A DNA stretch of 64,000 nucleotides from Sphingomonas sp. GTDB taxonomy: Bacteria; Pseudomonadota; Alphaproteobacteria; Sphingomonadales; Sphingomonadaceae. Made by a program: the position numbers and the translations under genes. Where the stretch lies: the NCBI GenBank assembly GCA_013001055.1, contig JABDNH010000007.1:62001-126000 (forward strand), given 5' to 3'. This document shows positions 1-64,000 of this stretch, one piece after another. A model generated the notes under the pieces. That model made no database searches. It was not told where the DNA came from and worked only from the letters and a program-made list of their open reading frames with translations. Position 1 is the first letter of the stretch. Each line of letters starts with the position of its first letter.

Positions 1-696
1 GTATCGCTGATCTTCTACACCTTCATCGGCGAGGTCGATCAAACGCGCCTGTCCGGTCATCGAAGACCGCTCCAGCGCATCGTCGATGGCCTTCGCTACG
101 TGCGCGAAAATCGGCTGGTGCTGGGTGCCATTACGCTCGACCTGTTCGCCGTCCTGCTTGGCAGCGCCACCGCGCTCCTTCCCATTTTTGCTACCGATAT
201 ATTCGGCGGCGGATCGCAGTTGTTCGGTCATTTGCGCGCCGCCCCTGCTGTCGGCGCGACGCTGATTGCGCTGCTCTTCGCGATCCGCCCGCTCAAGACC
301 GGCGTTGGCCGCAAGATGCTGATCGCCGTCGGTATTTTCGGTCTCGCGACCGTGTGTTTTGCCTTCTCGCGCTCGGTGCCGCTGACATTCGCGCTATTGG
401 TGATCATCGGCGGTGCCGACATGTTCTCCGTCTATGTGCGCCAATCGCTCATTCAGCTTTATACCCCCGATCAAATGCGCGGACGCGTCGGTGCGGTCTC
501 CACCCTGTCCATTTCCGCTTCCAACGAATTGGGGGATGCCGAAAGCGGCTTGATGGCAGGGCTGTTTGGCCCGACAGCCGCCGCCCTGATAGGCGGGATC
601 GGCGCGATTTCGGTTGTACTCATCTGGAACTGGAAGTTCCCCGAATTGCGGCGCGCAAAGACATTCGACCCGCAAGACGAGGCGCGCGCTACCTGA
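1..696 (+). CDS. MFS transporter, C-terminal part (5' end outside window)
   Basis: The reading frame is open from the first base, so the gene starts upstream of the window; the visible part is about 231 residues. It shows the second half of a major facilitator protein: hydrophobic helices around LDLFAVLLGSATALLPIFA and FALLVIIGGADMF, and the loop RQSLIQLYTPDQMRGRV, which resembles the substrate-loop region of the EntS/MFS_3 group. A final helix and a short polar tail end at a TGA. The protein would be an inner-membrane secondary exporter. The substrate cannot be told, and the missing N-terminal half limits the call to family level. Confidence 0.8.
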   Translation, partial: VSLIFYTFIGEVDQTRLSGHRRPLQRIVDGLRYVRENRLVLGAITLDLFAVLLGSATALLPIFATDIFGGGSQLFGHLRAAPAVGATLIALLFAIRPLKTGVGRKMLIAVGIFGLATVCFAFSRSVPLTFALLVIIGGADMFSVYVRQSLIQLYTPDQMRGRVGAVSTLSISASNELGDAESGLMAGLFGPTAAALIGGIGAISVVLIWNWKFPELRRAKTFDPQDEARAT

Positions 697-777
697 GCAT
701 GCAGACCAGGTTTAGCATCTAATCCTAACGCCGCATTTACCATCGTTAGTGACCGCTCGCTTAACTGCCGTTCGGCT

Positions 778-3480
778 ATGGCCAGCGCCTCGGAAAAAAA
801 GTGGGCGGCAATGAGCAGGGCACGTTTCAATATCAAGAAGCCGGAGCGGCGCCAGCGCGCCTCGCTGCGCGATGCCCTGCTTCACGATGTCATCAAACAC
901 GAGGATGAAGACGGCGCTGCCATTGCCGAGCAGCGTGTCCCCCACCTTAACCACGTCCCATTGATGATAGCGATAGCCCACCTCATCGGTGGCGCGGCGA
1001 TCTATGCCGGCTTCGGCCTTCGTGGCGATCTGCTCGCCGTTATCGCGGCATGCCTGTTGATCGATGCAATCGCCTTCCTGATCATCAACAAGCGCGAGCA
1101 ACTGCGCTTGAGCCCCCTCGTCGTAACCCGCGCCGTAGCGGCCTACGTCGCGGCGATGTGGGCTGGCTGGGCATTTGTCGGTTTCAGTATCGATTCGTTT
1201 TCAAGCGAGATGCAGACCACTCAACACGTCGCCTTCGCATCGATTATTGCCGTGATGTCGATCGCCGCTGTGGCCTCGCCCCCCATCGCCATCGTATCGG
1301 GCGTTGCCGCTACGCTCGGCTTGCTCGCGATCGGCGCAGAACCGGTCATGATGTTGGCAGCCAGCGTCTTGGCGCTCACCACGTCGGGGTATGCTATTGC
1401 GCAGGCCCGCACCATGATTGCCGTTGTGCGACGCCGGCTCGTGCTCGAATTCAAGGCGCGACAGGCACTTCGTTTCGTCACCGAATATGAGACATCGGGT
1501 CATGGCTGGTTTTGGGAAACCAACAGCGATGGCGTGCTCACCTATGTCTCGACCCAGCTCGCGGACGAATTCGATTGCACTCCCGAAGAACTGCTCAGGC
1601 GTCCCTTCATCGACCTGCTCGCCAAAGACGAACAGGAAGGCGACATGCGCGAGGAACGATCGCTCGGCTTCCACCTCTCGGCCAAGTTTCCTTTCGCCGA
1701 CCTGTCGGTCAAATCGGCCCTGCCCGATACGACATATTGGTCGCTGACCGGCAATCCCGTCTTCAGCGAAAACGGTCGTTTCATGGGCTTTCGCGGTATC
1801 GGGACCGATCTTACCGAACAGCTTCGCTCCGAACAGGAAATCTCCCGCCTTGCCCGCTTCGATTCGCTGACTAGCCTGCCCAATCGCGCCATGATGCGCC
1901 AGACGCTCGACGAAGCGATGCGCAACGCCGCCCGCCGCCAGAAGGGCTGCGCGCTCTTCCTGATCGATCTCGATCGCTTCAAGAATGTCAACGACACGCT
2001 CGGGCACCCTGTCGGCGACGCGCTGCTGCGGGAGGTCGCCAAGCGTCTCGAAAGCTGCATGGGCAATCACGGCCAAGTGGGCCGTCTTGGCGGGGACGAG
2101 TTTACCGCCGTTCTTCCCGGCACTGTCGAAACCGGACTTCTGGAATCGTTGTCCAAGACGATGATCGAACAGGTGTCGCGACCCTACCAGATCGAAGGCC
2201 ATCGCATCACCATCGGCGCATCGATCGGGATTGCAATCGGCGACCCCGGTCGGTCCAATGCCGACAGCCTGACCCGAAACGCCGACCTGGCGCTGTATGC
2301 CGCCAAGGGTGCCGGTCGCGGCGTGCATAAATTCTACGAGCCTGCCATGCACAGTGAGGCAACCGAGCGCCAGATGCTTGAAAACGATCTGCGCGGTGCG
2401 ATCGAACGCGATGAACTGTGGGTCGCCTACCAGCCGATCGTGCGCGCCGCCGGCGAAGATGTTTGCGGTTTCGAAGCGCTGGTGCGCTGGGACCATCCAT
2501 CCCGCGGTTCGATCGACCCTGAACGCTTCATGTCGATCGCCGAGGAATGCGGCCTTATCAACAAGGTGGGCGCGTGGGTGCTGGATCGCGCTGTCGCGGA
2601 AGCAGCCGAGTGGCCCGATACGGTACGCATCGCCATCAACTTGTCACCGATCCAGTTCAACGACCCCAAGATCGTCGAAATCATCGCCAAAGCGCTCCAG
2701 ACACACCGCATGCGCGCCGAACGCTTGGAACTGGAAATCACCGAGGGCGTGTTCCTCGCCGACAGTAACGCGACCGACAGCACCTTCCAGCGCCTGAAGG
2801 ATCTGGGGGTGCGACTGGCGCTCGATGATTTCGGAACCGGCTATTCCTCGCTCGGCTATTTGCGCAAGGCACCGTTCGACAAGATCAAGATCGACAAGGG
2901 GTTTGTCCGTGGTGCGTCCAACCCGTCGAGCAAGAATAGCGCGATCATTCGCGCTATCGTCACGCTGGCCGAGAGTCTGGGCATGGATACCACTGCCGAA
3001 GGCGTCGAGACCCATGACGATCTGGCGCTGGTGCGCGAACTCGGTTGTAGCCAGATACAAGGCTATATATTCGGCAAGCCGGTCGAAGCGGAAAAGGCGC
3101 GCAAATTGGCGCTCGCCTCGATAGTCGAGCCCGAGGGTTATTCAAATTCGCGCGAGCCGCGCCAGCGCCTTATGCGCCGCGCGATCGTGGCCATCGATGG
3201 CGAAGTGACGGAAATCCGCCTGCGCAATATTTCGGCAATGGGCGCACTAGTCGACTGCCCCTCGCCGGTCACGCCAGGTACCGAGCTGACCATCGATATC
3301 ATTGGCGTCGGGCCGGTGGGTGGAACGGTGCGCTGGGCCGGACAGAATCGCTTTGGGATCCAGTTCGAACGCATGTTTGACATGGCGCGTCTCGTGCCGG
3401 TTCAGACGAGCAAGGAAACCTCCCAACACGTACGCACCTGGTATGGCAATCGCCCCGACTACGTTCAGGAACAGCGTTAG
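778..3480 (+). CDS. Membrane-anchored PAS-GGDEF-EAL-PilZ cyclic-di-GMP protein
   Basis: This 900-residue protein has a hydrophobic N-terminal part (about residues 58-215, five or six helices), a PAS domain (about 230-350), a GGDEF cyclase domain with GGDEF at 438-442, an EAL phosphodiesterase domain with EAL at 566-568, and a C-terminal PilZ domain (about 795-865). The EAL domain keeps DDFGTGYSSL, the TAEGVET glutamate and QGYIFGKP, so it should be active. GGDEF is also intact, but the inhibitory RxxD I-site five residues upstream is absent (GNHG there). PilZ retains RLMRR and NISAMG, the c-di-GMP binding signatures. It would make, break and sense c-di-GMP at the inner membrane. An in-frame ATG at 811 is an alternative start; neither has a strong ribosome binding site. 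Confidence 0.92.
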   Translation: MASASEKKWAAMSRARFNIKKPERRQRASLRDALLHDVIKHEDEDGAAIAEQRVPHLNHVPLMIAIAHLIGGAAIYAGFGLRGDLLAVIAACLLIDAIAFLIINKREQLRLSPLVVTRAVAAYVAAMWAGWAFVGFSIDSFSSEMQTTQHVAFASIIAVMSIAAVASPPIAIVSGVAATLGLLAIGAEPVMMLAASVLALTTSGYAIAQARTMIAVVRRRLVLEFKARQALRFVTEYETSGHGWFWETNSDGVLTYVSTQLADEFDCTPEELLRRPFIDLLAKDEQEGDMREERSLGFHLSAKFPFADLSVKSALPDTTYWSLTGNPVFSENGRFMGFRGIGTDLTEQLRSEQEISRLARFDSLTSLPNRAMMRQTLDEAMRNAARRQKGCALFLIDLDRFKNVNDTLGHPVGDALLREVAKRLESCMGNHGQVGRLGGDEFTAVLPGTVETGLLESLSKTMIEQVSRPYQIEGHRITIGASIGIAIGDPGRSNADSLTRNADLALYAAKGAGRGVHKFYEPAMHSEATERQMLENDLRGAIERDELWVAYQPIVRAAGEDVCGFEALVRWDHPSRGSIDPERFMSIAEECGLINKVGAWVLDRAVAEAAEWPDTVRIAINLSPIQFNDPKIVEIIAKALQTHRMRAERLELEITEGVFLADSNATDSTFQRLKDLGVRLALDDFGTGYSSLGYLRKAPFDKIKIDKGFVRGASNPSSKNSAIIRAIVTLAESLGMDTTAEGVETHDDLALVRELGCSQIQGYIFGKPVEAEKARKLALASIVEPEGYSNSREPRQRLMRRAIVAIDGEVTEIRLRNISAMGALVDCPSPVTPGTELTIDIIGVGPVGGTVRWAGQNRFGIQFERMFDMARLVPVQTSKETSQHVRTWYGNRPDYVQEQR

Positions 3481-3489
3481 GCTGCGACC

Positions 3490-5286
3490 CTAGAACGCCT
3501 CGACCGGCAACTTCATCAGCGTGTCGGAACCCGCTTCGACCTTGCGGCGCAGACCGCTGGCTTCGGGCAGCCATCGCTCGGCATAGTGTCGCGCGGTGAC
3601 CAGCTTGGCTTCGTGGAAGTCCACGTCCTCGCCCGGCTCAGTCTTCAGTCTGGCGCTGACGTCGGCCATCTTCAGCCACATCCAGCCAAGGCTGACGAGC
3701 CCCATCAGGTCCATATAGGCGTAGGCTGCAGCACCGACATTGTTGGGGTTCTGCATGCCGTTCTGGGCCAGCCACATGGTCGCCCCCTGCAGGTGGCCGA
3801 CCGCCTTTTCCAACGGCTCGGCGACACCGGCGGGATCGCCATTGTCCTTCGCCGCGGCGATATCGCCCGCCACCGTCTCGAAGAACAGGCGGACGGCGCG
3901 GCCGCCATCCTTGGCAAGCTTGCGACCGACAAGGTCCATCGCCTGCACACCATTGGTGCCTTCGTAGATCTGCGCGATGCGAGCGTCGCGAACAAACTGC
4001 TCCATGCCCCATTCGCGGATATAGCCGTGACCACCGAAAACCTGCTGCGCGTTCACCGTGGTCTCGAAGCCCTTGTCGGTAAGGTAGCCCTTGATGACGG
4101 GCGTCAGCAGGCTGATAAGATCGTCTGCGGTTTGGCGCTGCTCTTCGTCTTCCGACTTGCGCGACAGATCGACCTGCAGCGAACCCCACAGGATCAGCGC
4201 GCGCGCCGCCTGGTTGAATGCACGGGCATCCATCAGCATACGGCGCACATCGGGATGCACGAAGATGCTGTCGGCCTTCGCGTCCGGATCGCGATCTTCA
4301 GGGCTGAGTGCACGTCCCTGCTTACGATCCTTCGCGTATTCGACCGCGTTCTGGTATGCCACCTCGCCTTGCGCCAAGCCCTGCAGGCCCACGCCGAGAC
4401 GCGCCGCATTCATCATGATGAACATCGCGGCGAGACCTTTTTCCTTCTCGCCGATCAAATAGCCCGTCGCCTCGTCATAATTCAGCAAGCAGGTCGAGTT
4501 GCCATGGATGCCCATTTTCTCCTCGATCGAACCGCAGGTGACGCCGTTTCGCTCACCCAGCGAGCCGTCTTCGTTGACGAGATACTTGGGGACGATGAAG
4601 AGCGAGATGCCTTTCACGTTGTCGGGGCTGTCCGGCATTTTCGCGAGGACGAGGTGGATGATGTTCTCGCTAAGATCATGCTCGCCCGCCGAGATAAAGA
4701 TTTTGGTGCCCGAAATCTTGTAGGTGCCATCGTCCTGCGGAACGGCCTTGGTCTTGAGGAGGCCCAGATCGGTGCCGCAATGCGGCTCGGTCAGGTTCAT
4801 CGTGCCGGTCCATTCGCAGCTCACCATCTTGGGCAGATATAGCGCCTTTTGCTCGTCGCTGCCGACCGTCAGCATTGCCGCGATCGCGCCGGCAGTCAGG
4901 CCGAAATACATCTCGAAACCCTGGTTCGCGCTGATCAAATATTCGCTGATCGCGGTAGAAACGACCTGCGGCATGCCCTGCCCGCCAAATTCTTCGGGGA
5001 ACGCCAATGTCGACCAGCCGCCGTCACGGAACTGGCCCCAGGCTTCCTTGAAGCCCGGCGGCGTCGTTACCGAGCCATCGTCGCTGCGGATGCACCCGTG
5101 TTCATCGCCGACGCGATTGAGCGGGGCGAGGACTTCGCCGGCCAGCTTGCCGCCTTCATTGAGGATAGCCTCGACGACATCGGGATCGGCATTTTCGAAG
5201 CCGGGGACATTGGCAAAATTTTGCAGTCCGACGATATGGTCGAGCACATATTGGGTGTCACGGACAGGGGCGTTGTAGACGGGCAT
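3490..5286 (-). CDS. Acyl-CoA dehydrogenase, long C-terminal-domain type (DmdC-like)
   Basis: At 598 residues this is the long acyl-CoA dehydrogenase form with an extra C-terminal domain, as in 3-methylmercaptopropionyl-CoA dehydrogenase DmdC and related FadE proteins. Visible motifs are the [13 protein letters not shown] flavin/substrate loop, [13 protein letters not shown] and [13 protein letters not shown], where the glutamate before GT is the expected catalytic base. It should use FAD to introduce the alpha-beta double bond of an acyl-CoA and pass electrons to ETF. The gene starts 3 nt after the MerR gene stop, so the two are almost certainly one transcript. The specific acyl substrate cannot be read from sequence; DMSP catabolism should not be assumed. 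Confidence 0.9.
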
Positions 5287-5289
5287 GAA

Positions 5290-5679
5290 TTAGTCCTCTT
5301 CTTCCAAAAGGCGGATGTAGCCTTCCAGTTCTTCGATGGTTTCGTCGATATCGGCTTTCTGCCGCATGAGCGCGTCGATGCGCTCCTTGCACTTTTCGAG
5401 TGTGACCTTTTTCTGCGTCTCGCGCGCATCGCCAAGGTGATAGAGGTCGAGCAGCTCGCCAATCTCGGCAAGGCTGAAGCCGACACGCTTGCCGCGCAGG
5501 ATCCAGGCGACGCGCGCACGGTCGCGATCGGAATATAGGCGCTGCGAACCCTTGCGTGTCGGCGCGATCAGGTTTTCATCTTCGTAGAAGCGCAAAGCGC
5601 GGGCGGTGACGTCGAATTCCTCGCACATCTCACCGATCGTATACAGCCGCGGCGCGGCGTCATTCGGGGTCGCCAACAT
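5290..5679 (-). CDS. MerR-family transcriptional regulator (LiuR-like)
   Basis: The 129-residue protein begins with the MerR winged helix (YTIGEMCEEFDVTARALRFY, then LIAPTRKGSQRLYSDRDRAR), followed by a helical dimerisation region with an acidic coiled-coil end (EELEGYIRLLEEED). It lacks the cysteines of metal-sensing MerR proteins. It precedes an acyl-CoA dehydrogenase gene by 3 nt, and a 16-bp site resembling the operator described for LiuR-type regulators of branched-chain amino acid and fatty acid breakdown lies 14 nt upstream of its start codon. It probably controls its own operon in response to an acyl-CoA. The ligand is inferred, not visible. Confidence 0.9.
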   Translation of the reverse strand: MLATPNDAAPRLYTIGEMCEEFDVTARALRFYEDENLIAPTRKGSQRLYSDRDRARVAWILRGKRVGFSLAEIGELLDLYHLGDARETQKKVTLEKCKERIDALMRQKADIDETIEELEGYIRLLEEED

Positions 5680-5692
5680 GGGCGTCTCTTAC

Positions 5693-5708
5693 TTGACGTT
5701 CACGTAAA
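5693..5708. promoter_or_regulatory. LiuR-like operator upstream of the merR-acyl-CoA dehydrogenase operon
   Basis: The plus strand reads TTGACGTTCACGTAAA; on the minus strand this is TTTACGTGAACGTCAA, close to the consensus TTTACGTnnACGTCAA I recall for LiuR-type MerR regulators. It lies 14 nt before the MerR start codon, inside the only gap (31 nt) between that gene and the lipoprotein gene, as expected of an autoregulatory operator. The match is by eye. Confidence 0.65.
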
Positions 5709-5710
5709 GG

Positions 5711-6136
5711 TCAACAGAGGCGGTCGCCTGCAATATCGCGAAGTTCAGCGGGATCACCGTTGCTTCGACGTAGGCCTTCCCCGATCAGGCTAGCGCCGCT
5801 ACCGCAATAATATGCGCAACTTTCGCTGCCGCGCTCGACGGTCAGCACGTCGCCTTCCTGCAAGATGGCTATCCGGCATTCGTCATCGCCGCGCGGCTTG
5901 AAAACCAGAGCATCGCCGTCGTTCTCGATCGTGCCTTGCGCCATGCAGTTGGCATCGCCTTCGCCAAACCGGATAAAAGCCGCCTTGCCATCGTTTGCGA
6001 CGCATATCCCATCGCGCTCGCTGCCCGTCCATAAGCCGGCCTCGAGCGCTCCTTGCGCTGGCGAAGCATCGGCGTCGCGGGCGGCATCACCGCAAGCGAC
6101 GAGAAAGAGGGTAAGCAGAAGGATTGATATACGCAT
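5711..6136 (-). CDS. Small putative lipoprotein
   Basis: From the ATG at 6136 the product is 141 residues. It opens with a lipoprotein signal (MRISILLLTLFLVACGD), in which LVAC is a good lipobox, so the cysteine at about residue 15 would be lipidated. The mature part is small and acidic, with several further cysteines (GICVAND, ANCMAQG, DECRIAI, SCAYYCG, DRLC) that could form disulfides in the periplasm. An upstream in-frame ATG at 6172 would add 12 polar residues, spoil the signal peptide and overlap the neighbour's stop, so I prefer the shorter start. I recognise no family; the function is unknown. Confidence 0.75.
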   Translation of the reverse strand: MRISILLLTLFLVACGDAARDADASPAQGALEAGLWTGSERDGICVANDGKAAFIRFGEGDANCMAQGTIENDGDALVFKPRGDDECRIAILQEGDVLTVERGSESCAYYCGSGASLIGEGLRRSNGDPAELRDIAGDRLC

Positions 6137-6168
6137 GGCGGCGACCCTGCCCGAAACGACGCTATGCC

Positions 6169-6411
6169 TCAATTCTTATCGCGGATCGCCTCGATCAGCT
6201 CATCCTTGGTCATGTCCGAACGGCCTTCGATCTCCAATTCCTGCGCCTGCTCGTACAAGTCTTCCATGGTGCGATCTTCGAGCGGCGTGGAATCATGATC
6301 GACGCTGTTGTTTGCTTGTGCGTTGGCAATCGCAGCGGACTTGGATTTTGAATAGCCTTCGTCACGCAGCGCCTCATATGTGTCTTCATCCTTGATCGAT
6401 TTATCGCCCAT
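6169..6411 (-). CDS. Small Rho-N/SAP-like domain protein
   Basis: This 80-residue acidic protein has an N-terminal part (MGDKSIKDEDTYEALRDEGYSK) of the kind seen in small bacterial stress-type proteins. The C-terminal half, MEDLYEQAQELEIEGRSDM then TKDELIEAIRDKN, is a typical helix-extended-helix of the Rho termination factor N-terminal or SAP kind. Such modules often bind nucleic acid. The start at 6411 is preceded by a GAGGAGACGAAA stretch on the coding strand, a good ribosome binding site. Family level is reasonably clear; its role is not known. Confidence 0.8.
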   Translation of the reverse strand: MGDKSIKDEDTYEALRDEGYSKSKSAAIANAQANNSVDHDSTPLEDRTMEDLYEQAQELEIEGRSDMTKDELIEAIRDKN

Positions 6412-6533
6412 TTTCGTCTCCTCTCGGACCTAACGCACGGCCGGCCAGACCTTTCCAATCACAAGGTGGAGACAAATCGGCGTCACGTCCCTATATGCGG
6501 GGCAAGTTACTGGGCCGGAAGGGATTCGCCGCC

Positions 6534-7982
6534 ATGCTGACGACTGATCCATTTGACGACGACAAGCTTCGCGAAGAGTGCGGAGTCTTCGGGATCTGGG
6601 GTGCCGAACAGGCGTCCAGCGTCGTCGCACTGGGCCTGCACGCACTCCAGCACCGCGGCCAGGAAGCAGCCGGTATCGTCACGAACGACGGTACCAATTA
6701 TCATGCCCATCGCGGCATGGGGCATGTCGGCGCGAATTTCTCCAAACCCAAGGTGATCCGCAAGCTGGCGGGCAGCGCGGGCATCGGTCACGTGCGCTAC
6801 TCGACCACCGGCGAAACCGCGCAGCGCAACATCCAGCCGCTTTATGCCGACCTCGCCATCGGTGGCTTTGCCGTCGCGCATAACGGCAACATCTCCAATG
6901 CGATGACGCTGCGCAAACGCCTCGTCCAACGCGGCTCGATCTTCCAGTCGACCAGCGACACCGAAGTCATCATCCACCTCGTCGCTACCAGCCGTAAGGA
7001 AGAGCCGGTCGAGCGGTTGATCGACGGCCTCAAGCAGGTCGAGGGCGCCTATTCGCTTTGCCTGCTGATGCCCGACGGTCTCGTCGCATGCCGCGATCCG
7101 ATGGGCATTCGACCGCTGGTCATGGGTCGCTACGGCGAATCGATCGTGTTCGCCTCCGAAAGCGTCGCTTTCGACGTGATCGGCGCAACCTATCTGCGCG
7201 ACGTGGAGCCCGGCGAACTCATCATCGTCAATGACGATGGCCTGCGTAGCTTCAAACCGTTCACACCGGCGCGCCCGCGCCCGTGCATCTTCGAACATGT
7301 CTATTTTTCGCGTCCCGACAGCAAGGTCGACGGCACATCGGTCTACCAGACCCGCAAGGCGATCGGCGAAGAGCTGGCGCGCGAAGCCCCGGTCGAGGCC
7401 GACTATGTCGTCCCCGTCCCCGATAGCGGCGTGCCTGCCGCCATTGGCTATGCCCAGGTCGCGAACATTCCGTTCGAACTCGGCATCATCCGCTCACACT
7501 ATATCGGACGCACATTCATCCAGCCGTCGCAGGACAGCCGCCATTCGGGCGTGAAGATGAAACACAATGCCAACTCGGCGCTGGTCGAAGGCAAGAAGAT
7601 CGTGCTCGTCGACGACAGCGTCGTGCGCGGCACCACTTCGCTTCGCCTCGTCCAGATGATGCGCGATGCCGGCGCCGCCGAAGTGCATATGCGCATCGCC
7701 TCCCCGCCGACACGCTACAGCTGCTTTTACGGCGTCGACACGCCCGAGCGCTCCAAGCTGCTTGCCGCGCAGATGGGGATCGAGGAAATGCGCGACTATG
7801 TGAAGGCCGACAGCCTCGCCTTCATCTCGCTCGATGGGCTCTATCGCGCGCTCGGCGATGAGCGCGATGCAAGCGCCCCGCAGCGTTGCGACGCCTGCTT
7901 CTCGGGCGACTATCCGACTTCCCTTACCGACAAGGAGCAAGATGACGGGCCCAAGCAGTTGAGCCTCGTCGGCAACCACTAA
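6534..7982 (+). CDS. purF: Amidophosphoribosyltransferase
   Basis: PurF makes 5-phosphoribosylamine from PRPP and glutamine, the first committed step of purine synthesis in the cytoplasm. The N-terminal nucleophile of the Ntn glutaminase domain is Cys16 in ECGVFGIWG, so a short propeptide should be removed. HRGQEAAGI and RPLVMGRYG support the glutaminase domain, and the PRPP loop LVDDSVVRGTTS lies in the C-terminal phosphoribosyltransferase domain. I chose ATG 6534, which has GAAGGGA about ten bases upstream; ATG 6495 would add 13 residues. The next gene starts inside its stop codon (TAATG), giving translational coupling. purS and purQ lie 26 kb away. Confidence 0.97.
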   Translation: MLTTDPFDDDKLREECGVFGIWGAEQASSVVALGLHALQHRGQEAAGIVTNDGTNYHAHRGMGHVGANFSKPKVIRKLAGSAGIGHVRYSTTGETAQRNIQPLYADLAIGGFAVAHNGNISNAMTLRKRLVQRGSIFQSTSDTEVIIHLVATSRKEEPVERLIDGLKQVEGAYSLCLLMPDGLVACRDPMGIRPLVMGRYGESIVFASESVAFDVIGATYLRDVEPGELIIVNDDGLRSFKPFTPARPRPCIFEHVYFSRPDSKVDGTSVYQTRKAIGEELAREAPVEADYVVPVPDSGVPAAIGYAQVANIPFELGIIRSHYIGRTFIQPSQDSRHSGVKMKHNANSALVEGKKIVLVDDSVVRGTTSLRLVQMMRDAGAAEVHMRIASPPTRYSCFYGVDTPERSKLLAAQMGIEEMRDYVKADSLAFISLDGLYRALGDERDASAPQRCDACFSGDYPTSLTDKEQDDGPKQLSLVGNH

Positions 7983-8689
7983 TGTCTGCATTTGAAAATA
8001 GACTTGCGCTCGTCACGGGCGCCAGCCGCGGTATTGGCGCGGCTACCGCCGAAGCGCTCGCCGCCGAAGGCGCGCACGTCATCCTCGTGGCGCGCTCATC
8101 CGAAGATCTGGAGAAGGTGGAAGAACGCATACATGCGACCGGAGGCAGCGCCACGCTGGCGCCGCTCGATATGCTGGCCGATGGCGCGATCGGCAAGCTG
8201 GGCCAGGCGGTCGGCGGCCGCTGGGACGCGCTTGATATAATGGTGTTGAATGCTGCCATGCTGGGCAAGCTGCGCCCCGTCCAGGATATAGACCCCAAGG
8301 AATTCTCGCAGACTATCGCGCTCAACCTGCTCGCCAGCCAGGCGATGATTGCCGCCTTCGATCCGATGCTGCGTCAGTCGGGCAAGGGAGAACTGGTCGG
8401 CATTACCTCATCGGTTGGAGCCAACCCGCGCGCCTTCTGGGGCGCTTATGGAGCAAGCAAGGCCGCCTTCGACACGTTGCTCGGTTCCTATGCCGAAGAA
8501 AATGCGCAGACCGGCAAGGTTCGAGTCCACATCGTCGATCCCGGTGCAACGCGCACCGATATGCGTGCCGATGCGTTTCCGGGCGAAGATCCCCACGATC
8601 TGAAGGCACCCGATGTCGTCGCCCAGGCGATTGTCGAACGCCTTAAGTCGGACGCGCAAACTGGCGGCCGTCTAATCGTCGAAGGTTAA
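7982..8689 (+). CDS. SDR family NAD(P)-dependent oxidoreductase
   Basis: This is a classical short-chain dehydrogenase of 235 residues. It has the nucleotide-binding TGASRGIG near the N-terminus, LNAAM in place of NNAG, the catalytic serine in ITSSVG and YGASK for the YxxxK pair. All catalytic residues are present. The start overlaps the purF stop by one base (TAATG), so it is co-translated with purF. The pairing of purF with an SDR does not reveal the substrate, and no purine-related reaction is implied by the sequence. The 3' end overlaps the opposing serine hydrolase gene by 4 nt. Confidence 0.92.
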   Translation: MSAFENRLALVTGASRGIGAATAEALAAEGAHVILVARSSEDLEKVEERIHATGGSATLAPLDMLADGAIGKLGQAVGGRWDALDIMVLNAAMLGKLRPVQDIDPKEFSQTIALNLLASQAMIAAFDPMLRQSGKGELVGITSSVGANPRAFWGAYGASKAAFDTLLGSYAEENAQTGKVRVHIVDPGATRTDMRADAFPGEDPHDLKAPDVVAQAIVERLKSDAQTGGRLIVEG

Positions 8690-9879
8690 TCGGTGCTTGC
8701 AAAAGCGCGCGTGATCGCGGCCTGCAATTCCTGACGCCGGCCGTCCGATGCAGCAGTCGGCCAATTTCCGACATAAGCGATCACGACATTTTGCGAGGGT
8801 ACGATGGTGATTCCCTGCCCGAAAATGCCCTGCGCGCCATAAGCGCCGGGATAGGTCCACCACTGGTAACCGTAGCCATAGCCGGGGGCGCTCTCAAATT
8901 CGGTCGCTGGCGTGATGGCTGCTTGACGGTAAGCCTCGCTCAGGACTGAACCACCTCTCTCGTCAGGCGCGCCCTCGAGAAACCACTGGCCAAAGCGCGC
9001 AAAATCGGCGAGCCGCAGCATCAGACAGCATCCACCGATATTCTGGCTGACCGGATCGACTTGCCAGAAAAGATCGCCTTCAAAACCCGCCGGTTCGACA
9101 ATCTTCTCCTGCGCATAATCCGCCAACGAGCGCCCGACCGCACGCTCGACCAATGTTCCGACAAGGTTGGTTTCCGCGGTGCTGTAATTGAACGTCGTCC
9201 CCGGTTCGGCAGAACGACCCAGCTTGCTCAGGTAGAAAATGTTCAAATCGACGCCGGGCTGGTAAGGCTGCGAATAGAGCCGGGCGATGTCGCTGGTCGG
9301 GTCGGCATAATTCTCGTCCCATTCGACGCCCGAACGCATCGTCAACAGGTCTTCGACGCTCACCACGTCGTAAGCGGTCCCCGAAAGCTCGGGAATATAG
9401 TCGGTCAGCGGATCGTCGAGGCTGTCAATATAGCCGTCCTTGAGCGCCGCGCCCACCAGCGTCGAGGTCAGGCTCTTGGCGACCGAAAAGCTCGTCCAGC
9501 GCTGCTCGGGACCGAAATCGGCCGAATAGCCTTCGAAGCGAACCGTCCCGTCTTGCAGTACCATCAGACCGGTAATGCGTTGATCCTCGATAAATTGCTG
9601 GAGTGCGGCCGCGCCCGGAAGCGGTGCGCCAGCGGGCAAGGCGCGCGCATCTGACGCCGTAACGGTCCGACCCGGAAAATACTCGTCCATGGCACGGAAG
9701 CGATCGAAGCGCTGCTCATCGGTCCAGAAGAGCACGCGCGCCGCGTCGCGCTGGATCGCCGCACGCTCCGCATCGGTAAGGCTGTCCATCGGGTCGGCAC
9801 TGCTTGTCTGCGGCACCTCCATCGGCTGGCACGCCGCCACGAACGCGCTGGCCAACAGCATCCATCCAAAGCGCTTCAT
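8686..9879 (-). CDS. Serine hydrolase, beta-lactamase class C-like lipoprotein
   Basis: From ATG 9879 the protein is 397 residues and begins with a lipoprotein signal (MKRFGWMLLASAFVAACQP; lipobox VAAC). The class C/penicillin-binding fold is shown by SVAK (the SxxK nucleophile) in SFSVAKSLTST and by the YST tyrosine motif in FNYSTAETN. A classical KTG box is not obvious. Such proteins are usually esterases or D-aminopeptidase-like rather than antibiotic-resistance enzymes. It is the last gene of a minus-strand run, and its ATG overlaps the stop of the cyclopropane synthase gene (ATGA). An upstream start at 9942 would bury the signal peptide. Confidence 0.85.
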   Translation of the reverse strand: MKRFGWMLLASAFVAACQPMEVPQTSSADPMDSLTDAERAAIQRDAARVLFWTDEQRFDRFRAMDEYFPGRTVTASDARALPAGAPLPGAAALQQFIEDQRITGLMVLQDGTVRFEGYSADFGPEQRWTSFSVAKSLTSTLVGAALKDGYIDSLDDPLTDYIPELSGTAYDVVSVEDLLTMRSGVEWDENYADPTSDIARLYSQPYQPGVDLNIFYLSKLGRSAEPGTTFNYSTAETNLVGTLVERAVGRSLADYAQEKIVEPAGFEGDLFWQVDPVSQNIGGCCLMLRLADFARFGQWFLEGAPDERGGSVLSEAYRQAAITPATEFESAPGYGYGYQWWTYPGAYGAQGIFGQGITIVPSQNVVIAYVGNWPTAASDGRRQELQAAITRAFASTD

Positions 9880-11123
9880 GCAACCTTCCTCATCGTTATC
9901 TGCGCGACTTCGATGCCGCCGCCGCGAAATCCGCCCTCGCAATACATCAGGTAGAATCGCCAGAGCCGGTGAAAGCGCTCGCTGAAGTCGGACAGCAGGC
10001 CTCGCGCTACTGCCGCATCGTAGCGCTCGCGCCAGATGGCGAGCGTGCGCGCATAATCCAGACCAAAGGCTTCATGGCCTTCCCAGTTCAACCCGCGTTC
10101 GACGGCAAGCGATGCAAATGTCGGCTCGTCGATCAGCATGCCGCCCGGGAAGATATAGGTCTGGATGAAGTCGGCGCTGGCCGCATAATCGTCAAACAGG
10201 GCATGGTCGATGCTGATATATTGCAGCGCAGCACGGCCGCCGGGCTTGAGATTGTCGGCTATCGCATCAAGATAGGCGGGCCACCAACGCTGCCCCACGG
10301 CTTCGACCATCTCGACCGAAGCGATTGCATCGAATTGCTCGGAAATCTGCCGATAATCCTGCAACCGGATCTCAACGAGATGCTCTAATTTGCACGAAGC
10401 AACCTTTTTTTCGGAAAACCTTTGCTGCTCTGAAGATAGGGTCAGACCGACCACATTCACACCGCGTTTGGCGGCCTGGATCGCCAATGTGCCCCAACCG
10501 CAGCCGATTTCGAGCATACGGTCTCCCGGTTTGAGATCTAGGCGGTCGAGCAGCAGCTCGACCTTGCGCAATTGCGCGACTTCCAGCTCGTCGCTCACGT
10601 CGAACCGCGCCGAGGAATAGCTCATCGAGGGATCGAGCCAGGCCGCGTAAAAATCATTCCCGAGGTCGTAATGCGCCGCAATATTTTCGCGCGCTTTCAC
10701 GAGCCCGTTGTCGCGCAAGGCATGCGCTGCCGCATTCAGCCAACGGGCCGGGCCTTTCGCGCGCGCCGTTCCGCCCAGCGTTTTCGCGTTCGCCATAAAT
10801 AGCGCGAATAGCGGCACTGGGTCGGGGGCGCTCCATTCGCCCTTCTCCCACGCCTTGTAGAGCCCGACCGACCCCGAAAAGGCGACCCGTGCCAGCGCTG
10901 TCCAGCTATGCAGGTTGACAACGGCCTCGGGCCCCGGAGCGTGAAAACCGATCTTTCTCCTTGTCCCGTCGGGAAGGAGGCCGTCGATGCCGCCGACGGC
11001 CAGGCGCTCATGCCATTGATCGAGCATCGATTGGAAAGCAGGCGCGGCAATCTTGCCGACCAACCCATGGCCGGTGATGAAAGCGCGGTCGCCACGGACA
11101 AGATGTTCTCCCCGGCTTGCCAT
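9876..11123 (-). CDS. cfa: Cyclopropane-fatty-acyl-phospholipid synthase
   Basis: The 415-residue protein matches the Cfa/CmaA group, which adds a methylene from S-adenosylmethionine across cis double bonds of membrane phospholipid acyl chains. Visible are the family signature ENIAAHYDLGNDFYAAWLD, the SAM-binding loop LEIGCGWGTLA, the VEMVEAVG region and the C-terminal FYLMYCEGGFRG with its conserved cysteine and glycines. An N-terminal domain (about residues 1-120) is present as in full-length Cfa. The gene starts one base after the photolyase stop and overlaps the serine hydrolase start (ATGA). Pairing with photolyase recalls light and singlet-oxygen regulons of other alphaproteobacteria. 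Confidence 0.95.
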   Translation of the reverse strand: MASRGEHLVRGDRAFITGHGLVGKIAAPAFQSMLDQWHERLAVGGIDGLLPDGTRRKIGFHAPGPEAVVNLHSWTALARVAFSGSVGLYKAWEKGEWSAPDPVPLFALFMANAKTLGGTARAKGPARWLNAAAHALRDNGLVKARENIAAHYDLGNDFYAAWLDPSMSYSSARFDVSDELEVAQLRKVELLLDRLDLKPGDRMLEIGCGWGTLAIQAAKRGVNVVGLTLSSEQQRFSEKKVASCKLEHLVEIRLQDYRQISEQFDAIASVEMVEAVGQRWWPAYLDAIADNLKPGGRAALQYISIDHALFDDYAASADFIQTYIFPGGMLIDEPTFASLAVERGLNWEGHEAFGLDYARTLAIWRERYDAAVARGLLSDFSERFHRLWRFYLMYCEGGFRGGGIEVAQITMRKVA

Positions 11124-11124
11124 G

Positions 11125-12504
11125 CTAATCCGACTTCATCTCCCTGTAAGCGGCCAGCGCCCTTTCGCGCCCTTCCTTATGCGCGATGAGTTTATCGGGA
11201 TAGTCCGATGGCGCGCAATCGTGCGCATGCGGATCGTGGATATGGCGATCGTCGAGATGCGCCAGCTCGGGCACCCACTTGCGGATATAATCGCCCGCGT
11301 TGAATTTTTCCGACTGGCTAAGCGGCGCCATGATGCGCACGAACATGTTGCTGTCGACGCCCGATCCGGACACCCACTGCCAATTGGTACCGTTCGAGCC
11401 GTAATCGGCATCGACCAGCGTATCCCAAAACCATTGTTCCCCCTCGCGCCAGTCGATGAGCAGATGCTTGATAAGGAAACTCGCCGTGATCATGCGCACA
11501 CGATTGTGCATCCAGCCGATCGCCCAGAGCTCGCGCATTCCGGCATCGACAATGGGATATCCCGTCTCGCCCCTGGTCCAGGCAGTAAAATCATCGCGGA
11601 CGGTAGAGGAGCGGAAGTCGCGCCAGGGGAAGTCTCCCCATCGCTCGCGGTAGCTTTTCTCGGGATATTGGGGGAACTGGTAGATCACGTTCTGCGCATA
11701 ATCGCGCCAGCCCAGCTCCTTGAGGAACACGCCGACGGTGCCGCCTGCCGCTTTGACGCGGTCATAAACCGTTGCCACCGAAATCTCGCCCCAATGGAGG
11801 TGCGGAGAAAGGCTCGACGTGGCGCCGATTGACGGGCAGTTGCGCTGCCCGTCATAATCGGACGCTTCGCTTTCGAATGCCTCGAGCCGCAACCGCGCGC
11901 CATGTTCGCCCGGTCGCCAATGCTCTTCCATGCCGGCTGCCCAGTTGGGTTTGCTTGGCAGCAAGTCCCAGTCATCAAGATCATCGCTTTTCGGCCAGCT
12001 GTCCGGCGCTTCGATACCGCGCGGTCGCGGCTCGGGCCGTGCCGGCGGCATGCGCTCCTTCAGCGATTTCCAGAAGGGCGTAAAGATCTTGTACGGGTCG
12101 CCCGATCCCGTCGTCACCGTGCCGGGCGGCAGCAGGTAGTTGCCATCGTGGAGGCATAGCTCGACCTGGTCGGCGATCCGGTCTTGCGTTTCGACCCACC
12201 ACGGCTCGTAATGATGCAAGGCGTGGATCCGCTCCGCGCCGATTTCCTGCGCCAGCTGCGGCAAGACATGATCGACCCGTCCGCGGCGAAGGATGAGCTT
12301 AGAGCCCTTCTCCTCCATGTCCGCCGCCAAGCTTTCCAACGAACGATGCAGCCACCAGCGCGATGCACCGCCCAGCTTGCGGTCATCCGGCGTTTCGTCA
12401 TCGAGCACGAACACCGGCACCACCGCTCCCTCGCGCGCAGCAGCGCGCACCGCAGCTTGGTCACGCAAGCGCAAGTCGCGCCGGAACCAGACAATGCTCG
12501 TCAT
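11125..12504 (-). CDS. phrB: Deoxyribodipyrimidine photolyase
   Basis: This 459-residue flavoprotein is a class I cyclobutane pyrimidine dimer photolyase. It starts with IVWFRRDLRLRD, typical of the antenna (Rossmann-like) domain. The FAD-binding half shows TSSLSPHLHWGEIS, ELGWRDYAQNVIY, GYPIVDAGMREL, GWMHNRVRM and DADYGSNGTNWQWVSGSG, the last holding asparagines and tryptophans that bind FAD and feed electron transfer. It repairs UV damage using blue light. The stop is one base from the cfa start, and its own ATG overlaps the upstream hydrolase stop (ATGA), so it lies in the middle of an operon. Confidence 0.96.
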   Translation of the reverse strand: MTSIVWFRRDLRLRDQAAVRAAAREGAVVPVFVLDDETPDDRKLGGASRWWLHRSLESLAADMEEKGSKLILRRGRVDHVLPQLAQEIGAERIHALHHYEPWWVETQDRIADQVELCLHDGNYLLPPGTVTTGSGDPYKIFTPFWKSLKERMPPARPEPRPRGIEAPDSWPKSDDLDDWDLLPSKPNWAAGMEEHWRPGEHGARLRLEAFESEASDYDGQRNCPSIGATSSLSPHLHWGEISVATVYDRVKAAGGTVGVFLKELGWRDYAQNVIYQFPQYPEKSYRERWGDFPWRDFRSSTVRDDFTAWTRGETGYPIVDAGMRELWAIGWMHNRVRMITASFLIKHLLIDWREGEQWFWDTLVDADYGSNGTNWQWVSGSGVDSNMFVRIMAPLSQSEKFNAGDYIRKWVPELAHLDDRHIHDPHAHDCAPSDYPDKLIAHKEGRERALAAYREMKSD

Positions 12505-13430
12505 TCACTCTCTCCTTCGGGAAGCGGCTCGAGCGGGACGACGAAGGCATCTCCCGTGCGCGGATCGGTATAGCGCTGATCGCCCAGAAACGCGCGACCG
12601 CCGCGTTCGAAGACGAACGGCATGCGCGACCAGAAAAGGAACGCCTCGACATCATCACGCCCGCGCGCCGCTTCGAGCCGTGGATCGTTGAGCCCGATGA
12701 ATTTTGGCGCGCCGGTCAGCAAGGTTCCTTCGAAGACCTCGTAACTGCCGCTGCCATAAAGCCCCCCGCCGCGCCATTCGATGTCTCGCCGCCAGAATTG
12801 GACCGGGATCGGATTGGCAACCACGATGCCCGGTTCCAGCCGCCATTGCTTGCCGACCAGTTCGCGCCCCTGCCCTTCGGCCTGGCCCGTGATAAGGCCG
12901 TTCACGAAGATGTAGCCGCACACGAGGAAGAAGCCCGCCCACGCCGGCTTTTCCCAGTGGCTCGATCCGCGCTTCATCCAGCGCCGCGAAAGCCACACCG
13001 TAAAGGCCAGGATCGTCCATACCCAGACATCGATGATGAACAGCGTGTCGCCGGCAAACCATTCGCTCGAGAAGGGTTCAAGAAAGCGAATGCCATAGCT
13101 GTTGAGCCAGTCGAGTGCGGGATGGCTTAGCGTACCGATGAAGGCGAGCAACAGCAGCCATCCGGGCCGCACCTCCTCCTTTGAAGGTCGCCACTTGTCG
13201 TAGAGCAGCACGATCCCGGTCAGCAGGATCGGCAGGACGACCATCGCGATCGGGCCGTGGGTCAGCCCGCGCCGAAGCGCCAGGCTTTCGGTGCCGAGCA
13301 ACGTAAGCACCGCATCGATATCGGGTAGGTTGGCGGCGATGATCAGTGTCGGCATCGCCCTGCCGGTCGTCTTCTTGAGGCCCATTTGCCCCAACAGGGC
13401 GCCAGCAAGGCTATGCGTTAGATTGTCCAT
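12501..13430 (-). CDS. YdjM-like membrane-bound metal-dependent hydrolase
   Basis: The 309-residue protein begins MDNLTHSLAGALLGQ and continues with LIIAANLPDIDAVLTLLG, the histidine/aspartate pattern of the YdjM (DUF457) family of predicted membrane metal-dependent hydrolases. SHPALDWLNSYG adds another histidine and aspartate. Several hydrophobic helices fill the first 190 residues; the C-terminal 120 residues are soluble. In E. coli the family member is part of the LexA regulon, but no alphaproteobacterial LexA box (GTTC-N7-GTTC) was seen here. It is only 17 nt behind korB and overlaps the photolyase start (ATGA). Confidence 0.85.
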   Translation of the reverse strand: MDNLTHSLAGALLGQMGLKKTTGRAMPTLIIAANLPDIDAVLTLLGTESLALRRGLTHGPIAMVVLPILLTGIVLLYDKWRPSKEEVRPGWLLLLAFIGTLSHPALDWLNSYGIRFLEPFSSEWFAGDTLFIIDVWVWTILAFTVWLSRRWMKRGSSHWEKPAWAGFFLVCGYIFVNGLITGQAEGQGRELVGKQWRLEPGIVVANPIPVQFWRRDIEWRGGGLYGSGSYEVFEGTLLTGAPKFIGLNDPRLEAARGRDDVEAFLFWSRMPFVFERGGRAFLGDQRYTDPRTGDAFVVPLEPLPEGESE

Positions 13431-13440
13431 TGCAGGACAA
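13423..13440. promoter_or_regulatory. Perfect inverted repeat spanning the start codon of the YdjM-like gene
   Basis: TTGTCC and GGACAA, separated by six bases (ATTGCA), form a perfect dyad at 13423-13428 and 13435-13440. The start codon of the hydrolase gene (13430-13428) lies between and partly within the arms. It could be an operator or an mRNA hairpin that exposes or hides the start. No Shine-Dalgarno sequence is apparent upstream. Confidence 0.35.
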
Positions 13441-13447
13441 AACGGGC

Positions 13448-14458
13448 CTAGTCGCGGCGCGGTTCCTTGGTGACCTGCCAGCTCTGCCCTTTTTCGAGCA
13501 ACGCCTGCATGTCCGTGCTCTTGCCCTCGGAGGCCGCCGCGTTCTGCGCCATCACTGCCGCTTCAAAGGTCGGCGCAGGGTCTTCGTAGATCACGCCCAA
13601 TGCCACCGGGAAGATATCCGCGGGCATTTCCGACAGCAGCAGCGCCATAGCGCGGTTCTTCGGATCGTGGACCAGCACTTCATCGCTATCGCCCGCGACG
13701 ACCTTGAGCGTCTTGCTCTCCAGGTCAAAGCCAATGCCTTTTTCGCCCTTGGCAAACAGCATCTTTTCGCCCGCTTCGAGCCAGAGTTGCTTTTCATCCG
13801 CCATCGAACGATCGGTAAATGGCGCGAACACGTCGTCATTGTAGACGATGCAGTTCTGGAAAATTTCGATGAACGCCGCGCCCTTATGCGCATGCGCCGC
13901 CTTCAATACGTCGGGCAGCGTCTTGTTGACATCGATACCGCGCGCCACGAACCGCGCCCCCGCGCCAAGCGCGAAGCTGGCGGGCATCGCCGGCCGGTCG
14001 ACCGATCCGTACGGCGTCGAGGGGCTGCGCGTGCCGACGCGGCTGGTCGGCGAATATTGACCCTTGGTCAGGCCGTAAATCTCGTTGTTGAATAGCAGGA
14101 TCTGGCAATCGAGATTGCGCCGCAAAAGGTGCATCGTGTGATTGCCGCCGATTGAAAGCGCATCGCCGTCGCCGGTGATGATCCACACGTCGAGTTCGGG
14201 ATTGGCCAGCTTGACGCCCGTCGCAACCGCGCAGGCGCGGCCGTGCAGCGTATGGAAGCCGTAGCTCGCCATATAATAGGGAAAGCGGCTCGAGCAGCCG
14301 ATGCCGCTGACGAACACCGTGTCGGCGAGCGCTGCGTCGAGATCGGGCATGGTGCGCTGCACTGCCTTCAGAATGGCATAGTCGCCGCAGCCCGGGCACC
14401 AGCGCACTTCCTGGTCGCTCGCCCAGTCCTTGGCGGTAAGTTTGACCTGTTCGTTCAT
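13448..14458 (-). CDS. korB: 2-oxoacid:ferredoxin oxidoreductase, beta subunit
   Basis: The 336-residue beta subunit binds thiamine pyrophosphate and an iron-sulfur cluster. WCPGCGDYAIL near residue 21 gives two cluster cysteines. GDGDALSIGGNH and LFNNEIYGLTKGQYSPTS form the TPP/magnesium site. With the alpha subunit encoded just upstream it should decarboxylate a 2-oxoacid, probably 2-oxoglutarate, to the acyl-CoA and reduce ferredoxin. The start at 14458 overlaps by four bases (ATGA) the stop of a 25-codon ORF, which itself overlaps the korA stop, so all three are translationally coupled. No delta (ferredoxin-like) subunit gene is adjacent. Confidence 0.94.
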   Translation of the reverse strand: MNEQVKLTAKDWASDQEVRWCPGCGDYAILKAVQRTMPDLDAALADTVFVSGIGCSSRFPYYMASYGFHTLHGRACAVATGVKLANPELDVWIITGDGDALSIGGNHTMHLLRRNLDCQILLFNNEIYGLTKGQYSPTSRVGTRSPSTPYGSVDRPAMPASFALGAGARFVARGIDVNKTLPDVLKAAHAHKGAAFIEIFQNCIVYNDDVFAPFTDRSMADEKQLWLEAGEKMLFAKGEKGIGFDLESKTLKVVAGDSDEVLVHDPKNRAMALLLSEMPADIFPVALGVIYEDPAPTFEAAVMAQNAAASEGKSTDMQALLEKGQSWQVTKEPRRD

Positions 14459-14532
14459 GAGTTCAGCCACCAAATGAGAAAGAGGACGAGGGCCAGCAGG
14501 ATCAGCAGCGGCCAGATATTGATTTGCTTCAT
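14455..14532 (-). CDS. 25-residue membrane microprotein between korA and korB
   Basis: An ATG at 14532 opens a 25-codon frame. Its product begins MKQINIW, continues with a run of leucine, isoleucine, valine, alanine and phenylalanine that fits one transmembrane helix, and ends FLIWWLNS. The start overlaps the korA stop (ATGA, 14532-14529) and the stop overlaps the korB start (ATGA, 14458-14455). Two exact ATGA couplings around a hydrophobic frame argue strongly that it is translated. It could anchor the otherwise soluble oxidoreductase to the inner membrane. Its length makes it invisible to usual gene callers. The function is inference only. Confidence 0.72.
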   Translation of the reverse strand: MKQINIWPLLILLALVLFLIWWLNS

Positions 14533-16406
14533 GCCAGCGCCTCCGCGATTGCCGTTTCGATTTCAGCGATACGGAAAGGCTGGCCAGAGACCTTGTTGAA
14601 GGGCCGAGCATCAACAAGGAACTGATCGCGCAGCACCGTCTTGAGCTGGCCTGCATTCATTTCAGGCACCAGGATTTTGTCGAAGCCCTGGAGCAGTCTG
14701 CCCAAGTTTTTCGGCAGCGGCGAGAGGTAGCGGATGTGAAGATGGCTCACGTCCAATCCCCTGGCCCGCGCGCGGCGCACCGCCTGGTGGATCGGCCCGT
14801 AGGTCGACCCCCAACCCACCAGCACCAGCTTGCCGCTCTCGCCACCCAGGCTCATTTCCTGATCAGGGATCGTATCCGCGACGTTTGCGACCTTGGCGAA
14901 GCGTTCTGCCGTCATCTGCGCGTGCGCGCCCGGCGAATAATCGATATCGCCAGTGCCCGGACGCTTCTCGATCCCGCCGATGCGATGCTCGAGGCCCGGC
15001 GTACCCGGCTTGATCCACGGCCGTGATCCGTCTTCGTTGCGCTCGTACGGCAAAACCGTGAAATCGCCTTCGGGCGCCCGCGCAAATTCCACCGGGAACG
15101 GCTCGTAGGCGTTCCAGTCCGGGACTTTCCAAGGCTCGGCGGCATTGGCGATATAGCCATCGGTAAGCAGCATGACCGGCGTCATGTAGCGCGTCGCGAT
15201 ACGGCACGCCTCGATCGCGCATTCGAACGCATCGGCAGGCGAGCGTGCGGCCAGCACCGGCAGCGGCGTATCGCCATTGCGGCCATAGACCGCCTGATAA
15301 AGGTCGGACTGTTCGGTCTTGGTCGGCAAGCCGGTCGACGGGCCGCCGCGCTGCGAATTGACGATCACCAGCGGCATTTCGGTCATCACTGCAAGGCCGA
15401 TCGCTTCGGTCTTGAGCGCAATGCCGGGACCTGACGATGATGTCACCCCAAGGCTGCCCGAATAGCTGGCGCCGATCGCCGAGCAGATCGCCGCGATTTC
15501 GTCCTCCGCCTGGAAAGTCGTGATTCCGTATTCCTTGAGGCGCGAGAGATGGTGCAGCAGCGCACTCGCCGGTGTGATGGGATAGCCGCCGAAGAACATC
15601 GGCAAATCGGCAAGCTGCGCGCCCGCGACCAGCCCCAGGGCCAGCGATTCCGCGCCGGTAACCGTGCGATACAGTCCCGGTTCCGCCGGTGCCGGATCGA
15701 TGCGGCGCTGCCCGACCTGGCCGCCAATTTCCGCCGTTTCGCCGTAAGCGTGACCCGCATTGAGCGCGGCAATGTTGGCTTCGGCAATCTCCGGTTTCTT
15801 TGCGAACTTGCTCTTGAGCCAGTCAACGATGGGCTGGCGCTTGCGATCGAACATCCATAGCGCCAGGCCAAGCGTCCACATATTCTTGGAACGCAGCGCC
15901 TCCTTGTTCGAAAGCCCGAATTCCTTGACCGATTCCAGCGTCATCGCGCTGATATCGAACGCCAGCACCTTCCACTTGGCAAGTTCATCGCCTTCGAGAG
16001 GATTTTGGTCGTAGCCAGCCTTGTCGAGATTACGCTTGGTGAAGCTGCCCGTATCGACGATCAGCAGCCCGCCATCGCGAAGATCGTTGACGTTCACCTT
16101 GAGCGCCGCGGGGTTCATCGCCACGAGCACGTCGGGCTGGTCGCCTGCGGTTTCGATCGAGGCCGAGCCGAAGTTGATCTGGAACGCGGATACGCCAAAG
16201 GTGGTGCCCTGCGGCGCACGGATTTCAGCGGGAAAATCGGGAAAGGTTGCAAGGTCGTTGCCGGCCAGCGCCGTCGACAATGTAAACTGCCCGCCCGTCA
16301 GCTGCATCCCGTCGCCGCTATCGCCCGCAAAGCGCACGACAACGGCCATCGGTTGATCAACCGCCAGCGCCTCTTCGTCGGTCAGATTATGGGTAGCCGC
16401 TACCAT
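14529..16406 (-). CDS. korA: 2-oxoacid:acceptor oxidoreductase, fused gamma-alpha subunit
   Basis: This 625-residue protein is the gamma-alpha fusion seen in two-subunit 2-oxoacid:ferredoxin oxidoreductases. The gamma domain starts at VVVRFAGDSGDGMQLTGG and runs to about residue 190. The alpha domain has GYPITPASALLHHL, then FQAEDEIAAICSAIGASYSG and TSSSGPGIALKTEAIGLAV, typical of the pyruvate/2-oxoglutarate ferredoxin oxidoreductase core. I chose ATG 16406 because CGGAG lies six bases upstream; ATG 16436 would add ten residues. The stop overlaps the start of the 25-residue peptide gene. The enzyme is cytoplasmic and oxidises 2-oxoacids; 2-oxoglutarate is the likely substrate by family. Confidence 0.94.
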   Translation of the reverse strand: MVAATHNLTDEEALAVDQPMAVVVRFAGDSGDGMQLTGGQFTLSTALAGNDLATFPDFPAEIRAPQGTTFGVSAFQINFGSASIETAGDQPDVLVAMNPAALKVNVNDLRDGGLLIVDTGSFTKRNLDKAGYDQNPLEGDELAKWKVLAFDISAMTLESVKEFGLSNKEALRSKNMWTLGLALWMFDRKRQPIVDWLKSKFAKKPEIAEANIAALNAGHAYGETAEIGGQVGQRRIDPAPAEPGLYRTVTGAESLALGLVAGAQLADLPMFFGGYPITPASALLHHLSRLKEYGITTFQAEDEIAAICSAIGASYSGSLGVTSSSGPGIALKTEAIGLAVMTEMPLVIVNSQRGGPSTGLPTKTEQSDLYQAVYGRNGDTPLPVLAARSPADAFECAIEACRIATRYMTPVMLLTDGYIANAAEPWKVPDWNAYEPFPVEFARAPEGDFTVLPYERNEDGSRPWIKPGTPGLEHRIGGIEKRPGTGDIDYSPGAHAQMTAERFAKVANVADTIPDQEMSLGGESGKLVLVGWGSTYGPIHQAVRRARARGLDVSHLHIRYLSPLPKNLGRLLQGFDKILVPEMNAGQLKTVLRDQFLVDARPFNKVSGQPFRIAEIETAIAEALA

Positions 16407-16498
16407 GAGTCTCCGTTCCGCATTTCCTTTGTGCATCGGGGCCTTAGAGAGGACAAGCCTGCTTATCCAGCCCCCGATTTTGCGCTAGGGCCGATGGC

Positions 16499-16972
16499 AT
16501 GGATAATGACGACAAATATCGCTTCGGCGCAGGCGTCATGCTGCTCAACCAGCAGCGTCATGTCTGGGTCGGTCGGCGCATCGATAATACCGACGAAGCC
16601 TGGCAGATGCCGCAGGGTGGCGTAGACCCGGGCGAAGACAGCGCCGAGACCGCGCTGCGCGAGCTTGAAGAGGAAACCGGCATCGCGCGCACATATGTCG
16701 AGCGCATCGAGGATGCGCCCGTCCTCGAGCTTACATACGACCTGCCCGACACTCTCAAAGGCACGCTCTGGGGTGGCAGATGGGTCGGGCAGCGCCAACA
16801 CTGGTTCCTGATGCGCTTCACCGGCGATGATACTCATATCAACATCAAAACGAGGGACCCCGAATTCTCGCAATGGAAGTGGATCGAGAGCGAACATCTC
16901 CCCGACATCATCGTGCCCTTCAAACGCGACATGTACCGCGCCATCCTCGATGGATTCTCGAGGTGGCTTTAA
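16499..16972 (+). CDS. rppH: RNA pyrophosphohydrolase (Nudix)
   Basis: The 157-residue protein is an RppH/NudH enzyme that removes pyrophosphate from the 5' triphosphate of mRNA and so triggers decay; it may also act on dinucleoside polyphosphates. The full Nudix box is present from GGVDPGED through RELEEETGI, with the metal-binding REL-EE glutamates. WQMPQGGVD before it and QWKWIE and LPDIIVPFKRDMY after it are typical of RppH. It is divergent from korA, with a 92-nt gap to the korA start, and is followed 27 nt later by the M20 peptidase gene, which has its own strong ribosome binding site. Confidence 0.94.
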   Translation: MDNDDKYRFGAGVMLLNQQRHVWVGRRIDNTDEAWQMPQGGVDPGEDSAETALRELEEETGIARTYVERIEDAPVLELTYDLPDTLKGTLWGGRWVGQRQHWFLMRFTGDDTHINIKTRDPEFSQWKWIESEHLPDIIVPFKRDMYRAILDGFSRWL

Positions 16973-16999
16973 GCGCAATGCCGCGTTAGGAGGCCGCCT

Positions 17000-18211
17000 A
17001 TGGGGAGTTTATCAAGTCAGGAACAGGCCGCCGTTGAGCGCGCCATGGCCGCGCAGGATACGATGTTCGAGCGCACCCGCGAATGGGCGGCGATCAACTC
17101 GGGTTCGCGCAACCTTGAAGGATTGGCAAAGGTCGGCGAGAAGCTGATGGAAGCCGTTTCGAGCCTGCCTGGCGACGCTAGCTATCGCGATCCTGCCCGC
17201 GTCGAAGCTGTCGATGCGGCGGGCAAGACGTTCGACATCGAGCATGGTCGCCATATCCACGTGCAGGTTCGCCCGGATGCGCCGCTGCGCCTGCTCTTCA
17301 CCGGCCACATGGACACGGTTTTCGGCGTCGATCATCCCTTCCAGGAGATGAAGTGGCTCGATGAGGGCAAAGTGTTGAATGGCCCGGGGATTACCGACAT
17401 GAAGGGCGGGATTGCCGTCATGCTGGCCGCACTGGATGCGGTCGAAGCGAGCGATGACGCGGCCAATTTCGGCTACGATATCGTATTCAACGCCGACGAG
17501 GAAGTCGGGTCGCTTTCCTCCTCCCCCTTGCTCACCCAAGCCGCAGCAGGCAAGCGCGCCGCGCTGACCTATGAACCATCCGCGCTGCCCGATGGCACGC
17601 TTGCTGGCGCCCGCTCGGGCAGCGGCAATTTCAGTTTTATCATCTCCGGCAAATCCGCGCACGCAGGCCGCAACCCGCAGGAGGGGCGCAACGCGCTGGT
17701 CGCTGCTGCCGACCTCGCCTTGCGCCTCAAGGCCGGAATGGACGATAACCTGTCGGTCAACCCCGCCAAGATCGATGGCGGCGGCCCCAACAATGTCGTG
17801 CCCGACCATGCGGTTCTTCGCGTCAATTTCCGGCCCAAGCTGCCCGCCGATCAGGACCGCGCCGAAACACTTATCGCCGACGCGCAGCACGCCGTCGCGC
17901 GCGAACATGACGTCGACATCCACCGCCACGGCGCCTTCGCCCGCCCGCCAAAGCCGCTCGAAGGCGATACCAGGAAATTGTTCGAACTCGTCCAGCGCGC
18001 CGGCGCCGATCTTGGCCAGGACATCGGCTGGAAACATACCGGCGGTGTGTGCGACGGCAATAATATAGCCGCCACCGGCGTGCCCGTCGTCGATACGATG
18101 GGCGTTCGCGGCGGTGCCATCCACTCTTCCGACGAATTCCTGATCGTCGACAGTCTTGGCGAACGTGCCGCCCTGTCGGCGCTGACCATCTTGAGGATCA
18201 TCAATTCATGA
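17000..18211 (+). CDS. M20-family metallopeptidase (CPG2-like), possible succinylglutamate hydrolase
   Basis: The 403-residue protein is a di-zinc M20 hydrolase of the carboxypeptidase G2 kind. Metal and catalytic motifs are FTGHMDTVFG (HxD), GPGITDMKGG, NADEEVGS (paired glutamates) and a C-terminal GGAIHSSDEF histidine. A dimerisation domain (about residues 190-300) includes SAHAGRNPQEGRNA. TAGGAGGC before the ATG is a strong ribosome binding site. Its stop overlaps the astA start (ATGA), so it is the first gene of an arginine succinyltransferase operon. CPG2 relatives cut C-terminal glutamate from N-acyl compounds. It may therefore replace AstE, which releases glutamate from succinylglutamate; this is inference. 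No signal peptide is visible. Confidence 0.88.
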   Translation: MGSLSSQEQAAVERAMAAQDTMFERTREWAAINSGSRNLEGLAKVGEKLMEAVSSLPGDASYRDPARVEAVDAAGKTFDIEHGRHIHVQVRPDAPLRLLFTGHMDTVFGVDHPFQEMKWLDEGKVLNGPGITDMKGGIAVMLAALDAVEASDDAANFGYDIVFNADEEVGSLSSSPLLTQAAAGKRAALTYEPSALPDGTLAGARSGSGNFSFIISGKSAHAGRNPQEGRNALVAAADLALRLKAGMDDNLSVNPAKIDGGGPNNVVPDHAVLRVNFRPKLPADQDRAETLIADAQHAVAREHDVDIHRHGAFARPPKPLEGDTRKLFELVQRAGADLGQDIGWKHTGGVCDGNNIAATGVPVVDTMGVRGGAIHSSDEFLIVDSLGERAALSALTILRIINS

Positions 18212-19227
18212 CGCATCGCATTCGCGCTGCCAAATCGTCCGATCTCGGCGCGCTATACGACCTCGCAAAGCTCACCGGCGGCGGTTTCACCAATCTGCCC
18301 GCCGACTACGCGACTCTCGAGAAGAAGATGGCAACGTCCGCCGCAGGATTCGCCCGCGAAGGCGATCATCAAGTGGGCGATCTTTATGTTTTCGTCCTCG
18401 AGGAAGTGGCCACCGGCAAGATTCGCGGCACCTGCCAGGTCTTCGGAGAGGTGGGCACCGAGCAACCCTTTTACAGCTACCGCATCAGCACGCTGACGCA
18501 GCGAAGCAAGGAACTCAACCGCACCTTCCATAACAAGCTGCTCACGCTCGTCACCGATCTCGAAGGTTGCAGCGAGGTTGGCGGGCTGTTCCTGCACCCG
18601 GGCGAACGTGCCGGTGGGCTCGGCATGCTGCTCGCACGCTCGCGCTACCTCTTCATCAAGCAGCACCGACCGCGCTTCGGCAACCGCGTGCTCGCGGAAC
18701 TGCGCGGTGTGATGGACTCCGCCGGACATTCGCCTTTCTGGGATGCGTTGGCGGGACGCTTTTTCGGGATGACCTTCCCCGAAGCCGACGATTTCAACGC
18801 CATGCACGGCACGCAATTCATCGCCGACCTCATGCCCAAGACGCCGATCTACATCGCCATGCTGCCCGATAATGCAAAGGCGGTCATCGGCCAGCCGCAC
18901 CCGACCGGACGCGCCGCACTGAAAATGCTCGAACGCGAAGGTTTCGTCTGGGACAATTATGTCGACATCTTCGATGGTGGCCCGACCGTGATCGCGCCCA
19001 CCGACAACATCGCCACGATCGCCAATAGCGGCGAATATGAAGTCATCGGCACGCATGGCGGCGATGGGGGCGAAAAGCTGATGGTCGCGAGCGGTAGCCT
19101 CGAGAAATTCGCCTGTTGCTACGCCATGGGGTCGATCGATGAAGGCGGTATCATGATCGATGCGGAAGCCATGGACAAACTCGGTGTCGGCAAAGGCGAC
19201 AAGATCCTCGGGATTGGTCGGCGATGA
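18208..19227 (+). CDS. astA: Arginine N-succinyltransferase
   Basis: AstA transfers succinate from succinyl-CoA to the alpha-amino group of arginine, the first step of the AST pathway that feeds arginine nitrogen and carbon into glutamate and succinate. The 339-residue length is normal. The protein starts with HRIRAAKSSDLGALYDLA, a GNAT-like beta-alpha opening, and has RYLFIKQHRPRFG and ELRGVMD, with the AstA-typical SPFWDALAGRFFGM and MPKTPIYIAMLP. Start and stop both sit in ATGA overlaps with the flanking genes, so the operon is translationally coupled. astC and astD are not in the window. Confidence 0.96.
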   Translation: MTHRIRAAKSSDLGALYDLAKLTGGGFTNLPADYATLEKKMATSAAGFAREGDHQVGDLYVFVLEEVATGKIRGTCQVFGEVGTEQPFYSYRISTLTQRSKELNRTFHNKLLTLVTDLEGCSEVGGLFLHPGERAGGLGMLLARSRYLFIKQHRPRFGNRVLAELRGVMDSAGHSPFWDALAGRFFGMTFPEADDFNAMHGTQFIADLMPKTPIYIAMLPDNAKAVIGQPHPTGRAALKMLEREGFVWDNYVDIFDGGPTVIAPTDNIATIANSGEYEVIGTHGGDGGEKLMVASGSLEKFACCYAMGSIDEGGIMIDAEAMDKLGVGKGDKILGIGRR

Positions 19228-20480
19228 TCCGCGAAATCAACTTCGACGGGCTGATCGGCCCGAGCCACAATTATGCCGGTCTCAGCCTTGGGAACCTCGC
19301 GTCGACAAGGAATGCGGGCGACGTCTCGCAGCCCCGCGCCGCGGCACTGCAGGGCATCGACAAGATGCGCACCAACTTGGGTCTTGGCCTGGTGCAGGGC
19401 GTTTTCATGCCAATGCCGCGCCCCAATCACGGTTGGCTGGCAAGGCTAGGCGCCGACTATGCCGATGCCGATCATGCGTTGGCAGCCAATGCCATGTCGG
19501 CGTCTTCGATGTGGGCCGCCAACGCAGCCACGGTCAGCCCCGCGCCGGATACGGCAGACGGTCGCTGCCACCTTACCGTCGCCAACCTCAAGACGATGCC
19601 GCACCGCAGCCATGAATGGCCCGATACGCTACGCCAGCTGCGCGTCGCTTTTTCGGACGACGCCGCCTTTGCCGTGCACGAGGCAGTGCCGCCGGCATTC
19701 GGCGATGAAGGCGCGGCGAACTTCATGCGCCTATGCGATCATCATGCCGAAAAGGGCGTCGAGATCTTTGTCTACGGCGTGTCGGGGGGGCCCTACCCTG
19801 CGCGGCAGCATATCGAGGCCAGCCGCGCCATTGCCCGCCTGCACGGGCTCGATGCCGACAAGACGCTGTTCATCCAGCAATCCGAAGAAGCCATCGCAGC
19901 GGGTGCGTTTCACAATGACGTCGTCGCCGTCGCCAACGAAAAGGTATTGTTTGCGCACGAAAAAGCCTTCGCCGACCGCGAGAACAGCCTGGCGCGGATC
20001 GCCGCCGCCTTCCCGGCGGTGGAGCTCGTCGAAGTCGCCGATGCCGACGTGCCCCTGGCCGACGCAATCTCCAGCTATCTCTTCAACGCACAGCTCGTCA
20101 CGCCGCCCAGCGGCGAAATGACCCTGGTCGTGCCCAGCGAGTGCCGCGAGACGCCAACTGTCTGGAACTGGCTCGAATCGCATCTTGCCTCGAATGGCCC
20201 GATCCGCCGCGTCGAGGTCGTCGATGTGCGCCAGTCCATGGCCAATGGTGGTGGCCCCGCCTGCCTGCGCCTGCGCGTGGCGTGCGATCCCGCGACGGTG
20301 GATCCGCGCTTCCTCGTGGACGAGGCCAAGCTCGATGCGATGGCCAAGGTCGTGGATCGCTACTGGCCGCATGAAATCGATGGGCGTGAGTTGCAGGGCG
20401 AGACGCTGCTCAACCAGGTCGTCGCCGCCCGCGCCGCCATGCTCGATGCGCTCGCCTTGGCGTCCGGCCTGTCGGATTAA
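19224..20480 (+). CDS. astB: N-succinylarginine dihydrolase
   Basis: AstB hydrolyses N2-succinylarginine to N2-succinylornithine, two ammonia and carbon dioxide. The protein begins REINFDGLIGPSHNYAGLSLGN, the family hallmark, and continues with MRTNLGLG, NAMSASSMWAANAATVSP, NLKTMPHRSHE, GAFHNDVVAVAN and NGGGPACLRLRV. These include the histidine and cysteine expected of this pentein (guanidino-modifying) fold. At 418 residues it is slightly shorter than the E. coli enzyme. The ATG overlaps the astA stop. It is the last gene of the operon: the following gene has its own sigma-54 type promoter. Confidence 0.97.
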   Translation: MIREINFDGLIGPSHNYAGLSLGNLASTRNAGDVSQPRAAALQGIDKMRTNLGLGLVQGVFMPMPRPNHGWLARLGADYADADHALAANAMSASSMWAANAATVSPAPDTADGRCHLTVANLKTMPHRSHEWPDTLRQLRVAFSDDAAFAVHEAVPPAFGDEGAANFMRLCDHHAEKGVEIFVYGVSGGPYPARQHIEASRAIARLHGLDADKTLFIQQSEEAIAAGAFHNDVVAVANEKVLFAHEKAFADRENSLARIAAAFPAVELVEVADADVPLADAISSYLFNAQLVTPPSGEMTLVVPSECRETPTVWNWLESHLASNGPIRRVEVVDVRQSMANGGGPACLRLRVACDPATVDPRFLVDEAKLDAMAKVVDRYWPHEIDGRELQGETLLNQVVAARAAMLDALALASGLSD

Positions 20481-20529
20481 CTAACAGTCAACCATATTCC
20501 TCAAGTCATTTTCGGCGGATTTGCGGGCT

Positions 20530-20545
20530 TGGCACGGCCTTTGCT
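20530..20545 (+). promoter_or_regulatory. Sigma-54 (-24/-12) promoter
   Basis: The sequence TGGCACGGCCTTTGCT matches the RpoN consensus TGGCACG-N4-TTGCW, with the invariant GG at 20531-20532 and GC at 20543-20544, ten bases apart as required. The start point would fall around 20555, only a few bases before the ATG at 20558, implying a nearly leaderless mRNA. No enhancer-binding site was identified. Confidence 0.6.
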
Positions 20546-20557
20546 TAACCTTTTGCG

Positions 20558-20881
20558 ATGCTCAAGAAGATAGGCCGCCTCTTCACGATCAAAACGCGCT
20601 TCGAAGCGCTGCTGGTGACCTATGCCATCGCGGTGGGTGCCATATCGCGCGGCCAGGCCTACCTCTATGAATATCCGGGTGTCGGCGGCTGGCTGCTTTT
20701 TGCCTGCTGCCTTGGCCTGCCATTTTTGGCCGGCGCCAAGCTGCTCGATTCGGTTCGCAAGCCTGAATCCAGGCAGGCGCGGGTACTGATCGAGCCGCGC
20801 CGCCGTCGCAGGGCGGTGCGTCACCGCCGCTATCGACGCGTCAGCGATACTCCGCGTACGGAGTCCCGGCGGCGAGCCTGA
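20558..20881 (+). CDS. Small membrane protein with arginine-rich tail
   Basis: The 107-residue product begins MLKKIGRLFTIKTRFEALLV and has two predicted membrane segments (about residues 17-35 and 46-62, LLFACCLGLPFLAGAKLL). It ends in a strongly basic tail (RRRRRAVRHRRYRR, then a second RRR) that should stay in the cytoplasm. I see no known domain. The ATG lacks a Shine-Dalgarno sequence but lies about two bases from the start point predicted for a sigma-54 promoter. The 3' end overlaps the opposing gene by 41 nt. The tail could bind nucleic acid or acidic lipid; that is speculation. Confidence 0.72.
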   Translation: MLKKIGRLFTIKTRFEALLVTYAIAVGAISRGQAYLYEYPGVGGWLLFACCLGLPFLAGAKLLDSVRKPESRQARVLIEPRRRRRAVRHRRYRRVSDTPRTESRRRA

Positions 20882-21179
20882 GCGTGACCGCGCTCACTTC
20901 GCACAAATTCACACCGCTCCAGACGATCGCATCGCCTGATGCCGGCATCGCCTTGATGTCGAACGCGCAATCGGGGTTCGAAAATGCAATGCTCGATTGA
21001 GCGCCGCGTGCGGGCGCAGCACCGAGCGGTTTCCACGTGCTCGACCCGGTACGGCGAATCTCGAGGTTACCAAGCGCCTGCTCGGTGCCATTGACCAGCA
21101 CGAAATCGGTGGCCTGGGCGTGGAGCGGGGCCGCCAGCGCGAGCCCTAGCAACGGAAAAATGGCACAATTCTTTATCAT
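20841..21179 (-). CDS. Small secreted protein, function unknown
   Basis: The 112-residue product starts with a clear signal peptide (MIKNCAIFPLLGLALAAPLHAQA, cleavage likely after HAQA). The mature part of about 90 residues reads as beta-rich (DFVLVNGTEQALGNLEIRR, SIAFSNPDCAFDIKAM, VNLCEVSAVTLRL), with two cysteines that could pair. It would be periplasmic or secreted. Its last 41 nt overlap the end of the convergent small membrane protein gene. I recognise no family. The frame's coherence and signal peptide make it a likely real gene. Confidence 0.72.
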   Translation of the reverse strand: MIKNCAIFPLLGLALAAPLHAQATDFVLVNGTEQALGNLEIRRTGSSTWKPLGAAPARGAQSSIAFSNPDCAFDIKAMPASGDAIVWSGVNLCEVSAVTLRLAAGTPYAEYR

Positions 21180-21303
21180 AGATTTAACCTAGCCTTCTGA
21201 ATGGCCTATGTCGACATGCGAAGACTTTACGAGAGCTTAACTTCTATGCAGCATCCTGCGCAGTCAGAAGGGTGATTCGCCTAAATCACGGGGAGGCTGA
21301 CTT

Positions 21304-21459
21304 TTGCAGTTGGAATCGAACTATCGCTTCTATCTTCGCCGCGCCGCACAGGAACGTGTCCGCGCCGTCCGCGCCATCACCGATGAAGCACGCGCCCGCC
21401 ATGAAGAACTCGCAATGCGCTTTGCCGAACGCGCCGAGGATTATCGCCAGATCGCCTAG
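21304..21459 (+). CDS. 51-residue helical protein with TTG start
   Basis: A TTG at 21304 is preceded seven bases upstream by GGGAGG, an excellent ribosome binding site, and opens a 51-codon frame ending at a TAG. The product begins MQLESNYRFYLRRAAQERVR and continues as one long amphipathic helix rich in arginine, glutamate and alanine, ending YRQIA. I associate this kind of protein with sphingomonads, where its role is unknown. An inverted repeat (GTGATT at 21272-21277, AATCAC at 21284-21289) sits just before the ribosome binding site. A strong terminator follows 22 nt after the stop. The TTG start and short length make it easy to miss. Confidence 0.75.
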   Translation: MQLESNYRFYLRRAAQERVRAVRAITDEARARHEELAMRFAERAEDYRQIA

Positions 21460-21481
21460 CGAAAAGCGCCAGACCAGACAC

Positions 21482-21511
21482 AAAAAAGGCCGGGATCGCT
21501 CCCGGCCTTTT
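21482..21511. terminator. Bidirectional rho-independent terminator
   Basis: A perfect 8-bp stem (GGCCGGGA at 21488-21495, TCCCGGCC at 21500-21507) with a TCGC tetraloop is flanked by six A on the left and four T on the right. It can end transcription of the 51-residue gene rightward and of the SleB-like gene leftward, the two genes that converge here. Confidence 0.9.
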
Positions 21512-21530
21512 CGTATATAGTTTTGCTGCC

Positions 21531-22085
21531 TTAAGCTTCGTAGAAGATGTGCACCCCGACCTTGGCAACCTGGTTCAGCCGCTTGCGCCAAACGGGCTTC
21601 ACATAGTCGGCATGATACCAAAGCACGCCTTCGGGCACGACTTCATGCGCATCTTCGATCGCGATACGCGCCACGGCCTTTGCGGTTTCCCAGCTTTCCA
21701 TATCGCGGACCTTCGGGAAGCTGCGGTTCTTGACGAAGCTGAACTGCGCTTTCTGCTTGATCACGTCGCACCACGTCGACGGATACTTCTCGCTCTCGGT
21801 GCGGTTGATCACCACGTCGGCAACCGCCAACTGGCCCTCAATGCTCTCGCCGCGGGCTTCGAAATAGACGGCATTGGCAAGACACTTGCCCTGCTCGTCG
21901 AGGGAAAAACCCTCTTTATACTCTTCAACCAGTTCGGGCAGTTCCTTGGGCGCTTCAGGCTCGGTCTCGATAGTAACCGGCGCGCGCTCCATGATCTTTT
22001 CTTCACCCATGGCCGCATTGGCGTTCAAGCCAAATACAAGAGCAGCCAACGCCGGCACCATGCCGGCCCCCAAATATCGCTTCAT
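21531..22085 (-). CDS. SleB-type cell wall hydrolase
   Basis: From ATG 22085 the protein is 184 residues with a signal peptide (MKRYLGAGMVPALAALVFG, then LNANAAMG). The C-terminal 110 residues are a SleB/Hydrolase_2 domain: CLANAVYFEARGESIEGQLAVA carries the catalytic glutamate, followed by VVINRTESEKYP, CDVIKQKAQFSFV and GVLWYHADYVKPVW. Such enzymes are lytic transglycosylase-like and cleave peptidoglycan in the periplasm. A start at 22133 would place 16 polar residues before the signal peptide and is less likely. The gene ends just before the shared terminator at 21482-21511. Confidence 0.9.
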   Translation of the reverse strand: MKRYLGAGMVPALAALVFGLNANAAMGEEKIMERAPVTIETEPEAPKELPELVEEYKEGFSLDEQGKCLANAVYFEARGESIEGQLAVADVVINRTESEKYPSTWCDVIKQKAQFSFVKNRSFPKVRDMESWETAKAVARIAIEDAHEVVPEGVLWYHADYVKPVWRKRLNQVAKVGVHIFYEA

Positions 22086-22421
22086 GATTTCTCTAGATAC
22101 GTGCGGTAAGTCGTCCCCGTCGGGTCCCTCCACGGCCCCAATGACGCTTTCGATCTTTCCGTCTCGCCCTCGCTCTTCGCTGACCCTCCACGGCAGCGCG
22201 AGCCCTCGCTCAATTCCTTATGAGGCCTATTTAATGGCTATTTCCCGCCAGACAATCGCCTCGTCGATGAACTGTTGTTGCAGTGCGACAAAGCATGCAA
22301 CATATTGTTTTTCAACACTTTTCTTGCTTACGAATGAACATATACTGCTCAATTTATCGCCGTCAGGCAACGCCCCAACGTGCGCTGAACGAAATCGGGA
22401 CGCTTAACGGTTAATTCCAGC
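22086..22421. other. Intergenic region between typA and the wall hydrolase gene
   Basis: I find no supported gene in these 336 bases. The middle part (about 22225-22345) is AT-richer than its surroundings and probably holds the minus-strand promoter of the wall hydrolase gene, but no -35/-10 pair is convincing. Near the typA end the short inverted repeat TTAA-CGG-TTAA occurs without a T-tract, so it is not a clear terminator. Confidence 0.5.
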
Positions 22422-24236
22422 TTAGGCGTCTTCCTTCTTTTTCATCTTTTTGCGCTCGTGCGTATCGAGATAGCGCTTGCGCAGACGAATTGATTTGGGC
22501 GTCACTTCGACCAACTCGTCGTCCTGGATATAAGCAATGGCCTGCTCCAGCGTCATGCGTTTGGGCGGTGTCAGGCGAATGCCCTCATCCTTGCCCGAGG
22601 CGCGGAAGTTGGTGAGCTGTTTGGATTTCTGCGCGTTGACTTCGAGATCCTGTGGTTTGGCGTTCTCGCCGATCACCATGCCGGCGTAGAGCTTCTCGCC
22701 CGGTGACACGAACAAAATGCCGCGATCTTCCAGCGCGTTAAGCGCGTACCCGACCGCTTCGCCCTTATCCATCGAGATCAGAACGCCATTCTGGCGCCCT
22801 TCGATCTTGCCTTTGTGCGGACCGTATTTCTCGAACACGCGGTTCATGATGCCGGTGCCGCGCGTGTCGGACAGGAATTCGCCGTGATAGCCAATGAGGC
22901 CGCGGCTGGGCGCGCTGAAGGTCAGCCGTGTCTTGCCGCCACCCGACGGGCGCATGTCGGTCATTTCGGCCTTTCGCAGTGCCATCTTCTCGACGACAGT
23001 GCCCGAATATTCGTCATCGACATCGACGACGACGGTCTCGTAAGGCTCCTCGCGGCCATTGGGGCCTTCCTGGAACAGCACGCGCGGCCGGCTGATCGAC
23101 AGTTCAAAGCCTTCGCGGCGCATATTCTCGATAAGCACGCCCAGCTGCAATTCGCCGCGGCCCGCCACTTCGAAGGCATCCTTGTCAGCGCTTTCGGAAA
23201 TGCGGATCGCGACGTTGCTTTCGGCTTCGCGCTCGAGGCGTTCGCGAATCACGCGGCTCTGCACCTTGTCGCCTTCCTGGCCCGCGTAAGGGCTGTCATT
23301 AACGGCAAACGTCATGCTGAGCGTGGGCGGATCGATTTCGCGCGCCGGCAGCGGCTCAACGATCTGCGGCGTGCCGATCGTGTTGGACACGGTCGCTTCG
23401 ACGAGGCCCGCGATGGCCACGATATCGCCAGCCTTGGCGCTCTCCACTGGAACACGCTCCAGGCCTTCGAAGGCGAATAGCTTGGTACAGCGCCCTTCTT
23501 CGACCTTCTTGCCATTGACATCGATCGCCTTGATCGGATCGCCGACGTTGAGCGTGCCGCTCTCGATACGCCCCGTCAGGATCCGGCCGAGGAAGTTATC
23601 GCGGTCGAGCAGTGTCGCCAGCATCTTGAATTCCCCGTCGGGATCGAGACCCGGCTCGGGAACATGCTCGACGATGGTTTCGAACAAGGGCGTCAGGTCG
23701 CCGTCGCGTACGCTATCGTCGCGTCCAGCATAGCCAGAGCGTCCCGAAGCATAGAGTGTCGGGAAGTCCAATTGCTCGTCATTGGCATCGAGATTGAGGA
23801 ACAGCTCAAAACATTCGTCGAGCACTTCGGCGGGACGCGCGTCGGGCCGGTCGATCTTGTTAACGACCACGATCGGCTTGAGCCCCAAGCCCAGCGCTTT
23901 GCCGGTGACGAACTTGGTCTGCGGCATCGGTCCTTCGGCGGCGTCGACCAGCAGGATGACACCATCGACCATGCTGAGGATGCGCTCCACCTCGGCACCA
24001 AAGTCCGCGTGACCCGGCGTGTCGACGATATTGATGTGCGTGCCCTGCCATTCGACGCTGGTACATTTGGCAAGGATCGTGATGCCGCGCTCTTTTTCCA
24101 GCTCGTTCGAATCCATCGCACGCTCTTCCACGCGCTGGTTGTCGCGAAAGGTGCCGGACTGGCGGAACAGCTGGTCGACCAATGTGGTTTTGCCATGGTC
24201 GACGTGCGCGATAATCGCGACGTTACGTAGTGACAT
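22422..24236 (-). CDS. typA: Ribosome-associated translational GTPase TypA/BipA
   Basis: The 604-residue protein is a full-length TypA/BipA. GTPase motifs are [14 protein letters not shown] (G1), a conserved threonine in ERGITI (G2), DTPGHADFG (G3), [10 protein letters not shown] (G4) and SGRSGYA (G5 region). Domains II, III and V follow, then the TypA-specific C-terminal domain ([14 protein letters not shown] and [13 protein letters not shown]). It binds the 70S ribosome and 50S assembly intermediates and is needed mainly under stress or cold. The C-terminus ends in a basic stretch ([11 protein letters not shown]). It stands alone, with 72 nt between its start and the MarR gene. Confidence 0.97.
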
Positions 24237-24308
24237 TTTTCTTTTCCTCGGGGGACGTTTGGCGCGCCCCTACAGCATCAGGCCCGTTGCTGCAATGCAG
24301 CAAGCACC

Positions 24309-24716
24309 TCAACGCATATGTTCGAGGATCTCCACTGCGCGCTCCACGGCGCGCTGCTCGCTGGGTGCCAGCGTGCCGATCCGCTCTGCCAGCCGCCCAT
24401 GATCGGCCGCCGTGTCTTCGAGGTGGCGCTTGCCCTCTTCGGTCAACCGCAGCTGCAAGCGGCGCCGATGGTCGGGATCGGGGCGCCGATCGACGAGGCC
24501 GTCGCGCACCGCGGCATCGACCGCGCGGCTGATCGCCGGCGCTCCGCGATTGACCGCTTCGGCCACCGCGCCAAGGCTGGCGGGTTCCATCTCCTCGATC
24601 GCCATCAGCATCGACCGTTCCTGCAACCGGTAACGGTCCTGCAGGCGGCCATCGTCGAGCCGTTCGATAACGGCAGCCAGCCGCTGCGCAATCCTGTCTT
24701 CGTTGAGCTTGAACAT
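24309..24716 (-). CDS. MarR-family transcriptional regulator
   Basis: The 135-residue protein has the MarR fold: an N-terminal dimerisation helix ([20 protein letters not shown]), the winged helix ([32 protein letters not shown]), the wing [16 protein letters not shown] with the conserved D-R-R pattern, and a C-terminal dimerisation helix. It should bind a palindrome as a dimer. A dyad of GCAAGTT and AACTTGC lies in the 150-nt gap between it and the divergent gene at 24867, so it may control itself and that neighbour. The ligand is unknown; no redox cysteine is present. Confidence 0.9.
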
Positions 24717-24746
24717 ACTTCGACGCTAGCGATTAATTGCAGCACC

Positions 24747-24781
24747 GCAAGTTTTCCCATCGCAAAATATGTGCAACTTGC
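24747..24781. promoter_or_regulatory. Candidate operator dyad in the marR divergent promoter region
   Basis: Seven-base arms GCAAGTT (24747-24753) and AACTTGC (24775-24781) are exact inverted copies separated by 21 bases, about 48 bp upstream of the MarR start codon at the dyad centre. An 8-base direct repeat, TTAATTGC, flanks the dyad at 24733 and 24790. It could bind the MarR protein; the spacer is long for one dimer, so two dimers or chance are possible. Confidence 0.35.
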
Positions 24782-24866
24782 AGTTAGCGTTAATTGCCTA
24801 TCGATGAGATTCGGTTGACGGCGCTGCGGCTTTGGCCAAGCTAAGCGCGGGCTAAGGAGGCTTCGA

Positions 24867-25370
24867 ATGTTACTCACTGCCATCGCAGCATTCTTGATGG
24901 ATGATCCATTCAGCAATCCGTGCCAGGATGATCGCGGCCGGGACCGATGCTCCGCAGAGATGCAAGCCGCCACCCTTGAAGTCTTTAGTGCCCAGCCGCT
25001 CTCTACATATAACGAGCAACGTACGGCCGTCAGACGCGTGTTCTACGTCAACGGCTATGGCTCCGATATCATGGCGTTAGAGTTTTTTCGGCCCGAAGGC
25101 GCGCGCCCTTTTGTGAAAGTCAGCGCCCCCACGACTAGTGACGGAAAACAAACCAGCATCGAAGCGCCAATCTCGGACGAGGACTGGGCGAAACTCGTTT
25201 CCCAGAGCGAGCGCTTAGAATGGTTAATCACGAAACCGCCGGCCAGCGCAAATCCCGCCAAGGCTGACGGCCAAGACGACATCGTCCTCTGCCTGCACAG
25301 CTGGGTCTATTGGGCAGAGGCTACGGGCGATGGTGAACGTCGCTCCACCGTCAATGACGCTTGCCAATGA
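24867..25370 (+). CDS. Unknown protein, N-terminal part of a probably frameshifted gene
   Basis: AAGGAGG six bases before the ATG is a near-perfect ribosome binding site, so translation starts here. The 167-residue product begins with a short hydrophobic run (MLLTAIAAFL), too short for a clear signal peptide, then a cysteine-containing segment and mixed alpha-beta sequence ending [19 protein letters not shown]. The frame stops at 25370, while the next frame continues with matching composition, overlapping by 41 nt. Skipping one base near 25367 would join DAC to [17 protein letters not shown] and make one protein of about 345 residues. I recognise no family. Confidence 0.6.
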   Translation: MLLTAIAAFLMDDPFSNPCQDDRGRDRCSAEMQAATLEVFSAQPLSTYNEQRTAVRRVFYVNGYGSDIMALEFFRPEGARPFVKVSAPTTSDGKQTSIEAPISDEDWAKLVSQSERLEWLITKPPASANPAKADGQDDIVLCLHSWVYWAEATGDGERRSTVNDACQ

Positions 25371-25905
25371 ATCCATGGCCGAAGAGTTCGCGTGGTTTGC
25401 CGCCGACCTCGCTTTTGACCGACTGGTCGCCTGCCATCCGCTGGAGAATTCGGCATTCCGCAATCAGGCAACTCGTCTTGCCCTTTGCGCCAATCTTGAG
25501 GGCGATATTGCGGCGGCAGCGACGGCCTACCAGCACACAGATGGCCTCCACCTCGATGATCTTGGCGAACGTCGGGGCCATGCCAGAATCAGATTTGGAT
25601 ATGACACGAACCTACGCATTAACGGGGAGCGCGTGGAAGGCGAAGAACGGCAAAAGAAATGGAATACCATGGCCGAGGAAGAGGACTTCGGCTTCTACTA
25701 CGAATCAATCGTCGGAAAGACCGCAAACCAGGTCCACTTGATCGGGGGGTTCTACCGCAACTGGGAAGAGAAGGATGACGGCTTCGTCGCCGACCGGCGA
25801 GATCTGTTGATGATCTTCGCGCGCAGCGGCCCCGATGACAGATTCACTTTGAAATCGGCGACCATTGGAGAATGGTCGCCGTTCAAAGAAGACATTACCG
25901 AGTAA
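25330..25905 (+). CDS. Unknown protein, C-terminal part of a probably frameshifted gene
   Basis: The coherent part of this frame starts around [20 protein letters not shown] and continues to the TAA at 25905, up to 191 residues. ATGs at 25330 and 25354 lie inside the end of the preceding frame and neither has a good ribosome binding site, which supports a single gene broken by a +1 shift rather than two genes. The sequence has two cysteines (VACHP, LCANLEG) and a C-terminal domain with [20 protein letters not shown] and TIGEWSPF. No family is recognised. The 3' end overlaps the convergent FadB-like gene by 11 nt. Confidence 0.55.
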
Positions 25906-27949
25906 ACTTCTCGCCGGCTTCCGCCTTGTCGAGCAACAGCTGTGAATAGCTCCAATCATCGCCGAGCCGCTCTTCCTGGCGCTTCAGGCCCTCGACGATG
26001 GTATCGAGCCCCTCGCTGTCGGCCCAGTACATCGGGCCACCCTTATAGACCGGCCAACCATAGCCGTAGATCCAGACGACATCGATGTCAGAGGCGCGCT
26101 GCGCCTTGCCTTCTTCAAGGATCTTCGCGCCCTCATTGACCATCGTATAGAGAGTACGTTCGATAATCTCCTGGTCCGAAATCTCGCGCTTTTCGACACC
26201 ATGCTTGGCGGCGAAATCGTCGATGATTTCCTGCACCTTTTCGCTCGGGCTCGGGCGGCGGTTGTCGTCATAATCGTAGAAGCCCGCGCCCTTCTTCTGT
26301 CCCCAGCGATCGATCGCGCATAGCGCATCGCGAATGCTTTCGATGCGCTCGGGATCGCGGTGCCAGCCAATATCGACGCCGGCGAGATCGGCCATCTGGA
26401 ACGGGCCCATCGGCATTCCGAACTCGACATGCACCTTGTCCACCTGTTGGGGTGTCGCACCTTCGAGCAGCAGCTTTTCCGCCTGCAGCTGGCGCGGGAT
26501 CAGCATGCGATTGCCGATAAAGCCGTAACAGACGCCCGCGACCACCGCGACTTTCCTGATCGTCTTGGCCAGCTTCATCGCCGTCACCAGCACATCGTCC
26601 GCAGTCTTGTCGCCGCGCACGACTTCCAAGAGCTTCATGATGTTGGCGGGCGAGAAGAAGTGGAGGCCCACGACGTCCTCGGGACGCTTGGTCACCGAGG
26701 CAATTTCGTTGATATCGAGATAGGAAGTGTTCGACGCGAGGATCGCGCCGTCCTTGGCGATGCCATCGAGCCGCGTGAAGATCTCCTTCTTCACGTCCAT
26801 GTTCTCATACACCGCCTCGATGATGAGATCGCATTCGGACAAATCGTCAAAGTTGAGCGAAGGCTTCAGGAGGCCCATCGCCTGCCCGACCTGCTCCTCG
26901 GTCATGCGGCCTTTCTTGGCCGTCGACTGGTAGTTTTTGAGCATGATGCCGGTACCGCGGTCGAGCGCGTCCTGGTTCATCTCGACGATCGTCACCGGAA
27001 TGCCAGCCGACAGGAAGTTCATCGAGATGCCGCCACCCATGGTGCCCGCACCGATGACACCCACACGCTTGATGTCGCGCGGCTGGACGCTGTCATCGAC
27101 CCCGTCAATCTTCGCGGCCTTACGCTCGGCGAAGAAGAAATATTGGCGGGCGCGCGCCTGCTGTCCGGCCATCAGTTCCATGAACTTCTGGCGCTCGAAC
27201 ATCACGCCTTTGTCGAACGGCATTTCGGTCGCCGCCTTGATCGTATCAAGGTTTGCCTGCGGCGCCACATCGCCGCGGAAAAGCTTGGCATTGTTCTTCT
27301 TGTATTCGTCGAAAATGGCGGGATCGACATCGGTGACCTTATCGTCGCGTTCGGACGACTTGGGCAGCGGGCGGATGTCCTTCACTTCGTCTGCATAAGC
27401 CACGGCGTGCTCGATCAAATCGCCTTCAATGATGCGATCGACAAGGCCGGCATCGTGCGCCTGGCTAGCACTGATCGGCTTGCCGGTCGTCGCCATCTGC
27501 AGCGCCAGCTCGACGCCCGCGACACGCGGGCCGCGCTGTGTCCCACCTGCACCCGGCAGCAGGCCGAGATTGACTTCGGGAAAGCCGAGCTTCGCCGACG
27601 GCACGGCGACGCGGTAATGACACCCAAGCGCTACTTCGCAGCCCCCGCCCAGCGCAGTACCATGGATCGCGGCGACCACCGGCTTGGTGCAATTCTCGAT
27701 GCGATCCACAACGTCGGGCAGCCACGGCATTACCGGCGGCTTGCCGAACTCGCTTATGTCGGCACCGGCGAAGAAGGTGCGGCCTTTGCAGGCGATGACG
27801 ACGGCTTGCACGCTGTCATCGGCCTCGGCAGCCTCGATCTCGCGCACCAGCCCCTGGCGCACCGCTGCGCCAAGCGCGTTCACGGGCGGGTTGTCGCTCC
27901 AGATAATCTGCACATCGCCATGTTTTTCGCTGGAAATCGGGTCGGTCAT
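25895..27949 (-). CDS. Bifunctional enoyl-CoA hydratase / 3-hydroxyacyl-CoA dehydrogenase (FadB/FadJ-like)
   Basis: The 684-residue protein catalyses two successive beta-oxidation steps. The N-terminal crotonase domain shows [28 protein letters not shown] and [12 protein letters not shown] (oxyanion hole and glutamate region). The dehydrogenase domain starts at [16 protein letters not shown], the NAD-binding motif, and has [17 protein letters not shown] with the catalytic histidine. A C-terminal repeat completes the enzyme. ATG 27949 has a GGAG ribosome binding site; the frame upstream of it overlaps the SDR gene and reads as non-coding. No thiolase gene is adjacent. It ends a minus-strand operon with two SDRs and an acyl-CoA dehydrogenase. 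Confidence 0.94.
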
Positions 27950-27965
27950 TTTTGTCTCCGAAGGG

Positions 27966-28715
27966 TCAGATTGCGGTGCGGCCATAGGCCTGCAGGTTGA
28001 AGGGGTGGGAGGAGGACAATCCTCCGTCCACGACCAACGCATGGCCGTTGACATAGGATGCCTCGTCGGACGCGAGAAACAGCGCGGCGTTGGCGATCTC
28101 GATCGGCTCACCGCCGCGCTTCATCGGGTTGAGGTGGCCGAGCTTGTCTTCGATGCCCTTGGCGCGGGCGCGTTCGTAAACGAATTCGGTCATACCGGTC
28201 TCGATCAGCCCGGGGCATATCGCGTTGACGCGGATGTTCGAGCCGGTGAGCTGCTGCGCACCGATCTTCACGAGGTTGATTACTGCCGCCTTGGACGCCG
28301 TATAAGCTGCCCCACCCGCACCCGAGCGCAGGCCAGCGACAGAGGCCGTGGCAATGATCGAACCACCACCGCGCTTCTGCATGTGCGGCGCCGCATGCTT
28401 GATTGCCATCGCGGGGCCGATCGTGTTGACGCGCAATATCTCGGTCCAATCGTCCTCGGTCTGCTCGAACATTGAGGCGAGACCACCCGAAATGCCTGCA
28501 TTGGCAAACATGATGTCGAGGCCCCCATGCTTGTCGGCGACCTCATCGATCAGCGCCTTCACCGCAGCTTCAGAACCGGCATCACACTCGACATCCGCAC
28601 CCTTGAGGTCAGCGCCGACCACCGTCGCACCTTCCTTTCGGAAGAGGTCGACGGTGGCCTTCCCGATGCCGCTCGCGGCCCCGGTTACGATGGCGACCTT
28701 TCCCTCGAGCCTCAC
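27966..28715 (-). CDS. SDR family oxidoreductase
   Basis: The 249-residue classical short-chain dehydrogenase has [11 protein letters not shown] for nucleotide binding, an aspartate in [10 protein letters not shown] that suggests NAD preference, FANAGISGG, the catalytic serine in ATASVAG and YTASK. It ends with a [11 protein letters not shown] motif common to this family. It starts inside the stop codon of the upstream SDR gene (ATGA) and precedes the FadB-like gene by 16 nt. In this setting it probably oxidises a hydroxyl or hydroxyacyl intermediate of the same catabolic pathway. The substrate cannot be assigned. Confidence 0.92.
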
Positions 28716-29491
28716 AGCCCGACCCCGATTGTCGATCCCCCATCAACGATCATTGCCTGTCCGGTCATGAATGTGGAGGCAGGTGCCGCAAGATAGACCG
28801 CAGCGCCTGCAATCTCTTCCGGCTCGCCAATCCGCCGCATCGGCGTTCCGCGCGTCACCATCTTGAGCGTGTCGGGGTTTTCCCAGAGCGCACGGGCAAA
28901 ATCGGTCTTGATCAGCCCCGGCGCGATGCAATTCACCCGCACCCCCTTGGGCCCGAATTCGGCGGCCAGGTTGCGCGCGAGCTGGAAATCGGCTGCCTTC
29001 GACACATTGTACGCGCCAATTGTGGTCGAGCTGGTGAGCCCGCCGATCGACGACACGATGATGATCGAACCTTCCTCACGCTCGAGCATTTCAGGCGCAC
29101 ACATCTGAATGAGCCAGTGGTTCGAGACCACGTTGTTCATCAGGATCTTCTCGAACTGTTCGTCCGAAATCCCGCCCATCGGCCCGTAATAAGGGTTGGA
29201 AGCGGCATTGCAGACCAGCACGTCGACCTTGCCGAACGCCCGCCGCGTTTCGTCGACGAGGTTTTGCAAATCATCCTTCGAGGAAATGTTCGCCGCTACC
29301 GCAATCGCAGTGCCCTCGCCATGCTCGGCGTTGATTGCCGCAGCAGTTTCATCGCAGGCGTCCTGCTTGCGGCTTGAGATGACGACATTGGCACCCTGCG
29401 TCGCCATGGCCTCGGCTATCGCCTTGCCGATCCCGCGACTGGAGCCCGTGATGATGACCGATTTACCGGTCAGGTCGAAGAGGTTGCTCAT
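28712..29491 (-). CDS. SDR family oxidoreductase
   Basis: This 259-residue short-chain dehydrogenase has [16 protein letters not shown], an arginine-lysine pair (SSRKQDA) after the second strand that suggests NADP preference, [13 protein letters not shown], the serine in IVSSIGG and YNVSKAAD. Its C-terminus reads [13 protein letters not shown]. It resembles DHRS4-type carbonyl reductases. It is coupled to the acyl-CoA dehydrogenase gene upstream and the second SDR downstream by ATGA overlaps at both ends. The two SDRs are clearly different from each other, so they probably act on different intermediates. Confidence 0.92.
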
Positions 29492-30735
29492 TTGGGCAGC
29501 TCCGCATGTTTTGCATATTCGATCCGCGCGATGGTGCGATTGTGAACTTCGTCGGGACCGTCGGCGAGGCGCAGCGTACGGATGCCCGCCCAGCTGTGCG
29601 CCAGCGGCGTATCCTGGCTGACACCTGCGCCGCCAAAGGCCTGAACGGCGTCATCGATGACTTGCAGCGCCATGCGCGGGGCCTTCACCTTGATCATCGC
29701 GATCTCGGCCTTGGCTTCCTTGTTGCCGACCTTGTCCATCATGTCGGCGGCCTTGAGGCACAACAGCCGCGTCGCGTCGATCTCGATCCGCGCTTCGGCA
29801 ACGCGCTGTTCCCAGATCGAATGCGCGCCAATGGTCTTGCCGAACGCAACGCGCGACTGCAGCCGCTTCACCATCAGCTCGAGCGCCTCCTCGGCCGCGC
29901 CGATGGTACGCATGCAATGGTGGATACGCCCCGGCCCCAGCCGGCCCTGCGCAATCTCGAACCCCCGGCCCTCACCAAGTAGAAGGTTCGACGCCGGCAC
30001 CCGCACATTGTCGAGGCTGATTTCCATATGCCCGTGCGGCGCATCGTCGAAGCCGTAGACATTCAATGCCCGGAGGATCGTCACGCCCTCGGCATCCAGC
30101 GGCATCAGGATCATCGATTGCTGGCGATACTTGTGCTTGTCAGGATCGGTCTTTCCCATGACAATAGCGAGCTTGCAGCGCGGATCGCCCGCCCCGCTCG
30201 ACCACCATTTGCGCCCGCTGATGACATACTCATCGCCGTCGCGCTCGATCCGGCACTCGATGTTGGTGGCATCGGACGAGGCTACCGCGGGCTCGGTCAT
30301 CAGGAAGGCAGAACGGATCTTGCCGTGCATCAGCGGCTCGAGCCACTGGTCCTTCTGCTCGCGCGTGCCATAGCGATGCAGCACTTCCATGTTGCCGGTA
30401 TCGGGGGCCGAACAGTTAAAGACCTCCGCGCTCCACAGGATGCGGCCCATCTCTTCGGCACACAGTGCATATTCGAGATTGGTCAGCTGTTCGCCTTCGA
30501 ATTCGAAGGTCTCGTCGACATGGCTCAGCATCCCGCCAGGGGGCATGAAGAGGTTCCACAGACCTGCCTCTTGTGCGAGCGGTTTGAGCTCCTCGATCAG
30601 CTCCAGATGCGACCAGCGATCGCCTTCGTTGATCTCGCGGTGATAGTCCGCGACTCGCGGCCGAACATGCTCGTCGATGAAAGATTTGACCCGGTCGCGA
30701 AAGAAAGCCTGCCTTTCCGTAAGGTCAAAATCCAC
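29488..30735 (-). CDS. Acyl-CoA dehydrogenase (ACAD10/11-like)
   Basis: The 415-residue flavoprotein starts [20 protein letters not shown] and has [17 protein letters not shown] and [20 protein letters not shown] for FAD and substrate binding. [22 protein letters not shown] and [18 protein letters not shown] follow, the last being the pattern of the ACAD10/11-like group. It probably dehydrogenates a medium or branched acyl-CoA. It leads a minus-strand operon with two SDRs and the FadB-like enzyme, and is divergent from a pair of acyl-CoA dehydrogenase genes across 79 nt that must contain both promoters. Confidence 0.92.
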
Positions 30736-30814
30736 AGCACCTCTCCCAGGTTGATGTTCGGTCCGTCGCGTTTCAAAACGGGGCTACGCATCCGTACCTG
30801 AAAGGACAAGGGCC

Positions 30815-31966
30815 ATGGCCGACTTCCGCACCCAAACCAGAGAATGGCTGGAACTAAATTGTCCGCCATCCATGCGCACGCCGATGAAATCGGAAAAGGA
30901 CGCTTGCTGGGGCGGGCGCAATTTTGAATTCCAGTCCGAAGACCAGAAAATCTGGCTCGAGCGCATGGCGGAGCGCGGCTGGACGGTGCCCGATTGGCCG
31001 AAGGAATATGGCGGCGGCGGCTTAAGCGCCGAGGAAACGAAGATCCTCCGGCAGGAGATGAAAGCGCTGGGGTGCCGCCTTCCCCTAACCAGCTTCGGCA
31101 TCTCGATGCTTGGTCCGGCACTGCTCACGTTTGGTAGCGAAGAACAGAAGCTGCGTTTCCTCCCGCCCATCGCCCGCGGCGAAATCCGCTGGTGTCAGGG
31201 CTATTCGGAACCGGGGGCGGGGTCCGACCTTGCCGGTCTACAAACCAAGGCAGAGGACAAGGGCGATTATTATCTCGTCAATGGCCAGAAGGTCTGGACC
31301 AGCTATGCCGACGAAGCCGACTGGATTTTCTGCCTCGTGCGCACCTCCAAGGAGAGCAAGCATGGCGGCATCAGCTTCCTGCTCTTCGATATGGAATCCG
31401 AAGGCGTCTCGACCAAGCCGATCAAGCTGATCAGCGGCAATTCGCCTTTCTGCGAGACCTTCTTCGACGACGTCAAGGTCCCCAAGGACCAGCTCGTCCA
31501 TAACGAGAATGAGGGCTGGACCGTCGCCAAATATCTGCTCGGCCATGAGCGCGAGATGATTTCGGGCATGGGGCTTGGCGGTGGTGCCGGCAGCTCACTG
31601 TTGTCCGTTTCGGTCGGTGATCATGGCGACCCCATCCTCGCCAGCGACCTCGCCCGCTTCGATGTCGACGCGCTCGCCTTCCAGGCCATGAGCGAACATT
31701 TTATCGACAAGTTGAAAGCCGGGGAATCGCACCCCGCCGAGCCCAGCCTGATGAAATATGCCGGCACCGAACTGAACAAGCGCCGCCACGAATTGGTGAT
31801 GCAGGGCGGCGGTTCCGATGCGCTCGAGTGGGAAAGCGATCGCTCCAAGGAGGGCAAGAAAGCGCGCGAATGGCTGCGTACCAAGGCCAACTCGATCGAA
31901 GGCGGCACGTCCGAAATCCAGCTTGGTATTGTCGCCAAGCATATTCTCAACTTGCCGGGGGCCTGA
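30815..31966 (+). CDS. Acyl-CoA dehydrogenase, catalytic partner of a likely heteromeric pair
   Basis: The 383-residue protein has CQGYSEPGAGSDLAGLQT and YLVNGQKVWTSYADEADWIF, the FAD/substrate motifs, and near the C-terminus ANSIEGGTSEIQLGIVAKHIL, which keeps the glutamate in the place of the catalytic base. The next gene, 3 nt downstream, encodes a second acyl-CoA dehydrogenase that lacks this motif. That arrangement is known from alpha2beta2 enzymes such as ChsE1-ChsE2 of steroid side-chain breakdown. ACAAGGGCC before the ATG gives a modest ribosome binding site. The acyl substrate is unknown, although bulky or branched acyl-CoAs are usual for heteromeric types. Confidence 0.93.
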   Translation: MADFRTQTREWLELNCPPSMRTPMKSEKDACWGGRNFEFQSEDQKIWLERMAERGWTVPDWPKEYGGGGLSAEETKILRQEMKALGCRLPLTSFGISMLGPALLTFGSEEQKLRFLPPIARGEIRWCQGYSEPGAGSDLAGLQTKAEDKGDYYLVNGQKVWTSYADEADWIFCLVRTSKESKHGGISFLLFDMESEGVSTKPIKLISGNSPFCETFFDDVKVPKDQLVHNENEGWTVAKYLLGHEREMISGMGLGGGAGSSLLSVSVGDHGDPILASDLARFDVDALAFQAMSEHFIDKLKAGESHPAEPSLMKYAGTELNKRRHELVMQGGGSDALEWESDRSKEGKKAREWLRTKANSIEGGTSEIQLGIVAKHILNLPGA

Positions 31967-31969
31967 GAC

Positions 31970-33091
31970 ATGCTGAAACTCAACGACGACCAGCAGATGC
32001 TGCAGGACAGCGTGCGTCCCTTCATGGCGGACGAAGGCAGCATTACGAAGCAGATGCGCCATTGGCGTGATTTCGGCTGTCCCGACGGCTTCGGTCACGA
32101 CCTTTGGAAAAAATTTGCCGAACTTGGCCTCACCGGCATCCTGATCCCCGAAGACGCGGGCGGCAGCGGGCTTGGCCAGGTCGAAGCCAACCTCGTGCTT
32201 GAGGAAATCGGGCGCAATCTGACGCCCTCGCCTTTCCTCACTACCGCCATTGCGGCGGTAAAAGCACTGGAAGGCAGTGCGCATGCGGAGCGTTGGTATC
32301 CCGGCATCGCGACGGGCGAGACAGTAGCCGCGCTGGCCATCGACGAGAGCGCGCATCACGATCCCTGCCAGATTGCCATGGAAGCCAAGCGTTCAGGCAA
32401 CGGTTTCACGCTCAACGGGTCGAAGCAATTCGTAGTCCATGGACGCAGTGCCGATTTCATTCTGGTCGCCGCACGAACGGCCGGTCGGCCAGGCGAAATC
32501 GATGGGCTCACTCTGTTTGTCGTCGGGAAAGATGCCAAGGGCGTCGACCTCGAGAACGTCATCCTCGCCGATGCCAGCAAGGCAGCCCGGCTGGAGTTCG
32601 ACAATGTCGAGCTCGATGCCGATGCCGTCGTGGGCGAAGTGAATGAAGGCTGGGCCGTGCTGGCGCCAGCCCTGCGCGCCGCCCGTGCTGGCGCCGCATC
32701 GGAACTTACCGGGGTCGCGGCTGGCGCCTTCATTATGACCAACGGCTATCTTCAGGAGCGCAAGCAGTTCGGCAAACTGATCGGCAGTTTCCAGGCGCTC
32801 CAGCACCGCGCCGCGCATCTATATGGCGAGATCGAGATCGCGCGCGCCGCGACGCTCAAGGCCGCCCAGCTCATCGATGAAGGCTCGGAGCGCGCCGACA
32901 TGATGACGTCGGTTGCCAAGGCAAAATCGGGCGCCGTCGCGCGCCTTGCGGTGCAGGAAGCCGTCCAGATGCATGGCGGTATCGGCATGACCGATGAACA
33001 TGACATCGGCTTCTATATGAAACGCCAGGCCGTGGTGGACGAACTGTTCGGCAGTCCCAATTATCACGCCATGCAGGTGGTGCGCGGCTAG
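31970..33091 (+). CDS. Acyl-CoA dehydrogenase-like subunit lacking the IEGGT motif
   Basis: This 373-residue protein has the acyl-CoA dehydrogenase fold (ELGLTGILIPEDAGGSGLGQ, LNGSKQFVVHGRSADFILVAA, YLQERKQFGKLIGSFQALQH, QMHGGIGMTDEHDIGFYMKR). The C-terminus reads VVDELFGSPNYHAMQVV where active members have a YEGT or IEGGT segment. The likely catalytic base is therefore missing. This matches the partner subunit of heterotetrameric dehydrogenases, which binds FAD together with the active subunit. The start is 3 nt behind the preceding gene, so equal expression is expected. The 3' end overlaps the convergent thioesterase gene by 4 nt. Confidence 0.92.
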   Translation: MLKLNDDQQMLQDSVRPFMADEGSITKQMRHWRDFGCPDGFGHDLWKKFAELGLTGILIPEDAGGSGLGQVEANLVLEEIGRNLTPSPFLTTAIAAVKALEGSAHAERWYPGIATGETVAALAIDESAHHDPCQIAMEAKRSGNGFTLNGSKQFVVHGRSADFILVAARTAGRPGEIDGLTLFVVGKDAKGVDLENVILADASKAARLEFDNVELDADAVVGEVNEGWAVLAPALRAARAGAASELTGVAAGAFIMTNGYLQERKQFGKLIGSFQALQHRAAHLYGEIEIARAATLKAAQLIDEGSERADMMTSVAKAKSGAVARLAVQEAVQMHGGIGMTDEHDIGFYMKRQAVVDELFGSPNYHAMQVVRG

Positions 33092-33474
33092 GCCCGCGCT
33101 GGCCGCTCCAGCAGGAAATTCAACTGCGCCGAGGCGATGGGTTTGTCCCGGCCCTTCTGCCAGGCGAAAACCTCGACATTGGCGATACGCCGGCCGAGCC
33201 GTTCGATGAACGCTTCGGCGCGCGTGTCGACCATCCGCCCGCCCCGCATGAAGTCAACGGTAACGGTGATGGGCTTCATTACCACCTTCGGATTACCCAC
33301 CTTTTCGAACAGGGTGGCGAACGCGGTATATTCGAGCAGGCCCGCAATCGCGCCGCCATGGAGGAAGCCGGGACGACCGACCACGTCCTGCGACGATGGC
33401 ATGATAAATAGCAGCCGCCCGTCTTCACGGTGCGGCTCCAGTCCCAGCAATTTTCCGTAAGGCGGCATGTCCAT
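33088..33474 (-). CDS. PaaI-type hotdog thioesterase
   Basis: The 128-residue protein is a single hotdog domain of the PaaI family: VVGRPGFLHGGAIAGLLEYTAF contains the HGGA active-site turn, and VDFMRGGRMVDTRAEAF and RLGRRIANVEVFAW form the sheet. These enzymes release free acids from stalled or dead-end acyl-CoA or aryl-CoA thioesters. Its position at the end of a fatty acyl-CoA catabolic block suggests rescue of CoA from pathway intermediates. A second in-frame ATG two codons later is possible. The 3' end overlaps the convergent acyl-CoA dehydrogenase gene by 4 nt. Confidence 0.9.
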   Translation of the reverse strand: MDMPPYGKLLGLEPHREDGRLLFIMPSSQDVVGRPGFLHGGAIAGLLEYTAFATLFEKVGNPKVVMKPITVTVDFMRGGRMVDTRAEAFIERLGRRIANVEVFAWQKGRDKPIASAQLNFLLERPARA

Positions 33475-33491
33475 GCGACGTGCCTAGCGGT

Positions 33492-33644
33492 TCATCCTGC
33501 CGATTTATAGCCTGCTAGAATGCCAAGCACGAACGAGGTCGCCAGCGCGAGCTGTATCTTCCCGTTGGGGTCTGCCCAACCGAAATAGTCGCTGCCCCAA
33601 CCGAACAGCGCGATGAATATCAGTGATGCGATCCCTACGATCAT
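33492..33644 (-). CDS. 50-residue membrane protein
   Basis: From ATG 33644 a 50-residue product is predicted: MIVGIASLIFIALFGWGSDY, a polar loop with WADPNGKIQ, then LALATSFVLGILAGYKSAG. This is two membrane helices joined by a short loop. A GAAGGG stretch about 14 bases upstream could serve for ribosome binding. The frame extends further upstream to 33842, but that part overlaps purS and has no membrane character, so I prefer the short form. The family is unknown to me, and at this size confidence is moderate. Confidence 0.6.
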   Translation of the reverse strand: MIVGIASLIFIALFGWGSDYFGWADPNGKIQLALATSFVLGILAGYKSAG

Positions 33645-33786
33645 CCGAGCCACCCTTCGTTTGCGACTCGCACAAGCCGCCGAGTGCGCACTATCGGAGA
33701 ACAAGGTTAGAAAAGAGTTAAGGTTGCGCAGCGTGTCGTAGGTCGCCATTAGGGCGGTGAAACTCTTTGTGACGGAGCTCATTCCC

Positions 33787-34020
33787 ATGAAAGCGCGTGT
33801 GCTGATCACTCTCAAGAATGGCGTACTCGATCCGCAGGGCAAGGCGATTCACCACGCGCTTGAAGGCTTGGGGTTCGACGGCGTGGACGATGTGCGCGCC
33901 GGCAAGGTCATCGAACTCGACCTGGCCGATGGCACCGACGACGCCACGATCGAGCAGATGTGCGAAAAATTGCTCGCCAACACCGTCATCGAAGATTACG
34001 CGATCGAGCGGATCGACTGA
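33787..34020 (+). CDS. purS: Phosphoribosylformylglycinamidine synthase subunit PurS
   Basis: PurS is the small structural subunit that joins PurL and PurQ into the FGAM synthase complex of purine synthesis. The 77-residue product is typical: [20 protein letters not shown], then [15 protein letters not shown] and [22 protein letters not shown] 33787 has GGAG about nine bases upstream; an ATG at 33757 would add ten residues not found in PurS. The stop TGA overlaps the purQ ATG (TGATG), fixing the 1:1 coupling. purL is not next to it in this window. Confidence 0.95.
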
Positions 34021-34688
34021 TGCAAAGCGCAGTCATCGTCTTCCCCGGCTCCAATTGCGATCGCGACCTCGCGGTCGCGCTCGAACAAGTCACTGGCAGG
34101 GCACCCGAGATGGTGTGGCACGGCGCAAGTGAACTACCAGCGGGTACTGACCTCGTCGGACTGCCCGGCGGTTTCTCCTACGGCGACTATCTGCGTTCTG
34201 GCGCGATGGCCGGGCGCTCGCCTATCATGAAGGCCATTGCCGACGCTGCCGGCCGCGGCGTTCCAGTGATCGGCATTTGCAACGGCTTCCAGGTGTTGAC
34301 TGAAACCGGCCTGCTGCCAGGTGCCCTGATGCGCAATTCTGGCATGCACTTCGTCTGCAGGACGGTCGGTCTCACGGTGGAGAATGACCGGTCGCTATTC
34401 ACCAATCGCTACGAACAGGGCGAGACGATCCGCATTCCGGTCGCTCATCACGATGGCAATTATCAGGCCGATCCCGAAACGCTCGATCGCCTCGAAGGCG
34501 AAGGCCGCATCGCCTTCCGCTACTCCGAAGAGGTCAACGGCTCGGCACGCCGGATCGCTGGCATCCTCAACGAAGCGGGCAACGTGCTCGGCATGATGCC
34601 GCATCCCGAACGCGCCATGGAGGACGCGCACGGCAACCAGGACGGGCGGCGCTTGTTCGAAGGCCTGGTGGAGACCGTTGCCGCCTAG
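34020..34688 (+). CDS. purQ: Phosphoribosylformylglycinamidine synthase subunit PurQ (glutaminase)
   Basis: PurQ is the class I glutamine amidotransferase of the three-part FGAM synthase and delivers ammonia to PurL. The 222-residue protein starts [19 protein letters not shown], has [13 protein letters not shown] and the nucleophile elbow GICNGFQVL with the catalytic cysteine. The C-terminal [11 protein letters not shown] gives the histidine and glutamate of the triad. The ATG at 34020 lies in the purS stop codon. The 3' end overlaps the convergent lipoprotein gene by 4 nt. The small PurS/PurQ form contrasts with the single large PurL of enterobacteria. Confidence 0.96.
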
Positions 34689-35392
34689 ACGTCGCCAAGG
34701 TGGCTTTCGGCGGGATCCCATAGCAACGCCAGCGCCATCGCACCGATAAACATGGTGCGCTTCACCCCGGGATCGCTGCCTGCGGCGACGAATAGTCGCG
34801 GTGTACCGTTCGTCTCGACTGCGCCTATGATCTTGCCATTCTGTTCGAACCGGTACCCGATTGGCGCCGCCGTAGTGAGCGGGGTGCCCTTGAGCGCATG
34901 AACCGAGCGGATCTGCAAAACTTCACCGCCCAGCGCGATTTCTCCGCGTCGTTCGTACTGGTTGAGCGCGCTTTGCAGGTTGCTCACGCTTTCATGAAGT
35001 TCGAAACGCGCCGGGAATGGGAGCCCGTCTGAAAGAAACTCGCACCGATACGCCATCGGTTTGGTCGTGAACGACGCGCTGCCAAACTGCAGCGCCTTCT
35101 CACGCATCCAGCAGCGTCCCTCGATAACACTACTGATTTCGAGTCCGCTGACGGTAAACGTCGCGTGCCCGGCGCGGCGATCGAAAGTATCTAAAAACGT
35201 CATGCGGCGCTCTGAACGCTCATAGCCACCATGGTAGTCGGCAGAATGGAAACGGCCATGAGTCCAGCCGGTGATCCCGTGGATGGGCACGGCCTGCTGC
35301 ATGGCAAGATGGGAAGGAAGCTGCATCTCGGCAGTCGGGAGGGTGCTGCACCCTGATATCAATAACGCAGCAGCAACAATTGCGTATCGCAT
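34685..35392 (-). CDS. Putative lipoprotein
   Basis: From ATG 35392 the protein is 235 residues with a lipoprotein signal ([20 protein letters not shown]; lipobox ISGC). The mature part is a single soluble region rich in beta strands ([56 protein letters not shown]). An alanine-leucine stretch near the C-terminus ([14 protein letters not shown]) resembles the end of other small sphingomonad lipoproteins. Two cysteines (RCWM, YRCEF) may pair. No family is recognised. A longer start at 35425 would add 11 residues before the signal. Confidence 0.78.
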
Positions 35393-35524
35393 CGTCACAA
35401 CTCCGATAAGGCGGTGATTCGCCACGATCCTGATGCGCTCTGTCGCCTTTCCGACAGATGAATGTCAGCTGCCATTACGCGCAATGCTGGAAAGCCGGCG
35501 ACGTCATGGTTATGGGGGAGCGGG

Positions 35525-35601
35525 GCGCCCGTAGCTCAGTTGGATAGAGCACGAGACTTCTAATCTTGAGGCCGCAGGTTCGACTCCTGCCGGGCGCACC
35601 A
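35525..35601 (+). tRNA. tRNA-Arg (anticodon UCU)
   Basis: The 77 bases fold as a standard tRNA. The acceptor arm pairs GCGCCCG (35525-35531) with CGGGCGC (35591-35597), and the discriminator base A is followed by an encoded CCA. The D arm contains AGCTCAGTTGGATAGAGC, the anticodon loop is CTTCTAA with anticodon TCT, and the T arm is GCAGGTTCGACTCCTGC. It decodes AGA arginine codons, which are rare in the genes of this window. tRNA genes are frequent integration sites, but I found no integrase or repeated 3' end nearby. Confidence 0.97.
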
Positions 35602-35979
35602 TATCCCCCGTGATAAGATGGCCCGTAGCGGCCATTGTGGGCTGCCTAGCCCCAATTCCCCGTGAAATCTTGATTTACAAATCGTTAACCGCTAGGAGCC
35701 TCCCGCTCGGTAATGCGCGGGAGTAGCTTTGCCGGGCTAGTTCTTTTCCAAGACGTTGCGTCAGATTCCCAACAGTGAAGGCTGTGCCGAAGCCGGCTTT
35801 GTCCAAGGGTTTCGGTGCGCCGCCCATAACACCGCCGTCTCAAATCGAGACGGAGCGTTCAGGGGGTCTGGCAGAAGCAGCGTATCTGCTTATTCAGGCC
35901 CCAAGCTTGAACGGCTGTTTCAAGTGTCTCGTACAAACCGAATCTTGATACGAGGATTATGCATGGAGGCTACGGATAA
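35602..35979. other. Intergenic leader between tRNA-Arg and the P-loop/ABC/barrel operon
   Basis: This 378-nt stretch has no gene I can support. Two small hairpins follow the tRNA (ATGGCC-CGTAGC-GGCCAT at 35618-35635, and GGGCT-GCCT-AGCCC just after) without a T-tract. A larger hairpin lies at 35691-35727. The sequence TTTACAAATCGTTAAC (around 35674) is one mismatch from a CtrA site (TTAA-N7-TTAA). GGAGG at 35965-35969 serves the ATG at 35980. A 75-codon frame through the second half uses rare codons and was rejected as a gene. Confidence 0.5.
35691..35727 (+). promoter_or_regulatory. Leader hairpin upstream of the P-loop/ABC/barrel operon
   Basis: CTCCCGC (35700-35706) pairs exactly with GCGGGAG (35717-35723) around a ten-base loop. 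Beyond a five-base bulge, GCTA (35691-35694) pairs with TAGC (35724-35727). The hairpin is about 250 nt before the first start codon and has no following T-run, so it is not a standard terminator. It may be an mRNA leader element. Confidence 0.35.
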
Positions 35980-37233
35980 ATGACGGACTTTTCCGAAGCT
36001 TCAATGCGCTTCGACGCGAATACCCAAGCGCCGCAACCACCAAAGCCTAAATGGCGGCCCAGCCGCAAGCGCACTTGCATCAAGCTTAGTGCCTGCGATC
36101 TTGAGCGCACCAAGCGCGCTTTCACCACGAGGCGCGTGCCGCTGGACGCGATGGCTACGCTGATCAACGGCCCGATCCGTCCGCGTACTGGCGATCTCGT
36201 TCTCGCGCGGGTAGAGCGTATCCGTTACCAACGCCGGATCGAATTGACCAATGGCCGCAAGGCGTCGCTCAATGTCGGCGATACCATCATCGTTGCCTAT
36301 GGCGACCGCTATGCGACGGACCAGTTCGAAGCCGAAGTGCCCAACGACCTTGGTCCCACCAACCTGGTAGCCACCGGCGGTGTTGCCGGCGCTGTCCTGA
36401 GCAAGAGTCGCAGCATCAAGCCTGCGACCGAAATCATGCCGCTCGGCCTGGTGGGTGACGCCGAGGGACGCCCACTCAATCTCCATCAATTCCGGGTGAC
36501 CATCGATCGTCCTTATGACGATAATGTTCGCCCGCGCGTCGTCTGCGTTCTGGGAACGTCCATGAACAGCGGAAAGACGACGACCAATCACAGCATCGTG
36601 CTCGGTCTGAGCAGGGCTGGCTATCGCGTCGGCGTGGCCAAGGTCACCGGTACAGGATCGGGCGGCGATTTCTGGCAGATGCTGGACGCAGGCGCGGCCT
36701 TCAACATCGATTTCACCGATGCCGGCTATTCGGCCACCTACAAACTAACAGTGCGCGATCTCGAAGCCATCGCGATGCAACTGGTCGGGTATCTGAGCCA
36801 GCAAAATCTCGATGTGATCCTGCTCGAGGTTGCCGATGGTCTTTATCAGCAACAGAATCTCGAACTGCTGGCCACCGAGACATTTCAATCCATCGTCGAT
36901 GCGGTGTTCTTCGCAGGGGGCGATGCCATGGGTGCCGCGCTGGGTGTCAACCGCGCCCAAATGTCCGGTTATCAGGTGATCGGGTTGTCGGGAAAACTGA
37001 CCGCATCGGAATTGCTCATTCGCGAAGCCGAAGCGATGACCCCGGTGCCCGTTTTCCGCAAGGAGGAACTTAGCAATCCCGAGAGCATCGGAGCGATCCT
37101 TTCCCTCCCGCCGGCGACATCCGATTCCAATCAGCCTTGTGGAGCCACTGAGCGCCATTGCGTAGGCATGTGCGAGCCGCTCCAGGCCGAGGACGAGTCT
37201 TCCTGGGCGCGATTTGCGAGCGGTACGGATTGA
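35980..37233 (+). CDS. P-loop NTPase, BioD/DUF1611-like, of a three-gene envelope operon
   Basis: The 417-residue protein has a basic N-terminus, a beta-rich domain (about residues 65-160; TGDLVLARVERIRYQ, ASLNVGDTIIVAYGDRYATD) and a C-terminal P-loop domain. The Walker A GTSMNSGKTT is at residues 192-201, spaced like the GTDTxVGKT loop of dethiobiotin synthetase. Further motifs are GYRVGVAKVTGTGSGGDF, NLDVILLEVADGLYQ and VFFAGGDAMGAALG. This fits the SIMIBI class and recalls DUF1611 proteins. It lacks a signal peptide. GGAGG lies ten bases before the ATG, and the stop overlaps the ABC exporter start (TGATG). The function is not known to me. Confidence 0.85.
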   Translation: MTDFSEASMRFDANTQAPQPPKPKWRPSRKRTCIKLSACDLERTKRAFTTRRVPLDAMATLINGPIRPRTGDLVLARVERIRYQRRIELTNGRKASLNVGDTIIVAYGDRYATDQFEAEVPNDLGPTNLVATGGVAGAVLSKSRSIKPATEIMPLGLVGDAEGRPLNLHQFRVTIDRPYDDNVRPRVVCVLGTSMNSGKTTTNHSIVLGLSRAGYRVGVAKVTGTGSGGDFWQMLDAGAAFNIDFTDAGYSATYKLTVRDLEAIAMQLVGYLSQQNLDVILLEVADGLYQQQNLELLATETFQSIVDAVFFAGGDAMGAALGVNRAQMSGYQVIGLSGKLTASELLIREAEAMTPVPVFRKEELSNPESIGAILSLPPATSDSNQPCGATERHCVGMCEPLQAEDESSWARFASGTD

Positions 37234-38954
37234 TGCAGGCGCGCCGCAAAATCGTCTATCGCAAGATGTTCCGAAAGGCCGACATCGCGACACTGACAGC
37301 GATCGGCATCGGCTATGCGACGACAGTGGTCCTGATGCTGGTGCTGCTACGCGAATTCATCCTGGCGCTGACGGGCGATGCCGGCTCGCAGCTGGAACCG
37401 ATGACGATTGCCGCGTTGCTTGGTGTGACGGCGATTGCGCATGCCGCGTTACGCATGCTGGAATTCGCCGTGCCCGAGCATATCGGATTTCGCATCGTCA
37501 AAAATATGCGCCACCATATCTACCAGCACATGGCGCAGATGATGCCCCACCAGATCCGCCACCGTTCGCGCGGTAGCCTGATCTTGCGGCTGACGGGCGA
37601 TCTGACGATGCTGAGGACCTGGCTCAGCCGCGGTATCGCGCGCGGGCTGATTGCCGGACTGTCGCTGGTAGCGACGCTGGCCGTGCTTGCACGCTTTAGC
37701 TGGCCCATCGCCTTATCGATCGTCTTTGCGCTGATAGTGGGCGCCATTGCGTCAGCCTGGGCCGGACGACGACTGGCCAAATATACCACGCGCGTGCGGC
37801 GGCGCCGTTCGACGCTGACCAGCAATATCGACGAACAGGTCCATGCCCTGGCCTCGGTCCAGCTATTCAACCGTCTCGACGGCGAGCGCAATCGGCTTGA
37901 ACGCCAGAACGAGAGCCTGACGAGCGCCCTGATGCAGGAAGCCTGGTGGCGTGCCGCGCTTCGCGGCCTGTCGGCAGCAACGAGCTGGTCGGCGCTGGTG
38001 GTGGCGCTCATGACGGGCTTCATCTTGTTACGCCACGGGCTTACTGATCTTGGTACGATCGTGGCGGCGCTCATCGCGACCCGGCTCATGCAGGGCTATG
38101 TGACAACTTTATCGTTAAGCCACGACTATTGGCGCCGTGCGGAAATCTCGCGCACCAAGTTGGAAGACTTCTTCAACAGCCGTTCGCGCCGAACGGTCGG
38201 CGATGGCGGCGACAAGCTGGTCCATAATCGTGCCCGCATCATATTCGAAAACGTGTGCGTCGATGGTGCGCTGGACGGGTTTACTGCAACGGTCGCGGCG
38301 GGAAGGCATGTCGTCATCATCGGCCCTGACTCGAGCAGTCGCCAGGCAGTGCTCGACTGTGTGACCAAGATGATCGAAGTTGATAGCGGCAAGGTCACGA
38401 TCGGCCAACAGGACCTGGCCGACTGCAGCGCCGAAAGCATCTGGCGCAAGGTCGGCGTCATCAGCCCCGACTTGCCGCTGATGCGCGGGACATTGCGGCG
38501 CAACCTTAGCTATCGTGATCGCAAGGTCGACGACGAGGAATTGCTGCGTCTGCTTGGCGAGGTGGGGCTCCTCGATTTCGTCGACAACCTGCCTGACGGG
38601 CTTGATCACTGGTTGACCGAAGGCGGCTCCAACCTGCCTCCCGACATCCGCCAGCTGGTCCGGGTGGTGCGCGGCATGGCCGGGAACCCGCCGATACTCC
38701 TGGTCGAACGGCTCGGAACCGCGCTCGATGAAGGCCAGAAAGCGGCAGTACAGAATGCACTGGGCAATTTCGCGGCGACGATCATCTCTGTCAGCGACGA
38801 TCCTTCCGACATCTGCTGGGCGGACGAAGTCTGGACCATTGTCGATGGCCAGCTTCTGCGCGCCGAAAGCAAGGACGAACATGACCTCCGGGTCCGGCTC
38901 CCCCGGATCGCTCGGGCCGGCGAGGTCGAATGGATTTATGGGACGGGACGGTGA
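37233..38954 (+). CDS. ABC exporter-type protein with degenerate (probably inactive) ATPase domain
   Basis: The 573-residue protein has an ABC exporter membrane domain (about residues 1-310, six hydrophobic segments) fused to a nucleotide-binding domain in which every motif is altered. The Walker A position reads GPDSSSRQA (364-372), without the GK(S/T). The Q-loop reads GVISPDL, the signature LSGGQ is LPPDI, Walker B ends LLVER where LLLDE is expected, and the switch histidine is replaced in SVSDDPSD. The domain's overall length and the TALD after Walker B are kept, so it is a conserved pseudo-ATPase rather than random decay. It is coupled by TGATG to both neighbours, and the upstream one has an intact P-loop. 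Confidence 0.88.
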   Translation: MQARRKIVYRKMFRKADIATLTAIGIGYATTVVLMLVLLREFILALTGDAGSQLEPMTIAALLGVTAIAHAALRMLEFAVPEHIGFRIVKNMRHHIYQHMAQMMPHQIRHRSRGSLILRLTGDLTMLRTWLSRGIARGLIAGLSLVATLAVLARFSWPIALSIVFALIVGAIASAWAGRRLAKYTTRVRRRRSTLTSNIDEQVHALASVQLFNRLDGERNRLERQNESLTSALMQEAWWRAALRGLSAATSWSALVVALMTGFILLRHGLTDLGTIVAALIATRLMQGYVTTLSLSHDYWRRAEISRTKLEDFFNSRSRRTVGDGGDKLVHNRARIIFENVCVDGALDGFTATVAAGRHVVIIGPDSSSRQAVLDCVTKMIEVDSGKVTIGQQDLADCSAESIWRKVGVISPDLPLMRGTLRRNLSYRDRKVDDEELLRLLGEVGLLDFVDNLPDGLDHWLTEGGSNLPPDIRQLVRVVRGMAGNPPILLVERLGTALDEGQKAAVQNALGNFAATIISVSDDPSDICWADEVWTIVDGQLLRAESKDEHDLRVRLPRIARAGEVEWIYGTGR

Positions 38955-39892
38955 TGGGACAAACCGAATCTGTGATGGAGAAACTCGTGGTTAAAAAGTT
39001 CATCGCCCGGGCGGGGGCGATCGCGGTATGCGCCGCTCTGCTGCCCGGTATCGCGCACGCTCGTGACCGCGAGCGTATCACCGTAGACGTGTTCGCCTTG
39101 CTCAACGAGGCAAGCGGCGAAACCTCCGACGGCTTTGAGGATCAGGATGCCTCGGGCTTTATCATCGGCGGCGACACCGAATTTGAAATTCGTCGTGACG
39201 ATCATCGCTTCCGGCTCGGCGCGGGATCAACCTATTATGCCTATTCAGAAGAAGATCGCGACGATCGGCACAACAATGCCGTGTGGCTGACCTACTCGAC
39301 CCCATTGTCGGGTCGTCTGTCCGTATGGGTCCAGGGCAAGCACGACACCAACATGAGCGCTCTTGAAGCGCGCGAGACACGCCAGGACCGGATCCGTTCG
39401 CAACTTATCTGGCAGGAAGGCGATAACCGCATTCGTGCGCGTGCGGGTTATCGCTGGCGCGAATATATCAGCGACGATACCGACGGCGATGGCCTCGAAT
39501 TGGGCGCCGATTATCGTCGCCGCTTCGATAACGGCATGTCGAGCTACACCTATGTCCGATGGGATGAAATCGAGGCCGATGTGCTGCGCCGCTCTTACGA
39601 GCGCTGGACCTTGGGCACCGATCTCACGGTCCCTGTCAGCGATCGGATCGATATCATCCCCTCGCTGCGCTACCGGACATGGAGCTACCCCAGCCGGCTG
39701 GTCGATGGCCTTGAACTTCGCGAAGACAGCAGTCTTAACCCGCGGATTTCCGTCGTCTACGATCTGGGGGACGATTGGGAAGTCCTGGGACGCGCTGGCG
39801 TGATCTGGCGGCGCTCCAACGACGATCGGTTCGACGAGACCATTACGCGACTCTCGATCGGCGTTTCCAAAAGGCTTCGCTGGGATCTTTAG
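38954..39892 (+). CDS. Putative outer-membrane beta-barrel protein
   Basis: The ATG at 38954 sits in the ABC gene stop (TGATG) and gives 312 residues. The N-terminus carries a signal peptide (KKFIARAGAIAVCAALLPG, then IAHAR). The rest is a series of alternating amphipathic strands separated by acidic turns, for example FRLGAGSTYYAYSEED, NNAVWLTYSTPLSGRLSVWVQ, RARAGYRWREYISDDTDGD and WEVLGRAGVIWRRSNDDR. It ends in a C-terminal aromatic/leucine strand (GVSKRLRWDL), as expected of a barrel. An upstream ATG at 38930 and a downstream one at 38975 are alternatives. It may be the outer-membrane part of an export or assembly system with the two preceding genes. Confidence 0.8.
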   Translation: MGQTESVMEKLVVKKFIARAGAIAVCAALLPGIAHARDRERITVDVFALLNEASGETSDGFEDQDASGFIIGGDTEFEIRRDDHRFRLGAGSTYYAYSEEDRDDRHNNAVWLTYSTPLSGRLSVWVQGKHDTNMSALEARETRQDRIRSQLIWQEGDNRIRARAGYRWREYISDDTDGDGLELGADYRRRFDNGMSSYTYVRWDEIEADVLRRSYERWTLGTDLTVPVSDRIDIIPSLRYRTWSYPSRLVDGLELREDSSLNPRISVVYDLGDDWEVLGRAGVIWRRSNDDRFDETITRLSIGVSKRLRWDL

Positions 39893-41304
39893 GGGATAAG
39901 TTTCCCGGGATTCATCAGGCCGTCGGGATCGAACGCGGCCTTGATGCTTCGAAGGAACGCAAGACGGGCTGGTTCGCCAAGGCGGGCCAGCTCGTCCCTT
40001 TTCATCTGGCCGATGCCGTGTTCCGCACTGATCGAACCGCCATGCGCGGTGACGAGATCGTGGACGCGCCGTTCGATCGCGGGGGCTTCCTGCTCGCGCC
40101 AGTCATCGTTGCCGCGCTTCATGGCGCGCACATGAAGGTGGATATTTCCATCGCCCAAATGCCCGAAGCCTGACACCATCACGCCAGGCCATTGCGCCTC
40201 GACGACTTGCTTCACCTCCTCGAGGAAGGCCGGCATGGCGTCGACAGGCACCGAGACATCGTGCTGTGTGGCAACACCATAATAGGCTTTCTCGGCGTCG
40301 GACAGGCTATCGCGGATACGCCACAACGCTTCCGACTGTGCATCGCTGGCGGCGATAGTGGCATCGGCTATGCGCCCGGCCTCCAGATCCTGCCCAAGCA
40401 GGCGCTCGAGCAACGCGCTGGGCGCTTCGGCATCCGCATCCTCCTGCGTCGCCTCTATCAAAGCATACCAGGGCTGCTCGCCACCGAGTGGAGAAGCCGT
40501 ATCGAGATGATCCATGGCAGCCACCAGGCTGTCGTGCGGCAGGATTTCAAAGCCCTCGATGCGGTCCGTCACCGCTTCGAGCCGGTAAAGCAGGTCGAGC
40601 GCAGCGCGCGGACTGGCCAGCCCCACGAAAGCGGTGCCGCGCTGGACGATCGCAGGTGCCAGCTGCAGCCGCGCTGCCGTTACGATCCCGAGCGTCCCTT
40701 CGGCCCCGATCAGCATCTGGTCGATACTCGGCCCGCGATTATCTTTCTTGAGCCCAGCTAGACCGTCATGGACCGAGCCATCGGGCAGCACGGCTTCGAG
40801 GCCCAAAATCAGCCCGCGCATGGTGCCAAACCTGAGAACCTGCGTACCGCCGGCGTTGGTGCTGACCAGGCCCCCGATCGTCGCGCTGCCTTTTGCGCCC
40901 AGCGTCAGCGGAAATCGCATCGCCTTTTGCGATGCTGCGTCATGCAGGTGTTGCAGGATGACGCCCGCCTCCACGATGGCCACCCGCGCGTCTGCATCAA
41001 TGCTGCGGATCGCGTTCATGCGGCGCATCGAGAAGATTACCGCATCGCCGTTCGCGCTCGGGGTCGCGCCGCCGACCATCGAGCTATTCCCACCTTGCGG
41101 AACCATCGCCACACCGGCCTTCGCGCAGGCCGACACCATCGCAGCGACCTCCTGCGTGTTGCCGGGTTCGAGCATCGCTGCCGCCCGCCCGGTCCAGCGC
41201 CCGCGCCAATCGGTCAGCCATGGCTCGATTATGGCCGCATCGGTCACCACCGCCCGCTCGCCAAAGTGGTCGCGTAGGGAGTCGATGAAAGCGGTCTTTC
41301 GCAT
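39889..41304 (-). CDS. FAD-binding D-2-hydroxyacid dehydrogenase (GlcD / D-2-hydroxyglutarate dehydrogenase family)
   Basis: The 471-residue flavoprotein has an FAD-binding_4 domain (MVPQGGNSSMVGGATP, GAKGSATIGGLVSTNAGG, LIGAEGTLGIVTAARL) and a C-terminal FAD-oxidase_C domain. GFGHLGDGNIHLHV and GSISAEHGIGQMKRDEL supply the metal-binding histidines and glutamate typical of D-lactate and D-2-hydroxyglutarate dehydrogenases, and NPGKL is at the end. It oxidises a D-2-hydroxyacid and passes electrons to ETF or quinone. D-2-hydroxyglutarate is plausible from family resemblance but not proven. The 3' end overlaps the beta-barrel gene by 4 nt. Confidence 0.93.
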   Translation of the reverse strand: MRKTAFIDSLRDHFGERAVVTDAAIIEPWLTDWRGRWTGRAAAMLEPGNTQEVAAMVSACAKAGVAMVPQGGNSSMVGGATPSANGDAVIFSMRRMNAIRSIDADARVAIVEAGVILQHLHDAASQKAMRFPLTLGAKGSATIGGLVSTNAGGTQVLRFGTMRGLILGLEAVLPDGSVHDGLAGLKKDNRGPSIDQMLIGAEGTLGIVTAARLQLAPAIVQRGTAFVGLASPRAALDLLYRLEAVTDRIEGFEILPHDSLVAAMDHLDTASPLGGEQPWYALIEATQEDADAEAPSALLERLLGQDLEAGRIADATIAASDAQSEALWRIRDSLSDAEKAYYGVATQHDVSVPVDAMPAFLEEVKQVVEAQWPGVMVSGFGHLGDGNIHLHVRAMKRGNDDWREQEAPAIERRVHDLVTAHGGSISAEHGIGQMKRDELARLGEPARLAFLRSIKAAFDPDGLMNPGKLIP

Positions 41305-41349
41305 GCCCCTCCCCTAGTCAGTCGCGGCCAAAAACGCCATGATGCGTGC

Positions 41350-41838
41350 ATGAGCGACATCATGATCATCCTTGCGCGGGCCATGAACGGCGCCATCGGC
41401 AAGGATAACGACTTGCCGTGGCATTTGCCGGCCGACCTCAAACGCTTCAAGAAGCTGACCATGGGCAGCACGCTGATCATGGGGCGCAAGACGTTCGATA
41501 GCCTTCCGGGCGTGCTGCCGGGACGCCGCCACATCGTGATGACGCGCGACAAAGGCTGGAACCGTGACGGCGTTGAAATTGCCCATTCGATGGACGAAGC
41601 TATAGCCTTGGCCGGTGACAATCGAATTTCGGTTATTGGCGGCGCGGCGATCTTCGAAATGTTCGAGCCGGTTGCCGACCGCATCGAGCTGACCGAAGTC
41701 CTTGCTGAGGTCGATGGCGACGTATTCATGCCGGACCTGCGCGGCAGCGAAAGTTGGCACGAGGTCGCGCATGAAGACCATCCACCCTCGGGGGACTTGC
41801 CCGGCTATCGCTATGTGACGCTGGAACGCGCCGACTAG
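41350..41838 (+). CDS. folA: Dihydrofolate reductase
   Basis: FolA reduces dihydrofolate to tetrahydrofolate with NADPH. The 162-residue length is usual. The N-terminal IILARAMNGAIGKDNDLPWHLPADLKRFKKL contains the Met20-loop region and the catalytic acidic residue (the aspartate of LPADLK). IMGRKTFDSLP and PGRRHIVMTR bind NADPH, and ISVIGGAAIFEMF is the conserved GG loop. No thymidylate synthase gene is adjacent. It is divergent from the hydroxyacid dehydrogenase (45 nt gap), and its 3' end overlaps the convergent SRPBCC gene by 4 nt. Confidence 0.96.
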   Translation: MSDIMIILARAMNGAIGKDNDLPWHLPADLKRFKKLTMGSTLIMGRKTFDSLPGVLPGRRHIVMTRDKGWNRDGVEIAHSMDEAIALAGDNRISVIGGAAIFEMFEPVADRIELTEVLAEVDGDVFMPDLRGSESWHEVAHEDHPPSGDLPGYRYVTLERAD

Positions 41839-42374
41839 GGGATATCGCGGCGACCGCCGGTGGCTGCACGCTGCCGCAGGCGCCTGACCTGCTCGCCCAG
41901 CACCATGTCGACCGGTCCCGCCCACTGCGTGGCATTGTTCTGCGGAAAGCCGGAAACCTGGTAATCGACCGTAAGCTTCGAACCAGCGCCCGCTTCCTCG
42001 ACTGTCCAAACCATCGTTCCGCTCGCACCCTGGAACACCAGCGGACCCAATCCGCCGGTCATGACCACCATTTCGCCCGGCATGACCTGCGCGATCTCCA
42101 TATGCTCCACCCACCCATCTTTTTCGGGCACGCGCTCGATGAAACTACCGCCGGGGCGAAGGTCCATGCGCATGTTCGCGCTATCGCCGGAATAGGTATG
42201 ATCGGGATGCCACCAAAGCGAGGGGTCGCCGAGCAATCGGTATGCATCTTCGGCCGAGCCGACGAGATTGACCTCGTGCCGCACATGAAAGGTGTTGGCC
42301 GACTGGCTGACGATCTCGGCACTCGCCGGACTTGCAGCGGCAAGGCCGGCTACAGCGAACAGAACAATGCGCAT
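41835..42374 (-). CDS. Exported SRPBCC (START-like) domain protein
   Basis: From ATG 42374 the 179-residue product has a signal peptide (MRIVLFAVAGLAAASPASA, then EIVSQ) and a SRPBCC fold: FHVRHEVNLVGSAEDAYRLLGD, DLRPGGSFIERVP, MVVMTGGLGPLVFQG and VDYQVSGFP. These are polyketide-cyclase or lipid-binding-like proteins with a deep hydrophobic pocket. Export to the periplasm is unusual for the superfamily in general. AGAGGA six bases upstream is a good ribosome binding site. A 14-bp dyad lies 32 nt before the start codon. The ligand is unknown. Confidence 0.85.
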   Translation of the reverse strand: MRIVLFAVAGLAAASPASAEIVSQSANTFHVRHEVNLVGSAEDAYRLLGDPSLWWHPDHTYSGDSANMRMDLRPGGSFIERVPEKDGWVEHMEIAQVMPGEMVVMTGGLGPLVFQGASGTMVWTVEEAGAGSKLTVDYQVSGFPQNNATQWAGPVDMVLGEQVRRLRQRAATGGRRDIP

Positions 42375-42406
42375 GATCAATCCTCTCGCTCGAACGATGA
42401 TTCAAC

Positions 42407-42420
42407 TACCGTGAACGGTA
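42407..42420. promoter_or_regulatory. Perfect 14-bp dyad upstream of the SRPBCC gene
   Basis: TACCGT and ACGGTA are exact inverted copies separated by two bases (TACCGTGAACGGTA). The dyad lies in the 101-nt gap between adk and the SRPBCC gene, 32 nt before the SRPBCC start codon, where an operator would be expected. No T-run follows on either strand, so it is not a terminator. The regulator is unknown. Confidence 0.4.
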
Positions 42421-42475
42421 ACTCGCGTCCAGCCGGCCTGCGAGAGCGGGCGCGCGGTTCAAAGGAAGCGAAGGC

Positions 42476-43117
42476 TTAGTTGTCGAGGATCGCGTCGATC
42501 GCAGCAGCGACTTCTTCGACGCTACCCATGCCGTCGACCCGGCGCACCAGCCCCCGCTCCTGATAAAAAGGCAGGATCGGCGCGGTCTTGGCGCGATATT
42601 CTTCCATCCGCTTGCGGACGGTCTCTTCGTTATCGTCGGGACGGCGCTTGAATTCGCTGCTGCCACATTTGTCGCATACGCCTGCTTTTTCAGGCGGGCG
42701 GAAATCCTCGTGATACATCTGGCCGCATTCGCCGCAGGTGAAACGACCCACGATCCGGCGCACTAGCGCGTCTTCATCGACGACCAGCTCGATGACATGC
42801 CCAAGATTGCGGCCACGTTCGGCCAACAGCACTTCCAGCGCCTCGGCCTGGTGCTGGGTACGCGGATAGCCATCGAAGATCGCGCCATTGGAAGCGTCCT
42901 CGAGATGCTCGCCGATCAGCGCCGACACGATGGCATCGGATACCAGCTCGCCGCGGTCCATCACATCGCGAACCTGCGCGCCCATCGGAGAATCGGCCTT
43001 GCGTGCTGCACGCAACATGTCGCCGGTCGACAGCTGGGTCATGCCGCGCGCATTTTCGAGCCGCTTGGCCTGGGTGCCCTTGCCGGCACCCGGCGGTCCA
43101 AGAAGGATAATATCCAC
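42476..43117 (-). CDS. adk: Adenylate kinase, zinc-LID type
   Basis: Adk interconverts AMP, ADP and ATP. The 213-residue protein has the P-loop GPPGAGKGT (residues 7-15), the AMP-binding STGDMLR and FDGYPRT, and a LID domain with four cysteines (128, 131, 148, 151) in TCGEC and VCDKC, the zinc-binding form. It is the last gene of the ribosomal supercluster and follows secY by 28 nt, an arrangement common in alphaproteobacteria. The usual downstream rpsM-rpsK-rpoA-rplQ genes are not here: an unrelated SRPBCC gene follows. Confidence 0.97.
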   Translation of the reverse strand: MDIILLGPPGAGKGTQAKRLENARGMTQLSTGDMLRAARKADSPMGAQVRDVMDRGELVSDAIVSALIGEHLEDASNGAIFDGYPRTQHQAEALEVLLAERGRNLGHVIELVVDEDALVRRIVGRFTCGECGQMYHEDFRPPEKAGVCDKCGSSEFKRRPDDNEETVRKRMEEYRAKTAPILPFYQERGLVRRVDGMGSVEEVAAAIDAILDN

Positions 43118-43145
43118 GCTTTGCTTTCCCCTGCCCTGCTTGGCG

Positions 43146-44519
43146 TTAGCGACGGCGACCGCCGCCCTTCAATTTCGCCTTCTTGATCAAATCGCCATAT
43201 TGGTGCGCGATCAAGTGGCTTTGTACCTGGCTCACGAAATCCATCGTCACGTTGACGACAATGAGGATGCTGGTGCCGCCGAGCAGCGCGTTCCCGATCG
43301 AGATCTGCGTGAACATCACTTCGGGGATGAGACAGATCGCGACGAGGTAGACCATGCCCACCGTGGTGATGCGGTTGAGCAGGTAGTCGAAATATTGCTC
43401 GGTCGACTTGCCCGGACGGATGCCGGGGATGAAGCCGCCCGCGCGCTTGAGGTTATCCGACACGTCTTCGGAATTGAACTGCACCGCGGCGTAGAAGAAG
43501 GTGAAGAAGGCGATCCCTGCACCGTAGAGTAGCAGGTAAAGCGGTGCGCCGCGCTGCAGGAAGGTGCTGATGGTGATCAGGATGTCGTTCGACGCCGCGT
43601 TGGGATCGACGCTACCGCCCGCCATCTGCAGCACCGTCAGCGGCATCAGCAGGATCGACGAAGCGAAGATCGGCGGGATAACGCCAGCCGTGTTGATCTT
43701 CATCGGCAAGTGCGAGCTTTCCTGCTGCACCATGCCCTTGTGATTGGCGCGCTTGGGATAGTTGACCAGGACGCGGCGCTGGGCGCGCTCGACGAAGCAG
43801 ATGATCAGCGTCAGCACGACGAGCACGAGAACGACGCTGAAGATAATCAGCGGATCGATCGAACCTGTGCGGCCGCCTTCGAGCAGCTGCGCAATCAGCG
43901 TCGGCATCGTCGCAACGATGCCCGCCATGATGATGAGGCTGACGCCGTTACCGATACCGCGGCTGGTGATCTGTTCGCCAAGCCACATCAGGAAAAGCGT
44001 ACCGCCGACAAGGCTGATCGTCGCGGTGAGGCGGAACAGCATGCCCGGCTCGACCACGGCACTGATGCCTTGGCTCAAGGCCAGTCCTTCAAGCCCGGTA
44101 GCTATGAAATAGCCCTGCACCGTCGTCAGCAGGACGGTCAGATAGCGCGTATACTGGTTAAGCTTCTTGCGCCCACTCTCGCCCTCTTTCTTGAGCTGTT
44201 TCCACGGCTCGTGAAGCGCCGCGCCAAGCTGCACCACGATGGCCGCGGTAATGTAGGGCATGACGCCGAGCGCGATGATGCTCATGCGCTCGAGGCTGCC
44301 GCCAGAGAAGGTATTGAAGAAGTCGAGCACGCCGCCGCGCTGCGTATCAAACAGCTGCGCAAGGGCGCGCGGATCGATGCCGGGGATCGGCACGAAGCTC
44401 AGGAAACGGAAGAGGACGAGCGCCCCAAGCGTGAACCACAAGCGCTTCTTGAGTTCGGTAGCTTTCTGGAAGCTGGAGAAGCTGATCCCGGAGGCCAGCT
44501 GTTCGGCGGCGGATGCCAT
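43146..44519 (-). CDS. secY: Protein translocase subunit SecY
   Basis: SecY forms the inner-membrane protein-conducting channel with SecE and SecG. The 457-residue protein has about ten membrane helices. Recognisable parts are LFRFLSFVPIPGIDPRAL with the plug region after it, SIIALGVMPYITAAIVVQL, GGTLFLMWLGEQITSRGIGNGVSLIIMAGI, VVLVLVVLTLIICFVERAQRR and the basic cytoplasmic loop NYPKRANH. It is in its usual place after rplO in the spc part of the supercluster, with a 112-nt gap before it that is long for this operon and may hold a promoter or processing site. Confidence 0.98.
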   Translation of the reverse strand: MASAAEQLASGISFSSFQKATELKKRLWFTLGALVLFRFLSFVPIPGIDPRALAQLFDTQRGGVLDFFNTFSGGSLERMSIIALGVMPYITAAIVVQLGAALHEPWKQLKKEGESGRKKLNQYTRYLTVLLTTVQGYFIATGLEGLALSQGISAVVEPGMLFRLTATISLVGGTLFLMWLGEQITSRGIGNGVSLIIMAGIVATMPTLIAQLLEGGRTGSIDPLIIFSVVLVLVVLTLIICFVERAQRRVLVNYPKRANHKGMVQQESSHLPMKINTAGVIPPIFASSILLMPLTVLQMAGGSVDPNAASNDILITISTFLQRGAPLYLLLYGAGIAFFTFFYAAVQFNSEDVSDNLKRAGGFIPGIRPGKSTEQYFDYLLNRITTVGMVYLVAICLIPEVMFTQISIGNALLGGTSILIVVNVTMDFVSQVQSHLIAHQYGDLIKKAKLKGGGRRR

Positions 44520-44631
44520 GGACGAATAACCCTCTTCAAAACAAACGGCGGGGAGCGCTTAGTTTGCACCCCCCGCCGCTCGATATAGTGCGCCAGAAGC
44601 GGTTGCCCACCCCTGACAGGCGACGACAGGC

Positions 44632-45117
44632 TTAGCTGTCGGCTTTTTCTTCTTTCTTCGGCGCGATGACGTCGACCGAACCGCCAGCCTTTTCGACCGC
44701 GGCAACGGCGCCCTTGGAGGCACCGGCGACGATGAACTTGGCCTTCGCCTTGATCTCGCCCTTGCCGAGCAGGCGCACGCCATCCTTGCCGCCACGGGCA
44801 AGGCCTGCGCCCTTCAGCGCGGCATGATCGATGTCCTTCTTGGCGTCGAGCTTCTTCTCATCGATCGCCTTCTGGACCGCGCCGATATTCACTTCCGCAT
44901 AGTCCTTGCCGAACGGGTTGTTGAACCCGCGCTTGGGCATGCGCATGTGCAGCGGCATCTGGCCGCCGGCGAAGCCGTTGATCGACACGCCCGAACGGCT
45001 CTTCTGGCCTTTCTGGCCGCGCGCTGCGGTCTTGCCCTTGCCCGAACCGATACCACGGCCGACACGGGTGCGATCCTTGCGGGCGCCGTCATTATCCTTG
45101 AGATCGTTGATTTTCAT
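44632..45117 (-). CDS. rplO: 50S ribosomal protein L15
   Basis: The product from ATG 45117 is 161 residues, slightly longer than the usual 145-150. It opens [38 protein letters not shown], the glycine- and lysine-rich extended arm that penetrates 23S rRNA, and has the globular part after [17 protein letters not shown]. The C-terminal end is charged ([10 protein letters not shown]), a mild form of the tails seen on S5, S17 and L3 here. An ATG at 45177 would add 20 residues overlapping the rpmD end and is not used by L15 proteins. Confidence 0.97.
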
Positions 45118-45185
45118 GTTTTGCACTCGCTTTCGCTTGTTTCGCGCTGCTTTCACCCCCGCTGCAAACGGAGGCACAGCATAAG

Positions 45186-45374
45186 TTAGGCGTCTTCGAC
45201 GCTCACTAGGTGATGGACCTTCTTGACCTGGCCGAGCACCTCGGGGGTGGCTTCGACTTCAACACTGCGGTGCATCTTGTTGAGGCCGAGACCGACCAGC
45301 GTGGCACGCTGCTTCTTGTCACGGCGGATCGGCGATCCCGTCTGGGTAATCTTGATCTTTTTCGCTTTAGCCAT
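45186..45374 (-). CDS. rpmD: 50S ribosomal protein L30
   Basis: The 62-residue product is a complete bacterial L30: [31 protein letters not shown] is the family pattern, and [18 protein letters not shown] closes the fold. It sits between rpsE (5 nt upstream) and rplO (68 nt downstream), its standard position in the spc operon. The lysine-rich first ten residues are normal for the family. Confidence 0.97.
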
Positions 45375-45379
45375 CGTGA

Positions 45380-46342
45380 TTACTCCGTGACCGCGTCGGC
45401 GGTGGCTTCGGCTTCCGCCTTGTCCATGCCGCCACGACCAAGCAGATCGGCGACCTTCTTGCCGCGACGCTGCGCGACCGAACGCGGACTGGTCTGTTCT
45501 TTCAGCGCCTCGAATGTGGCGCGGATCATGTTGAACGGGTTGGCAGTGCCGTTGGACTTCGTGACAACGTCGGCAACGCCGAGGCTTTCGAACACGGCAC
45601 GCATCGGACCACCGGCGATAATGCCGGTACCCGCGGGCGCCGAGCGAACGACGACCTTGCCGGCACCGAAGTGACCCTTGCCGTCATGATGCAGCGTACG
45701 ACCATCTTTCAGCGGCACGCGGATCATGTTCTTCTTGGCAGCAGCGGTCGCCTTGTTGATGGCTTCCGGCACTTCGCGGGCCTTGCCCGAACCGAAACCG
45801 GCACGACCATTGCCGTCACCGACGACCACGATCGCTGCGAAACCGAAACGCTTACCGCCCTTCACCGTCTTCGAGACACGGTTGATGTGGACCAGCTTTT
45901 CGATCAGCTCCTCACCGTCGTCCTGACGATTGTCGCGACCGCGACCGCGGCCACGGCCACCGCCGCGATTGTCACGGCCACCACGACCGCCACCACGAGA
46001 ATTCGAGCGACCACCCTTGCGGGCCTGCTCCTCAGCCTTTTGGCCGGCATTCTTGAGGTTGGCGTCGGCCTGCGCAGCGGCGACCTCGGGGGTTTCCGCA
46101 ACGCCGGGCGCCTGTTCACCATGCGCGGTGCCATCGGCCGGAGCCGCTTCGTCCGCCTTGGCTTCGGCCTTGTCTTCCGACTTGGTCTCTTCAGCCTTGG
46201 CTACGGTCGCCTTGGCTTCCGCCTTGTCTTCCGACTTGGTCTCTTCAGCCTTGGCTTCGGTCGCCTCGGTCTTCTCGACCTTGGTTTCCGCAGCTTTGGT
46301 CTCTTCGACCTTCTTGTCTTCGGTTTTCTTTTCGTCAGCCAT
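45380..46342 (-). CDS. rpsE: 30S ribosomal protein S5 with 145-residue N-terminal extension
   Basis: The S5 core begins near residue 146 ([24 protein letters not shown]) and runs to residue 320, the normal length of about 170. It includes [19 protein letters not shown] and [17 protein letters not shown]. Before it lies a 145-residue extension absent from E. coli S5: an acidic/lysine part with a 15-residue unit ([15 protein letters not shown]) repeated exactly at residues 31-45 and 49-63, then an arginine-glycine part ([23 protein letters not shown]) like an RGG RNA-binding box. The frame is continuous, and rplR ends just upstream (2 nt), so the ATG at 46342 is the natural start. Confidence 0.96.
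46145..46252 (-). repeat. 54-bp tandem repeat inside rpsE
   Basis: Two adjacent 54-bp units (46252-46199 and 46198-46145) encode the repeated 15-residue block of the S5 extension, each followed by three residues that differ. The first 45 bp of the units are nearly identical at the DNA level, which points to recent duplication by slippage and suggests the number of units may vary between strains. Confidence 0.75.
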
Positions 46343-46344
46343 GC

Positions 46345-46698
46345 TTAGAACTCCAGCCCGCCTTCACGGGCGGCATCGGCCAGCGCCTTGACGCGGCCAT
46401 GAAACAGGAAACCACCGCGGTCGAACACGACCTTGTCGACGCCGGCTTTCTTGGCCTTGGCGGCGACGGCCTTGCCCACGGCAGCTGCGGCATCGACATT
46501 CGCGCCGGACTTCGCCTTGACGTCCTTGTCGAGGCTGGAAGCGGCGGCAATCGTCTTGCCCATGCTGTCGTCGATGACCTGCGCGTAGATATGCTTGCCC
46601 GAGCGATGCACGGACAGGCGCGGGCGCCCGTCGGCGCGTGCCTTGAGCGTCGTGCGGACACGACGACGGCGGCGATCGAAGAGAGAGAGTTTTGCCAT
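46345..46698 (-). CDS. rplR: 50S ribosomal protein L18
   Basis: L18 binds 5S rRNA. The 117-residue product from ATG 46698 begins [20 protein letters not shown] and shows [20 protein letters not shown], the family pattern, with [27 protein letters not shown] at the end. The start lies one base from the rplF stop; a longer in-frame start at 46743 would overlap rplF and is not likely. The length and order are standard for the spc operon. Confidence 0.97.
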
Positions 46699-46699
46699 C

Positions 46700-47236
46700 T
46701 TACTTCTTCTTGCCTTCCTTGCGGAAGATATACTCGCCCGCATATTTGATGCCCTTGCCCTTGTAGGGCTCCGGCTTGCGCCACTTGCGGATTTCCGCCG
46801 CGAAGTAACCGACTAGCTGCTTGTCGATGCCGCTGACGATCACGGTCGTCTGGTCCGGCGTCTTCACCTCGATGCCTTCCGGCACATCGAGATCGACGTC
46901 GTGGCTGAAGCCGAGCTGAAGCTTGAGCTTCTTGCCCTGCGCCTGCGCACGGTAACCGACACCGTTGATCTCCAGCGTCTTCGAATAACCTTCGGTGACA
47001 CCGTCGACGAGGTTCTGCACCAGCGTGCGCTGCATGCCCCATACCTGACGCGAACGCTGCGACATGTTGTGCGGCAGAACGCTGATCTCGTCATTCGACA
47101 CGTCGAACTTGATGAGATCGTCCATCATGGTCATCGACAGCGTGCCCTTGGGACCCTTGATCGTCAGCTCCTGGCCATCGACCTTGGCTTCCACGCCCTG
47201 CGGCAGCGCCACCGGTTTTTTGCCAATGCGCGACAT
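46700..47236 (-). CDS. rplF: 50S ribosomal protein L6
   Basis: The 178-residue product is a full L6 with its two duplicated domains: [30 protein letters not shown] opens the first, and [23 protein letters not shown] links them. The C-terminal [23 protein letters not shown] is the conserved signature that contacts 23S rRNA near the sarcin-ricin loop. The ATG shares one base with the rpsH stop (TAATG), so the two are translationally coupled. Confidence 0.98.
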
Positions 47237-47631
47237 TAGAATACCTCCGCCAGCACTTCGCCGCCGACATTCTGCTCGCGCGCTTCATTGTCCGAAAGGA
47301 CACCGCGCGGGGTCGACACGATGGTGATGCCCAGGCCGTTACGGATCGTCGGCAGTTCCTTGGAACCCGAGTAGACGCGGCGGCCCGGCTTCGACACGCG
47401 TGCGACGTGCTGAATGGCCGGCAGGCCTTCGAAATATTTCAGTTCGATCCGCAGACCGGCCTGACCCGCGAGTTCCTCATCGGAATAGCCGCGGATATAG
47501 CCTTCGCGCTGCAGCACATCGAGAACGTGCGCACGCAGCTTGGACTTGGGCGAAAGGATCGAATCCTTGCGCGCCTGCTGCCCGTTACGGATGCGGGTGA
47601 GCATATCACCCAGGGGATCGGTCATTGCCAT
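47236..47631 (-). CDS. rpsH: 30S ribosomal protein S8
   Basis: The 131-residue product begins [24 protein letters not shown] and ends with [33 protein letters not shown], the conserved C-terminal 16S rRNA-binding segment. In E. coli S8 is the translational repressor of the spc operon; no matching site was looked for in detail here. It follows rpsN after 12 nt and is coupled to rplF. Confidence 0.98.
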
Positions 47632-47643
47632 CCTATATACCCC

Positions 47644-47949
47644 TTACCAGCTCGACTTGGTCACGCCGGGGATGAGGCCCTTGTTGGCCAGTTCCCGGAG
47701 CATGATCCGCGAGAGACGGAATTTGCGATAATAGCCGCGCGAACGGCCGGTCAGCTCGCAGCGATTGCGGATCCGGGTCGGATTCGCATTGCGCGGCAGT
47801 TCAGCCATCTTCAGACGGGCCATGAGACGCTCGGAATCGTCGAGCGACTTGTCGTTCGCGATCGCCTTCAGCTTCTCGTACTTCGACGCATATTGCTTCG
47901 CGAGCTTTTTGCGCTTCTCGTTCTTATTAACGGAACTCAGTTTCGCCAT
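47644..47949 (-). CDS. rpsN: 30S ribosomal protein S14, zinc-free type
   Basis: The 101-residue product is the long, zinc-independent S14 (no CxxC pairs): [29 protein letters not shown], then [39 protein letters not shown]. It lies between rplE and rpsH as usual. Zinc-free S14 avoids dependence on zinc supply; no second, short S14 gene is present in the window. Confidence 0.98.
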
Positions 47950-47986
47950 GACTTAAGTTCTCTTCCTTTCCTAGGAGACCGGGCCG

Positions 47987-48580
47987 TTAGGCCGCCTCCG
48001 TCTCCTTGGTTTCGGTTTCAGACGATTCTTCCTTCGGGAACGGGAAGTTGAAGAGACGCAGCAGTTCGCGCGCTTCTTCGTCCGTCTTCGCGGAGGTCGT
48101 CACGATAATGTCCATCCCGCGCACAGCATCGACGTCGTCATAGCTGATTTCGGGAAAGACGATCTGTTCCTTCAGGCCCAAAGCATAGTTGCCACGGCCG
48201 TCGAACGACTTGGGGTTGAGACCACGAAAGTCGCGGACGCGCGGCAGTGCGATGGTGACCAGACGGTCGACGAATTCGAACATGCGGTCGCGGCGCAGCG
48301 TAACCTTGCAACCGATCGGCATGCCTTCACGCAGCTTGAACTGCGCGATCGACTTCTTGGCCTTGGTGACAACCGGCTTCTGACCGGCGATCTTTTCCAT
48401 TTCGGCCGCAGCCTTTTCGACCTTCTTCTTGTCCTGGGTCGCTTCGCCAACGCCCATGTTGATCACGATCTTCTCAATGCCGGGAACTTCGTGCTTGTTC
48501 TTGTAGCCGAACTTCTCGGTCATCGCCTTCACGATGCGATCTTCATAGTCCTTTTTGAGGCGCGGAGTGTAATCAGCCAT
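47987..48580 (-). CDS. rplE: 50S ribosomal protein L5
   Basis: From ATG 48580 the product is 197 residues, some 18 longer than E. coli L5 because of a charged tail ([17 protein letters not shown]). The family core is clear: [72 protein letters not shown] and [21 protein letters not shown]5 binds 5S rRNA and contacts the P-site tRNA. The start overlaps the rplX end by 8 nt. Confidence 0.97.
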
Positions 48581-48893
48581 CGATCTTCTCCCCGGAACGC
48601 GTCGCGACGCGAACCTTCTTGCCATCCTTGGCGACTTCGAAGCGCACGCGGGTCGGCTTGCCGTCCTTGGGATCGGCCAGCGCAACCTTCGAGACGTAAA
48701 GCGGGGCTTCACGCTTCTCGAGCCCGCCATTGGGGTCCGTCTGCGTCGGCTTCTTGTGCCGCGTGATGATGTTCACACCCTCGACGGTCACTTTGCCCGC
48801 CTTGGGATCGACATTGGTGACCGTACCGGTCTTACCCTTGTCCTTGCCGGACAGGACGACGACTTCGTCACCCTTCTTGATCTTCTGCGCCAT
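48573..48893 (-). CDS. rplX: 50S ribosomal protein L24
   Basis: The 106-residue product is a complete L24, an early assembly initiator of the large subunit. [24 protein letters not shown] is the KOW motif, and [34 protein letters not shown] is the family core. The ATG shares its first base position with the rplN stop, and the 3' end overlaps rplE by 8 nt, so the three genes are tightly coupled. Confidence 0.97.
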
Positions 48894-49261
48894 TACAGCA
48901 CCTCCGGAGCGAGGCTGATGATCTTCATGTGTTTCTTGGCACGAAGTTCACGCACGACCGGGCCGAAGATACGGGTGCCGATCGGTTCCTCATTCTTGTT
49001 CACGAGCACCGCGGCATTGCCGTCGAAACGGATGACCGAGCCATCCTTGCGACGGATGTCCTTGCGGGTGCGCACGATGACGGCACGATGCACGTCACCT
49101 TTCTTCACCTTGCCGCGCGGAGCGGCTTCCTTGACCGACACCACGATGATGTCGCCGACCGAGGCAGTACGGCGCTTCGAGCCGCCCAGCACCTTGATGC
49201 ACTGGACACGCTTGGCACCCGAGTTATCCGCCACGTCGAGGTTCGACTGCATCTGGATCAT
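48893..49261 (-). CDS. rplN: 50S ribosomal protein L14
   Basis: The 122-residue product is a standard L14: [31 protein letters not shown] is the signature, followed by [29 protein letters not shown] and the C-terminal [26 protein letters not shown]. It binds 23S rRNA near the subunit interface. It starts 3 nt after the unusually long rpsQ gene. Confidence 0.98.
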
Positions 49262-49264
49262 GGG

Positions 49265-49741
49265 TTACGCCTCCGTCTCGGCCTTGTCGGCCTTCTTGGT
49301 GGTCTTCTTCGCGGTCGCCTTCTTGGCAGGAGCCTTCTTGGCCGGCGCCTTCTTGTCGGCGTCGTCCTTCTTGGCGGCGGGCTTTTTCGCCGGCGCCTTT
49401 TTGGCGGCCGGCTTCTTGGCCTTCTTTTCCGCCTTTTCAGCTTCCTTGGCAGCTTCCGCGGCCTGCTTGTCCTCGGCGATCTGCGACTTCACTTCCTCGG
49501 GGACTTCGCCGATGCGATCGAGCACCACCCACGACTTCGTCTTCGAAATCGGCGTGGTTTCCTCGATGCGCACGGTTTCACCCATGCGGTAGTCATTGGC
49601 CGCGTCATGCGCGTGATATTTTTTCGACCGCTTGATGATCTTGCCGTAGAGCGGGTGCTTGACCCGGCGCTCGACGAGCACGGTCACCGTCTGGTCCATC
49701 TTGTCGGACGTGATGGTCCCGGTCAGGATGCGTTTTGGCAT
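49265..49741 (-). CDS. rpsQ: 30S ribosomal protein S17 with lysine/alanine-rich C-terminal tail
   Basis: From ATG 49741 the product is 158 residues, against 80-90 for most S17. Residues 1 to about 88 are a normal OB-fold S17 ([64 protein letters not shown]). From about residue 91 a charged helix-like stretch ([15 protein letters not shown]) leads into [10 protein letters not shown] units repeated with variations to residue 150, closing with ADKAETEA. The tail resembles the C-terminal domain of histone H1 and of bacterial H1-like proteins. The frame is uninterrupted and directly followed by rplN, so the tail is genuinely encoded. Confidence 0.96.
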
Positions 49742-49754
49742 TCCGTGTTCCTTC

Positions 49755-49961
49755 CTAAGCCTTGGCCGCTTCAGCCGCACGCTGCGACTGCAGCGTCTTG
49801 ATGCGGGCGATGGTGCGACGCACTTCACGCACGCGGCTCGGCTTTTCGAGCTGGTTCGTTGCAGCCTGGAAGCGCAGGTTGAACTGCTCCTTCTTCAGCT
49901 GCGTAAGTTCTTCGGCGAGCTGGTCGTCGGTCTTCGCTTTGAGATCGTCGATCTTGCTCAT
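49755..49961 (-). CDS. rpmC: 50S ribosomal protein L29
   Basis: The 68-residue product is a two-helix L29: [34 protein letters not shown], then [15 protein letters not shown], the family signature. It lies at the exit tunnel mouth next to L23. Its ATG shares one base with the rplP stop. The length and position are standard. Confidence 0.97.
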
Positions 49962-50395
49962 TACTTCTTCTCCTCGATCAGGCTCTCGCCGAGGCGGGCC
50001 ACGACCTTGGTCTTGATCGGCAGCTTCTCCGCAGCGCGCTCGAAAGCGGCCTTGGCGAGTGGACCGGGAATGCCGTCCAGCTCGAAGAGAATGCGACCGG
50101 GCTTGACGCGGGCGACCCAGAATTCGGGGCTGCCCTTACCTTTACCCATGCGGACTTCGGCAGGCTTCTTCGACACCGGCACGTCCGGGAAGATACGGAT
50201 CCACAGGCGACCCTGGCGGCGCATATGACGCGTGATCGCGCGGCGAGCCGCTTCGATCTGGCGCGCAGTGATACGCTCCGGCTCGAGAGCCTTGAGGCCG
50301 TAGGCGCCGAAGTTCAGCTCGGTGCCACCCTTGGCCTTGCCATGGATACGGCCCTTGAAGGCCTTGCGGAATTTGGTGCGCTTCGGTTGCAGCAT
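49961..50395 (-). CDS. rplP: 50S ribosomal protein L16
   Basis: The 144-residue product begins [24 protein letters not shown] and shows [47 protein letters not shown], the conserved segment with the arginine that is hydroxylated in some species. L16 helps position the A-site tRNA. It is in standard order between rpsC and rpmC. Confidence 0.98.
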
Positions 50396-50406
50396 CTTTT
50401 AAATTC

Positions 50407-51111
50407 CTACCTGCGGTCGCGCGCCGGGCGGACGCCCGAAGTCTGCGCTTCCATCATGAGACGATCCTGCGCCAGCGGGTCGTGACCAAGGATTTCGCCC
50501 TTGAACACCCAGCACTTGACGCCGCACACGCCGTAAGCGGTGTGCGCTTCGGCTTCGGCATAGTCGACGTTACCGCGCAGCGTATGCAGCGGCACACGGC
50601 CTTCGCGATACCATTCGGTACGCGCGATTTCCGCGCCGCCGAGACGACCCGAACAGGTGATACGAATGCCTTCCGCACCCAGGCGCAGCGCCGACTGGAC
50701 GGCGCGCTTCATGGCGCGGCGGAACGCAACGCGGCGCTCGAGCTGGTCCGCAACACCCTGGGCAACCAGGCGGGCGTCGATTTCCGGCTTGCGGATTTCG
50801 ACGATGTTGAGGCTGATTTCGCTGTCGGTCATGCCGGCAAGCTGCTTTTTCAGCTTCTCGATGTCGGCGCCCTTCTTGCCGATGATGACACCCGGGCGGG
50901 CGGCATAGATCGAAATGCGGCACAGCTTGGCCGGACGCTCGATCACTACCTTGGAGATCGCTGCCTGGGGCAGGTTCTTCATGATGTAGCGACGAATCTT
51001 GAGATCCTCGAGCAGCTGCTTGCCATAGTCATGGCCTTCAGCGTACCAGCGCGAATCCCAGGTCCGGTTGATCTGCAGACGCAGGCCGACGGGGGAGCTT
51101 TTCTGACCCAT
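50407..51111 (-). CDS. rpsC: 30S ribosomal protein S3
   Basis: The 234-residue product has the N-terminal [24 protein letters not shown], a KH domain ([23 protein letters not shown] with the GxxG loop) and a C-terminal domain ([37 protein letters not shown]). It lies at the mRNA entry channel and has helicase-like activity with S4 and S5. The ATG shares a base with the rplV stop. Confidence 0.98.
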
Positions 51112-51488
51112 TAGGCTTCTTCCTGCTCGCGAACGACGACACGCAGCTTGCTGAACGGCTTTTCGATCCGGGTCGAACGGCCGCGCGCACGGGTCGCGAA
51201 ACGCTTCATGGTAATCGACTTGCCGACCGAGGCTTCCGCCACGACGAGCGCATCGACGTCGAGATTATGGTTATTTTCCGCATTGGCCACGGCCGACGCG
51301 AGCACCTTGTAGGCATCCCCGGCCATCCCCTTCTTGGAGAATTTGAGGATGTTGAGGGCGTCTTCGACCTTGCGGCCGCGGATCAGGCCCGCGACAAGAT
51401 TGAGCTTCTGCGCCGAACCACGGATCATGGTTGCGGTCGCGATCGCTTCATTGTCACCGACCTTGCGAGGCGATTTGGGCTTACCCAT
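51111..51488 (-). CDS. rplV: 50S ribosomal protein L22
   Basis: The 125-residue product has the L22 core: [30 protein letters not shown], then [14 protein letters not shown], and the long beta hairpin that lines the exit tunnel ([23 protein letters not shown]). Both ends share one base with neighbouring genes (rpsS and rpsC), a fully coupled arrangement. The length is normal. Confidence 0.98.
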
Positions 51489-51763
51489 TAGCGCTTGCCT
51501 TTCTTGTCGGCGGCGTGGCCCGGGAAGAAGCGCGTCGGCGCGAATTCACCAAGCTTCATGCCCACCATCTCTTCCGAGACAGCGACCGGCACGAATTTCT
51601 TGCCATTATAAACGTTGAACGTGAGCCCCACGAACTGCGGGAGGATGGTGGAACGGCGCGACCAGGTCTTGATCGGCTTGTTGCCACCAGCATCCTGCGC
51701 TGCTTCGGCTTTCTTCAGCAGCGACAGTTCGACGAAGGGTCCTTTCCAGACGGAACGTGCCAT
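51488..51763 (-). CDS. rpsS: 30S ribosomal protein S19
   Basis: The 91-residue product begins [22 protein letters not shown] and shows [48 protein letters not shown], the family pattern. It sits in the 30S head with S13. The gene follows rplB by 5 nt and is coupled to rplV. Confidence 0.98.
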
Positions 51764-51768
51764 CGAGC

Positions 51769-52605
51769 TTACCTCTTCTTCTTCGCGTGGCGCGAACGGA
51801 TGATGAATTTATCCGTCTGCTTGTTGGAACGAGTGCGCGCACCCTTGGTCGGCTTGCCCCAGGGGGTCACCGGATGACGGCCGCCCGAAGTACGGCCTTC
51901 ACCACCACCGTGCGGGTGATCGATCGGGTTCTTTGCGACACCGCGGGTCAGCGGACGCTTGCCGCGCCAGCGGTTACGACCGGCCTTGGCCAGCGTCGTG
52001 TTCGAGTTGTCCGAGTTGGACACCGCACCGACAGTCGCCATGCAGTCCGAACGGATGTAGCGCTGCTCGCCCGAGTTCATACGGACGATGACCATGCCCT
52101 TATCGCGGCCCACTACCTGGCAGTAGGTGCCGGCAGCGCGCGCGATCTGGCCGCCCTTGCCCGGCTTCATCTCGATGTTGTGGACGATCGTGCCGACCGG
52201 CATCTGTCCCAGCATCATCGCGTTACCCGGCTTCGCGTCGACCTTTTCGCCCGCAATCACCTTGTCGCCCGGCGCAACGCGCTGGGGAGCGATAATGTAG
52301 GCAAGCTCGCCATCGTCATACTTGACGAGCGCGATATAGGCCGTGCGGTTGGGGTCGTACTCGATCCGCTCGATCGTGCCTTCGACGTCCCATTTGCGAC
52401 GCTTGAAGTCGACCAGGCGATACTTCTGCTTGTGACCGCCGCCAATGCCGCGCGAAGTGACATGGCCCTTGTTGTTACGGCCACCCGTCTTGGTCTTGCC
52501 CTTGGTCAGCGACTTCACCGGCTTGCCCTTGTAGAGCGCCGTCTTGTCGACCAGGACCAGGCCGCGGCGGGCCGGGCTCGTCGGTTTATATTGCTTGAGT
52601 GCCAT
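51769..52605 (-). CDS. rplB: 50S ribosomal protein L2
   Basis: The 278-residue product from ATG 52605 begins [20 protein letters not shown] and has [23 protein letters not shown], the RNA-binding domain, and the C-terminal [31 protein letters not shown], whose histidine region lies near the peptidyl transferase centre. A start at 52632 would add nine residues not found in L2. It follows rplW by 4 nt. Confidence 0.98.
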
Positions 52606-52609
52606 GCCT

Positions 52610-52924
52610 CTAGATCCCGCTCGTGATGTCAATCATGTCACCATCCTTGAGGGTGACGATCGCTTTTTTCTCATCGTTGCGCTTGTAGGGCTTGCCCCGC
52701 CAGCGCTTGACCTTGCCCTTCGACACGATCGTGTTGACCTTGGTCACCGTCACGTCGAACAACGCTTCGACGGCTTCCTTGATCTGCGGCTTCGTGGCAT
52801 CGCCCGACACCTTGAACACCACCGCATTATGCTCCGACGCCATGGTCGACTTTTCGGTGATGTGCGGCGCCAGGACGACGTCGTAGTGGCGGTTCTCGAC
52901 CGCTTTCTTCGCTGCCTTAGCCAT
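52610..52924 (-). CDS. rplW: 50S ribosomal protein L23
   Basis: From ATG 52924 the product is 104 residues: [55 protein letters not shown] is the L23 core, with [23 protein letters not shown] as the extended loop. L23 is the docking site for trigger factor and SRP at the tunnel exit. The start overlaps the rplD end by 8 nt. Confidence 0.97.
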
Positions 52925-53546
52925 TGAAACGTGCCTCCAGCTTCTCCAGCCCGGCGCGGGTGATGACCAGCGTCTCGTGGCGGAGGATGTCATAGACGTT
53001 GGCACCGGCCGCCGGCATCAGGTTGATGCTCGAAATATTGGCCGACGCACGCGCAAAGCCGACATTGACCGCTTCGCCGTCGACGACGAGGTTGGTCTTG
53101 CCAAAACCCAGCTTGTCGAGCTTGGCCGACAGCGCCTTGGTCTTGGCATCACCGTTCATGTCGAGGTCCGACACGACGATCAGCTTGCCGTCCTTGGCCT
53201 TGCTCGAGAGCGCCATCTTGAGACCCAGCACGCGGATCTTCTTGTTGAGGCTCGACGAGAAGGTGCGGGCGCGAGCGCCGTGGGCCTTACCACCGCCGAC
53301 AAAAATCGGCGCACGGCGCGAACCGTGACGGGCGTTACCCGAACCCTTCTGGCGGCCGAACTTGGCGCCAGTGCGCGCAACATCGCTACGCTCGCGGGTC
53401 GCACGTGCCGGGGCACGGCGATTGACGAGCTGCCACGTCACGACGCGGTGAAGAATGTCTTCGCGAGGCTCGACGCCGAAAATCTCGTCGTTGAGCTGGA
53501 CGTCACCGTCCGCTTTCGCGTCGAGGGTCTGTACCTTGACCTTCAT
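52917..53546 (-). CDS. rplD: 50S ribosomal protein L4
   Basis: The 209-residue product shows the L4 pattern: [47 protein letters not shown] is the long loop that lines the exit tunnel, followed by [18 protein letters not shown] and the C-terminal [24 protein letters not shown]. In enterobacteria L4 represses its own operon through the S10 leader; a hairpin between rpsJ and rplC here is a possible analogue. It is 3 nt behind rplC. Confidence 0.97.
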
Positions 53547-53549
53547 CGC

Positions 53550-54401
53550 TTATTCCTTGCCTTCTTCGGCGTCGGGCTTTGCGCCCTCGTCCGACTTGTT
53601 ATCGTCAGCGGTCTGCTCGGCAGCCATCGCTTCGACTTCGGCCTGGGTCGGGCTCGGTGCAGCTTCCTGCACGGCACCTTCTTCCACAAAGCCTGCGGGC
53701 GCGTCGTCCGAAGCAACTTCATCCGCATTGCGGCGCATGGCGGCGGGGAAGGGAACACCTTCCGGCAGCGGCACCTTGACCGCGTCCTTGACCATCAGCC
53801 AGCCACCCTTCGGTCCGGGCACCGAGCCCTTGACGAAGATGAGGCCGCGCTCGACGTCGGTGCGGACGATCATGAGGTTCTGCTGGGTGCGATTGCGCGC
53901 GCCCATGTGGCCGGCCATCTTCTTGCCCTTGAAGACGCGGCCCGGATCCTGACGGTTACCCGTCGAACCGTGCGAACGGTGCGAGATCGAGACGCCGTGG
54001 GTGGCCCGCAGACCGCCGAAGCCCCAACGCTTCATGGCGCCCGCGAAACCCTTACCCTGGGTCACGCCCGAAATGTCGACCATCTGGCCCGCGATGAAGT
54101 GGTCGGCGGTGATGTTCGCGCCGATATCGAGCAGCGCGTCTTCAGAGACGCGGAACTCGACGACCTTCATCTTGGGTTCGATCTTGTTCTTGCCGTACTG
54201 GACACGCTGCGGCTTGGCGACATTCTTCGCCTTCGCCTTGCCGGCACCCAGGGCAACGGCACAATAGCCGTCTCTATCTTCTTCGCGACGACCGACGACC
54301 TGCAGTTCGTCCAGCTTAAGAACGGTCACAGGCACGTGCCTGCCGTCTTCCTGGAACAAACGGGTCATGCCCATCTTTTTCGCGATCACGCCAGTGCGCA
54401 T
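53550..54401 (-). CDS. rplC: 50S ribosomal protein L3 with acidic C-terminal tail
   Basis: The 283-residue product contains a normal L3 core: [16 protein letters not shown] at the start, [50 protein letters not shown] (the signature with the methylated glutamine region) and [13 protein letters not shown]. From about residue 225 a tail of some 59 residues rich in glutamate, aspartate and alanine follows ([34 protein letters not shown]). It is absent from E. coli L3 and opposite in charge to the S17 tail. A 239-nt spacer separates it from rpsJ. Confidence 0.97.
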
Positions 54402-54474
54402 GATCTCACACTCCCATCAGAGGCCCAGCCCGGAACTGCCCGGACAGGGCGTGCGACCCATTGATAAATGCGAA

Positions 54475-54516
54475 CCCCCGCTTGGGTCGTTCCTTCCGAT
54501 GGGAAGGAGGCGGGGG
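54475..54516 (-). promoter_or_regulatory. Two-tier hairpin in the rpsJ-rplC spacer
   Basis: In the 239-nt gap between rpsJ and rplC, an outer 7-bp stem (CCCCCGC at 54475-54481, GCGGGGG at 54510-54516) encloses an inner 7-bp stem (TCCTTCC at 54491-54497, GGAAGGA at 54502-54508) with a GATG loop and an asymmetric bulge. All 14 pairs are exact. It lies 74 nt before the rplC start, has no U-run after it, and could be a regulatory leader for L3-L4-L23 expression. Confidence 0.5.
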
Positions 54517-54640
54517 ACGCAGACCGCAGCACCAAAGATGCTGCCCGGTATCCCTTGTTTCCTCCCGGCTCACGCCGGTGGCGGCCTCGGTGTCCCGATG
54601 CCGTTTGCCAAATCAGCTATGTTGCTGAGTTGGCGGCCCT

Positions 54641-54952
54641 TTAGGCCAGTTTGATCTCTACGTCCACCCCTGCAGCAAGATCGAGCTTCATCAAAGCGTC
54701 GACCGTCTGCGGCGTCGGCTGCACGATATCGAGCAGGCGCTTGTAGGTGCGGACCTCGAACTGTTCGCGCGACTTCTTGTCGATGTGCGGCGAACGGTTC
54801 ACGGTGAACTTCTCGATGCGCGTCGGCAGCGGGATAGGACCGCGGATCAGCGCGCCGGTACGACGAGCCGTGTCTGCAATATCGCCAGTAGCCTGATCCA
54901 ATACGCGATGATCAAAAGCCTTGAGACGAATCCGAATGTTTTGCGTTTCCAT
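54641..54952 (-). CDS. rpsJ: 30S ribosomal protein S10
   Basis: The 103-residue product from ATG 54952 begins [20 protein letters not shown] and has [41 protein letters not shown], the family signature; S10 (NusE) also joins the NusB antitermination complex. A GTG two codons upstream (54958) is a possible start. It heads the S10 part of the cluster, but here it is separated from rplC by a structured 239-nt spacer instead of the usual short gap. Confidence 0.97.
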
Positions 54953-55076
54953 ATCCACTTACCGATGCGAAAGAGCCAAACCCCTTTTTCCTGTTGGATC
55001 GGGGGTCACCAATTAAACTTCAAACGAAAGGCCGCGTCTTACAGCCAAGTAGCTGAACGCGACCTTGAATACAGTC

Positions 55077-55109
55077 GCGCGGGTCGATGAGCGAATCACC
55101 GACCCGCGC
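55077..55109 (-). promoter_or_regulatory. Ten-bp hairpin between tuf and rpsJ
   Basis: GCGCGGGTCG (55077-55086) and CGACCCGCGC (55100-55109) pair perfectly around a 13-base loop, 16 nt after the tuf stop codon. The sequence after it on the minus strand has no T-run, so a classical terminator is unlikely. It may be an attenuator, an RNase processing site or a 3' stabiliser at the border between the str and S10 operons. Confidence 0.45.
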
Positions 55110-55125
55110 GCTGTGTGGGCCTATA

Positions 55126-56316
55126 TTACGCCGTGATCTTGCCGACAACCCCTGCGCCGACGGTACGACCGCCTTCACGGATTGCGAAACGAAGACCCTG
55201 GTCCATAGCGATCGGAGCGATCAGCTTAACACCCAGCGAGACATTGTCGCCCGGCATGACCATTTCCGTGCCGTCGGGAAGGGTGATTTCACCCGTCACG
55301 TCGGTGGTACGGAAGTAGAACTGCGGACGATAGTTCGCGAAGAACGGCGTGTGACGGCCGCCTTCGTCCTTCGACAGGACGTAGACTTCGGCTTCGAAGT
55401 CGGTGTGCGGCGTGATCGAACCCGGAGCAGCCAGAACCTGGCCACGCTCGACTTCTTCGCGGGCGACGCCGCGGATCAGCGCACCGATGTTGTCGCCAGC
55501 CTGGCCCTGGTCGAGCAGCTTGCGGAACATTTCAACGCCCGTGACGGTCGTCTTGGTGGTGTCCTTGATGCCGACGATTTCGACTTCGTCGCCAACGTTC
55601 ACGATACCGGTTTCGACACGGCCGGTGACAACCGTACCACGACCCGAAATCGAGAACACGTCTTCGATCGGCATCAGGAACGGCTTGTCCAGCGGACGAT
55701 CCGGCTCGGGGATCCACTCGTCGACGGCAGCCATCAGCTTGAGAATGGCTTCCTGACCGATTTCGCGGTTGCTGTCTTCCAGAGCAGCAAGCGCCGAACC
55801 GGCGATGATCGGAATGTTGTCGCCGTCGAAGTCGCGCTTCGAAAGTTCTTCGCGGATTTCGAGTTCGACGAGCTCGAGCAGCTCGGGATCGTCGACCTGG
55901 TCGACCTTGTTGAGCCACACGACCATGGTCGGCACGCCGACCTGCTTGGCGAGCAGGATGTGCTCCTTGGTCTGCGGCATGGGGCCGTCAGCAGCCGAAA
56001 CGACGAGGATCGCGCCGTCCATCTGGGCGGCACCGGTGATCATGTTCTTCACATAGTCAGCGTGACCCGGGCAGTCGACGTGCGCGTAGTGACGGTTTTC
56101 CGTCTCGTACTCGACGTGTGCGGTCGAGATGGTGATACCACGCTCGCGCTCTTCGGGCGCCTTGTCGATGTTTGCGAAATCGACAGCTTCCGACGAACCC
56201 GATTCCGCGAGCGTCTTGGTGATCGCTGCGGTCAGCGAGGTCTTACCATGGTCGACGTGACCGATGGTGCCGATGTTCACGTGCGGTTTGTTCCGCTCAA
56301 ATTTTGCCTTCGCCAT
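55126..56316 (-). CDS. tuf: Elongation factor Tu
   Basis: EF-Tu brings aminoacyl-tRNA to the ribosome. The 396-residue protein begins [31 protein letters not shown] (G1), with [15 protein letters not shown] (G2), DCPGHADYV (G3) and [21 protein letters not shown] (G4). Domains 2 and 3 ([50 protein letters not shown]) are complete. It is the only tuf copy in this window and lies in the str position after fusA, with a 91-nt gap. Confidence 0.98.
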
Positions 56317-56407
56317 GTAAAGCCTCTTCTTCTTCTAAAATTTTCCTCGGGCGGCACGCCCTCTGACGCGCGCCCTTAACGACCTTTTTCGTGAATGACC
56401 AGCCCGA

Positions 56408-58501
<2,094 letters not shown>

Positions 58502-58563
58502 GTGATCTCTTTCCTTTAATGTGATGACCGGCGCCAAGATGGCAGCCGGCCATGACGTGTCTG

Positions 58564-59034
58564 TTACCAGCGATAGTGGCTGAAGGCGCGGTTGGCTTCG
58601 GCCATCCGGTGCGTGTCTTCGCGCTTTTTCACTGCATTGCCGCGGTTCTGCGCCGCATCCATCAGTTCGCCCGAAAGGCGCGCCGCCATGGTCTTTTCGG
58701 CGCGGCTGCGCGCAGCCGAAATCAGCCAGCGAATGGCCAGCGCCTGGGCACGCTCGGGGCGAACCTCGACCGGCACCTGATAGGTGGCACCACCAACACG
58801 GCGGCTGCGGACCTCAATGCCCGGCTTGATGTTGTTCAGCGCTTCATGGAACACAGCCAGCGGCTCGGTCTTCATGCGGGCTTCGACATTGTCGAGCGCA
58901 CCGTAGACAATATGTTCAGCAACCGACTTCTTACCGTCGAGCATGATGTTGTTCATGAATTTCGACAGGATGAGGTCCCCGAACTTGGGATCGGGGAGAA
59001 TGACGCGCTTTTCTGGGCGACGACGACGGGACAT
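58564..59034 (-). CDS. rpsG: 30S ribosomal protein S7
   Basis: The 156-residue product begins [40 protein letters not shown] and contains [30 protein letters not shown], the family signature. S7 starts assembly of the 30S head and in E. coli represses the str operon through the rpsL-rpsG spacer; here that spacer is 59 nt. The length is normal. Confidence 0.98.
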
Positions 59035-59093
59035 ATTCTTATCCTTTTATAGAGCGGCGTGCCGGCCAATCGGCGGCACCACCGACGATCCAG

Positions 59094-59465
59094 TTACTTG
59101 GGACGCTTGGCGCCGTACTTCGAACGGCTCTGACGGCGGTCCTTGACACCCTGCGTGTCGAGCACGCCGCGCAGCACGTGGTAGCGCACGCCCGGAAGGT
59201 CGCGCACACGGCCGCCGCGGATCAGCACGACGCTGTGCTCCTGGAGGTTGTGGCCTTCGCCCGGGATGTAGCTGATCACTTCGCGGCTGTTGGTCAGGCG
59301 GACCTTCGCAACCTTGCGCAGCGCCGAGTTCGGCTTTTTCGGGGTCGTCGTATAGACGCGGGTGCAGACGCCGCGCTTTTGCGGGTTCTGCTCCATCGCA
59401 GGGACCTTGCTCTTGGTCTTCTGCAGCGTGCGGCCCTTGCGGACCAACTGGTTAATCGTCGGCAT
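59094..59465 (-). CDS. rpsL: 30S ribosomal protein S12 (Arg at position 88)
   Basis: The 123-residue product from ATG 59465 begins [20 protein letters not shown] and contains [13 protein letters not shown] with the decoding-centre Lys43 intact. [17 protein letters not shown] places arginine (codon CGC at 59204-59202) at position 88, where E. coli and Mycobacterium have lysine; K88R there gives streptomycin resistance. S12 shapes decoding accuracy. It is the first gene of the str-S10-spc run, preceded by a leader with several hairpins. Confidence 0.97.
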
Positions 59466-59487
59466 GAAGCCTTCACCTTTCATCATG

Positions 59488-59575
59488 CCGGGAATGTCCC
59501 GGCGGTTACTTTGCCATGTGCATGAAAAGACGAAGGCTAGGCCTCCCGGTCTCTTGCCGGGCGGACAACCCTTCG
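59488..59575 (-). promoter_or_regulatory. Structured 5' leader of rpsL
   Basis: Upstream of rpsL on the coding strand are two hairpins: CCGGGA-ATG-TCCCGG (59488-59502), 23 nt before the start codon, and a larger one with outer stem CGAAGG/CCTTCG (59531-59536 and 59570-59575) and inner stem CCCGG/CCGGG (59545-59549 and 59557-59561). A further stem, CGGGGGC/GCCCCCG, lies at 59641-59669. Together they suggest a structured leader; the promoter itself was not identified. Confidence 0.4.
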
Positions 59576-59721
59576 CGGCACATGCCAATGTTCAGCTCTT
59601 GTCCTGGTTCGCGCGCCGGATTCGGAGCGTTCGCGTCGGACGGGGGCGCCATTAGGGGATGAGCCCCCGCGCGTCAACACCATGTGGGGTGGTTTGCGCG
59701 CAAATCAAGCGCGCCGGAATG

Positions 59722-60771
59722 TCATCGGAGCGGCACCGTGATGCGCGCAAAGAAGCCCGGCTCGTCGGAGTTGAACTCGACGGTCGCGTGGAGCTGGCGG
59801 GAAAGCGAACTGATCAGTGCACGTCCGATACCTGATCCCGGCGGTTTTTCGGGATCGACCAGGCCAGGCCCGTTATCCCGATATACGATGATCATGTCTT
59901 CATCACCCGCTTCGATATCGACGGCAATGCGCGGCGCGTCGGTATCACCGAAGGCATGCTTGAAGCTGTTCAGGGTCAGCTCGTTGATCGCCAGCGCCAA
60001 TGGCGTCGCCTTGTTCGTGGCGAGGAGCGCGCGCCCTTTTTGTTTCAGGTTGAGATCGACTGCGCGTTCGGCGGGCAACGTTTTGACCAGCTCTATCACC
60101 ATATCGCCGATCATCCCGACGACCTCGATCTCGCTGTGCGTTCCCAGTTCGTAAAGCCGGCGGTGGATATCGGCGAGGACCATCACGCGAGAACCGGCGT
60201 CCTTGAACGACTGTGCCGCCGCTTCATCCTTACTGGATCGCGCATGCAACGACAGCATGCCTTGAACCAACGCCAGGTTGTTTTTCACGCGGTGATTGAC
60301 CTCGAGCAGCAGCAGCTCACGCGCCTCCAAAGCAAGTTTGAGTTTCCGTTCGGTCGCCAGTTCGGCTGTCCGATCGGCCAGGGTCAGTACCGAGGCAACC
60401 TGTTTGCCGTCCCGATCCAGCACGGGCCGCGCCGTGCCGATCGCGTCCACGATCTCGCCGTCGGGTCGCTTTATCTTCCAATGCGCATGCTCGACGACTT
60501 CGCCATCGCGCACCGCCTTGGCGAGCGGGAGGTCGGCCGGCGGATAGGGCTTCTCGTCAACCGTAAGGAGTTGGTATTGCTCGGCATAGTTTTCCGGTTT
60601 CACCGACAATCTCCGTACGCCATGGATCAACGCCGCAGCATCATTAACAAAGATGAGCGCTCCCTTCGCGTCGGCCACGATCACGCCTTCGCCCAGCTGG
60701 TTCAGCGCGGCGACAAGCAGCCGCTGCGAGGCTTCGTCATCGAAGCGGAAGTCGAATCTCTCTGCGGCCAT
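59722..60771 (-). CDS. PAS-domain sensor histidine kinase, HisKA_2 type
   Basis: From ATG 60771 the 349-residue protein has a PAS domain (about residues 18-130; GEGVIVADAKGALIFVNDAAALI), a HisKA_2 dimerisation/phosphoacceptor domain with LLLLEVNHRVKNNLALVQ (the histidine in VNHRVKN) and a HATPase domain (LAINELTLNSFKHAFGD as N-box, DNGPGL and GSGIGRALI as G-boxes). This class is typical of alphaproteobacterial general-stress and light-response pathways (PhyR partners), but no phyR or ecfG gene is nearby. It has no membrane segment, so it is cytoplasmic. A start at 60843 is less likely. Confidence 0.9.
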   Translation of the reverse strand: MAAERFDFRFDDEASQRLLVAALNQLGEGVIVADAKGALIFVNDAAALIHGVRRLSVKPENYAEQYQLLTVDEKPYPPADLPLAKAVRDGEVVEHAHWKIKRPDGEIVDAIGTARPVLDRDGKQVASVLTLADRTAELATERKLKLALEARELLLLEVNHRVKNNLALVQGMLSLHARSSKDEAAAQSFKDAGSRVMVLADIHRRLYELGTHSEIEVVGMIGDMVIELVKTLPAERAVDLNLKQKGRALLATNKATPLALAINELTLNSFKHAFGDTDAPRIAVDIEAGDEDMIIVYRDNGPGLVDPEKPPGSGIGRALISSLSRQLHATVEFNSDEPGFFARITVPLR

Positions 60772-60890
60772 GCGGTCGTGGCTAGCCCTTCTCGTTGACG
60801 TGAACGGAAAGGCCGTAGCCCAAATTATTACGCCTGCATACAAATGATCCCGGACTCAGATGGGTTGTCGGGCTGGCGCGTTTTGAGGCC

Positions 60891-61283
60891 CTATTGGAGC
60901 GGAGCTTCAGCGGTGCCGGACAATGAGGGCGGATTGCCGCGCGGGAAAACCGGTGCCGGCATCGGGCTGGCGCCGCCACGCCCGTCGCGGCGGTTCATCA
61001 GTTCATTGACAAAGCGCACAAGCTCATGTCGCGCGGTCGCCTTTCCACAGCCACCCCGTGAGGCGGCAAGCAACTGCTGGAATTTCTCGATATCTTCGAC
61101 ACAGAGCAGGTCGCTGTCCATTAGCGTCTTCATCTGCACCAACGCCTTTTGGACGAGCTTGTCGGTGAACGCGTTGAGCGCGGACGAATTAAGACGCCGC
61201 GCACCGCGGCGCTTCCTCGAACTAGAAGGAATGTCGTGCTTCGGTGGCATCGCAGCCAATTTATCATTGAACGCCGCGCTCAC
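60891..61283 (-). CDS. Small basic protein, function unknown
   Basis: The frame opens with GTG at 61283, six bases after the amidohydrolase stop, with TAAGG upstream; ATG 61250 is an alternative. The product of up to 130 residues has a basic N-terminus (SSSRKRRGARRLNSS), a helical middle (AFTDKLVQKALVQMKTLMDSDLL, ARHELVRFVNELMNRR) and a proline/glycine-rich end (PMPAPVFPRGNPPS). No domain is recognised. Its place directly after two exported amidohydrolases suggests the same transcript. Confidence 0.6.
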   Translation of the reverse strand: MSAAFNDKLAAMPPKHDIPSSSRKRRGARRLNSSALNAFTDKLVQKALVQMKTLMDSDLLCVEDIEKFQQLLAASRGGCGKATARHELVRFVNELMNRRDGRGGASPMPAPVFPRGNPPSLSGTAEAPLQ

Positions 61284-61289
61284 CGAACC

Positions 61290-62600
61290 TTATTCGACGA
61301 CCGTCCCCCGGGCCATCACGAACTGCATGTCCTTATATACCGACTCATCGCTGAGTGGATCGCCGTTGACGGCGACGATATCCGCGCTCTTGCCCACCTC
61401 GATCGTGCCGATCTCGTCTGACAAGCCGAGCAGGTCGGCCGCGTTGAGCGTGGCGGCGATAAGCGCGCTTTCGGGCGTCATGCCGTTTTCAACCATCAAG
61501 CGGAATTCATCGGCATTTTCGCCGTGCCGCCATACGCCAGCATCGGTACCAAACGCGATTTTCACGCCAGCGGGAACAAGGTCCTGCAGCGACTTTCCCG
61601 TGATCTCGATGCGCCACTGGATCTTCTCGGCCACCGATGGCGCCTCGTTTTCAAGCCCCGCCGCGACCCGCGTCACATAGCTGTTCACCGTCATCAGCGT
61701 CGGTACGTAATAGGTATCGCTGTTGGCCCAAGTGCGGATCAACTCGTCCGACATGATGGTGGCGTGTTCGATGCTGTCGACGCCGAGTTCGAGCGCCATC
61801 AGCGCCCCGTCTGCGCCGTGCGCGTGGACCGCAACCTTCTTGTCATAGAGCCGCGCGGTTTCGACGATGGCGCGGGCTTCATCCATGTGCATCTGCGCAC
61901 CCAGCCCGGCCCCGATGCGGCTGTTGACGCCGCCGGTGATCGCGAACTTGATGACATCGGCTCCATTGGCGACCTGTTCGCGCACCGCGCGGCGACAATC
62001 GGCCGGTCCGTCACAGGTATTGCCCGAGGCATCGAACATCGGACGAAAATCGGGCTTGAGCCCCACCGCCCCGTCCATGTGACCCGCGGTCGTTGAAATC
62101 GGCTTTCCCGCATCGATGATGCGCGGCCCCATCACGAGTCCTTCGGCGACAGCATTGGACAAGGCTTCGGTCGAGCCCGTGCCATCCCCCATGTTGCGCA
62201 CCGTGGTGAAGCCTGCGCGCAGCGTCTTCATGCCGTTCACGTAGGCATTGAGCGTGAACCAGTTATCGGAGCGCACCATATCCTCGATGAGCCCGGCATT
62301 GCCCGTCGTGTCGGAGGCAAGATGCACGTGGCTGTCGATCAGCCCCGGCAGAACGGTCTTGTCCGACAGGTCGATCAGGGTCGCGCCCGCCGGTGCGGGT
62401 TGCAGCCCGTCGACGACGGAAACGATGCGGCCATTGTCGACCGTGATGGTCGACGGCCCGCGCACGTCCTCGCCCGGCACCGCGACCAGCCGGCCGGCAT
62501 GGATGACCTGCGGCTCGGCCAGCGCCGTTCCCGCAAGCAGGCCTGCGGCCAGACCGGTGGCAAGTCCCGTGGCTATTCGTCTCTTGGTTTCAGGGCCCAT
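61290..62600 (-). CDS. Exported amidohydrolase (COG1228-type dipeptidase/carboxypeptidase-like)
   Basis: From ATG 62600 the 436-residue protein has a signal peptide (RIATGLATGLAAGLLAGTALA) and an amidohydrolase barrel. Metal-ligand motifs are SHVHLASD (HxH), a lysine in VIKFAITGG, HAHGADG, IEHATIMSD and FGTDAGV with the catalytic aspartate. Relatives in the COG1228 group cleave Xaa-Pro or Xaa-Arg/Lys peptides, so a periplasmic peptide-hydrolysing role is plausible but not certain. The start overlaps the end of the upstream paralogue by 28 nt. Confidence 0.9.
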   Translation of the reverse strand: MGPETKRRIATGLATGLAAGLLAGTALAEPQVIHAGRLVAVPGEDVRGPSTITVDNGRIVSVVDGLQPAPAGATLIDLSDKTVLPGLIDSHVHLASDTTGNAGLIEDMVRSDNWFTLNAYVNGMKTLRAGFTTVRNMGDGTGSTEALSNAVAEGLVMGPRIIDAGKPISTTAGHMDGAVGLKPDFRPMFDASGNTCDGPADCRRAVREQVANGADVIKFAITGGVNSRIGAGLGAQMHMDEARAIVETARLYDKKVAVHAHGADGALMALELGVDSIEHATIMSDELIRTWANSDTYYVPTLMTVNSYVTRVAAGLENEAPSVAEKIQWRIEITGKSLQDLVPAGVKIAFGTDAGVWRHGENADEFRLMVENGMTPESALIAATLNAADLLGLSDEIGTIEVGKSADIVAVNGDPLSDESVYKDMQFVMARGTVVE

Positions 62601-63883
62601 GGGGTCATCTCCTCTACGGGCACTCCGCCCTTCAATACGGCCGCCGGGCTTTCGACGGTTTCGATATTCGCCAGCGGATCGCCCGCGACCACGACCATGT
62701 CGGCATAGCGTCCGATCTCGATCACACCGACATCGGCTTCGCGGCCAAGCGCCTCGGCTCCATTTTTCGTACCCGCCTGGATCGCCTCCAGCGGCGTCAT
62801 GCCATATTCGACCATCACGGCGAATTGGCCTGGCACCCAACTGGGCGGCATCACGCCGACATCGCTGGCAAATACCATGCGCACACCCGCTTCATGGGCT
62901 TTGCGGAAGTTGTCGCGCTGCGCCTGCGCTATCTCGCGATCCTTGCGCAAGTTTTCGGGCAATGTGCCGGTGCTTGTCCCCATCGCCTGCGTATAATCGG
63001 TGTTGCGGATATCCATCGAATACCAGACGGGCTTGTCGCGATCGACCGCCATACGGATGCCTTCGTCGTCGACCAGGCTGGCATGCTCGATCGTGTCGAT
63101 CCCCGCCGCGATGGCGCGGCGAATGCCTTCTGCGCCGTGCGCATGGGCAGCAGAGCGAAGGCCCCATTGTTCGGCCTCGGATGCCACCGCGCGCAATTCA
63201 GCGACCGAGAGCTGCGGCTGCCCTGGCTCGGTATTGACAGAGAAGACGCCGCCGGTGGCACATACCTTGATGACCTCGGCGCCATACTTACGCTGGTGAC
63301 GAACCTGGTATTTGAGCTCGTCGGGAGTGTCGCCAATGCCTTCTTCCTTGCCTTCCTTGGCAAGGCTCGGCGGCAGGAAGCTGCTGTCGCAATGCCCGCC
63401 AGTCGCTCCCAGCGAATAGCCTGCGGGGACGATGCGCGGGCCGACGACATAGCCGTCCTCGATCGCCTGCTTGAGTCCTACGCCGATGCGGTCGCGGCTG
63501 CCGAGCATCCGCACGGTCGTAAAGCCGTTTTCCAGCATCGCCCGCGCCGTTGGTACCGAGGTTATGGCCCAGAAACTGTCGGTCTTCTGGTAGCGCCGAT
63601 AGCCGCGAATATTGGCGGGGGAGGAGAAATGCACATGCATGTCGATAAAGCCCGGCAGCAGCGTCATGCCGGGATAATCGATTCGCCGGTCCTCTTCGCC
63701 AAGCACCGGCATCGCACTCGTCTCGATCGAGACGATCCGTCCGTCATCGCCTACCCGAACGACTGGATCGTCGATATAGCGGCCGGTTTCCACGTCGAGA
63801 TAGCGGTCCGCTACGATGTATGTGTCGGCCAGCGCTCCGGTGGGTAACGCGACACCAAGAGCAACAAGTAAAGCAAGACGCAT
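62573..63883 (-). CDS. Exported amidohydrolase, tandem paralogue
   Basis: This 436-residue protein begins with a signal peptide (MRLALLVALGVALPTGALA) and has the same amidohydrolase pattern as its neighbour: DMHVHFSSP (HxH), a lysine in VIKVCATGG, SAAHAHGAEG, IEHASLVDD and FASDVGV with the catalytic aspartate. It differs by an insert near GATGGHCDSSFLPP and by overall divergence, so the pair is an old duplication. They overlap by 28 nt and must be co-expressed. Substrates are probably short peptides or cyclic amides in the periplasm. Confidence 0.9.
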   Translation of the reverse strand: MRLALLVALGVALPTGALADTYIVADRYLDVETGRYIDDPVVRVGDDGRIVSIETSAMPVLGEEDRRIDYPGMTLLPGFIDMHVHFSSPANIRGYRRYQKTDSFWAITSVPTARAMLENGFTTVRMLGSRDRIGVGLKQAIEDGYVVGPRIVPAGYSLGATGGHCDSSFLPPSLAKEGKEEGIGDTPDELKYQVRHQRKYGAEVIKVCATGGVFSVNTEPGQPQLSVAELRAVASEAEQWGLRSAAHAHGAEGIRRAIAAGIDTIEHASLVDDEGIRMAVDRDKPVWYSMDIRNTDYTQAMGTSTGTLPENLRKDREIAQAQRDNFRKAHEAGVRMVFASDVGVMPPSWVPGQFAVMVEYGMTPLEAIQAGTKNGAEALGREADVGVIEIGRYADMVVVAGDPLANIETVESPAAVLKGGVPVEEMTPWALKPRDE

Positions 63884-63936
63884 GAGATTCCCCTGTAACT
63901 GCGGGGCAAATTAGCGCGGCGCTGGGAAACGGCAAG

Positions 63937-64000
63937 CTATTGCCGCTTGCGTCCGAACTGCCGGATGGCGCCGACATCGGGCGGCGGCGGGTCGGTAAGG
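63937..64000 (-). CDS. C-terminal end of a gene running off the window
   Basis: A minus-strand frame enters from the right edge and stops with TAG at 63939-63937. The last 20 residues are proline-rich, then basic (LTDPPPPDVGAIRQF, then GRKRQ). The tail ends 53 nt before the amidohydrolase start codon on the same strand, which fits an upstream operon gene. Too little is visible to name a family, and the frame could be fortuitous. Confidence 0.4.
   Translation of the reverse strand, partial: LTDPPPPDVGAIRQFGRKRQ

Follow-up and report, generated by a model that had tools for sequence, protein, structure and literature searches.

A maintained pseudo-ATPase in a conserved P-loop and ABC-exporter-type gene pair of Sphingomicrobium, possibly belonging to an envelope module for acidic amino-acid polymers

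The locus described here raises the question of what an ABC-exporter-type protein with a degenerate ATPase does in an operon with an intact P-loop protein and a predicted outer-membrane barrel. In the window, the whole stretch of 64,000 nucleotides that was analysed, these three proteins (P0001, P0002, and P0003) are encoded by consecutive open reading frames on the plus strand, which are joined by TGATG at both junctions (37231-37235 and 38952-38956), as originally predicted. The features are as follows:

35525..35601, plus strand, tRNA-Arg (tct), upstream of the operon
35980..37233, plus strand, gene 1 (P0001), 417 aa, N-terminal domain and C-terminal SIMIBI-type P-loop domain
36553..36579, plus strand, intact Walker A of gene 1, GTSMNSGKT
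37233..38954, plus strand, gene 2 (P0002), 573 aa, ABC-exporter-type protein with a normal membrane domain and a degenerate nucleotide-binding domain (NBD)
38322..38348, plus strand, degenerate Walker A of gene 2, GPDSSSRQA
38466..38468, plus strand, Pro codon at the position of the Q-loop Gln of gene 2
38634..38648, plus strand, degenerate signature of gene 2, LPPDI
38697..38711, plus strand, degenerate Walker B of gene 2, LLVER
38796..38798, plus strand, Asp codon at the position of the switch His of gene 2
38954..39892, plus strand, gene 3 (P0003), 312 aa, predicted outer-membrane beta-barrel

The length of gene 2 is counted from the ATG at 37233, while the mechanical list of open reading frames places its start further upstream, at a TTG that lies within gene 1. 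The tRNA-Arg gene is the only RNA element that passes gathering thresholds; it is a possible insertion landmark and lies outside the mechanism discussed below. Promoter and terminator scans gave matches no commoner than in shuffled sequence. Base composition does not point to horizontal transfer, as GC content is 0.57-0.64 over 32-43 kb and has no step at the operon. Assignment to a defence system was also rejected, as P0001-P0003 have no PADLOC match at E <= 1e-5. A canonical ABC relative at another locus (L092) matches four PADLOC models, which were read as generic ATPase matches.

P0002 matches the ABC_membrane profile (PF00664) with an E-value of 5e-22, and a crude hydropathy scan gave five segments above threshold rather than the six helices of an ABC exporter membrane domain. 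The NBD reaches 25.5 bits against ABC_tran (cut-off 25). Compared with a functional type IV ABC exporter, the membrane domain is present and all five NBD motifs are altered, exactly as the original prediction had named them: besides the degenerate Walker A, signature, and Walker B motifs and the Asp in place of the switch His, the Q-loop is replaced by SPDLPLMRGT. The window operon does not encode the HlyD-type adaptor that marks a type I secretion system. Among relatives, such an adaptor stands beside the ABC protein only in a Paracoccus-type group (the family name being our own reading). The degenerate domain is common to all four operon-bearing genomes of the genus that were found. Purifying selection on it comes close in strength to that on its neighbours: between the window and genome G077, dN/dS is 0.080 in the NBD, 0.056 in the membrane domain (TMD), 0.069 in the P-loop gene, and 0.051 in the barrel gene. 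P0002 is thus a maintained pseudo-ATPase, as had been proposed.

Gene 1 was predicted to encode a BioD-like protein with an intact P-loop. The P-loop was borne out, and its Walker lysine is kept in 88 of 89 aligned family members. The likeness to BioD is weakly supported by sequence, since the matches of P0001 to MobB (E 2.8e-4; 21.2 bits, Pfam cut-off 26.6), DUF1611 (E 4.8e-4; 20 bits, cut-off 25), and AAA_26 (E 0.11; 12.8 bits, cut-off 27) all stay below the curated cut-offs, so that membership in the DUF1611, MobB, or BioD families was rejected. P0001 has no match to NCBIfam DgcN at E <= 0.01, and comparison of its profile with DgcN by hhalign gave a weak match (probability 3.5%, E 0.012). 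Two true DUF1611 proteins were compared with NCBIfam, of which one scored above the cut-off for the N-acetyltransferase DgcN and the other just under it. Common to P0001 and DUF1611/DgcN are the P-loop fold class and, by eye, weak motifs (GT..GK, TG.G, DF..G), whereas the N-terminal part differs by eye; for this domain (about residues 41-180) no credible solved relative was found (best E 0.36). Gene 1 is regarded as remotely related to DUF1611/DgcN and to MobB. An argR-argC-argB cluster contains a gene for a distant paralogue of P0001.

The linkage of the three genes, on which the original prediction depended, is conserved for the first two and only partial for the third. The P-loop gene has at least 480 relatives. 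Among 91 non-duplicate loci collected starting from this gene, so that linkage is seen from that side, 83 have an ABC-exporter-type membrane open reading frame directly downstream on the same strand. These partners span six phyla, Actinomycetota among them, and at eight loci a T1SS-like ABC protein takes the place of the usual partner. No ABC partner was detected at 8 of 94 loci, namely a frameshifted locus (L033), two distant paralogues (L034 and L035), and five others. None of 20 DUF1611 control loci has an ABC-exporter open reading frame within about 1.5 kb, a control that is informative about the ABC gene alone, because few of the loci have hydrolase (22/91), porin (2/91), or CapA (1/91) open reading frames within 1.5 kb, the distance used for the control. 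These observations support the P-loop and ABC-type genes as a conserved unit. For gene 3, Pfam supports the predicted barrel with a match to part of the TonB_dep_Rec_b-barrel model (32 bits, cut-off 27); other Pfam barrel matches are under their cut-offs, and profile search gave no solved relative at E <= 1. Elsewhere in the Sphingomonadales, some but not all of the loci with this P-loop gene have a relative of gene 3 close by.

Relatives with canonical motifs had been named in the original prediction as a sign of simple decay. Such relatives do exist, as Walker A and B are intact in 57 of 82 classified ABC proteins (window included). Of these 57, 49 nevertheless lack the Q-loop Gln, and the change of the Q-loop, although present as predicted, is therefore shared by most family members and does not belong to the decay. 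Among the 21 non-duplicate proteins with a lost NBD (window included), 14 keep an NBD-like domain and in seven the domain is gone altogether; at the five 3' junctions of NBD-less loci that were examined, the gene ends at or a few bases from the start of the hydrolase gene described below. A single clade of all lost-NBD proteins is rejected (p-AU 1e-99 for the P-loop tree and 5e-7 for the TMD tree), and Sphingomicrobium and Phycicoccus lie apart, each inside clades with canonical members in both trees. On the TMD tree the NBD state has to change three times, on the P-loop tree six times; both trees are unrooted and do not distinguish gain from loss. Two or more losses of the ABC ATPase fall within canonical clades of good support, while the membrane domain and the P-loop gene stayed.

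That the operon is merely a remnant losing function in this lineage is thus very improbable. The canonical relatives and the patchy occurrence of the operon (at E <= 1e-60, in three of the 31 genomes of the genus) would suit such a remnant, but it fails on the strong gene linkage, the purifying selection on the dead NBD (all parts of the operon have dN/dS values of 0.05-0.08), and the loss of the ATPase more than once; in the window, moreover, the reading frames are open and both junctions keep TGATG.

The wider partners of the module, a PahZ1-like hydrolase, CapA, and Porin_O_P, point to acidic amino-acid polymers. A hydrolase open reading frame lies downstream on the same strand at 56 of 91 loci, and at two loci it is fused with the ABC protein. 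The hydrolase family (alignment A4) matches poly(aspartic acid) hydrolase-1 with an E-value of 3e-52 (E 2e-46 and 3e-52 against 6ve6 and 9o7u) and is a clear homologue of PahZ1. S131, D201, and H256 (numbering of row 1) are invariant and by our own reading form the putative catalytic Ser-Asp-His. The family has a further match in LpqC, whose record names it a putative poly(3-hydroxybutyrate) depolymerase, so the polymer may instead be an ester. To our knowledge, the natural substrate of PahZ1 has not been established. PGA_cap-type (CapA) open reading frames were found downstream at 11 of 91 loci and Porin_O_P-type ones at 22 of 91; at one locus (L025, genome G279), the P-loop, ABC, hydrolase, gene-3-like barrel, and CapA genes are consecutive. 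The window operon itself has neither hydrolase nor CapA, and PahZ1-like (E 8e-48 against 6ve6) and CapA-like genes are encoded elsewhere in the window genome. Among the 31 genus genomes, exactly the three operon-bearing ones have a strong PahZ1-type match, and a strong CapA match occurs in two of these three (G166 has the operon and no PGA_cap match) and in none of the 28 others, with thresholds chosen after the scores had been seen and P values that take no account of kinship.

We tentatively propose, as a possible rather than a probable reading, that in this operon Sphingomicrobium has its own form of an undescribed and widespread envelope module, whose role would be to make and transport an acidic product with amide links, resembling poly- or oligo-aspartate/glutamate. 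The gene set fits a trans-envelope function; substrate, direction, catalysis, energy source, and coupling are what we infer from the genes and their neighbours. On the side of gene 1, the DgcN scores of the true DUF1611 proteins and the paralogue of P0001 in the argR-argC-argB cluster count in favour of this reading. The P-loop protein would bind ATP or GTP and activate or join (or acylate) an acidic amino acid. The product would cross the inner membrane through the ABC-derived membrane domain as conduit and the outer membrane through the barrel. The PahZ1-like hydrolase may then cut the product and the CapA-like protein handle or anchor it. Translocation is supposed to be driven by synthesis on the P-loop enzyme itself, which would render the ABC ATPase dispensable, so that it could be inactivated or deleted in several lineages while the membrane domain was retained. 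More doubtful is the further proposal that this amounts to a new class of envelope polymer machine. In it, the membrane domain of an ABC exporter would take its driving force from a separate P-loop synthetase of SIMIBI type instead of from its own ATPase, and the synthetase would link units of an acidic amino acid into a chain and push this outwards.

Among known systems, PgsBCA/CapBCA comes close in combining a nucleotide-binding enzyme, a membrane partner, and a CapA-family protein within an acidic polyamide logic (PMC3815933). The module differs in that gene 1 has no match to PgsB-type ligases, an ABC-exporter domain takes the place of PgsC as membrane partner, a PahZ1-type hydrolase is used, and an outer-membrane barrel is added. 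Membership was rejected, as the three operon proteins have no Pfam or NCBIfam match to CapB/PgsB or CapC/PgsC; a CapA-family gene is found elsewhere in the window genome and in the loci of relatives. Poly-gamma-glutamate systems also include a degrading hydrolase. Among the matches listed from open-licence PMC papers, nothing describes this gene set.

The same genes could instead serve to take up and break down foreign material resembling polyaspartate or polyglutamate, the hydrolase cutting outside, the porin or barrel admitting the fragments, the ABC-derived membrane domain importing them, and a DgcN-like P-loop enzyme modifying the (D-)amino acids. This is unlikely, since PGA_cap is by its family name a capsule-type partner, the membrane domain of P0002 belongs to an exporter fold family, and the module is also found in Actinomycetota, for which uptake through an outer membrane is not relevant. 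In its favour are the Porin_O_P-type genes, the key role described for dgcN in the racemization of D-type acidic amino acids (PMC12363236), and PahZ1 itself, which was studied as a degrader of synthetic polyaspartate (PMC4456602). Unlike the hydrolase of the module, PahZ1 has no transporter context in the available part of that paper.

Conversion to a proton-driven secondary transporter, with the P-loop protein as an ordinary cytosolic enzyme of no energetic role, has a model in the SbmA-like peptide transporters (SLiPT), in which an ABC-exporter-type membrane domain works without an ABC ATPase; SbmA, a relative of the ABC transporter membrane domain, is proton-driven (abstract of PMC13316013). 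NBD-less members exist among the relatives of P0002 too, but this reading is decidedly unlikely, as 14 of the 21 lost-NBD proteins and the window protein among them keep an NBD-like domain, which in Sphingomicrobium is under selection, and P0002 has no SbmA_BacA match in Pfam at E <= 1. The window differs from the SLiPT in its adjacent P-loop gene too. Degenerate-site ABC heterodimers are well known, and ABC-driven transport would persist if the pseudo-ATPase were paired with an active ABC half from elsewhere; two further ABC-exporter-like places in the genome match P0002. Such pairing is improbable, given that the operon has no second ABC half, that every NBD motif of P0002 is altered, H-loop and signature included, and that the NBD is absent altogether in seven non-duplicate proteins.

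If the proposed polymer module is real, a polymer system present in six phyla has gone unnamed, and PahZ1-type hydrolases would gain a natural context and a natural substrate. The repeated loss of the motor from ABC exporter domains would provide natural experiments on working without ABC ATP hydrolysis, and with a separate synthetase, evolution would have repeatedly swapped the motor of a transporter. Genes with scattered annotations on plasmids would likewise become one functional unit. The plasmid copies (8 records) are annotated, if at all, as DUF1611 domain-containing protein, dethiobiotin synthase, hypothetical protein, or transposase.

The P-loop protein P0001, the ABC exporter P0002 and the predicted barrel P0003 are encoded by three overlapping genes, as stated in the original prediction. 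Lack of conserved linkage between the three genes had been named as evidence against a trans-envelope system; the linkage of the first two is conserved. An ABC-exporter-type ORF lies directly 3' of the P-loop gene on the same strand at 83 of 91 loci (86 of 94 including three duplicates of named loci), counted from the P-loop gene side; 80 of the 94 loci are the top scorers against an alignment seeded from sphingomonads rather than a random draw from the at least 480 relatives of P0001, and 14 came from genome searches. These relatives were found among 589 candidates from about 85,000 species genomes scanned. ABC, hydrolase, porin and CapA (PGA_cap-type) ORFs were found at none of 20 control loci encoding DUF1611 proteins, inspected for about 1.5 kb on each side. 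Within the same distance, ABC ORFs are found at 83 of the 91 test loci, hydrolase ORFs at 22, porin ORFs at two and a CapA ORF at one, and the control is therefore strong for the ABC gene only. ABC partners are present in six phyla, namely Pseudomonadota, Actinomycetota, Cyanobacteriota, Acidobacteriota, Thermodesulfobacteriota and Thermomicrobiota, the last three being represented by metagenome-assembled genomes. Matches to P0001 are patchy, occurring in 6 of 149 genomes of the family and 15 of 296 of the order (distant paralogues such as that of G040 included), and at E ≤ 1e-30 in only five of 398 sampled from the phylum, two of which (G040 and G631) carry distant paralogues (see below). At three loci (L068, L082, L133), the P-loop and hydrolase genes are present and no ABC gene was detected. 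In one genome (G033), the P-loop gene is split into two frames (L033:7240-8399, minus strand); a gene for a barrel resembling P0003, a hydrolase gene and an ORF that we read as IS-like lie nearby. No description of this gene set was found in open-licence PMC text.

Five partners truncated at the end of a contig (L070, L076, L077, L083, L118) were omitted, and the other 82 ABC proteins, including P0002, were classified by a fixed rule: a GK[ST] Walker A together with a DE Walker B defines a canonical protein, and fewer than 60 remaining residues define an absent nucleotide-binding domain (NBD). This resulted in 57 canonical, one partial (L025), 15 dead and nine absent NBDs; without duplicates, 14 are dead and seven absent. 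The GK[ST] motif of the P-loop partner is intact in 88 of 89 aligned sequences (three duplicates and L033, L034 and L035 omitted). All motifs reported as altered in P0002 are indeed changed, but the Q-loop glutamine is also missing from 49 of the 57 canonical proteins, so that its alteration is a trait of most of the family. The switch position of the canonical proteins is occupied by H (49), Q (7) or R (1). Judged from the Q-loop, exporters of this family may have had an unusual mode of coupling even before losing the ATPase. The eight canonical proteins retaining the glutamine (L095, L101, L111, L113, L114, L115, L123, L127) form a separate group, in which a T1SS-like ABC gene lies 3' of the same P-loop gene; the only one scanned (L113) matched PrtD models best, below the cut-off. 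In our reading of the sequences, a gene for an HlyD-type adaptor comes next in this group.

Canonical relatives had been proposed as a sign of simple decay of P0002. Such relatives do exist, but the dead NBD is retained, and the ATPase was lost more than once. In pairwise Nei-Gojobori comparisons (own script) of the window with G077, the nearest operon-bearing genome, dN/dS ranged from 0.051 (barrel gene) through 0.056 (membrane domain, TMD) and 0.069 (P-loop gene) to 0.080 (NBD); in comparisons of the window with G165 and G166, the operon parts gave 0.22-0.30 (barrel with G165 only). The degenerate motifs are common to all four operon-bearing genomes found in the genus, apparently Sphingomicrobium (G000, the window genome; G077; G165; G166), indicating a long-standing and stable change. 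Both in the window (35525-35601, anticodon tct) and at L056 (7578-7654, ccg), the operon is preceded by a tRNA-Arg gene, a possible insertion site; none was found at L022, L023, L025 and L057.

In a quick, unrooted tree of 89 P-loop proteins, 78 of them with an assigned state, the distribution of intact and lost ATPases takes at least six changes, and a single clade of all 21 lost rows is rejected (p-AU 1e-99). A tree of 71 TMDs, likewise quick and unrooted, with two long branches and without the eight T1SS-type rows, takes three changes and also rejects a forced clade of lost rows (p-AU 5e-7). Counts on unrooted trees are blind to the direction of a change, and the changes are read as losses because regain of all motifs is unlikely. 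The proteins of Sphingomicrobium (four rows) and Phycicoccus (L089) stand apart from each other, nested within canonical proteins, on both trees. The P-loop tree scatters the remaining 16 lost rows among canonical ones, but the TMD tree places them outside, where one origin and a rooting effect are possible. At all five 3' junctions inspected (L096, L112, L124, L125, L130), the NBD-less gene ends at or a few bases from the start of the hydrolase gene, leaving no space for an NBD remnant. On the P-loop tree, P0001 clusters with canonical Tsuneonella and the partial G279, adjoining Actinomycetota, a position that suggests transfer between phyla.

Downstream on the same strand, ORFs for hydrolases similar to poly(aspartic acid) hydrolase-1 (PahZ1) are found at 56 of the 91 loci, Porin_O_P-type ORFs at 22 and PGA_cap-type ORFs at 11, as counted by profile searches with Pfam identity verified on examples. 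The hydrolase family matches the solved PahZ1 structures 9o7u (E 3e-52) and 6ve6 (E 2e-46) as well as LpqC, and contains an invariant Ser, Asp and His. Tsuneonella (L057) encodes a nearer PahZ1 relative (232 bits to 6ve6), whose gene lies on the other strand, immediately ahead of those for the barrel, P-loop protein, ABC protein and CapA. At L025 (G279), genes for the P-loop protein, ABC protein, hydrolase, P0003-like barrel and CapA stand in one row. ABC exporter and hydrolase profiles match a single ORF in two cases:
L085:9146-11698, plus strand, 850 aa
L132:7706-10474, plus strand, 922 aa

The window genome (25 contigs, 2.08 Mb) encodes a hydrolase and a CapA protein away from the operon:
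G000:C20:67247, PahZ1-like hydrolase, E 8e-48 to 6ve6
G000:C18:5604, CapA
Among 31 genomes of the genus, the operon ABC gene (E ≤ 1e-60) is found in G000, G165 and G166. Hydrolase-profile matches at E ≤ 1e-3 occur in 18 genomes, with strong ones (1.7e-50 or better) restricted to the same three and the next best at 8e-12. The CapA protein of G279 has strong matches (47-48% identity) in G000 and G165 and weak ones in two other genomes (best E 2e-16); G166 has no PGA_cap match. Fisher tests of the operon against hydrolase and CapA gave P values of 2.2e-4 and 6.5e-3, respectively, with thresholds set after the scores were seen and kinship ignored. G077, from outside this draw, has operon, hydrolase and a PGA_cap-type gene.

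PMC3815933 describes the PGA synthetase (PgsB, PgsC, PgsA/CapA) as a complex associated with the membrane and including an amide-ligase component; the words "transport" and "channel" are absent from the main text of that paper, and it is our supposition that synthesis is coupled to export. In an analogous system, the chemistry would be performed by the P-loop protein and the TMD of the ABC protein would serve as the conduit, which would account for a dispensable ATPase and an indispensable P-loop gene. Two observations tie the P-loop family to acidic amino acids: its remote similarity to the DUF1611-class N-acetyltransferase DgcN, and the first of two distant paralogues of P0001:
L034:7119-8234, minus strand, two-domain paralogue in G040, between argR and argC-argB
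L189:7133-8158, minus strand, P-loop paralogue in G631, directly adjoining a carboxypeptidase-G2-like M20 peptidase gene
The former aligns with P0001 over both domains (29% identity across 248 columns). A search for ArgJ found none in G040, and the paralogue is a candidate non-orthologous N-acetylglutamate synthase. ArgJ is present in G631.
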